NCBI GenBank assembly: GCA_029288035.1
Contig: JARFPZ010000112.1
Coordinates: 1 to 34,729 of the forward strand
Length of the DNA stretch: 34,729 nt
From: Desulfosarcina sp.
GTDB taxonomy: Bacteria; Desulfobacterota; Desulfobacteria; Desulfobacterales; JAFDCJ01
Reading direction: 5' to 3'
In this document: piece after piece, positions 1-34,729 of the stretch
How positions within the stretch are numbered: position 1 is the stretch's first letter
Layout of the letters: the number at the start of each line of letters is the position of its first letter
Notes under the pieces: model-generated
Told to the model about the DNA's origin: nothing
Seen by the model: the letters and a program-made list of their open reading frames with translations, nothing else
The model's database searches: none
Made by a program: the position numbers and the translations under genes

Positions 1-28
1 GGCAGCGTCAGATGTGTATAAGAGACAG
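1..28 (+). other. Illumina Nextera adapter remnant (artefact)
   Basis: Bases 10-28 match the 19-base Tn5 mosaic end used in Nextera libraries, and bases 1-9 match the last nine bases of the read-1 adapter that precedes it. This is library sequence left on a contig end, not genomic DNA. An open frame starting at the GTG at base 14 would give a protein beginning MYKRQ, a well-known adapter-derived artefact, and should not be annotated. Confidence 0.97.
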
Positions 29-622
29 GAGGAGTACCACAGCGATTCCCTGTATTCACCTTCTTCAACACAATTTTGTAGTTTCTCCGAATTAAGTTTG
101 ATAACTTGTAAATCAATTTGGGCTTATAGATCTTTGAACTACGATGCATGGATCGTACAAAATGTAAAAGTGTTAAGGCATTATCACGCAAAGCGTTACT
201 TAAAATTACTATTAAATTTCCACATTCGATGAATTATCATCCGGCCAGAGTGAATGTGCTTTCCGTATGTCCCTTTTAGTTTGTGAGAACAGCTGCTTAT
301 CTATGTCGGCAAAGAGTATTACGAACTTTAGGGCTGATGTAGTGGTGAATAAATCTTGGTTAAAAGGCGGATTAATTTGTCTCTTAATATGAAGAATTAT
401 GTGGGACAGGAATGCTACTGACAATAAGGTGTGGAAGTTGAGAAATTTCGAATTTCTTCCTTTATCTCAGTATTACGTCAAGCTGTGATTGATTTAGTTA
501 CCTCAGTTTTAGGTAAGAGTTGTGATATCAATTAATCAAAATGAATTTTGGTGCATTACCAGATTTCTTGCCAAAATCTGCAATCAGAGCATTTTGCATG
601 TTTCAAATAGATATCCAAAACA
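29..622. other. AT-rich stretch, no gene recognised
   Basis: I see no convincing coding sequence, tRNA or repeat in this stretch. The open frames here are short (70 residues or fewer), lack good ribosome sites and show no motif. It may be intergenic DNA or decayed sequence; the nearby artefactual contig end means assembly quality should also be doubted. Confidence 0.4.
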
Positions 623-654
623 AAAGCCCCACTTCTATAAAGAAATGGGGCTTT
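623..654 (-). terminator. Rho-independent terminator
   Basis: A perfect 9-bp stem pairs bases 623-631 with 646-654, with three further possible pairs inside the loop. Read on the minus strand, it is followed by TTTTGTTTT, which is better than the plus-strand tail. It lies directly at the end of the minus-strand reading frame that stops at 653-655. Confidence 0.7.
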
Positions 655-901
655 ATAATTCAACCTTGGGAACCTCCGTTTTACCGTTGGCTTCAATGTG
701 AACAATTGATTTTTTAGTATCAGACTTGATATTCAGGTGTCAAATTAATTTAAGCGCATCAAAGGCCGAAATTTGTACGATCTCGGAAAAGGAATTGTTT
801 AAATACCTGCCAGTCTGTAATCGGTTGCGTATCGTCCAGTTAGGGCGGAAAATCAGCGAAATTTGGGCCGGTGGTTGGAAATAGGGTTGGAATTCAAAAA
901 A
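653..901 (-). pseudogene. Possible decayed ORF ending at a terminator
   Basis: On the minus strand, 53 codons (901-743), a single in-frame TGA (742-740) and 28 more codons (739-656) form one frame that ends in TAA inside the terminator stem. The last part reads like real protein (SDTKKSIVHIEANGKTEVP), but no ATG start or ribosome site is visible and I recognise no family. It could be a gene remnant broken by a stop or frameshift, or chance. A selenocysteine reading of the TGA is possible in principle, but no SECIS-like hairpin was identified. Confidence 0.2.
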
Positions 902-910
902 TCAGAAAAT

Positions 911-940
911 AAAAAAGAGCTTAACATTACTCGTAAGCCC
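911..940 (-). terminator. Terminator of the initiator tRNA
   Basis: On the minus strand a 7-bp stem with one G-U pair (bases 934-940 with 917-923, 10-base loop) is followed by six Ts (916-911). It begins 14 bases after the CCA end of the tRNA, as expected for a single-tRNA transcript. Confidence 0.7.
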
Positions 941-953
941 TTGTTTTTATTGA

Positions 954-1030
<77 letters not shown>

Positions 1031-1048
1031 TCAGTTTTTTGAATATTG

Positions 1049-1077
1049 TTAATAGCGGAACGCCATAAATTAGTCAA
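1049..1077 (-). promoter_or_regulatory. Sigma-70 promoter of tRNA-fMet
   Basis: Minus-strand TTGACT (1077-1072), 17-bp spacer, TATTAA (1054-1049). Transcription would start near 1042, about 12 bases before the mature tRNA 5' end. It sits entirely between the hldE stop and the tRNA, so the tRNA need not depend on read-through from hldE. Confidence 0.65.
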
Positions 1078-1096
1078 GGGAATTTTTTTGGGATAC

Positions 1097-2545
1097 TCAA
1101 CATTTATTTTTAATACTGTTAATAATTTGAGCGGCGGATATATCTTCAGTTATGGGTATCAGTTCGATACGTCCTCCGTAGTTTTCGACAATTTTCCGTC
1201 CCAAAACTTCTGCTGATTTGTAGTCGCTGCCTTTCGTCAATACATCAGGTTGAATGGCGCCAATGACACAGTTCAATTCATTGGTGGCAAAGACCACCAC
1301 ATAATCGACGCTGTCCAGGGCACTGAGGATCCGAACGCGCTCGGGGGCGCCGATAACAGGTCTGCCAGGACCTTTCAGGCTTTTGACGGAGTCATCGTCA
1401 TCAATGGCGACGATCAAAGCGTCGCCAAGCTGTTTGGATGCGGAAAAGAGCCGGATATGGCCCGCGTGCAAAAGATCAAAACAGCCGTTGGTCATTACAA
1501 TCCGCTTACGGTTTTTTCGCAGCTTCCGGCAAAGCTGAGATATCTCGTCCAACGATTTGTATTTGGAAGCAATGTCTGCGGATGTTTGCTGTAAGGCCTG
1601 CAATAGTTCCATTTTGCTCACTGTTGCCGTTCCGACTTTACCGACGACAAGCCCTGCAGCGGTGTTGGCCAGGGTAATGGCTTCTTTAAGTTGCAGACCG
1701 GCGGCCATGCCAAGTCCCAAGACGGCCAATACGGTGTCTCCGGCACCGGATACATCATAGACTTCCCGGGCCTTTGTGCTGATCTTAAACGGCTCACAGC
1801 CGGGCTCAAAAAGGACCATGCCGTCCTTACCGCAAGTGATGAGAAGTCTTTCGATGCCGGATTTTTCAATCAAAATTTTTCCTGCAGCCGTAATGTTTTT
1901 TCCGTCTGTAATTTCTACGCCAGAGGCCAGGGAGGCTTCTTTGCTGTTGGGGGTAAGCAAAGATACACCTGAATATTTTTCAAAGGCCCGCCCCTTTGGA
2001 TCGGCAATCGTTAGTTTGTTGTTATTCTTGGCGATTTTAACCAGATCGGCAATCAGAGAGCGGGAAATTACGCCCTTACCGTAATCAGAAATTAGTACCA
2101 GATCGACCTCAGGGATGATTTTCTCAGCCAGCGTCGTAAGGGATCTGAAGGTTGAAACAGACACTTTTTGTTGCGTCTCTCGGTCAATGCGAAGCACCTG
2201 TTGATGGTCTGCAATTATCCGCGTCTTTTTCGTTGTTGGTCGTGAGCGTTCCTGAATAACTCCCTGGATATCCACGCCGAGATCGTTTAGTTTATTCAAC
2301 AGGAGTTTGCTGTCCCTGCCCGTTCCGGTCACACCGAGTACGAAAACTTGGGCTCCCAAGGCCACCAGATTGTTGACGACATTGCCGGAGCCTCCCAGTG
2401 TATAATCCTCATTTTTAACCGACACCACCTGAACCGGTGCCTCGGGAGAGATGCGATCCACTTCTCCCCATACATATTCATCAATCATCAAATCACCAAC
2501 GACCAGAAGGCGGCAATTATCAAATCTTGAAATGTCTATCTGCAT
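1097..2545 (-). CDS. hldE: Bifunctional heptose 7-phosphate kinase / heptose 1-phosphate adenylyltransferase HldE
   Basis: Cytosolic enzyme of ADP-heptose synthesis for the LPS inner core. The N-terminal PfkB-type kinase domain (about 1-320) phosphorylates D-glycero-D-manno-heptose 7-phosphate at C1; the C-terminal nucleotidyltransferase domain (about 345-482) adds AMP. Visible motifs are the glycine-rich GGSGNVVNNL sugar-site segment, the PfkB signature DVSGAGDT with catalytic Asp270, and NGCFDLLHAGH with the nucleotidyltransferase HxGH at 360-363. The length of 482 residues matches full HldE, so the two domains are fused here rather than split into HldA and HldC. It starts 12 bases after the thioesterase gene, so the two are probably co-transcribed. 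The partner genes gmhA, gmhB and hldD are not in the window. Its presence implies a Gram-negative outer membrane with heptose-containing LPS. Confidence 0.96.
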   Translation of the reverse strand: MQIDISRFDNCRLLVVGDLMIDEYVWGEVDRISPEAPVQVVSVKNEDYTLGGSGNVVNNLVALGAQVFVLGVTGTGRDSKLLLNKLNDLGVDIQGVIQERSRPTTKKTRIIADHQQVLRIDRETQQKVSVSTFRSLTTLAEKIIPEVDLVLISDYGKGVISRSLIADLVKIAKNNNKLTIADPKGRAFEKYSGVSLLTPNSKEASLASGVEITDGKNITAAGKILIEKSGIERLLITCGKDGMVLFEPGCEPFKISTKAREVYDVSGAGDTVLAVLGLGMAAGLQLKEAITLANTAAGLVVGKVGTATVSKMELLQALQQTSADIASKYKSLDEISQLCRKLRKNRKRIVMTNGCFDLLHAGHIRLFSASKQLGDALIVAIDDDDSVKSLKGPGRPVIGAPERVRILSALDSVDYVVVFATNELNCVIGAIQPDVLTKGSDYKSAEVLGRKIVENYGGRIELIPITEDISAAQIINSIKNKC

Positions 2546-2557
2546 TTATATCTCTGG

Positions 2558-2965
2558 TCAGACAACGGTTTTTGCAATAATCTCTTTGATGAAATCAGGA
2601 GGACGCACTATCTTACCTTCCCGATTGATACACGGATGTTTAGTATACCCTTTGGCCAATAGTGTTTTTCCATCTTCTTGGTAAATTTTATAATCGAACT
2701 TAAGACCGGCTTTGATTCTGGGGTCAAGCGAAGTTTCAATCACCAAAACATCATCGTATTTGGCCGGTCTGGCATATTTGCAGTGGGCTTCGGATACGGG
2801 CAGAAATATGCCATTGTCTTCTACGGCTTTATATGAAAGTCCCAGGAACCTGAACATTTCACTGCGACCAACCTCAAACCAGCGAAAGTAGTTTCCATAA
2901 TAGGCCTGGCCCATATTGTCGGTATCCCCGTAAATGACTCGATAGGTTGTGCGATGGCGCAACAT
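2558..2965 (-). CDS. Acyl-CoA thioesterase, YbgC/4HBT hot-dog family
   Basis: A 135-residue single hot-dog domain. The N-terminal YGDTDNMGQAYYGNYFRWFE segment is the 4-hydroxybenzoyl-CoA thioesterase signature with the catalytic Asp in the helix-capping position. Such proteins hydrolyse acyl-CoA or acyl-ACP thioesters in the cytosol; the true substrate cannot be read from sequence. A ribosome site GGGAG lies 9 bases before the ATG. It is followed by hldE after 12 bases and preceded by thrH after a 127-base gap, so it probably heads a two-gene transcript with hldE, though read-through from thrH is possible. Family certain, substrate unknown; YbgC proteins often sit with tol-pal genes, but none are here. 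Confidence 0.88.
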   Translation of the reverse strand: MLRHRTTYRVIYGDTDNMGQAYYGNYFRWFEVGRSEMFRFLGLSYKAVEDNGIFLPVSEAHCKYARPAKYDDVLVIETSLDPRIKAGLKFDYKIYQEDGKTLLAKGYTKHPCINREGKIVRPPDFIKEIIAKTVV

Positions 2966-3092
2966 AATAGGTTCTCCCTGGGATGACTTATTAAATCGAT
3001 AATTGACTCGCCGACGGCAGAAAGATATTCTTTCTTACTATATTTAATAACCTGAGTGCATCTTTAATTCGTCCATCGTCATTTGCAACTCA

Positions 3093-3704
3093 TCATTTTT
3101 TTCGTTCAATCAATTCAAGGAGTCGCTGCTTCAGCTCGGTGTAGTTAAATACCGCCGGGAATTCAGCATACTCCTTTTTTACATTTTGCGGCGGCCGATA
3201 TAAAATTGCGTGGTCGGCTGCTTTGAGCATGGTGATATCATTATAGGAATCACCGATGGCGATAACTTTGTAATTCAGGGTTTTTAGCGCAAGAGCGACT
3301 TTTTTCTTGCCGTCGGGCTGACGTAAATTGTATCCGCCAATGGAACCGTCCGCCGCAATGTTCAAGGTATTGCAAAAGAGAGTCGGTCGGCCCAGTTTTT
3401 CCATTAATGGACCAGCAAACTCAACATAGGTGTCGGATACAATTATTACCGGCATCATTGATCTGAGCCAGTCTAATAACTCAAGGGCACCCTCCAACGG
3501 CTCCATTTTGGCAATGACTGCCTGGATATCACTGAGCTTAAGATTGTTCTCATCCAAAATAGACAGGCGTCTTCTCATCAGAACATTATAGTCGGATATA
3601 TCTCTGGTTGTCAGTCTAAGTTCCTCTATGCCGGTAATTTCAGCAAAATTGATCCAAATTTCAGGCGTAAAAATGCCTTCTAAATCAGAGCACACAATAT
3701 CCAT
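3093..3704 (-). CDS. thrH: ThrH: phosphoserine phosphatase / homoserine phosphotransferase
   Basis: HAD-superfamily enzyme of 203 residues. Pseudomonas ThrH dephosphorylates phosphoserine and can pass the phosphate to homoserine, giving homoserine phosphate for threonine synthesis. The start at 3704 is chosen because the protein then begins MDIVCSDLEG, aligning with MEIACLDLEG of ThrH; upstream in-frame Mets lie inside hom. Motifs: SDLEG (nucleophile Asp7 and Glu9), TTRDI..YNVLM..R cap segment, VSDTYVEF (motif II Ser), and GDSYND (motif III/IV Asp pair). It follows hom by 22 bases. A ribosome site AAGGAG lies 13 bases upstream, slightly far. The hom-thrH pairing supports a homoserine phosphotransferase role in place of a classical ThrB kinase, which is not in the window. 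Confidence 0.92.
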   Translation of the reverse strand: MDIVCSDLEGIFTPEIWINFAEITGIEELRLTTRDISDYNVLMRRRLSILDENNLKLSDIQAVIAKMEPLEGALELLDWLRSMMPVIIVSDTYVEFAGPLMEKLGRPTLFCNTLNIAADGSIGGYNLRQPDGKKKVALALKTLNYKVIAIGDSYNDITMLKAADHAILYRPPQNVKKEYAEFPAVFNYTELKQRLLELIERKK

Positions 3705-3726
3705 ATCAATCCGATATCTCCTTATT

Positions 3727-5055
3727 TTAACCTTGTGTATTTGAATCCCGTTTTTCATTCTCAATTCGGATGAGAACCGCATCATTGCTGACGACATCCA
3801 GAGCATTGATATCGTTTAAGGCACGCTTTACGTCAGCCTCCTTTGCTCGATGAGAGAGCATGACCACGGGAACGGCACCGTTCATTTTGCGTCCTTTTTG
3901 GTGGACGGACTGTATGCTGATCCCATATTTGCCTATAATCCCGGATATGGTTGAAAGAACGCCGGGATGGTCAAGCGCGGAGAATCTGAAATAATAATGG
4001 GTTATAAGGTCATCCATGGGCAGAATCGGTATCTTGCGAATGTTGTCCCGCTGATAGGAGAGCGCGGGGATTCTGCGGGCGGTGCCGGATAATATATTTC
4101 TTGCAATATCGACAATATCACTGAGGACCGCGCTGGCGGTGGGCATCATGCCGGCACCGTGGCCGTAAAGCAATATGTCTCCCGCCGCATCTGCTGAGAC
4201 CGTGATGGCATTAACCGTGCCTTTAATGGAAGCCAGTAGATTGCCGGACGGTATCATGGTGGGATGAACCCGAGCCTCTACCCGGTTGTTTTCGAATTTG
4301 CTGATTGCCAGCAGTTTGATCCGGTATCCGAACTGTTTGGCAAATTCGATGTCCAGGGGCGTGATTTCAGAGATTCCTTCGACATAAACATCTTTTAAGT
4401 TAATCTCCATGCCGTAAGCTAAGGCCGTTAGGATCGCAATTTTATGGGCGGTATCGAAGCCGCCGACATCCAGTGTCGGATCTGCTTCGGCATATCCCTT
4501 TTTTTGGGCTTCCGCCAGTGCTTCCTGAAAGGTAATGCCTTCGTCCGCAATTTTGGATAAAATGTAATTGCAAGTGCCATTTAAAATGCCGGTCATCGCC
4601 TTGATTTGATTGGCCACCAACGACTCCCGCATGGTTTTTATGGTCGGCATGCATCCACCGACACTGGCCTCAAAAGCCAGGTCCACACCCTTTTGTGCAG
4701 CCGTCTCGAACAATTTATTACCGTGACCGGCCAGAAGCGCTTTATTGGCGGTGACAATATGCTTTCCATTTTCAATGGCTTTTTTTATTAAGTCTTTGGC
4801 AATGCCCTCTCCGCCGATCATTTCAATCACGATATCAATTTCAGGATCGCAGACGACTCTATCAGCATCATTTGTTAAGACACCATCCGGGGGACGAATA
4901 CCCCGGTCGGTTTTTGTGTCAATGTCAGCAATCCACTTCAAATTTAAGTGCGCTCCCACGCGGGCGGTCAAAAGTTCTTTGTTTTCAATGAGCAATTTTG
5001 CCACACCAGTGCCGACCGTGCCGAAACCGAGCAGGCCGATGTTAATTATTCTCAT
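3727..5055 (-). CDS. hom: Homoserine dehydrogenase (with ACT domain)
   Basis: NAD(P)H-dependent reduction of aspartate semialdehyde to homoserine, the branch point to threonine and methionine. The 442-residue protein has a Rossmann motif GLLGFGTVG (7-15), the catalytic domain with GILNGTCNYIL and KGYAEADPTLDVGGFD, and a C-terminal ACT domain from about residue 350 (FSALDHPGVLSTISGIIGKY), the usual threonine-sensing module. The start at 5055 is set by an AAAGGAG ribosome site 7 bases upstream and by family alignment; a longer frame reaching 5133 would run through the promoter. It is transcribed from the promoter at 5105-5133 and followed 22 bases later by thrH. Monofunctional: no aspartokinase fusion. 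The asd gene supplying its substrate is elsewhere in the window (19194). Confidence 0.96.
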   Translation of the reverse strand: MRIINIGLLGFGTVGTGVAKLLIENKELLTARVGAHLNLKWIADIDTKTDRGIRPPDGVLTNDADRVVCDPEIDIVIEMIGGEGIAKDLIKKAIENGKHIVTANKALLAGHGNKLFETAAQKGVDLAFEASVGGCMPTIKTMRESLVANQIKAMTGILNGTCNYILSKIADEGITFQEALAEAQKKGYAEADPTLDVGGFDTAHKIAILTALAYGMEINLKDVYVEGISEITPLDIEFAKQFGYRIKLLAISKFENNRVEARVHPTMIPSGNLLASIKGTVNAITVSADAAGDILLYGHGAGMMPTASAVLSDIVDIARNILSGTARRIPALSYQRDNIRKIPILPMDDLITHYYFRFSALDHPGVLSTISGIIGKYGISIQSVHQKGRKMNGAVPVVMLSHRAKEADVKRALNDINALDVVSNDAVLIRIENEKRDSNTQG

Positions 5056-5104
5056 TTTTTTACTCCTTTGAACATTGAACACCAGAACAATTACAAACCT
5101 ATAG

Positions 5105-5133
5105 ATAATATAACCCCAATAAAAGGAAGTCAA
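5105..5133 (-). promoter_or_regulatory. Promoter of hom-thrH
   Basis: Minus-strand TTGACT (5133-5128), exact 17-bp spacer, TATTAT (5110-5105): five of six matches in both boxes. The start would fall near 5098, about 40 bases before the hom ATG. Its -35 box is one arm of the palindrome at 5127-5148. Confidence 0.65.
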
Positions 5134-5148
5134 AAATTGTTTTGACTT
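5127..5148. promoter_or_regulatory. Perfect 9-bp palindrome between divergent hom and purM
   Basis: AAGTCAAAA and TTTTGACTT flank a 4-base centre (ATTG). Each arm contains a TTGACT -35 box, one for hom (minus) and one for purM (plus), with the two boxes only 8 bp apart. Either this is a binding site for a dimeric regulator, or the symmetry simply reflects two back-to-back promoters; in both cases the two polymerase sites should exclude each other. Confidence 0.5.
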
Positions 5149-5170
5149 TTAAGCCGAATAAGTTTAATTT
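5142..5170 (+). promoter_or_regulatory. Candidate promoter of purM
   Basis: Plus-strand TTGACT (5142-5147), 17-bp spacer, TAATTT (5165-5170). The -35 box is good, the -10 weaker (three of six). The start would fall near 5177, about 38 bases before the purM ATG. Confidence 0.4.
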
Positions 5171-5214
5171 TCAAGGACTTTTCTTTGGCCAACAATCATT
5201 GAGGGGAGATTAGC

Positions 5215-6258
5215 ATGACCGATTCTTTAACCTATGCGGACGCTGGCGTGGATATTGATAAGGCCGACAAGCTGGTCGGGACTATCAGTGAAATAGCAAA
5301 TCAAACTCCCCGGATGGGAGTCATCGGTGAGATCGGTGGTTTTGGTGGACTTTTTTCGCCGAATCTCGCCAATCTTGACAGACCGGTGCTTGTCAGTTCT
5401 ACAGATGGCGTTGGCACCAAGCTTAAAATTGCCTTCATGCTCGACAAACACGATACCATCGGTATTGATCTGGTGGCCATGAGTGTCAACGACATCATCG
5501 TCCAAGGCGCGAAACCGCTTTTTTTTCTGGATTATCTTTCCATGGGAAAGCTGGATAATCAGCGGGTGATGAGCATTATCAGTGGAATAGGTGAGGGCTG
5601 CCGACAGGCCAAATGTGCGTTGCTCGGCGGTGAAACCGCAGAAATGCCTGGGTTTTACCAGGACAACGAATATGATTTGGCCGGTTTTGCGGTCGGCATC
5701 GTTGATAATCGCAAAATCATTGATGGTACCGACATTCGAGTTGGCCATCGGCTTATCGGCATCGCTTCCAGTGGTTTGCACAGCAACGGATATTCCCTGG
5801 TACGCAAAATTTGTTTTGAAACACTTAAACTGAATATCGATGATTATGTGCCTGAGCTCGGCAAAGCTCTGGGTGAGGAGCTGCTCACGCCTACTCGGAT
5901 CTTTGTTGAACCCATATTGAGTATTTTAAAAGATTTGCCGATTCACGGGCTTGCAAACATCACCGGCGGTGGGATTTCAAACAACCTTCTTCGGATTGTA
6001 CCTAAAGCATGCAATGTATTGATTCAAAAAGAAATATGGGATGTCCCGCCTATCTTTTCATTTCTGCAGCAGGCCGGAAAAATATCAGATCAGGAAATGA
6101 GACGAACTTTTAACCTCGGAATTGGTATGATCGCCATCGTTCCGGCAGACGCAGCCCCGGATGTTCTACAACGATTGGCGGCCATGAATGAAAGCGCTTA
6201 TTTAATCGGCGAAATAATTACATGCAGGGATGCCAGCAACCAGATCATTTGGGAATAG
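5215..6258 (+). CDS. purM: Phosphoribosylformylglycinamidine cyclo-ligase (AIR synthetase)
   Basis: Fifth step of de novo purine synthesis: ATP-dependent ring closure of FGAM to aminoimidazole ribonucleotide in the cytosol. The 347-residue protein shows the PurM ATP-binding and dimer motifs: SSTDGVGTKLKIA, DLVAMSVNDIIVQGAKPLFFLDY, LLGGETAEMPGFY, GIASSGLHSNGYSLVRK and GGGISNNLLRI. A strong GAGGGGAG ribosome site precedes the ATG by about 6 bases. It stands alone on the plus strand, divergent from hom; other pur genes are not in the window. tsaD follows after 193 bases. Confidence 0.97.
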   Translation: MTDSLTYADAGVDIDKADKLVGTISEIANQTPRMGVIGEIGGFGGLFSPNLANLDRPVLVSSTDGVGTKLKIAFMLDKHDTIGIDLVAMSVNDIIVQGAKPLFFLDYLSMGKLDNQRVMSIISGIGEGCRQAKCALLGGETAEMPGFYQDNEYDLAGFAVGIVDNRKIIDGTDIRVGHRLIGIASSGLHSNGYSLVRKICFETLKLNIDDYVPELGKALGEELLTPTRIFVEPILSILKDLPIHGLANITGGGISNNLLRIVPKACNVLIQKEIWDVPPIFSFLQQAGKISDQEMRRTFNLGIGMIAIVPADAAPDVLQRLAAMNESAYLIGEIITCRDASNQIIWE

Positions 6259-6451
6259 ATGTGCAAAAGCATAGCCGTATAGAAACTACTGAAAAATCGG
6301 TAATTAGAAAGATTACCCTCAGGATTTCAAAATTTATAGACTGGCTCGCCAGAGGAAACATCGGGAATCCACCTTGCGTCGGTTGAACCAGCAGTAAAAC
6401 AGGCGCCAGGAGGGTGCCGAGGAAAGAAGATTGAAGATTTTCGAATGACAT
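6259..6451. other. purM-tsaD spacer with small hairpins
   Basis: Two short perfect inverted repeats are visible: GGTAAT/ATTACC (6299-6304 with 6312-6317) and CTGGC/GCCAG (6341-6345 with 6348-6352). Neither is followed by a T run, so neither is a clear terminator. The tsaD ATG has no strong ribosome site. Confidence 0.35.
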
Positions 6452-7447
6452 ATGAACATTTTGGGCATTGAAACTTCCTGCGATGAAACCGCTGCGGCGG
6501 TGGTCAAGGAGGGAACCACGTTAGCGTCTTCGATCGTTGCTTCCCAAATAGAGGTTCACCATCGGTATGGCGGTGTCGTGCCGGAGCTGGCATCCAGAAA
6601 ACATATTGAAGCCATCATACCGGTTGTTGACGAATCCTTGAACAGAGCCGATTTATCTTTAAAAGATATTGATGCCATTGCCGTTACCCGGGGACCGGGA
6701 TTGGTTGGTGCGCTGCTGGTGGGTTTTGCATTTGCCAAAGCCTGTGCCTATGCATTGAAAATACCATGGGTGGGGGTGAATCATCTGGAAGGCCATATCA
6801 ACTCGGTTTTTCTGGAACCCAACCCACCAACGTTTCCATTTGTCGCACTGCTGGTATCCGGGGGGCATACGGGTATCTACCATGTCACCTCTCACACCAC
6901 CGTTGAACTGATGGGGCAAACCCGGGACGATGCCGCTGGAGAAGCGTTCGACAAGGTCGCCAAGATGCTTGAACTGGGCTATCCGGGGGGCAGTGTTATC
7001 GACCGTATCTCGCGTGCCGGAGATCCGGGCAGGATAAAATTTCCTCGAACCTACCTGGACAAGTCCGAGTTTGATTTCAGCTTTAGTGGCATTAAAACGG
7101 CCGTTAATCGCTACATCATGACTCACAAGGATCGAATTGAAGATCAAACACCGGATATTGCCGCCGGATTTCAAGAAGCCATCATGGACGTTCTTTGTTA
7201 CAAAGCAATTCATGCTGCCATGGTAAAAGGTTGTAACCGCATCGCCTTGGTAGGCGGCGTTGCTGCCAACAGCCGGTTAAGGGAAAAACTCAGGTCCGAT
7301 GCCCGGCACCAAGGAATCCGTGTTCATATTCCATCATTGCATCTCTGCGGAGACAATGCGGCCATGATTGCTTCGGTAGGATATCACTACTTAAACGCCG
7401 GGATTGTCTCAGGTTTGCAGGATGATGTTTTTTCGAAGACTCGATAA
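6452..7447 (+). CDS. tsaD: tRNA N6-threonylcarbamoyladenosine transferase subunit TsaD
   Basis: Catalytic subunit that moves threonylcarbamoyl from its AMP ester to A37 of ANN-decoding tRNAs, working with TsaB and TsaE. It has the ASKHA-fold signature MNILGIETSCDETAAAVV at the start. The metal site is explicit: His111 and His115 in HLEGH, and Asp301 in CGDNAAMIA. SGGHTG and GGVAANSRLR are the nucleotide-binding loops. The 331-residue length is usual. No good ribosome site precedes the ATG, but the N-terminus aligns with the family. tsaB is present separately at 17578; tsaC and tsaE are not in the window. Confidence 0.97.
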   Translation: MNILGIETSCDETAAAVVKEGTTLASSIVASQIEVHHRYGGVVPELASRKHIEAIIPVVDESLNRADLSLKDIDAIAVTRGPGLVGALLVGFAFAKACAYALKIPWVGVNHLEGHINSVFLEPNPPTFPFVALLVSGGHTGIYHVTSHTTVELMGQTRDDAAGEAFDKVAKMLELGYPGGSVIDRISRAGDPGRIKFPRTYLDKSEFDFSFSGIKTAVNRYIMTHKDRIEDQTPDIAAGFQEAIMDVLCYKAIHAAMVKGCNRIALVGGVAANSRLREKLRSDARHQGIRVHIPSLHLCGDNAAMIASVGYHYLNAGIVSGLQDDVFSKTR

Positions 7448-7542
7448 CGCCTAATTACGAACAACTAATCTATTACATTCAATATTATTCTGTAACTAAT
7501 AGAAAACTAATATAAGTCATATAAATATCGTGAATGTTCCGG

Positions 7543-8547
7543 TTACGGATATACGTACTTTTTCTTTGCTCTCATGATTCTTCTTACAGACGTAATCCCT
7601 CTTGCCTTCACGTCAGCGGAATCGATAATACCTTGCAAAACTTCTTTGTAGGCAACCTCAATATTCGGCCCTTTATGGCAAATAAGGGCGAGGTCGATCT
7701 CGGCGGCAACTATCCGACGCATCGCCGTCTTAATATCGAAATGCTTGGCGATGGCGCCCATATCGAGGTCGTCCGTCATCACAAGACCGTTAAATCCCAG
7801 TTGATCTCTCAAAAGCGTTTTTGCGATGTTATCGGACAAACTGGCAGGCCATTGTGGATCCAGTTTTTTGTAGAATATATGCGACAGCATCACGCCGGAT
7901 ACCCCATGCTGAATGCTGGCTTTGAAGGGTATTAGATCGACTTGCTGAATGGCGGATATGTCATCATCCAGCATTGGAAGATCCATATGGGAGTCCAGTA
8001 TGGTCCGGCCGATTCCAGGGAAGTGCTTGGCGACAGCCATGATGTTGTTGCGCTGAAGATGTTCAATGACTTTAATCCCCAGTCGCGTGACCCAAGCTGG
8101 ATCCGCACCGAATGCCCTTTCCGCCATGATACTATTGATTGTCTCCGGAGCTATATCCAAGACCGGCGCCATGTTCATGTTGATACCGACCCGGGCCAGC
8201 TCAGCGGCTGTTGTCTCGGCAAACTGGACGGCATCTTTTTCATTGGCCATATGGGGATTACCGGGAAATTGCGAAAAAGGCTCTTTGAGCCTGGCCACCT
8301 GTCCACCTTCCTGGTCAACGGCAATGAACAAGGGAGGTTGCCCGCATCGTCGCGCATATTTCTGAACCTCGTTGCACAGATGCTTTATTTGATCCGGAGT
8401 TTCGAGATTTCTTGAAAATAGTATGATACCGCCACTTTTGAGGCGCTTGATCAAAAATTTAAGGTCCGCATTGAGGTCGGTGCCATCAAATCCGACCATC
8501 AGACGCTGTCCGGCTAATTGTTCATTCGAGAAGGCTGTTGTCGGCAT
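7543..8547 (-). CDS. nagZ: Beta-N-acetylhexosaminidase NagZ (GH3)
   Basis: Cytosolic glycosidase of peptidoglycan recycling that removes GlcNAc from 1,6-anhydromuropeptides. At 334 residues it is a single GH3 domain without the C-terminal domain of larger GH3 enzymes, as in NagZ. Motifs: FIAVDQEGGQVARL, AERAFGADP, the KHFPGIG...DSHMDLP segment holding the mobile His-Asp dyad, and VMTDDLDMGAI with the nucleophile Asp. No signal peptide is seen. AGGA lies 10 bases before the ATG. It converges with tsaD (95 bases apart) and is monocistronic. With mltG and the D,D-carboxypeptidase it belongs to the cell-wall genes of the window. The last residues (RAKKKYVYP) are basic and variable. Confidence 0.94.
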   Translation of the reverse strand: MPTTAFSNEQLAGQRLMVGFDGTDLNADLKFLIKRLKSGGIILFSRNLETPDQIKHLCNEVQKYARRCGQPPLFIAVDQEGGQVARLKEPFSQFPGNPHMANEKDAVQFAETTAAELARVGINMNMAPVLDIAPETINSIMAERAFGADPAWVTRLGIKVIEHLQRNNIMAVAKHFPGIGRTILDSHMDLPMLDDDISAIQQVDLIPFKASIQHGVSGVMLSHIFYKKLDPQWPASLSDNIAKTLLRDQLGFNGLVMTDDLDMGAIAKHFDIKTAMRRIVAAEIDLALICHKGPNIEVAYKEVLQGIIDSADVKARGITSVRRIMRAKKKYVYP

Positions 8548-8801
8548 TTTTTGGGTTCCTAAATGATGTGGAAATAGTTTTTTTACCGTAAGCTCTTTGT
8601 TCTGAATACTGGTTTCTTAAAGTCATTTAATATAATAAGTTAAATAAGCACCCTGAATTTATATGATATCCATCTTTTTTCCAAAGTCGGAAAATATGCA
8701 AGGAGTAATTTATTTTTTACTGCTTGCCTTGCCGTGTCATAGCTGTCACAAGACATCTGATATAGGGGTGATCAAGGTAGACGTCGTTGTTAAAGTGGCA
8801 T
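8548..8801. other. Intergenic, nothing firm
   Basis: AT-rich leader side of nagZ. A 35-codon plus-strand frame (8696-8803) with a hydrophobic start and CHSCH is present but lacks a ribosome site upstream of its ATG, and it ends where the minus-strand terminator begins. I see no clear nagZ promoter. Confidence 0.35.
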
Positions 8802-8837
8802 AAAAAAAGAGCAGCGTCAATTTTAGACTCTGCTCTT
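8802..8837 (-). terminator. Strong terminator ending the candidate ncRNA
   Basis: An 8-bp perfect stem (8830-8837 with 8807-8814) continues after one mismatch with GTC/GAC. On the minus strand the stem leads straight into a run of seven Ts. The nearest annotated minus-strand gene upstream stops at 9352, more than 500 bases away, so the terminator implies another transcript between 8838 and 9200. Confidence 0.75.
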
Positions 8838-9158
8838 CAGACGATTCTCCTGGAATCCATTAATTTAAAATTCCAAGATTATGCTCAGCTCGTTTGAGCC
8901 GTCCCTCAAGTTGATTGAGTGGGGTGTCAACCGAAGCTGTCCGCGATCGGTATGCACTGCCGGACAGCACATACCAGGAGTCATACAGCTTATGCGTCTC
9001 AGACCCCATATTATGTTGAAAAGGCTACCCTAAATGCCGTTGTTCTCGTGTGGTATCTCCTCAATTTGGATTTGGGAAGTCCGTCAGAAAAGATGCACGC
9101 ACATCCGAGAAGCCATTTTTCTAACTTAACAAATTCGGACCCTGTTTGTTTTCTGTTA
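8802..9158 (-). ncRNA. Candidate structured non-coding RNA, family unknown
   Basis: On the minus strand a nested fold is visible: outer stem 9003-9007 with 8921-8925 (GGGGT/ACCCC), middle stem 8985-8991 with 8934-8940 (AAGCTGT/ACAGCTT, perfect), and inner hairpin 8965-8975 with 8949-8959 (11 bp, 5-base loop). Two pairs of the inner hairpin are G-U on the minus strand but would be A-C mismatches on the plus strand, so the structure favours minus-strand transcription. A GATTC/GAATC hairpin follows near 8845-8859, then the terminator. A promoter lies at 9165-9193, giving an RNA of about 355 bases. There is no long ORF on this strand here. I checked for tmRNA, RNase P and SRP signatures and did not find them; 6S RNA cannot be excluded. 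Confidence 0.45.
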
Positions 9159-9164
9159 ATACAT

Positions 9165-9193
9165 ATAACAACATATTACAAATTTTGTGCCAA
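9165..9193 (-). promoter_or_regulatory. Candidate promoter of the ncRNA
   Basis: Minus-strand TTGGCA (9193-9188), exact 17-bp spacer, TGTTAT (9170-9165) fits sigma-70. The same bases also resemble a sigma-54 element, TGGCAC-N5-TTGTA (9192-9177), but with GT in place of the nearly invariant -12 GC. It is embedded in a very AT-rich tract. Confidence 0.4.
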
Positions 9194-9351
9194 AATTTAT
9201 ATTTTATAGAATTATATTAAATTACAATTAGTTAAACGGTTAATTAGTATCATCACATTGTCCCTTACTCAACAAAACCGTCAATTTTTCGACTCCTAAG
9301 TCGAGAATCTTATCAAGATCGGTGCGAACATCGATAGGTTATCGGAATGCA

Positions 9352-9591
9352 TTAGCTTCCTTTACTGGACTCATAGCACCGACGTTCGATAAATTCGGAG
9401 TTCGATTTATCCCAGACAGCTTCGTTTTCGTGTATGAATTTTGGAGGTCCATCCCAGGCACCACATGCTTTCACCACGGTTTCGCCTAGGGTGAACTTAC
9501 GGCCACAGGCGGCACATCCTTCTGCATTGAGGGTGTTTAGTTTTTCAAGATCGATGATGAAGCTTGGTCCCTTTCTTTTAGGTGTCTCCAT
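9352..9591 (-). CDS. Small Cys-containing protein, function unknown
   Basis: A 79-residue soluble protein I cannot assign. A strong AGGAGGG ribosome site 7 bases before the ATG and ordinary codon use make it a real gene. It has Cys26-x2-Cys29 (CAAC, in a GCxxCGRKFTLGE setting typical of zinc knuckles), Cys43, His54 and Cys72, enough ligands for one metal site. The CGAWDGPPKFIHENEAVWD segment is Trp- and acid-rich. No signal peptide or membrane segment is seen. It lies 76 bases downstream of mltG on the same strand and may be co-transcribed with it. A zinc-ribbon-like accessory or regulatory protein is inference only. Confidence 0.75.
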   Translation of the reverse strand: METPKRKGPSFIIDLEKLNTLNAEGCAACGRKFTLGETVVKACGAWDGPPKFIHENEAVWDKSNSEFIERRCYESSKGS

Positions 9592-9667
9592 AATAAGCCC
9601 TCCTGAGGTATTGAATTAATTTTAAAAATGAAATTAAGGGTGTTATGTTTGGGTGTCAACGGATACA

Positions 9668-10681
9668 TCACTTTTTTCGTCTCAATTGGTATTTTCGTAC
9701 GGCTTGATTGTGCTCCTTTAAGGTTTTTGAGAAATAGTGGGTGTTGTCTTTTTTTGAAACAAAATAGATAAATTCAGTATCGTCAGGAAAAAGGGCCGCC
9801 TCCAGAGAGGCGCGGCCGGGGTTTGCAATGGGACCGGCTGGCAGTCCTCTGATTTTATAGGTGTTGTAGGCCGTGCGGGTGCTGAGGTGTTTGCGGGTAA
9901 GATTGCCGTCAAAATTTTTTATGCCATAAATGACCGTCGGATCCGATTCCAGGCGCATTTTCTTTTTTAAACGATTGTGAAATACCGAAGAAATGATGGG
10001 CCTTTCAACGGCTGCCCCGGTTTCCTTTTCAATAATGGATGCCAGGGTTACAATCTGGTGAACTGTAAATCCGAGATCTTTTGCCCGCACTTTCCATTCA
10101 ATTGTAAAAACGGACCAGAACCGATTCAGCATCGTTGATATGATTTTATTCATCGTGACGTCTCTCGGAAAAAAATAGGTATCCGGGAACAGATACCCCT
10201 CCAACGATGAGGCTTCAATGCCGTTTTTAGTTACTAGAGCAGGATCCATGGTCGTTTTGATAAAATCATCTTTCGAACCAAATCTAGCGGTTTCCACCAA
10301 CACAGCGATCTGAGCAATGTTATAGCCCTCCGGAACGGTAAGTTTATGGAGATTGACCGCTCCTTTTACCATGATTTCCAGGATCTGGCGAGGTGGCATG
10401 GCTGCTGACAGGAGATATTCCCCGGCTTTGAGATGCTTATCCGAGCCATTTATGCGGGCGATTAGAATGAACTTCAACTTACCTTTAATAAGATTTGCTT
10501 GCTGGAGGAGATTCGCGGTGGTCCTCAAGGTTTGGCCCGGACGAACACTGATGATGACATTATCTAAGGCATTGACATTTGTGGGCGTCTCAGCGTAGGT
10601 ACGGAGCTCAACAATAAGCCCGGCTGCTGCGCAGGCAATTATCAATAGAGGAATTAAAATTAAGAGCAGCGTCTTTTTCAA
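9668..10681 (-). CDS. mltG: Endolytic murein transglycosylase MltG (YceG family)
   Basis: Inner-membrane lytic transglycosylase that cuts nascent glycan strands and is thought to set their length. Residues about 4-24 form the single N-terminal membrane anchor (LLLILIPLLIIACAAAGLI); the rest is periplasmic. The LysM-like segment (VRPGQTLRTTANLLQQANLI) is followed by the YceG domain: EGYLFPDTYFFPRD, TLASIIEKETG with the catalytic Glu, ERPIISSVFHNRLKKKMRL, DPTVIYGI and GLPAGPIANPG. 337 residues is normal. The start is a TTG with AAAGGAG 11 bases upstream; no ATG fits the family start. It has its own promoter. The usual neighbours (pabC, tmk, holB) are absent. Confidence 0.95.
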   Translation of the reverse strand: MKKTLLLILIPLLIIACAAAGLIVELRTYAETPTNVNALDNVIISVRPGQTLRTTANLLQQANLIKGKLKFILIARINGSDKHLKAGEYLLSAAMPPRQILEIMVKGAVNLHKLTVPEGYNIAQIAVLVETARFGSKDDFIKTTMDPALVTKNGIEASSLEGYLFPDTYFFPRDVTMNKIISTMLNRFWSVFTIEWKVRAKDLGFTVHQIVTLASIIEKETGAAVERPIISSVFHNRLKKKMRLESDPTVIYGIKNFDGNLTRKHLSTRTAYNTYKIRGLPAGPIANPGRASLEAALFPDDTEFIYFVSKKDNTHYFSKTLKEHNQAVRKYQLRRKK

Positions 10682-10747
10682 TACGAAGAGGGCTCCTTTC
10701 GAATGAAGATAGCGGACTCGGAAACCAATAACTTTTTAATTCAGACA

Positions 10748-10776
10748 AGCATAAAAAAAATACTGTGGCTTGTCAA
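10748..10776 (-). promoter_or_regulatory. Promoter of mltG
   Basis: Minus-strand TTGACA (10776-10771, perfect), exact 17-bp spacer that includes a T tract, TATGCT (10753-10748). The start would fall near 10741, leaving a 60-base leader. Confidence 0.6.
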
Positions 10777-10927
10777 AGGCGTAAATCATCAGAACTCGCA
10801 TTGAACCTCGAGGCTAACGCAGTTGGAGATAAGAGGGTCGGGGGGATGAATACATTTTCCCCCATAAAATATGCCTATCCCCCAAACATTGCAAATGTGT
10901 TCCCCAGCTGTCGAAGCGGGGTTTTGC

Positions 10928-10945
10928 TTGACAATCGCATGTCAA
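10928..10945. promoter_or_regulatory. Inverted repeat upstream of korDABC
   Basis: TTGACA-N6-TGTCAA is a perfect 18-bp dyad about 120 bases before korD. It may be an operator, or its left arm a -35 box (the -10 match downstream is poor). No regulator gene is nearby. Confidence 0.35.
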
Positions 10946-11065
10946 ATTAATTAGTTTATAAATTCAGGCCTTCGTCATTTCATTTACCATTGGACGATAT
11001 CAATTTGACAATTGTGCTGCACCTGTCGTTGATAAGATGCTGGATACTGGCAAAGGGGATATTTT

Positions 11066-11272
11066 ATGGGGAAACCTAAGTTAAAGCAACACCATATCAA
11101 TCGGGACTGGTGCAAGGGTTGCGGCATCTGTGTGGAATTCTGCCCGAAAAAGGTTTTGGAACTGGACGGCGAAGACAAGGTCAAAGCGGCGCGGCCGCAG
11201 GATTGTATCTGCTGCAGGCTTTGTGAGCTGCGATGCCCGGATTTGGCGATAGAAATCGAATTGGAAAAGTAG
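11066..11272 (+). CDS. korD: 2-oxoglutarate:ferredoxin oxidoreductase, delta (2[4Fe-4S]) subunit
   Basis: A 68-residue bacterial-type ferredoxin. Two full cluster motifs are visible: Cys16-x2-Cys19-x2-Cys22-x3-Cys26-Pro and Cys47-x2-Cys50-x2-Cys53-x3-Cys57-Pro. It carries electrons from the TPP/FeS core of the oxidoreductase to external ferredoxin. A ribosome site (AAGGGG) lies a few bases upstream of the ATG. It is the first of four tightly packed genes (10 bases to korA). The family resemblance is to KorD, with VorD/PorD-type subunits as alternatives. Confidence 0.9.
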   Translation: MGKPKLKQHHINRDWCKGCGICVEFCPKKVLELDGEDKVKAARPQDCICCRLCELRCPDLAIEIELEK

Positions 11273-11282
11273 GGTGTTATAA

Positions 11283-12431
11283 ATGAGTGAAAATAAAAAA
11301 TTCGTTCAAGGCAACGAGGCCTGCGTTGAAGGTGCACTGTATGCGGGGCTTGATTTTTATGCCGGCTATCCGATTACGCCTTCAACTGAGATCGCTGAAA
11401 TATTGTCTTATCGGCTCCCCCGGATCGGTGGTAAGTTTATTCAGATGGAAGATGAAATTGCGTCGTTGTGTGCGATTATCGGGGCGTCACTCACCGGTCG
11501 TAAAGTCATGACGGCCACCAGCGGTCCCGGTTTTTCATTGATGCAGGAAGCCCTCGGATATGCAGTTATGGCTGAAATTCCCTGCGTGATCGTCGATGTT
11601 CAGCGTGGTGGACCCTCCACCGGAATTCCAACCCACGGCAGCCAGGGGGATATCAACCAGGCTCGCTGGGGAACCCACGGGGATCACGCCATCATAGCGA
11701 TGACGGCTTCAACTCACCAAGATGTCTTCGCGGTCACGGTGGAAGCCTTTAACCTGGCCGAAACGTATCGGACGCCCGTCATTCTATTGTTTGATGAGGT
11801 GGTGGGCCACATGCGCGAGCGCCTCGTAATACCCGAGCCGGGTGTCATTCCGCTGGTGGATCGACTCAGGACATCTGTCAAAGAGGGTGTGGATTACCAC
11901 CCCTATCTGCCCAGGGAAGACGGACGTCTTCCCATGTCGGATTTCGGCAGTGTTCACCGATACAATGTTACCGGGTTATTTCACGACATGTGGGGATTTC
12001 CGTCCGCCGAACCTCGGGTGGTCCACGGCCTGCTGCATCATCTGGTGGACAAGCTCGAAAATCGCACCAACCTTCTCGCTCGGTATAAGGAATATTATCT
12101 GGAAGATGCGGAGCACTTGCTGATTTCTTACGGCTCGGCGGCCCGTTCCGCGCGGCATGTTGTGGAGAAAAGACGTATGCGAGGCGAAAAACTCGGACTA
12201 CTGGAACTGCAGACATTGTGGCCCTTTCCCGATATGATTATACGTGAAAAATGTGCCGGCGCCAAGTCTGTAATTGTCGTGGAACAGAACATGGGCCAGA
12301 TTCTGCGGGAGGTGAAACTGGCGGTGGATGAACCGCAGAAGGTATTTCTTGCCAATCGCATCGACGGCGTTTTTATCACCCCGGTGGATATCCTGAACAT
12401 TTTTCGAATAATCCAGGGAAAAGGAGTTTGA
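11283..12431 (+). CDS. korA: 2-oxoacid:ferredoxin oxidoreductase alpha subunit (KorA type)
   Basis: Oxidative decarboxylation of a 2-oxoacid, most likely 2-oxoglutarate, to the acyl-CoA with reduction of ferredoxin; reversible in anaerobes. 382 residues. The N-terminal pyrimidine-binding domain shows GNEACVEGAL, AGYPITPSTEI and MEDEIASLCAIIGAS, then TSGPGFSLMQEALGYAVMAE and DVQRGGPSTGIPT. The C-terminal transketolase-like domain follows from about residue 260. The gamma subunit is separate, as in KorA/VorB types. Substrate assignment among 2-oxoglutarate, branched-chain oxoacids and pyruvate is inferred from overall resemblance. It lies 3 bases before korB. Confidence 0.9.
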   Translation: MSENKKFVQGNEACVEGALYAGLDFYAGYPITPSTEIAEILSYRLPRIGGKFIQMEDEIASLCAIIGASLTGRKVMTATSGPGFSLMQEALGYAVMAEIPCVIVDVQRGGPSTGIPTHGSQGDINQARWGTHGDHAIIAMTASTHQDVFAVTVEAFNLAETYRTPVILLFDEVVGHMRERLVIPEPGVIPLVDRLRTSVKEGVDYHPYLPREDGRLPMSDFGSVHRYNVTGLFHDMWGFPSAEPRVVHGLLHHLVDKLENRTNLLARYKEYYLEDAEHLLISYGSAARSARHVVEKRRMRGEKLGLLELQTLWPFPDMIIREKCAGAKSVIVVEQNMGQILREVKLAVDEPQKVFLANRIDGVFITPVDILNIFRIIQGKGV

Positions 12432-12434
12432 CAC

Positions 12435-13238
12435 ATGGCAGTTAAAGATTATCTGAGGGAACGATTTTTTCCGCACATGTGGTGTCCCGGATGCGGGCAT
12501 GGAATGGTGCTCAACGGCATGCTGCAAGCCATCGAAAAGCTTGGCATGAGCAAAAACGAAATCGTGATGGTATCCGGCATTGGGTGTTCTGCAAGAATCT
12601 CCGGTTATGTCGACTTTCATACATTGCACACCATCCACGGACGGGCACTTGCCTTTGCCACCGGCGTAAAAATGAGTCTGCCTGAGCTGAATCTTATCGT
12701 TCCCATGGGTGATGGCGATGCCCTGGCCATCGGCGGCAACCATTTTATCCATGCGGCACGCAGAAATATTGATATCACGGCCATTGTCATGAATAATCGG
12801 ATTTACGGGATGACCGGAGGACAATTTTCACCCCTTTCGGGTCCGGGTATCCGGGCGACAACGGCACCGTTTACCAATATCGACTACAGCTTTGATGTCG
12901 TGGAGTTGGCAAAGGCCGCCGGTGCTACATTTGTGGCGCGCACCACCAGTTATCATGTTCAGCAAATAGCTGATATCATGAAAAAAGCTATTCTGCACGA
13001 GGGATTTTCGGTGGTGGAGATTCTAAGCCAGTGTCCGACCTATTTTGGGCGCAAGAACAAAGCTGGTGATGCCGTGGATATGGTGCGGTGGTTTAAAGAA
13101 AATACCACCTCCATCGGCTCTAAAGCAAAACAGGAAAATCCTGATTTGATTGAACGGGGTATCTTTGTGCAAACTGAGCGACCGGAGTACTGCAATGAAT
13201 ATGATAAAATCGTCGAAACTGCGATGGGAGGCAATTAG
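12435..13238 (+). CDS. korB: 2-oxoacid:ferredoxin oxidoreductase beta subunit (TPP-binding)
   Basis: TPP-binding subunit, 267 residues. The TPP/Mg motif is GDGDALAIGGNHFIHAARRN...VMNNRIYGMTGGQ (GDGD to NN), with the N-terminal CPGCGHG that helps hold a [4Fe-4S] cluster and IGCSARISGY. Together with korA it makes the catalytic site; electrons pass to korD. An AAGGAG ribosome site lies inside the end of korA. It is 2 bases from korC. The 267-residue length and the CPGCGHG start fit KorB rather than the longer pyruvate enzyme. Confidence 0.92.
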   Translation: MAVKDYLRERFFPHMWCPGCGHGMVLNGMLQAIEKLGMSKNEIVMVSGIGCSARISGYVDFHTLHTIHGRALAFATGVKMSLPELNLIVPMGDGDALAIGGNHFIHAARRNIDITAIVMNNRIYGMTGGQFSPLSGPGIRATTAPFTNIDYSFDVVELAKAAGATFVARTTSYHVQQIADIMKKAILHEGFSVVEILSQCPTYFGRKNKAGDAVDMVRWFKENTTSIGSKAKQENPDLIERGIFVQTERPEYCNEYDKIVETAMGGN

Positions 13239-13240
13239 TT

Positions 13241-13786
13241 ATGGAAAGATGCAGGATGGTATTTTCGGGATCGGGCGGCCAGGGTGTGATCACGGCGAGC
13301 ATCATTCTAGCCGAAGCAGCCGTGCTGTATGAAAACCTGAACGCCGTGCAGTCCCAGTCTTATGGTGCTGCGGCACGGGGAGGCGCCACCCGGTCCGACG
13401 TCATCATCTCCGATTCGACGATTGACTATCCCAAGGTGATTCAGCCCAATGTGCTGGTCTGCCTTACCCAAGACGCCTATAATAAATTTTATGAGATTAT
13501 ACGCCCCGGCGGAATCTTGATCACCGACGCCCGTTTTGTAAAAATTCAGAAAAAAGTCGATGCGCAGCAAAGAGAACTTCCCATCTACGAAAGCATTATG
13601 AAAGAAATCGGAAAGCCGATTGTTTTTAACATCTGCATGCTGGGTTCGGTGATCCGTATGACCGGACTATTAACTCCCGAGTCCATTATGAAAGTACTTG
13701 AAAAACGGATACCGCCAGACTTTCTGGATATGAACCGTCAGGCGTTGGATCTGGGGCTGGCCCTTGGTGAGCAGTTTAAACCCTAA
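13241..13786 (+). CDS. korC: 2-oxoacid:ferredoxin oxidoreductase gamma subunit
   Basis: 181-residue gamma domain (CoA-side subunit). The start FSGSGGQGVITASIILAEAA is the family hallmark glycine-rich loop, followed by QSQSYGAAARGGATRSDVIIS. GGGAGG precedes the ATG by 6 bases. It ends the four-gene operon and converges with the prepilin peptidase gene, with 13 bases between the stops. Gene order D-A-B-C is the common one for KOR clusters in anaerobic bacteria. The complex would link the TCA cycle or amino-acid breakdown to low-potential ferredoxin. Confidence 0.92.
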   Translation: MERCRMVFSGSGGQGVITASIILAEAAVLYENLNAVQSQSYGAAARGGATRSDVIISDSTIDYPKVIQPNVLVCLTQDAYNKFYEIIRPGGILITDARFVKIQKKVDAQQRELPIYESIMKEIGKPIVFNICMLGSVIRMTGLLTPESIMKVLEKRIPPDFLDMNRQALDLGLALGEQFKP

Positions 13787-13799
13787 ATGTTCATTTGTT

Positions 13800-14573
13800 T
13801 CACCCCAACAAGTTAAAGTACCAGTCAATCAGGGGTGTGCCGAAAAAAGCATAGGTAATGCTGCCGATGGATAGAAAAGGGCCGAACGGCACCGCCAGTT
13901 TCATACCTTTACGCGATTGCAGCATCGCGGCCAATCCAGCTAGGGTTCCAACCAGCGATGCAACAAAAATAGTGAAAAGAACGCCTTGCCACCCCACAAT
14001 GGCACCCATCATCGCTAATAATTTGATGTCGCCGCCACCCATACCTTCTTTTTTCGTGATCAGACTGTAAATCCAGGCAACGAGAAACAAACTGCCGCCC
14101 CCAATAAGGATGCCCAGCAGCGCTTCCTTGTAGGTGATGGTCGGCAGGGCGAAGCTGGCCGCAAAACAAATGGGTATACCCGGCAGAGTGATGACATTCG
14201 GTATGATACGATGATCTATATCGATGAACGTTACGATCAACAGAGCGGCGCAGAATAGATAATATATCAATGCTTCGAGGGTCAGACCAAACTTGAGAAA
14301 AGTCCCCAGCGCAAGCAGGCCTCCCAAGAGCTCAACTATTGGATATCGTATAGAAATTTTTATTTGACAGTGACGACAACGTCCTTTAAGCCACAAATAG
14401 CTTAATACCGGTATGTTGTCGTAGGCGGCGATCAGAGTACCGCAATTCGAGCACGTCGAGCGGGGATGAACGATTGATTTCGATGCCGGCAGCCGGTAGA
14501 TACAAACGTTCAGGAAACTTCCGATGCAAAGTCCGAATATAAAGATCGATACTTCAATTAGGTAAGTTAACAT
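13800..14573 (-). CDS. pilD: Prepilin leader peptidase / N-methyltransferase (A24 family)
   Basis: Polytopic inner-membrane enzyme that cleaves type IV pilin or type II secretion pseudopilin leaders and methylates the new N-terminus. The methyltransferase segment IGSFLNVCIYRLP is followed by the zinc-binding CSNC...CRHC cysteines. The two catalytic Asp of A24 peptidases are in DIDHRIIPN and GGGD (MGGGDIKLLAMMG). About eight hydrophobic segments are visible; 257 residues is typical. The ATG at 14573 is preferred because AAGGA lies 6 bases upstream; a TTG two codons earlier is possible. No pilin genes are in the window. Confidence 0.94.
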   Translation of the reverse strand: MLTYLIEVSIFIFGLCIGSFLNVCIYRLPASKSIVHPRSTCSNCGTLIAAYDNIPVLSYLWLKGRCRHCQIKISIRYPIVELLGGLLALGTFLKFGLTLEALIYYLFCAALLIVTFIDIDHRIIPNVITLPGIPICFAASFALPTITYKEALLGILIGGGSLFLVAWIYSLITKKEGMGGGDIKLLAMMGAIVGWQGVLFTIFVASLVGTLAGLAAMLQSRKGMKLAVPFGPFLSIGSITYAFFGTPLIDWYFNLLG

Positions 14574-15008
14574 CCACAATCCTTAAGGCTAGCTAAATTT
14601 CTTAATTTAAATTAAAGCCTTTTGAAACTCGAGAAAATATCCTATTATTCTTGCATGTATCGCAAAAAAATCAAAGTTATATTGTCAAAAAAAAATTATG
14701 TATTATTATAATCGTTTGTACATCCATTATTACCAACATCAATAACGGGCATTCCCGAATTCCGGCAAATGGGCTGTCAGGTTTCCATAAATAGACCCTT
14801 AATCGGAAATCGTTTGCCCTCCAGGCGGATCCACAACGTTTTATGACAACACATTCTCGACACTGAGAAACGGCAATGAGAATCAACAGAAACTTCATTT
14901 TAGTCTCTATGACTTAGGGGAGACACTTTCCGGTATTACCGCGTTCAGGGATGCCAAAAAAAGTATGGATGGTGCTCGGCATTTTACCGGGGGCACCTGG
15001 GAGTGAAA
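14574..15008. other. pilD-lon intergenic region
   Basis: A 435-base, AT-rich divergent spacer. It contains TTGTCA (14682-14687) and TATAAT (14707-14712) with a long 19-bp spacer, a possible lon promoter, and a small dyad CGGTA-T-TACCG (14931-14941). A 73-codon minus-strand frame (14677-14898) has no ribosome site or motif and is not called. No CIRCE heat-shock element is seen. Confidence 0.4.
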
Positions 15009-17399
15009 ATGGCCGAAACTGACAGAGATGATTTGATCAGCATTATAGAAGATGACCAAAAAGATGAAAAAATACCCGGCATCCTGCCCTTGATGCCCGT
15101 GCGCGATATTGTCATGTTTACGGATATGGTTTTACCCCTTTTTGTGGGTCGTGAGAAATCAATGCGAGCGGTACAAGAGGCTGTGGCCAAAGAAGGCTAT
15201 TTGTTTCTGGCCACCCAGAAAGATCCGGCGATCGAGAATCCGGATACCGATGAGATCTTCACGACGGGTACCGTCAGCCGGGTTTTACGGATGATCAAAC
15301 TCCCCGATGGCGGAATTAAAGTACTCGTTCAGGGCTGTGCCAAAGCACGGATTGAAAAATATACGCGTCGACGATCTTTGTACCGTGTGAAGGTGTCGAT
15401 GATCCAGGAGTTATTGGTTGAAGACATCAGTTTGGAAACAGAAGCCTTAATGCGAAACGTCAGAGAACACTGTGAAAAACTCTTAGTCTTGCGCGGTGAG
15501 ATGACAGGCGATGTCATCACGATTTTGCAAAGCGTTGAAGAACCAGGGAAACTGGCTGATCTGGTGGCATCGAATTTAAGGTTGAAAATTGAAGACTCCC
15601 AGGAATTGCTGGAGATTACGGATCCTTTGAAACGTCTGAAGAAGGTTAATCGGCTGCTTTCTCGGGAAGTACAACTGTCGACGGTGCAAGCGAAGATTCA
15701 ATCCGAAGTCAAGGATGAAATTTCTAAAAGCCAACGGGACTATTTTTTACGGGAACAGGTGCGTGCGATCTACAAAGAACTGGGAGATCATGATGAGAGC
15801 GCTCACGAACTGGTCGAATACCAAAAAAAGATAAAAAAGGCCAGGATGTCAAAAGAAGCCGGCAGGGAAGCAGCTAAACAATTGAAACGATTGGAACAGA
15901 TGCACCCCGATTCAGCGGAGTCCACAGTAGTTCGTACCTATCTGGACTGGCTGGTAGATATGCCCTGGAGCAAGTCCTCTAAAGATGTGATCGACATCAT
16001 ACAGGCCAAAAAGGTTCTGGATAAAGATCATTACGGGTTGGATAGCGTCAAAGATCGAATATTGGAGTATTTAAGTGTCAGAAAACTCAATCCAAAAATG
16101 AAGGGTCCGATTCTGTGCTTTGTGGGACCGCCAGGTGTCGGCAAAACATCTCTGGGCCAATCTATTGCCCGCGCCATGAAACGGAAATTTATTCGCATTT
16201 CCTTGGGGGGGATTCGGGATGAAGCCGAAATCCGGGGACACCGCCGAACCTACATTGGTGCCCTGCCGGGTCGTATTTTACAAGGTCTGAAGCAATGCGG
16301 TACCAACAATCCGATCTTCATGATGGATGAAATCGACAAACTCGGGTCGGACTTTCGGGGTGATCCTTCTTCAGCTCTGCTGGAAGCGCTAGATCCTGAA
16401 CAAAACTCGGATTTCAGCGATCATTTTCTCAATCTGCCCTTTGATTTGTCCAAGGTTATGTTTATCTTGACTGCCAACACATCAGACACAATACCGTCGG
16501 CCTTGCTGGATCGCATGGAAGTGATCAATCTTCCCGGCTACACCGAAGAAGAAAAGGCGGCCATCGCGGCGAAACATCTTCTTCCACGTCAGGTCAAAGA
16601 AAACGGTTTAAAACCTAAAGCGCTTTCGTTTAGCTCAGGTGCGATACGACGAATCATTCGTGAATACACGTGTGAGGCAGGACTTAGAAATCTAGAGCGT
16701 GAGTTGGGCACCATTTGCCGTAAGGCCGCTCGCCAAATCGCTGAGGGCAAGAAAAAGACTTTTCAGATCACCAAAGGCAATCTACAAACTTTTCTGGGAA
16801 TTGCCAAATATATATCGGAAATGGATCAGGAAGGTAGTCAGGTTGGCTTGGCTACAGGCCTGGCCTGGACTCAGGTAGGCGGTGAGGTACTTTATGTCGA
16901 AGCGACCTTGATCGGCGGAAAAGGCGAGTTGATCGTCACCGGGCAACTGGGAGATGTTATGCAAGAATCCGCTCGCGCAGCCGTCACTTACGCCAGGGCC
17001 AATATCGGTTCTTTTGGCGTGGAAAAAAAAGATTTTGACAATCTGGATATCCATATCCACGTACCCGCCGGAGCAATTCCCAAAGACGGCCCCTCGGCGG
17101 GTATTGCCATGGCGACGGCCTTGATTTCAGCGCTGACGAATCGACCCATTCGCAATGATGTCGCCATGACCGGTGAAATTACGCTGAGGGGCAGAGTTCT
17201 GCCGATTGGTGGCTTGAAAGAAAAAGCGCTGGGAGCCCTGCGAGCTGGTATTCGTAAGGTCATTATTCCTGAAAAAAACAAAAAAGATCTAACGGAAATT
17301 CCACAGAATGTTAAGCGCAGACTCGCATTTGTCCCGGTAAGGCGTATGGAAGAAGTTCTGTCGGATTCTTTAGTTGACGAGGTTTTAGAAGAAAGGTGA
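15009..17399 (+). CDS. lon: ATP-dependent protease Lon
   Basis: Cytosolic hexameric AAA+ serine protease for misfolded and regulatory proteins. Three parts are in order: N-terminal LAN domain (about 25-220, [20 protein letters not shown]), AAA+ module with Walker A GPPGVGKT at 373-380 and Walker B FMMDEIDK, and the C-terminal protease domain with catalytic Ser696 (KDGPSAG) and Lys739 (GGLKEK), spaced as in E. coli Lon. 796 residues, usual for LonA. The ATG at 15009 has GGGAG 5 bases upstream; a GTG two codons earlier is the alternative. It is followed by tsaB after 178 bases. A long spacer upstream suggests its own promoter. Confidence 0.97.
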
Positions 17400-17577
17400 C
17401 CGAGGTCGGAAGACAGAAGTCAGAAGGCAGCGGACAGAGACAAGAAAACGAATGACAGGAGAAGAACGTCAGAAGATTGTACCTAATAGCCGGCAATTGC
17501 CAGCCGAAACCATTTTCCATCAATAACCCTAACGATCTAACACTGGGTTCAATCCAAGCGAGTCAAAGCATGTTTCC
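17400..17577. other. lon-tsaB spacer, purine-rich
   Basis: Bases about 17405-17480 are strongly purine-biased on the plus strand with repeated GACAGAAG / TCAGAAGG-like words. No stable hairpin or T run was found, and no ORF. Confidence 0.4.
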
Positions 17578-18255
17578 ATGAAAATCCTTGCACTGGATAC
17601 AGCGACCCAGAGTTGCAGTGTTGCAATAGTTGATGATGGACTGTTGCTGGCGGAGTTGACCCGGGCTAACGTCAAAACCCATTCCCGACATATAATGGAT
17701 CTGATTGAGACGGTCTGTCTTGCAGCGGACCTTAGCGTTCGGGATGTGGATGGATTTGCAGTAACCATCGGACCGGGCTCTTTTACCGGGTTACGGATCG
17801 GTATCAGCACGATTAAGGGCTTGGCGTTTTCCCTATCCAAACCGGTGGCAGGCGTTTCTAGTCTTGATGCCCTTGCTTGGCAGTGTGCCCAAAGTGCCTA
17901 TCTGATCTGCCCATTGTTGGATGCACGTAAAAAAGAGGTCTACACCGGTCGTTATCGTTTCAAAAATGATGAATTAAAAAGAGACGTCTCCGAAAAGGTC
18001 GTATCACCAGCCGAGGCTGTGAGCGGCATCTGGGAGCCGAGCATCTTCGTGGGCAACGCAGCGCAGATGTACCGAGAGAAAATAGCCGCCAAGTTAGGAG
18101 AATTGGCGCATTTTGCATCACAGGGTCAACACACGATCCGGGCATCCTCCATCGCCTGGTTAAGTATACCCGGATTTCACAGAAAACAAACTGAAGATGT
18201 CGCTCTGCTGGTGCCACACTATATTCGCAAACCCGATGCCGAGATCAAAAGCTAG
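17578..18255 (+). CDS. tsaB: t6A synthesis scaffold protein TsaB
   Basis: Non-catalytic partner of TsaD in t6A37 tRNA modification; it pairs with TsaD through its N-terminal half. The family start MKILALDTATQSCSVAIVD, the TVGPGSFTGLRIG-type loop (here TIGPGSFTGLRIGISTIKGLA) and PLLDARKKEVYTGRY are all present. 225 residues is the normal bacterial length. The start is set by the family N-terminus; no ribosome site is obvious. It lies between lon and psd and far from tsaD (6452). No rimI is fused or adjacent. Confidence 0.93.
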   Translation: MKILALDTATQSCSVAIVDDGLLLAELTRANVKTHSRHIMDLIETVCLAADLSVRDVDGFAVTIGPGSFTGLRIGISTIKGLAFSLSKPVAGVSSLDALAWQCAQSAYLICPLLDARKKEVYTGRYRFKNDELKRDVSEKVVSPAEAVSGIWEPSIFVGNAAQMYREKIAAKLGELAHFASQGQHTIRASSIAWLSIPGFHRKQTEDVALLVPHYIRKPDAEIKS

Positions 18256-18292
18256 GGTTAAAGGATAATTGGCTGAAATTTTAAGGTTATCC

Positions 18293-18322
18293 TTGACAAT
18301 AATACCAGCTATTGTTAATTAT
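18293..18322 (+). promoter_or_regulatory. Candidate psd promoter
   Basis: TTGACA (18293-18298, perfect), 18-bp spacer, AATTAT (18317-18322). Transcription would start near 18329, only about 9 bases before the psd ATG at 18338, giving a nearly leaderless message. This supports the ATG over the upstream TTG. Confidence 0.35.
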
Positions 18323-18337
18323 CAAAATTTTATTCAA

Positions 18338-19021
18338 ATGGACAAATTTACCAGATCGGATCTTCCCAATCAGACGGCGTTTCCTATCGCAAACGCCGGC
18401 TATGCCTTGATCATCGGCGCAGCCTTTGCGACGACGGTGCTTGCCTTGTTGGGACTTACAACCTTGACCTTGGTTGGTTTGGTAGTAATTTTTTGTATCT
18501 GCGGATTTTTCAGAGATCCGGACCGGATTATTCCCGATGAAAAGGGCATTATCGTATCCCCTGCAGACGGAAAAGTTATTTTAACGGATCTCACGGACGA
18601 TACGCCCTTTTTTAGCGGGCAGGCCTTGAAAATCAGCATATTTATGTCGGTATTTAATGTTCACGTCAACCGAATACCATACGATGGTCGGATAAAAGAA
18701 ATAGACTATCATCCGGGGAAGTTTTTTTCGGCGAATCTCGACAAGGCCTCCCTGGAAAACGAGCACAATGCCGTTTTCATCGAGATGGATAACGGAAAAC
18801 CATTGTGTGTGGTTCAGGTAGCGGGCCTGATAGCAAGACGGATTATCTGCCGAATACAACCCGGGGATCACGTGATTCGTGGGCAGCGATTCGGTCTTAT
18901 TTGTTTTGGTTCACGTCTTGATGTCTATTTGCCACCGGATATAAAGCTGCGAGTGGCACCGGGTGACAAGGTAAAAGCGGGTACCTCCATATTAGGTCAC
19001 TGCGAAAGTCCACGTCCATGA
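18338..19021 (+). CDS. psd: Phosphatidylserine decarboxylase, short (archaeal-type) form
   Basis: Makes phosphatidylethanolamine from phosphatidylserine at the inner membrane. The 227-residue protein has two N-terminal membrane segments (about 20-55), FFRDPDRIIPDEKGIIVSPADGK, FMSVFNVHVNRIPYDG with the catalytic His, and the self-cleavage site Gly-Ser in ICFGSRLDVYLP, where Ser becomes the pyruvoyl group. This is the short form of many anaerobes, about 100 residues less than E. coli Psd. The ATG at 18338 aligns with the family; a TTG at 18269 would add 23 residues that do not look like the family. pssA, often adjacent, is absent here. Confidence 0.9.
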   Translation: MDKFTRSDLPNQTAFPIANAGYALIIGAAFATTVLALLGLTTLTLVGLVVIFCICGFFRDPDRIIPDEKGIIVSPADGKVILTDLTDDTPFFSGQALKISIFMSVFNVHVNRIPYDGRIKEIDYHPGKFFSANLDKASLENEHNAVFIEMDNGKPLCVVQVAGLIARRIICRIQPGDHVIRGQRFGLICFGSRLDVYLPPDIKLRVAPGDKVKAGTSILGHCESPRP

Positions 19022-19193
19022 CACAAATATCGCCTTGCTGAAAAACCCATCACCTCTGCTACAGAGGAAATTGGACGGCATCGTCAAAGCTCATTAAGAA
19101 GTTACGTCTACGTAAGGCTGAAACTCAAAATTTCAAAATAGTTGATTCTTATAACCAAGCTTTGGTTTTGTATTTGAAAGGGGATTGGGCAGG
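19022..19193. repeat. Spacer with hairpins, possible interspersed-repeat remnant
   Basis: Three dyads are packed here: CCTCTG-CTA-CAGAGG (19053-19067), TTACGT-CT-ACGTAA (about 19105-19118) and AACCAA-GCT-TTGGTT (19153-19167). Together with the CTGAAAAAC start it resembles the small CTGAAAAA...-type interspersed repeats seen in deltaproteobacterial genomes, but this is inference. None has a strong T run; the last is the best candidate for ending psd. Confidence 0.35.
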
Positions 19194-20216
19194 ATGTCTG
19201 ATAAAAAAATAAACATTGCCGTGGCCGGCGCAACGGGCGCGGTGGGCAATCAGATGATCAATTGTTTGGAAGAGGCAGAATTCCCGGTCGGCGCCATCAA
19301 ATTATTGGCTTCTTCCCGTTCGGTTGGAAGAACGCTGCGCTTTAAAGGCGACCTGATTGCAGTGGAAGAACTCGGTGAAGATTCATTCAAAGGTATGGAC
19401 ATCGCTCTTTTTTCAGCCGGCGGCGGCACCAGTCAACGGTTTGCACCATTTGCCGCCCAAGATGGCTGTGTAGTAGTGGACAATTCCAGCGCCTGGCGTA
19501 TGGATCCGGATGTTCCGCTGGTTGTACCGGAAGTCAACTCCCATGCTATCGCCGCTTATACGAAAAAGGGCATTATCGCCAATCCGAATTGTTCAACGAT
19601 TCAAATGGTTGTTGCGCTCAATCCTATCCACCAAAAATACCATATCAAACGTATCGTGGTATCCACCTACCAGGCGGTTTCCGGCACGGGGAAAAAAGCC
19701 ATTGATGAGCTTTTTGACCAGTCTCGGGCAATGATTAATTTCCTAGATTATGAAAAAAAGGTCTATCCCCATCGCATCGCGTTTAATTGCCTGCCGCATA
19801 TTGATTCGTTTCTAGATAATGGATATACCAAAGAAGAGATGAAGATGGTAAATGAGACCAGAAAGATCATGGAAGACGACACCATCGGGGTCACTGCGAC
19901 CACCGTCAGAGTTCCGGTGTTTTACAGCCACGCCGAAGCCGTTAATGTGGAAACCATAGAGCCCATCTCAGCATCGGAAGTAAAATTGCTTCTTGAAAAG
20001 GCACCGGGGATTAAAGTGATGGATGATCCGGGCAAAAATATTTACCCTTTGGCGACGGACGGGGCCGGTCAGGATCTCACGCTGGTGGGGCGAATCCGTG
20101 AGGATGAATCCGTTGCTAATGGTATCAACATGTGGATTGTTGCAGATAATATCCGTAAAGGTGCGGCAACCAACGCAGTACAGATCGCACGGGTTCTGGC
20201 GGATGATTATCTATAA
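19194..20216 (+). CDS. asd: Aspartate-semialdehyde dehydrogenase
   Basis: NADPH-dependent reduction of aspartyl phosphate to aspartate semialdehyde, feeding lysine/diaminopimelate, methionine and threonine. 340 residues. NADP-binding GATGAVGNQM at the start; SSAWRMDPDVPLVVPEVN; catalytic Cys in NPNCSTIQM; SGTGKKAIDEL; and a C-terminal catalytic His in the ASD fold. The ATG at 19194 gives MSDKKINIAVAGATG; a TTG three codons upstream is less likely. AAAGGGG lies about 11 bases upstream. It makes the substrate of Hom (3727-5055). It is not in an operon with leuB or usg. Confidence 0.96.
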   Translation: MSDKKINIAVAGATGAVGNQMINCLEEAEFPVGAIKLLASSRSVGRTLRFKGDLIAVEELGEDSFKGMDIALFSAGGGTSQRFAPFAAQDGCVVVDNSSAWRMDPDVPLVVPEVNSHAIAAYTKKGIIANPNCSTIQMVVALNPIHQKYHIKRIVVSTYQAVSGTGKKAIDELFDQSRAMINFLDYEKKVYPHRIAFNCLPHIDSFLDNGYTKEEMKMVNETRKIMEDDTIGVTATTVRVPVFYSHAEAVNVETIEPISASEVKLLLEKAPGIKVMDDPGKNIYPLATDGAGQDLTLVGRIREDESVANGINMWIVADNIRKGAATNAVQIARVLADDYL

Positions 20217-20324
20217 GCATTGAATGAATTCCAAAATCAGTAGTCTATTTTCCGCCTCTCCCCGAGCTGTAGGCTCTAAGCGTCTATTAGCTGGAAGCCG
20301 GCGGATCAAAACAAGGAGCAACCG

Positions 20325-20792
20325 TTGGATCGAGTACCGGTAACCAGAGAGGGATATGAGGCCCTCAAAAAAGAATTGGAGAACTTAAAAAAAGTTGAAC
20401 GCCCTCAGAATTTACTGGCCATTGAAGAGGCCCGCGCCCATGGCGATCTCAGTGAAAACGCGGAGTTCGCCGCAGCCAAGGATCGACAGGGATTTATCGA
20501 GGGGCGGATTGGTGAATTGGGTTTCAAGTTGGCAAATGCCGACATCATCGATCCGGATAAGCTGCCCAAGGACAGAGCCGCATTTGGACACAAAGTTTTA
20601 CTCGAAAACATCGATACTGGCGAAGATGTGGCCTACCAGCTGGTGGGACCGGACGAATCCGATATCGAACGAGGACGTATTTCTATTTCTTCGCCTCTCG
20701 GCAGAGCCATAATAGGGAAAAAACCGGGCGACGAACTGACACTTGAGGCCCCGGGCGGAAAGCGCGTGTATGAGTTGGTGGAGATATTATAA
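20325..20792 (+). CDS. greA: Transcription elongation factor GreA
   Basis: Rescues backtracked RNA polymerase by stimulating transcript cleavage. 155 residues: the N-terminal coiled coil (VTREGYEALKKELENLKKVERP...ARAHGDLSENAEFAAAKDRQ) carries the conserved acidic tip (D and E of GDLSENAE), and the C-terminal FKBP-like domain has VGPDESDIERGRISISSPLGRAIIGKKPGD. The start is TTG with AAGGAG 6 bases upstream, so the first residue is Met from TTG. rpoZ follows after 27 bases, so two RNA-polymerase-associated genes are together. Confidence 0.96.
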   Translation: MDRVPVTREGYEALKKELENLKKVERPQNLLAIEEARAHGDLSENAEFAAAKDRQGFIEGRIGELGFKLANADIIDPDKLPKDRAAFGHKVLLENIDTGEDVAYQLVGPDESDIERGRISISSPLGRAIIGKKPGDELTLEAPGGKRVYELVEIL

Positions 20793-20819
20793 TAATGTTT
20801 GGGATTATGGAGGTTATTA

Positions 20820-21026
20820 GTGGCCCGTATTACAATTGAAGATTGTCTGAGAAAAGTGAATAATCGATTTTTACTCGTTAACATGGTCGGAAAACGGGTG
20901 CGGCAGATCCGTGAAGGATCCGATTACCTTGTTAGCTCACCGAAAAATGAGGATATTGTGGTCTCGCTAAGAGAAGTTGCTGCCGGAAAAGTTGTATACA
21001 AAAAGACGGATACACCAGCAAAATAA
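20820..21026 (+). CDS. rpoZ: RNA polymerase omega subunit
   Basis: 68-residue omega subunit that helps beta' fold and assemble. VARITIEDCLRKVNNRFLLV then GKRVRQIREGS and NEDIVVSLREVAAGKV match the family. The start is GTG at 20820, chosen because GGAGG sits 6 bases upstream and the protein then begins as omega proteins do; a longer frame from a TTG at 20799 would start inside the ribosome site. It lies directly after greA. The usual gmk-rpoZ-spoT order is not seen. Confidence 0.93.
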   Translation: MARITIEDCLRKVNNRFLLVNMVGKRVRQIREGSDYLVSSPKNEDIVVSLREVAAGKVVYKKTDTPAK

Positions 21027-21091
21027 GCGCCTGGCTCGCATTGGGCGCATTGTAAATAACTGGTACCCTAAAAAAGCGAAAACATCTCAAT

Positions 21092-21871
21092 TTGGCGTTA
21101 CATTTTGTTTGCACAACCGGAACCATTCAAATCTCTTTGCCGAGTGATCATAAGACATACAAAGCGCTGAACAGGGCCATGGGGAAGGCCTTGCGTCGTT
21201 ACCAGATGATTTCCGACGGTGATCGAATCGTTGTGGGTGTCTCGGGCGGTGTAGACAGCCTCAGCCTGATGTGGATGTTATCTGAGCGTCGCGCTCGAAT
21301 TCCGATCGACTATGACCTTTTCGCTGTTTATATCGATCCCGGTTTTGAAGGAAGTTTCGCTGAAGCACTCGAGGCCTATTGTGAGCAGCTTGGATTTGCC
21401 CTCAGGGTTGAATATACGGACTACGGTCTTCAGGGACACAGCTTAACTAACCGGGAGAACCCCTGTTTTTTATGCTCCAGACTTCGTCGCAGACGCCTCT
21501 TTGAAATTGCGGCTGAATTATGCTGCCACAAACTAGCTCTTGGCCATAATAAAGATGACGTGATTGAAACCCTGTTCCTGAATATCTGCTATGCAGGTGA
21601 AATCAGTACGATGGTGCCGTCTCAGACATTATTTCAGCAAAGGTTTAGCCTGATTCGTCCCCTGGCGTTTGCCGATGAGGATTTGATCAGACGTTTCGCC
21701 AAGGATCAACGATTTCCGGATTTTCAAAATCCCTGTCCGACCGCCAAAACGTCAAAACGCCAGGAAATAAAATCTCTACTACAGCAGCTTTATCGCAGCA
21801 ATAATAAAATCAAGGGGAACATTTTTCGATCAATGAGTCACGTCAAGCTTGAATATCTGTTAAAATCATGA
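21092..21871 (+). CDS. TtcA-like tRNA-thiolation PP-loop ATPase
   Basis: Likely adenylates a tRNA base for sulfur insertion, as TtcA does at C32. The N-type ATP pyrophosphatase motif SGGVDS is at 51-56; CFLCSRLRRRRLFE gives the CxxC followed by the Arg-rich stretch typical of TtcA, and a later Cys in NPCPTAKTS may be the third iron-sulfur ligand. LGHNKDDVIETLFLN is the second family motif. 259 residues from a TTG at 21092 that has no ribosome site; in-frame starts at 21137 (TTG) and 21179 (ATG) are alternatives. It overlaps folE2 by 4 bases (ATGA), so the two are translationally coupled. TtcA itself, or a relative acting on another base, cannot be separated by eye. Confidence 0.82.
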   Translation: MALHFVCTTGTIQISLPSDHKTYKALNRAMGKALRRYQMISDGDRIVVGVSGGVDSLSLMWMLSERRARIPIDYDLFAVYIDPGFEGSFAEALEAYCEQLGFALRVEYTDYGLQGHSLTNRENPCFLCSRLRRRRLFEIAAELCCHKLALGHNKDDVIETLFLNICYAGEISTMVPSQTLFQQRFSLIRPLAFADEDLIRRFAKDQRFPDFQNPCPTAKTSKRQEIKSLLQQLYRSNNKIKGNIFRSMSHVKLEYLLKS

Positions 21872-22638
21872 AAGACGTCCAGAGTCAGCCCGATTTCCGC
21901 AACATCTCCATCGATAAAGTGGGGATTAAAAATTTGCGCTATCCCATTACCGTCCGTGATCGGCGGGATGGTTTCCAGCATACGATTGCCGTCATCAACA
22001 TGTTTGTAGATTTGCCCCACAACAACAAAGGCACTCATATGAGCCGCTTCGTTGAACTACTACATCTGCTACGTCCGGACGTTTCCTTGCAGAAATTTTC
22101 GGTCATTCTTGAAAAAATGAAACAGCATTTAAAAGCGGCCTCAGCCCATCTTGAGATGACGTTTCCGTATTTCATCGAAAAGAAGGCGCCGGTGAGTTTG
22201 TCTCCGGGACTCATGGATTATACCTGCAGCATCGTCGGAACCAGCGACCCAGCCGGAAAGGTCGATCTTGTATCACAGGTGGCGGTTCCCATCTCTTCGG
22301 TGTGTCCCTGTTCTCTGGAGATCAGTGACGGGGGCGCCCATAACCAGCGCGGCGAAGTGCGGCTGAGCACCCGATTCAAGAAATTCATCTGGATGGAAGA
22401 TATGATCGAGCTGGTGGAAACCTCCGCTTCTTGTGATGTCTTTTCCGTTTTGAAACGGGCTGACGAAAAATACGTCACCGAATGTGCATTTGCCCATCCC
22501 AAATTTGTCGAAGATATTGTGCGTGATGTCGCTGAAAAGCTTAACGCCGATGACAATATCACCTGGTTCTCCGTAAGTGCCGAAAATTTTGAGTCAATCC
22601 ACAACCACAGTGCCTATGCGAGTATCACATCTAAATAG
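21868..22638 (+). CDS. folE2: GTP cyclohydrolase FolE2 (type IB)
   Basis: Opens the GTP imidazole ring and makes dihydroneopterin triphosphate, the first step to folate and to 7-deazaguanine (queuosine) precursors. 256 residues; family motifs include KVGIKNLRYPITVRDR, THMSRFVELL, FIEKKAPVSLSPGLMDYTC, PCSLEISDGGAHNQRGE with the conserved Cys-x-x-Glu region, and HNHSAYA near the end. FolE2 works with metals other than zinc and replaces FolE in many bacteria. Its start codon overlaps the stop of the ttcA-like gene, so two genes linked to tRNA modification are coupled. It converges with the carboxypeptidase gene, 4 bases apart. Confidence 0.95.
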   Translation: MKDVQSQPDFRNISIDKVGIKNLRYPITVRDRRDGFQHTIAVINMFVDLPHNNKGTHMSRFVELLHLLRPDVSLQKFSVILEKMKQHLKAASAHLEMTFPYFIEKKAPVSLSPGLMDYTCSIVGTSDPAGKVDLVSQVAVPISSVCPCSLEISDGGAHNQRGEVRLSTRFKKFIWMEDMIELVETSASCDVFSVLKRADEKYVTECAFAHPKFVEDIVRDVAEKLNADDNITWFSVSAENFESIHNHSAYASITSK

Positions 22639-22642
22639 AAAA

Positions 22643-23914
22643 TTATTCCAGAACTTTCACTAGCTTTCCCATGATTGCATTCGTCGATTTGCCGGGTGTG
22701 TTGAGCATGACAACATAGCGATACAATCCACCGTTCTCAGCAACGATGTAACCTACGCGAGTGCTGATACCATAGAGGGTGCCGGTTTTATAAAACTCGC
22801 GTCCTTGGCGGCGCATGAGCCGGTGATGAGGTTTGAATTTGTCGAGGACACGAAACATGTGGTTCGCTGTCACCTTGTTCTGTCGGGATATCCCGGAGCC
22901 TTCAACGATTGACATATCCTTAATCTGCAAAACCTTGGCCGCATATTCCAGTGCGGCAGCAACGCCATTCTCAAGATTGCCGGGGGGACCCAAGGCGGCA
23001 ATACCGGAAGTAATGAATAGTTGATTGGTCGTAAAATTATTGGAATGCGCCAGTAATTTTGAAATGATCTGTGCCAGCGAAAATTTAGAAACATATTGAT
23101 AGATGAGTCTATCCTCGCCTTTTTTCACCCGTCCCGGTGTCACCGTACCGCTAAATTGCACCCCGTGTTGTTTAAGAAAATATTGAAAGAGTTTTCCGGC
23201 GTAAATGGTGTTTTCATTTTCGAGATGGGACAGTACAAATCTTCCTTTTTTCAAGTTCCGGGCTCTGATCTTATTTTCCGCATAGGGCAGCAGGGGCGTC
23301 TGGGTTTCGGCGCTGACATAACCGGATTTTGTACGCTTAAAGAAAACCGTATTAAAATTGACACACAGCGCACCATTGGGTGCATCATATGGCTGTGCGG
23401 ATGAACTAATGCCGGGAATGGTCAGCGGCTGGTTGAAATGGGAATCATCAACCACCAGATCGTTGAGGACGATGGAATCTCCGATCAAATCGGAAAGGCG
23501 GGCAGAGACCTCGTTAATGATTTCTGATATTAAAAGGGGATCACCAAATCCTTTTATTTTAAAATTTGATTGCTTGTCCAGGTAAAATTCAGTGGTGTAG
23601 CGAAAGTTCGGCCCCAGGTAATGAAAGGCAATCAACGATGTTAAGAGCTTCAGAATGGAAGCAGGTATCAGTTTTTTGTTTTCATTTTTTTTGATGATCG
23701 GTCGACCTTCAGGATCTGCGACGAGCAAGGCATCATTGGGCCCGACGAGCGTTTTTATGGATTCGAACTTATCGGCAGCGTCGCTCGGTGTGGCCCTTAG
23801 AAACGTCAGCATCCAGATCAGCAGCAACACGCCTACCATTGTTCCCTTTAAGGAACCGAAGATGCGAGGTGATGAATTTAGGGATCGGGCAGTCGGCATG
23901 TCTTTTTCAATCAA
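22643..23914 (-). CDS. D-alanyl-D-alanine carboxypeptidase / endopeptidase, PBP4 type (S13)
   Basis: Periplasmic penicillin-binding protein that trims or opens peptidoglycan crosslinks. A signal peptide is visible ([23 protein letters not shown]). The three active-site motifs are Ser86-x-x-Lys89 (PASILK), SNN ([12 protein letters not shown]) and KTG (FYKTGTLYG). At 423 residues it is shorter than E. coli DacB. The start is ambiguous: a TTG at 23914 overlaps the dtd stop (coupled), and an ATG at 23899 fits as well. It is downstream of dtd and tex on the same strand, the last of a three-gene minus run. Confidence 0.88.
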
Positions 23915-24351
23915 CGGCTTTCCAGAACGAGGGTGACCGGTCCGTCATTAATCAAGGCGACCTCCATCTTGGATTGAAAACGACCGGTTTCTACTGAATC
24001 GCCATGTCGGCGCACCTGTTGAACAAAATTATCATAAAGCGCTGAGGCTTTTTGTGGCCCGGCCGCGGCGATAAACGAAGGCCGGCGCCCCTTACGGCAG
24101 TCCCCCAATAGGGTAAACTGTGAAACCACCAGCATTTCTCCACCGATCGACAGCAAGGACCGGTTCATTTTGGCGCTATCATCTTCAAAAATTCTTAAAT
24201 TGACGATCTTATTCGCGAGATAGTCGGCATCCGATGGGGTGTCTCCCTTAGCCACCCCAAGCAACACCAGAAGCCCTTTGCCAATCCGGCCGGTCGTTTG
24301 GTGGTCTGCAGTTACTGAGCCTTTTTTCACTCTCTGGACGACTGCACGCAT
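23911..24351 (-). CDS. dtd: D-aminoacyl-tRNA deacylase
   Basis: Removes D-amino acids (and glycine from tRNA-Ala) mis-attached to tRNA. 146 residues, the usual DTD length. The start [30 protein letters not shown] (the SQFTL active-site motif) and the C-terminal NDGPVT with the Gly-cisPro loop are all present. It begins 8 bases after tex and its stop overlaps the next gene's possible TTG start, so these three genes look like one transcript. No strong ribosome site precedes the ATG. Confidence 0.96.
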
Positions 24352-24359
24352 GGCTTTTT

Positions 24360-26618
24360 TTACGAACTTTCGAGCAAATCTACAAACGGATTGTTAAAAG
24401 GCGACGTTTTATTACGCGTGTTTCCCTTGCGGCTTTTGGGATTTTTTGATTTTGGTCGCGACGTTTCCTTCGGTGCCGATTTGCCAGGCATTTTCTTCAT
24501 GGAGAGGGAAATCCGGTTGCGTTCCAGATCCACCGACAGAACTGAGACTTCCACTTTTTGCTGAACCTTGACGACATCGGCAGGATTTTTTACAAATTTG
24601 TCCGAAAGCTCACTGATGTGCACCAAACCGTCCTGATGAACGCCGATATCGACAAATGCCCCGAAAGCGGTCACATTGGTTACTATTCCCGGCAGGTTCA
24701 TGCCAGGTTCCAGATCGGATATTTTCTCAAGATCCTCGGCAAAGGTAAAATGTTCAAAGTCCTGGCGGGGATCTCGGCCGGGCCGTGCCAGTTCCTTAAG
24801 TATATCCTTTAAGGTCGGTATTCCGACCTCATCCGTGACATACCGTGCTATATCGATTTTTTCCCGCAACTGCGCATTTTTCATCAGCTCAGCGACCGTG
24901 CATCCCATGTCATCGGTCATGGCTGATACAATATGATAGCTCTCAGGATGAACTGCACTGGCATCCAGCGGGTTTTGGCCGTTTCTTATTCTTAAAAAAC
25001 CGGCAGCTTGTTCGAAGGCTTTGGGACCCAATCTGGGGACTTTTTTGAACTGGGTACGGGATGTAAAGGGACCATTTTGTTCTCTGTACGCCACGATATT
25101 ATTGGCCAGCTGAGGGCCTAACCCGGAAACGTAGGTTAGAAGCTCAACGCTTGCGCGGTTCACCGCCACACCGACGCCGTTTACACAACTGACAACAATA
25201 TCATCCAGAGATTGTTTCAAACCGGATGGGTCCACATCATGCTGGTATTGCCCGACGCCAATAGACTTCGGATCGATTTTTACCAATTCAGAGAGCGGAT
25301 CCATGAGTCGTCGCCCGATGGAAATAGCCCCTCTGACCGTGAGGTCGAGGTGGGGGAATTCTTTGCGAGCCGTTTCCGAGGCCGAATAAATCGATGCACC
25401 GCTCTCATCCACTAAAATGACATCCACGCTGCGATCAAAGTCAAGATTGTTGATAAAGGTTTCGGTTTCTCTGCCGGCAGTCCCATTTCCAACGGCTACG
25501 GCTTCGATACGAAAGCGGGTCACGTAATTTTTAATCTTTTGGGCGGCTTCCCGGCGCCGGTTCTCTGATGTATGCGGATAAATGGTATCATGATGCTCGA
25601 CCGTTCCCTGACGATCTAAGCAGACAATTTTACAGCCGGTGCGGTAACCGGGATCGATACCCATAACCCGTTTGGAACCCAATGGAGGGGCCAACAGCAA
25701 TTCGCGCAAGTTGGCCGAAAACACTTCGATTGCCTCCAAATCTGCCCGTTCTTTGGTGGCCAATCTGATCTCGGTTTCCATGGATCTGGACAACAGCCGT
25801 TTGTAGCTGTCGTGTATGGCAAGTTTCACTTGGGTTGAATCTTCGGCATCGGTTTTTACAAACAGCTCTTCAAGAATCTCGATGGCCTCAGCTTCCGGCG
25901 GACCTATGGAGAGGTTCAAGAGATCTTCTTTTTCGCCGCGCCGCATCGCCAAAATCCGGTGTGATGGCGCTGTGAGCGCTGGCTCTTGCCAGTCAAAATA
26001 ATCCCGATACTTTGCGCCGTCGACTTCTTTTCCGTGAGATACGCGGCTGTGAATGATTGCGCGTGAAAAATACAGCTGCCGCAGTTTTTTGCGGGCTTGT
26101 TGATCCTCGTTGACCCATTCGGCAATTATATCTCTGGCGCCCGCAAGCGCTTCCTCGATGGTCTCAACAGATTTCGTCGGATCGATAAAATCGGTGGCGG
26201 CTTTAAGGGGATCTGCGCCATTTTGCTCGAAGATTTTTTTGGCCAGGGGATCAAGTCCCCTTTCCCGGGCGATGGATGCTCTGGTTCGCCGCTTCGGTCG
26301 GTAGGGTAAATAAATATCTTCCAGAATTGCCATGGTTTCGGCTGCCATGACGCATTCTTTAAGCTCATCGTTTAGGTGTCCTTTTTCTTCCAGTGATTTT
26401 AATATGGACACTCTGCGCTGATCCAGGTCTTTCAGCTGCTGCAACCTGTCGCGGATGGCAGTTACATTCACTTCATCCAAACTGCCGGTCGCTTCTTTGC
26501 GATAGCGGGCGATGAATGGAATCGTTGCGCCATCTTCCAACAGAATCGCCGCTGCCTTAACTTGGGAATTATTTAATTCAAGCTCGCTGGAAATTTTCTC
26601 GATATGCGAGGTAGTCAT
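24360..26618 (-). CDS. tex: Tex-family RNA-binding transcription accessory protein
   Basis: Cytosolic nucleic-acid-binding protein of the Tex/Spt6 family; the precise role is unclear. 752 residues. N-terminal helical Tex domain (about 1-190, [18 protein letters not shown]), YqgF RNase H-like domain from about 316 ([16 protein letters not shown]), helix-hairpin-helix region (about 480-560, [17 protein letters not shown]), and one S1 RNA-binding domain at about 636-710 ([29 protein letters not shown]). The last 40 residues are a basic, Pro/Ser/Lys-rich tail. AGGT lies 6 bases before the ATG. It is the first gene of tex-dtd-carboxypeptidase. Confidence 0.95.
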
Positions 26619-26956
26619 TTTTATACCTATATGATGGAACTTTTTTTAATCATAGATTTGGGGTTGAAATTATGATTCACAGTGCTATTTTCTTCAGGAA
26701 ATTTGCCCTGTTCCTAATAGGCGGTACAACTGACAAAGTCAAGACAAAGATAGATATAACGGACGTTAACCTGCTGGAGGTATGCTATATTCTTGAAGAT
26801 TGCCAGTTTTTGGTATACAAGTTAGTTTGCATCGCTTACAATTGGAATGAAGCGTTTAAAGAAAATTGTAGAATTTCCGATACATTAAATCAAGTAACAA
26901 GTACTCGCGATCCTTAGTAAAGGGAGGCGGGTGCTATCTGTTCCAAAAGGACGCCC
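26619..26956. other. tex/cyclase intergenic region
   Basis: 338 bases between divergent tex and the cyclase gene. An 81-codon plus frame (26672-26917) has no good ribosome site and no motif, so it is not called. The cyclase ribosome site AAAGGA is at its right end. No clear promoter was found. Confidence 0.4.
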
Positions 26957-29569
26957 ATGCAAATCGTCAAATGGCTAGGGACGCGATTTTTAAAACACCG
27001 CAGTCTCTACTATAAACTCAATCTTATTTTTGGACTATTTTTCTTATTTCCAATCGTCGGTTTTATTTTTTTCAGCATCAAGTATGACATGCTGGACGAT
27101 GAATACCTTCCTTTCTTCTTTCTGGGCATTCTTATTTTCTCATTTATTGCCTTTAACATACTAAAGAATCTATTTGATAAAATTGCGAATATATCCGAGA
27201 CGATGTCATCAAACTATATCGCTGAAGTCGCGGATAGCCCGGCCCAACCCGGTACGGATGAGTTGCACGCCATCATCAATTCCTTTACCTCCATCGAAAG
27301 GCAATTCAGCAGCACGTTTAAACAACTTGAGAAAAAAGCCTCTGAAATCTCCATCTTAAAGGAGCTTTCAGAATTGTGTTATGTAACCTTCGATCCCGAG
27401 GAGATCCTGTATGTTACTTTGGAACGTGCATTGTTGCTAACCAACTCAGATCTTGGCTCTGTATTGACCCTCGAAAAAGGTGGCGCTAAATCTTTTGTGG
27501 TGAAAGCCACCGTCGGTCTGGGAAAATTTGTTAAATCCGGCGATCGGATCGATTTTGATACCAGTATTGCCAAATATGCGGTTATTAATAAATCTGCATT
27601 GGTGGTCGAGGATATTGAAACCGACAAACGGTTTGGGCGAGCCAACATGGCACATTACGGATCGAAGTCCTTTGTGTGCATGCCGATTAAAACCAGCAAA
27701 GAGATTATCGGTGTGCTGACCATATCATCTAGAAATAAAAACAGAGTTTACACCCACAGTGAGATTGAGGTATTGACGCCGCTGCTAAGCAATGCTGCCT
27801 TTACTTACGAGAATCTGCGCCTCATGAAGGAAAACGAGCAAGGCTCAGTTTATCATAAGTTTATTGAAAAGATTTTCAAGCTTTTCAACTCCAGTTTTAG
27901 GGACAGCGAGCTTATTCATGCGATTCTTTCTGAGATCCACTCTATGGCTGCATACGATCTTGCCGTCGTCATGACCAAACATGCAAATAAGCCGGGTCAC
28001 TTGAAGATCTCCGAGTTTCTCAGCAACGGTCCGTCAAATATCGCACTCGACAGGTCCTATTCCTATCAGGATTCGATGATCGAAAATGTATTCAATCAGG
28101 AAATTTCCCTTGTTGTTGAGGTTGAGGATAGTGATGATTTGACGAGTTCGCTGGATCAAGTCATTTTTAAGGAGCACGGATGTAAATCGTGTCTGCTGGC
28201 TCCTCTGAAAGTGGACGGCAATATCACTGGCATACTGGCTTTGGCGTCGAAAACGACCGGTTTATTCAATGAAGTCCAGGAAATTTTAAACTGGATCGCC
28301 AACGGGCTTTCACTGGTCCTTGAGCGTAACCGGCTATCGGCAGCCGTCGTGAGGCGCAATCAGGAGCTGAACACCATCCGCCAAATCGGAAGTGCCCTGG
28401 CGTCCTCGACCTTTGATATCAGCAAGGTATTAAAATACACCATGGACATGATCCGGGAAGTGATGAATGTGGAAGCCGGTTCTTTGTTATTTCTTGAGGA
28501 CAATGAGCTTGAAATTGCCGTAGCCTTTAACATTAAAATCAAGTCAATGAAAAAATTTCGTTTGAAACTGGGGCAGGGCATCGCCGGCTATGTGGCTGCT
28601 AGAGGAGAGGCCATTATGGTTAACGACACCGAGAAATCATCCCATTTTTTTCCGATGATCGATGGCGTATCGGGTTTTACCACACGTTCAGCGCTGTGTG
28701 TGCCCATGATATCGCAAGGCAGGGTCATCGGCGTGATCGAGGTGCTCAACAAGATAAATGGTGAATTCAGCATCGACGATAAAGATTTACTCCAGGCCAT
28801 TGCCACATCGGTCTGTATCGCACTGGAAAATGCTCGATTATACAAGGAAACCGTTTCAATGGCTGAACATGAACGGGATGTGCGCCAGATGTTTCAAAAA
28901 TTTGTTCCCAAAGAGGTTTTGGATAAGATCATCCATGGTTCCGTAAACGGAAAGCCCATCATTGAGGAAATCAGAACCATCACGTTGCTGAACATCGATA
29001 TCAGGGGGTTTTCACAAACAGCCATGCAAATTGGCTCCCAGAAAACCGTATCATTGCTCAACAATTTTTTCTCGGCCATGGGCGGTATCGTATTCAAACA
29101 CCATGGAATCGTCGACAAATACCTGGGTGACGGGTTCCTGGCACTTTTTGGGGCTCCGGTCTCCAGCACCAGGGATGCAGACAATGCCGTTGCAGCCGCC
29201 TTTGAGATGAAGCACTCACTGCCGGCCGTCAATAAATATCTGAAAGAAAAACTGGGTGCTTCTGTAACCATGGGGATCAGCATTCACACCGGTGAGGTGG
29301 TCGTGGGCAATATTGGCTTCGAGAAAAAAATGGATTATACTGTTATCGGAGATTCGGTTAACACGGTGTTCCGGCTGCAGAACCAGACAAAATCGATTCC
29401 CAATGGTATTCTAATCAGCGAGCACACACTCCGTGCAGTGCGAACCCGCTTGGGCGTGACGGAGTTTGAAATGAGCGGTAATACCAGCAAAGAAGTTGGT
29501 GATATGAAAGTCTATGAACTATTGGATCGTCGAATGGAGAAAGCAGCGGAACCTGCCCTGGTAAACTAA
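26957..29569 (+). CDS. Membrane GAF-domain class III adenylate/guanylate cyclase
   Basis: 870-residue signalling protein. Two membrane segments (about 21-41 and 50-70) are followed by a HAMP-like helix, a GAF domain (about 140-285), a second weaker GAF-like region (about 300-455), a clear GAF domain (about 470-630, LGQGIAGYVAARGEAIMVNDT) and a C-terminal class III cyclase domain. Catalytic residues are intact: metal ligands Asp681 (LNIDIRGF) and Asp725 (KYLGDG), purine-specifying Lys721 and Thr795, and transition-state Asn802 and Arg806. Lys/Thr is the class IIIb adenylate-cyclase pattern, often bicarbonate-responsive in characterised members. Nucleotide ligand and signal of the GAF domains are unknown. 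AAAGGA precedes the ATG by 5 bases. Confidence 0.92.
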   Translation: MQIVKWLGTRFLKHRSLYYKLNLIFGLFFLFPIVGFIFFSIKYDMLDDEYLPFFFLGILIFSFIAFNILKNLFDKIANISETMSSNYIAEVADSPAQPGTDELHAIINSFTSIERQFSSTFKQLEKKASEISILKELSELCYVTFDPEEILYVTLERALLLTNSDLGSVLTLEKGGAKSFVVKATVGLGKFVKSGDRIDFDTSIAKYAVINKSALVVEDIETDKRFGRANMAHYGSKSFVCMPIKTSKEIIGVLTISSRNKNRVYTHSEIEVLTPLLSNAAFTYENLRLMKENEQGSVYHKFIEKIFKLFNSSFRDSELIHAILSEIHSMAAYDLAVVMTKHANKPGHLKISEFLSNGPSNIALDRSYSYQDSMIENVFNQEISLVVEVEDSDDLTSSLDQVIFKEHGCKSCLLAPLKVDGNITGILALASKTTGLFNEVQEILNWIANGLSLVLERNRLSAAVVRRNQELNTIRQIGSALASSTFDISKVLKYTMDMIREVMNVEAGSLLFLEDNELEIAVAFNIKIKSMKKFRLKLGQGIAGYVAARGEAIMVNDTEKSSHFFPMIDGVSGFTTRSALCVPMISQGRVIGVIEVLNKINGEFSIDDKDLLQAIATSVCIALENARLYKETVSMAEHERDVRQMFQKFVPKEVLDKIIHGSVNGKPIIEEIRTITLLNIDIRGFSQTAMQIGSQKTVSLLNNFFSAMGGIVFKHHGIVDKYLGDGFLALFGAPVSSTRDADNAVAAAFEMKHSLPAVNKYLKEKLGASVTMGISIHTGEVVVGNIGFEKKMDYTVIGDSVNTVFRLQNQTKSIPNGILISEHTLRAVRTRLGVTEFEMSGNTSKEVGDMKVYELLDRRMEKAAEPALVN

Positions 29570-29639
29570 ATGGAGTGTAAACGTACAGGTCAATATTCTT
29601 TCCTCCTAATCCTCCCTGTAAAAATCCCGCGATAGATCC

Positions 29640-29668
29640 TTGACAAAGGGTGCCGATAAAATTAGGTT
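29640..29668 (+). promoter_or_regulatory. Candidate promoter of the YqgE/AlgH gene
   Basis: TTGACA (29640-29645, perfect), exact 17-bp spacer, TAGGTT (29663-29668, three of six). The start would fall near 29675, about 42 bases before the ATG. Confidence 0.4.
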
Positions 29669-29716
29669 TAGCAACCAATCGTGCTTGCGAGTAAAATCTG
29701 CTAATTGGAGAACACC

Positions 29717-30286
29717 ATGGTGACGAACCATTATGCGACATTAAAAGGACATTTTCTTTTGGCGATGCCGAGTCTGGTTGATCCGAATTTCCATCAGACC
29801 ATTTCCTGTATTTGTGAGCATAACGAAAACGGTGCCATGGGCATCATCATTAACCGCGTTCATCATATGTTGACCGCAAGGGATATATTCGAAGAGCTGA
29901 AGATCGAATATACACCTGCTGCCGAGTCCATGCCTGTCCATCTGGGGGGACCAGTTCATGTTGGTGAAATCTTCGTGCTGCACGGCCCTCCATTTAACTG
30001 GGAAGCCAGTCTAATGATTACACCTTCGCTGGCCATGAGTAATACCAGAGATATCTTGGAAGCCATTGCCACAGGCAGAGGGCCCCGGGCCTTTATCATC
30101 ACGCTGGGCTGCGCCGGCTGGGGACCCGGACAATTGGAGTCTGAAATAAAAGAAAACGCCTGGTTAAATTATCCGATATTCGAAGAAAATATATTTGATA
30201 TGCCGATTGAAGCACGATGGGAGGAAGCGGTAAAAAAACTGGGAATTGACCCGGCCCTGTTGTCAAATATGGCAGGCCATGCATAG
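29717..30286 (+). CDS. YqgE/AlgH family protein (UPF0301)
   Basis: 189 residues, function not established; AlgH affects alginate regulation in Pseudomonas. Family motifs: HFLLAMPSLVDPNFHQTISCICEHNENGAMGIIINR, LGGPVHVGEIFVLH and GCAGWGPGQLESEIKENAWL. A predicted cytosolic protein with no signal. The ATG at 29717 has GGAG 7 bases upstream; a TTG four codons earlier overlaps that ribosome site. It stands alone with its own probable promoter. The usual neighbour yqgF is not present. It converges with the small gene at 30303. Confidence 0.92.
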   Translation: MVTNHYATLKGHFLLAMPSLVDPNFHQTISCICEHNENGAMGIIINRVHHMLTARDIFEELKIEYTPAAESMPVHLGGPVHVGEIFVLHGPPFNWEASLMITPSLAMSNTRDILEAIATGRGPRAFIITLGCAGWGPGQLESEIKENAWLNYPIFEENIFDMPIEARWEEAVKKLGIDPALLSNMAGHA

Positions 30287-30302
30287 CACATTAATCCAAA
30301 AC

Positions 30303-30455
30303 CTATCCTTTAGCTCTAGCTTTGACTTTAGCTTTAGGTTTCTTTTTTTTGAGACAGACTTTATCTTTTCTGACAAAGGCACAAAGCTTTGGATTATAGT
30401 ATTCTTTGCAATTCAATGGATTGTATAGCGGGCATTCAGGATTTTTTTCGGACAT
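30303..30455 (-). CDS. 50-residue Cys/Lys-rich small protein
   Basis: A short frame, MSEKNPECPLYNPLNCKEYY at the start, with four Cys at 8, 16, 25 and 34 at near-even spacing (x7, x8, x8) and a tail of 15 residues that is almost all Lys/Ala/Arg (KKKKPKAKVKARAKG). The Cys spacing suggests a metal site and the basic tail suggests nucleic-acid binding; both are inference. The ribosome site is weak (AGAG about 5 bases upstream, GGAAGG further up). It has regular coding composition and no close competitor frame. It converges with the YqgE/AlgH gene and is divergent from the GTPase gene. I do not recognise a named family. Confidence 0.6.
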   Translation of the reverse strand: MSEKNPECPLYNPLNCKEYYNPKLCAFVRKDKVCLKKKKPKAKVKARAKG

Positions 30456-30720
30456 AAATCTCTATTTTCCTTCCCAATAGGTTTCTTTCTACGGTTCCGA
30501 TTTGTATATCATGAAACATTGGCTTTTACAAGGCATTGATCTAAATCCCCCAGGGTTAACGTATCTGGAAATAGATGGGTCGTGGATGAAAAAAATGTTT
30601 GCACGATATCAAACGATTCTGTCGTTTTGCGACCCCATATTTATGACAGACTGTGATAAGGCTTAAGATGATAGAAGGTTTGAGTTGCCATCCTACATAA
30701 TGTTTTAATTTCGGAGCGAC

Positions 30721-32997
30721 ATGAAAAAAAAGAACAAGGCCCGGTCTGATTCCCAGATGGACGCCTACAGTACCCTGAAAGATGAAATCCTGAACATTAA
30801 TCATGATGTTTCCTTGATGTTTTCAACGGCCAGATCGATTCCCGGCATGGCGGACTATCATTTTGGCGAATGGGAGAAAACCTGTCAACATCTCCCCCGG
30901 CAGCTTGCGGAGGACACCATCCGGGTGGCGATTGTGGGACCGATCAAATCCGGCAAAAGTACGTTTTTGAATTCGATTTTTAAAGGTGACTACGTCAAAA
31001 GAGGCGCCGGCGTTATAACCTCCATCGTCACCCGAGTGCGCCGGGGTAACCATCTTCGGGCAAAACTGTTCTTTAAATCCTGGGATGAAGTCAACGCCGA
31101 AATGGAACAGGCTCTGGTGTTGTTTCCTTCTTTGAGTTGGCGCTCCGAAAACGAAATGATCGATATCAGGCAAGAAAAAGAAAGGGCTGAATTGGAGCGG
31201 GCACTCAGCCAATTGAGTGCCGATCAATTAATCACCCGCTCTAGCCGCAACATCAACAATGTCATACTAAGCTCATATCTCAAAGGATACCAAACGGCAA
31301 ACAGCCTTGTGACCATGGAAAATGCTGTCAGACTCTATGAGGGCGATCGCTTTGCCGATCACAAAGCCTTCGTGGGTAATGAGACGCTGGCGGTATATCT
31401 GAAGGATGTTTTGCTTGAAATCAGTTCCGGCAATGTGGAAAGTAACATAGAAATTGCGGACTGCCAGGGTAGCGATTCATCCAATCCGCTGCATCTTGCC
31501 ATGATCCAGGATTATTTGCTGTTAACCCATCAGATAATTTATGTCGTGAGCAGCCGAACGGGGTTGCGAGAGGCCGATATCCGATTTCTGTCGATGATCA
31601 AGAACATGGGAATTCTGGATAACATCGTGTTTGTTATTAATTTTGATTTTAGTGAGCATGAGTCTATCGACGATCTCAAATCCCTGGTCAATCGAGTTCG
31701 TGAAGAGCTTTCTATGATAAAGCCCGATCCGGAAATTTATACCTTTTCCGCTCTTTATAACTTATTTAGTGTACACCAGACAAGGCTTTCCGATAAGGAG
31801 CGACTGAGGTTTGAACAATGGAACGTCGATAGAAAATTTACTGAATTGTCAAATCGTGAAACCGTCCTTTTTGAATCTTTTTTCTATGACCGTCTGGCCC
31901 GTAAACGCTATACTTTATTGCTGAAAAATCATATCGAGCGCCTGGCAGTGATTTTATCAGGCATCACCGATTGGATCGTCCTCAATCGGGATGTCCTTGC
32001 CCAAGATGCAGACAGCATGGCCGGCACCCTGAAAAAAATCAGTCGTCATCAGCAAAGACTCGAACAGATCAAAGCGACAATCACAAAAACCTTGAATGGC
32101 GCCGTTTCGGAAATAAAAAAAGAGCTTCAGCGTGATACGCACCGGTTTTTTGATGGACAATCCGGTAATATCGCCAATGACCTTGAACGCTTTATTCACT
32201 CATACACCTTTGCACCGGAAACGTATCAGGAAAGCCTAAAGCATACAGATTTTTCCCAAACCCTATACCTTGTATTCCAGGAATTCAAACAGTCCATAGA
32301 TACATATATCACAGAGACGATTAACCCAGCGGTGATTCGGTTTTTGCAGGCTAGAGAACAACGTATCAGTGAATACTTTGCAGCCTTGATCGTTCCGTTT
32401 GACGCCATGATCGAGGATGTTTTTGATGAACTTAGTGGAAGGCTGGGTCGTGGCGAACTATTCAACAAGGGGATCGATCCCTCGAGCAATAGACGACCGA
32501 AGATGGATGCCGTCATCAGTGTCGGCAGCCTCCGCCCTCCTCCGCTGGTTGCCGCCATGCAATATTCGACCAAAATAAAAACTGAGGCCATCATGAGATT
32601 AGGCTTATACCGAGTTATGGGTAATGTATCAAAATTGTTTAGAAAATCAGACGATCGCGAAAGCGAGCAGTCACTGCGCGCATTGAAAGACGCAATCCAG
32701 CGGATGAAACGAGAGACCGGCAAATCGGTGGTATTCCATCTCAAAGATTACCAGGAAAATCTGAAATTCAGATATCTTTTCAAATTGGCGGAGGCCACCG
32801 CCGACAGTTGTGCCGAGACCGCCCTGAATCGCTTTCAGGCCTATTTCTCAGATCTTTCAGCAACGATGGCGCGGATCGGCACCGGCCAAAACGATAAAGC
32901 CGGGGCAATGAAAATTCTTGATAATATGGATCAGGCTTCCCGGCAACTTAATGAAAAACTCGATCGCATTCGCAAACAAGTCGAGGAAGCATCCTAA
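30721..32997 (+). CDS. Dynamin-like large GTPase
   Basis: 758-residue protein. The GTPase domain begins near residue 67: P-loop GPIKSGKS at 73-80, a switch Thr in GVITSIVTRV, DxxG motif DCQG at 247-250, and a reduced G4, VINFDF (Asn307, Asp309), instead of N/TKxD. A long helical region with heptads (about 410-470) and a helical C-terminus (about 640-755) follow, as in bacterial dynamin-like proteins that remodel membranes. No clear membrane segment; a hydrophobic patch near 620 could insert into lipid. Bacterial dynamins often occur as pairs, but only one is here. No ribosome site is strong (GGAGCG just before the ATG). Whether it acts in membrane fission, repair or defence cannot be told. 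Confidence 0.85.
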   Translation: MKKKNKARSDSQMDAYSTLKDEILNINHDVSLMFSTARSIPGMADYHFGEWEKTCQHLPRQLAEDTIRVAIVGPIKSGKSTFLNSIFKGDYVKRGAGVITSIVTRVRRGNHLRAKLFFKSWDEVNAEMEQALVLFPSLSWRSENEMIDIRQEKERAELERALSQLSADQLITRSSRNINNVILSSYLKGYQTANSLVTMENAVRLYEGDRFADHKAFVGNETLAVYLKDVLLEISSGNVESNIEIADCQGSDSSNPLHLAMIQDYLLLTHQIIYVVSSRTGLREADIRFLSMIKNMGILDNIVFVINFDFSEHESIDDLKSLVNRVREELSMIKPDPEIYTFSALYNLFSVHQTRLSDKERLRFEQWNVDRKFTELSNRETVLFESFFYDRLARKRYTLLLKNHIERLAVILSGITDWIVLNRDVLAQDADSMAGTLKKISRHQQRLEQIKATITKTLNGAVSEIKKELQRDTHRFFDGQSGNIANDLERFIHSYTFAPETYQESLKHTDFSQTLYLVFQEFKQSIDTYITETINPAVIRFLQAREQRISEYFAALIVPFDAMIEDVFDELSGRLGRGELFNKGIDPSSNRRPKMDAVISVGSLRPPPLVAAMQYSTKIKTEAIMRLGLYRVMGNVSKLFRKSDDRESEQSLRALKDAIQRMKRETGKSVVFHLKDYQENLKFRYLFKLAEATADSCAETALNRFQAYFSDLSATMARIGTGQNDKAGAMKILDNMDQASRQLNEKLDRIRKQVEEAS

Positions 32998-33165
32998 GCC
33001 CCGACTCGGGTAAGTAAAATCACACGCGACATGGCACTCGAGCTTCATCCCATATTTTTTCGTTAAATCAAATTCTCGGGGGCAATTTATGAATAATAAC
33101 GGTGGGATCACTTTTTAGAATCTATAAAGCGAAAGAAATTACTATTCACACCATCTCAGACGCCC

Positions 33166-34729
33166 CTAGCCCGTCAACTCTTGTAAGTGCTCTCTGGCAA
33201 ATTGGATCGTATCGTCCAATGTGAGGGCCAACTGATAGTAGCGGATGGCCTTTTGTTTTTCGCCCATTTGGCGGTAGTTGGCGGCAATATTGGCATAATC
33301 AATGGCGGAAGAAGGATCAAGTTCAATCACTTTCTTAAAGTCTTTAATGGCTCTTTCGTGCTCTTTTAATTTAAAGTGACAGAATCCTTTCAAATTGTGA
33401 ATGTCCGTTCTGCGGCTATCCAATTTTTCTCCTTCCAGAAGTATCTCAAGGGCTTGACGATATTCTCCCATTTCTTTTAACGCAACCGCCAAGTAAGAAT
33501 AAATGCTTGGAATGTCCTGCTGGGTGGGATTGAGTGTCAAGGAACGTTGTAAACATGCCAGGGCCGTTTTCGGATCGTTGACTGCCAAGTTACATGCGCC
33601 CAAGTAAAAGTGAACATAATACTTACCCGGCAGCATCTTGTCGATGGCTTCCAGTTCCAAAATAGCTTCCGAAGCCGGTTTGTTTTCAAAAATATGTTTG
33701 GTCGAAAACATGGCAACGCTGGTTCCCAGCGATCTTTCTCTGAAATGGGCGCCGGGAATGATGGTATAAAAGGCGGGTATCGCAAGTTGTGAGTGTGTGG
33801 TGTCTATTGCCAGTACCTCCATGTCGATCGCCGCCAAAGCGGAAAGACAGTTGAGGATTTCTGTTTTCAAATTGTTGTCTGAGAGATCGGGAAGTTCGTT
33901 GATATCTAATTCTTTACCAGAATTTATCACGAAATCGGCTTCTTCGAGGGCGCTGAATTTCGGCAGACCACTGGCGACATAGTTGGATCCGGTGTTAAAA
34001 TCTCCAGCCAGTTGTGCGACTTCCGTCAGGGCCCGGCTCAGGGCTTTTTGTGGATCCGGGGTGGTACCCGCGGTCCAGACGATTTCGCTCAAATGCGGGA
34101 AAGTGGTCGGATCATGTGCCAGGGCACCTACGGTGGGTATACCAGTATCCAGTGAAAAATCTGATAAATAGACATCTACGCCGGCATTTCTGTATTTTTG
34201 CAGCATTTCCACTGCCAGCGGATCGGAGACCGATTGCGGTCGAATTGCAGCGACCTTCAATTTTTTATGGCTAACGACCGATGAGGTGTGGCGTTCCACG
34301 ATTTCACAAATACCTTGGATCAATGCTTCCTCCTGACAATTGCCGGCCGACGGACCATTAAACTCATTGATGGAAAAAAACCAATCAAATGGAATCAGAA
34401 TCTCTTTTCCCCGGGTGAGATTGTAGCCACGCGTCCATTTTAGTGGTAAATTCTCAAATATTTTTTGGGAAAGCGGCAAATCATCCGATTCATCGTGGAC
34501 GGATTTTGCAATCATTTCAAAAGTAATGGCCTCTGTTTTGACATTGGCATATGTATCTATGAAAAAGTTATCCGAATTCGCCGCAAATCTAAAAAAGCTG
34601 AACCGTTCCGCCAGTTCCATCACGGCGCTGGCTTCCGCCTGCGAGGGGGTTCCGCCTTTGCCCATCTGTTTTTTGGTTCCAATGACCGCTGCGGCATCCT
34701 TACCGCAGGTGCTGAAATAAATCGGGATG
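33166..34729 (-). CDS. YcaO-domain protein with C-terminal TPRs, 5'-truncated
   Basis: The gene runs off the right end: 21 in-frame codons precede the first ATG (34665), and that ATG lies inside the YcaO motif GKGGTPSQAEASAVMELAER, so it is not the start. 520 residues are visible. The YcaO domain (about 1-370) shows the ATP-binding Glu-rich segments ASAVMELAERF, QGICEIVERHT and RALTEVAQL. From about 370 on there are at least four TPR repeats (ALACLQRSLTLNP, AIKDFKKVIELDPSS, AIRYYQLALTLD). YcaO enzymes activate amide backbones with ATP to make azolines, thioamides or amidines. No precursor peptide, TfuA or dehydrogenase is in the window. The role here is unknown. Confidence 0.88.
   Translation of the reverse strand, partial: IPIYFSTCGKDAAAVIGTKKQMGKGGTPSQAEASAVMELAERFSFFRFAANSDNFFIDTYANVKTEAITFEMIAKSVHDESDDLPLSQKIFENLPLKWTRGYNLTRGKEILIPFDWFFSINEFNGPSAGNCQEEALIQGICEIVERHTSSVVSHKKLKVAAIRPQSVSDPLAVEMLQKYRNAGVDVYLSDFSLDTGIPTVGALAHDPTTFPHLSEIVWTAGTTPDPQKALSRALTEVAQLAGDFNTGSNYVASGLPKFSALEEADFVINSGKELDINELPDLSDNNLKTEILNCLSALAAIDMEVLAIDTTHSQLAIPAFYTIIPGAHFRERSLGTSVAMFSTKHIFENKPASEAILELEAIDKMLPGKYYVHFYLGACNLAVNDPKTALACLQRSLTLNPTQQDIPSIYSYLAVALKEMGEYRQALEILLEGEKLDSRRTDIHNLKGFCHFKLKEHERAIKDFKKVIELDPSSAIDYANIAANYRQMGEKQKAIRYYQLALTLDDTIQFAREHLQELTG

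Follow-up and report, generated by a model that had tools for sequence, protein, structure and literature searches.

The Qrr small RNAs of Vibrio are encoded in multiple copies, depend on sigma-54 and on an enhancer protein, and carry their own terminators. In the sulfate reducer Desulfovibrio vulgaris, four non-coding RNAs (ncRNAs) are under sigma-54 promoters, each with its own enhancer-binding protein (PMC4641369). Conserved RNA structures known from comparative genomics, some with copies near flagella-type genes, include Termite-flg RNA (RF01729) and the other leader motifs that Weinberg et al. described in 2010 (PMC2864571).

The locus analyzed here lies in a 34,729-nt stretch of Desulfosarcina sp. 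(contig JARFPZ010000112.1 of assembly GCA_029288035.1), hereafter called the window. We propose, at a probability of roughly 0.6, that it encodes a free-standing structured regulatory RNA of ~365 nt, which belongs to a multi-copy family, is controlled by sigma-54 and an enhancer-binding protein, and acts in trans via a binding loop. Compared by description only, it shares with the D. vulgaris RNAs the sulfate-reducing host, the organization as ncRNA genes and the sigma-54 promoters with enhancer-binding proteins, but those belong to the Desulfovibrionales, and no convincing match to the core-hairpin family was obtained in a named Desulfovibrio. With Qrr it has in common the multiple copies, the sigma-54/enhancer-protein signals and the own terminator; it differs in its long core hairpin with an invariant internal loop and in its absence from Rfam, and no conserved single-stranded pairing seed was seen. 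Like Termite-flg RNA and the other leader motifs, it is a structured RNA found by comparative genomics with some copies near flagella-type genes, whereas the family is mostly free-standing and gave no cmscan match to RF01729 (the Desulfotalea-1 motif, PMC2864571, has no Rfam entry and thus lies outside the Rfam-based comparison of novelty). As a hairpin RNA that could bind a global regulator it also recalls the sequestering RNAs 6S and CsrB/RsmZ, from which it is set apart by the lack of an Rfam match and of a conserved GGA array, and by several copies with sigma-54 promoters. Neither Rfam nor the literature searched contained the RNA family, the loop or the modular architecture; the kind of RNA is already known, because sigma-54 control of ncRNAs in sulfate reducers has a precedent in D. 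vulgaris (PMC4641369).

A structured RNA in a gene-poor gap

A sequence-only reading of the window had placed a candidate RNA in a gene-poor gap of 800 bp, and such a gap (~800 bp) was confirmed; it is bounded by a nagZ-like gene (8547) and by the minus-strand ORF that comes next. For 8802-9193 on the minus strand, a fold of -119.5 kcal/mol was obtained, which is more stable than its dinucleotide shuffles (z = -4.2); for the plus strand the difference is smaller (z = -2.7). The predicted RNA from this gap is folded and does not code for protein. The predicted transcript runs on the minus strand from a probable start near 9166 to 8802, so that its length is now put at ~365 nt instead of ~355 bases. 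The promoter-like site noticed earlier is indeed present at the end of the interval and conserved in homologues, but its type is sigma-54, not sigma-70. The strong terminator was found as described, and the two G-U pairs of the 11-bp hairpin are A-C mismatches on the plus strand, as expected if this hairpin forms only on the minus strand. The features are listed in Table 1.

Table 1. Predicted features of the RNA locus in the window.
Feature	Position	Strand	Remark
Enhancer-like site (UAS) TGACGGTTTTGTTGA	9269..9283	-	right half degenerate; ~90 bp before the -24 box
IHF-like AT-rich box TTTAACTAATTGTAATTTA	9212..9240	-	between enhancer-like site and promoter
Sigma-54-type -24/-12 promoter TTGGCACAAAATTTGTA	9177..9193	-	38/98 copies vs 1% of control windows
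Core hairpin (motif 1), 98 nt	9020..9117	-	covariance model R1 and covariation
Second hairpin GGUAUGUGCUG-UCCGG-CAGUGCAUACC	8949..8975	-	the 11-bp hairpin of the sequence-only reading
Third element M2, hairpin with conserved internal loop GAC(U/A)CC...GACGGCUC	8883..8943	-	covariance model R2
Fourth hairpin UCUUGGAAUUU...GGAUUCCAGGA	8848..8878	-	MFE fold; comparable hairpins elsewhere
Intrinsic terminator, stem and 7-U tail, GAAGAGCAGAGTCTAAAATTGACGCTGCTCTTTTTTT	8802..8838	-	terminators after 56/97 copies

No known RNA class had been recognized at this place, and the covariance comparison with Rfam 15 agrees: for the window and 20 homologous loci there was no relevant match at the gathering threshold or at E values up to 1-5, the best model at this place being a snoRNA model far below threshold. 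Literature searches on RNAs of Desulfobacterales gave no description of the core-hairpin family. The proposal of a novel structured minus-strand RNA with its own promoter and terminator is therefore supported by homologues, by the missing Rfam match and by compensatory changes, on which the sequence-only reading had made its candidate depend and which are present in two alignments. We hold it with very high confidence to be a real conserved structured RNA; the promoter and terminator make its transcription as predicted highly probable.

Distribution of the RNA family

When the own genome and 57 relatives were searched at the DNA level, the stretch 9114-9021 (minus strand) recurred at several further loci of the own genome as well as in 19 relatives. 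The covariance model R1 (100 positions, 24 pairs) detected eight convincing copies and one marginal copy in the own genome; counted among the eight is one (at C81) whose score is just 29.8 bits but which directly adjoins an M0 element (see below). Within the order, 104 of the 291 genomes sampled matched R1, and the RNA is multicopy there (up to 14 copies in one other genome); across the phylum, R1 matched 16 of 395 sampled genomes, in a few other families. All 31 R1 matches among the pattern-selected named genomes tested were from Desulfobacteraceae, Desulfobacterales or ‘Deltaproteobacteria’; they include the Olavius Delta 1 symbiont, which belongs to the same genus as the window, and the convincing named matches were all Desulfobacterota. 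Those pattern matches from other phyla that were tested failed the R1 model, and none of nine pattern matches in viral contigs was convincing by the model (best 17.9 bits), so no link to phages is indicated. Two loci considered as members (L089, L099) were set aside as probably false or decayed (low score, core bases lost). Tandem copies of the core occur at L034/L056 and at L153.

Judged from these matches, the window RNA represents a multi-copy family that is spread over Desulfobacterales and a few neighboring families. An RNA class with several copies each in about one third of the sampled genomes, yet missing from Rfam, would add a regulatory layer to a major group of marine sulfate reducers that drives carbon and sulfur cycling.

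Structure and covariation of the core hairpin

In the window copy, the core comprises the helices P1 (GGCUUCUC/GGGUAGCC), P2 (AUGU[G]CGU/ACGGCAU) and P3 (UUUUC/GAGAA), a variable tip and the invariant, asymmetric internal loop GCAUC/CA; it scored 93.9 bits against R1 (E 8e-31), the window being part of the training set. Aligned homologues have in common CUUCUCGGAUGUGCGUGCAUCUUUUC...GAGAAYAACGGCAUUNNGGGAAG, and their flanks change yet stay complementary (AAAACUUC/GAAGUUUU, GGCUUC/GAAGCC, GUCUUC/GAAGAC). In a first alignment, made with MAFFT from 29 sequences and not adjusted to the structure, 90% of the cells pair, and cells with changes on both sides numbered 40 versus 11.5 in shuffles and at most 22 with the partners slid. 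Among 81 distinct model-aligned copies the corresponding numbers were 116, 32.3 and at most 46, with the qualification that this alignment leans towards the model and that the shuffle and slide controls remove relatedness only partly. Helix 2 was paired in 98% of the cells of the latter alignment, and the outer stem alone showed several pair types at its variable positions. RNAalifold returned little or no structure on the A1-like and A5 alignments because of alignment shifts; in its place, individual folds were used together with a structure set by hand.

Invariant within the core are its inner helix (AUGY[G]CGU/ACGGCAU) and its asymmetric loop (GCAUC/YA), an arrangement that looks typical of a binding site and not of a spacer. 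We regard this loop (CGU-GCAUC-UU / AA-YA-ACG) as a putative site for a protein or a small molecule. The same features bear on the possibility that the copies are redundant, Qrr-like sigma-54-dependent small RNAs which pair with mRNAs, perhaps with Hfq. The control logic is alike (multiple copies, sigma-54, an enhancer protein, an own terminator), but the invariant bases form part of a paired hairpin, only about five of them being unpaired, and the linkers vary by eye, with no long conserved single-stranded seed seen there; we consider base pairing of this type an unlikely, if reasonable, alternative to a trans-acting RNA with a binding loop.

Sigma-54 promoter and enhancer-like site

The -24/-12 element of the window (TTGGCAC-AAAAT-TTGTA) is conserved in the homologues, a sigma-70 scan found nothing at the place of the promoter, and a gene for RpoN is present in the genome. 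A -24/-12 box within 160 nt upstream was found in 38 of 98 distinct copies versus 1.0% of control windows (mostly coding and not matched in A+T); with this pattern, the other 60 copies gave no sigma-54 box. TGACG lies 45-125 bp before the -24 box in 23 of the 38 sigma-54-type copies (7.6% of control windows), and the full palindrome TGAC-N7-GTCA in 12 of the 38 (0.6% of controls), mostly at -88 to -93; several copies have a second TGAC 21-22 bp further upstream. The full palindrome is found in paralogues of the window copy. The joint pattern of palindrome, 64-84 nt and -24/-12 element gave 27 sites in 20 genomes and none in the reversed control. Between the two, 40-42 bp upstream of -24, ten of the 38 copies have the box TAACTATTTGAA (TAAC(N)TTTGAA-type; 0.16 expected in shuffles), which looks like an IHF site; the box of the window is a variant that misses the strict pattern.

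These signals suggest how the RNA may be made and used. An enhancer-binding protein on a TGAC-N7-GTCA-type site would activate sigma-54 RNA polymerase on the minus strand, IHF would probably bend the DNA between enhancer-like site and promoter, and the intrinsic terminator would end the transcript; several copies may then act jointly in trans as regulatory or sequestering RNAs, in the service of a sigma-54 programme tied to the cell surface, motility or c-di-GMP. Our confidence in this mechanism is moderate, whereas the genomes compared show directly the family, a hairpin with compensatory changes, signals for promoter, enhancer-like site and terminator, a modular architecture and no dependence on the strand of the next gene. 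The constant spacing of enhancer-like site and promoter, the modules and the invariant loop open the activator, the partner of the loop and the RNA targets to direct testing.

The same enhancer-like site and sigma-54 promoter stand before genes for a small Cys-containing protein of ~80 aa (HNFDFNIGxLVKSPCK...) at six loci from several genomes, and such a gene may share its regulator with the RNA. The RNA-type layout also precedes a gene for a ~200-aa protein (...ALExxAFxRGLPExG...) at three loci.

Terminators and orientation of the next gene

Terminators were found within 350 nt downstream of 56 of 97 copies (2.3 in shuffles) and in 6 of 97 upstream regions; a separate, simpler scan missed the terminator of the window. 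Of 89 next genes, 48 lie on the same strand as the RNA and 41 on the opposite one. With terminators present and the next gene on either strand alike, most copies appear to be free-standing RNA genes.

This argues against a cis-acting riboswitch or leader, in which the hairpin would sense a ligand and control the adjacent downstream gene by attenuation or translation. Such a leader would suit the conserved loops within varying stems, which are aptamer-like, the existence of tandem copies, and those copies that immediately precede a gene and are separated from its start codon by a terminator (FlgC-like genes at L037, L049 and L050). However, beside the 41 opposite-strand cases, the downstream genes are unrelated, no consistent 5' position is kept, and the terminators usually stand as hairpins of their own after the core, without overlapping P1; from the window copy to the next gene the distance is 470 nt and includes a terminator. 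As a general explanation we therefore find cis control improbable, and perhaps it applies to the FlgC-like subset. A mobile or repeat-derived palindrome with no RNA function would explain the many scattered copies per genome, but hardly the compensatory changes, the fixed promoter/enhancer spacing and the terminators, and the leading neighbor families include no transposase-type genes and the viral contigs no convincing match; we give it almost no weight against a free-standing regulatory RNA.

Gene neighborhood and the link to motility

Copies of the window type follow mltG and are followed by nagZ (the window, L048 and L160) or by a PAS-GGDEF-EAL gene (seven copies), while others precede FlgC-like, PilZ or CheD genes or follow fliW. 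Among the neighbors were GGDEF/EAL proteins (7 of 65), FlgC-like proteins (6), PilZ (2), FliW (2) and also CheW/CheD, a signal that stems partly from one syntenic place (mltG - RNA - GGDEF). Of 104 carriers 69 had FliM, and of 187 non-carriers 90 had it; the odds ratio is 2.1 (p = 0.003, kinship ignored). This correlation is weak, so motility is not the whole story and the link is at most partial; a strictly flagellar function was rejected on the same ground.

The neighborhood also touches on the idea of a CsrA (RsmA) sponge like CsrB/RsmZ, which would counter the control of motility by CsrA-FliW. Two copies adjoin fliW (L068, L073), and GGAUGU in the core motif resembles the CsrA site, but the position of the GGA is variable (GAA, AAA, GGG, UAA and AUG occur), eight GGA in 373 nt are near chance, and many genomes that carry the family have no FliM, which leaves the sponge very improbable next to a sigma-54-controlled RNA with a binding loop of its own. 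Short FlgC-like rod proteins (~117 aa) are encoded just downstream of the core at seven loci, several with a terminator-like hairpin between.

Modular build of the RNAs

In the window the core is followed by the GGUAUGU hairpin, M2, a further hairpin and the terminator, and comparable layouts were found at eight loci in other families. GGUAUGU...ACAUACC-like hairpins occupy the same place at L048, L072 and L258, with looser forms at four more loci, and a counterpart of the fourth hairpin stands in its place at five. M2 of the window scored 46 bits against the model R2 (E 6.7e-10; the window belongs to the training set), and 12 M2 sequences fold alike with changing outer stems. R2 gave 21 matches in 18 chosen genomes, ten of them just downstream of a core and the rest with no scored core. 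In two genomes (G174 at L266, G005 at L291; a copy before a GGDEF-type gene), the sigma-54 promoter, the enhancer-like site, M2 and the terminator are kept, but an intact core is missing.

M0 (model R3) is a separate structured element of ~93 nt (UGCCACCCAGCUUCAACACC...AAACCAUGYGAYGGC...GCCUCCAANGGUUA...GGUGGCA) with 21 matches, 18 of which abut the 5' side of the core with a gap of 0-6 nt (e.g., L246, L240, L228, L244 and L252). No Rfam match was found in the M0 copies tested, and M0 is possibly a second RNA domain. The arrangements of M0 and M2 around the core indicate that the family is modular, an aspect absent from the sequence-only reading. Whether the RNAs form a large undescribed class, in which M0, core, M2 and a loosely defined M3 would be interchangeable per transcript, up to 14 copies per genome would occur, many under one enhancer-protein/sigma-54 switch, and the core loop would recognize a ligand or protein, we consider an evenly balanced question.

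Among the M2 copies with no scored core, several have terminators and some the same sigma-54/enhancer layout. M3, a third downstream element (~CCNUGUWGGAUNGUUAACNNUC..CCUAACCUU), was seen at six loci in copies that lack M2.
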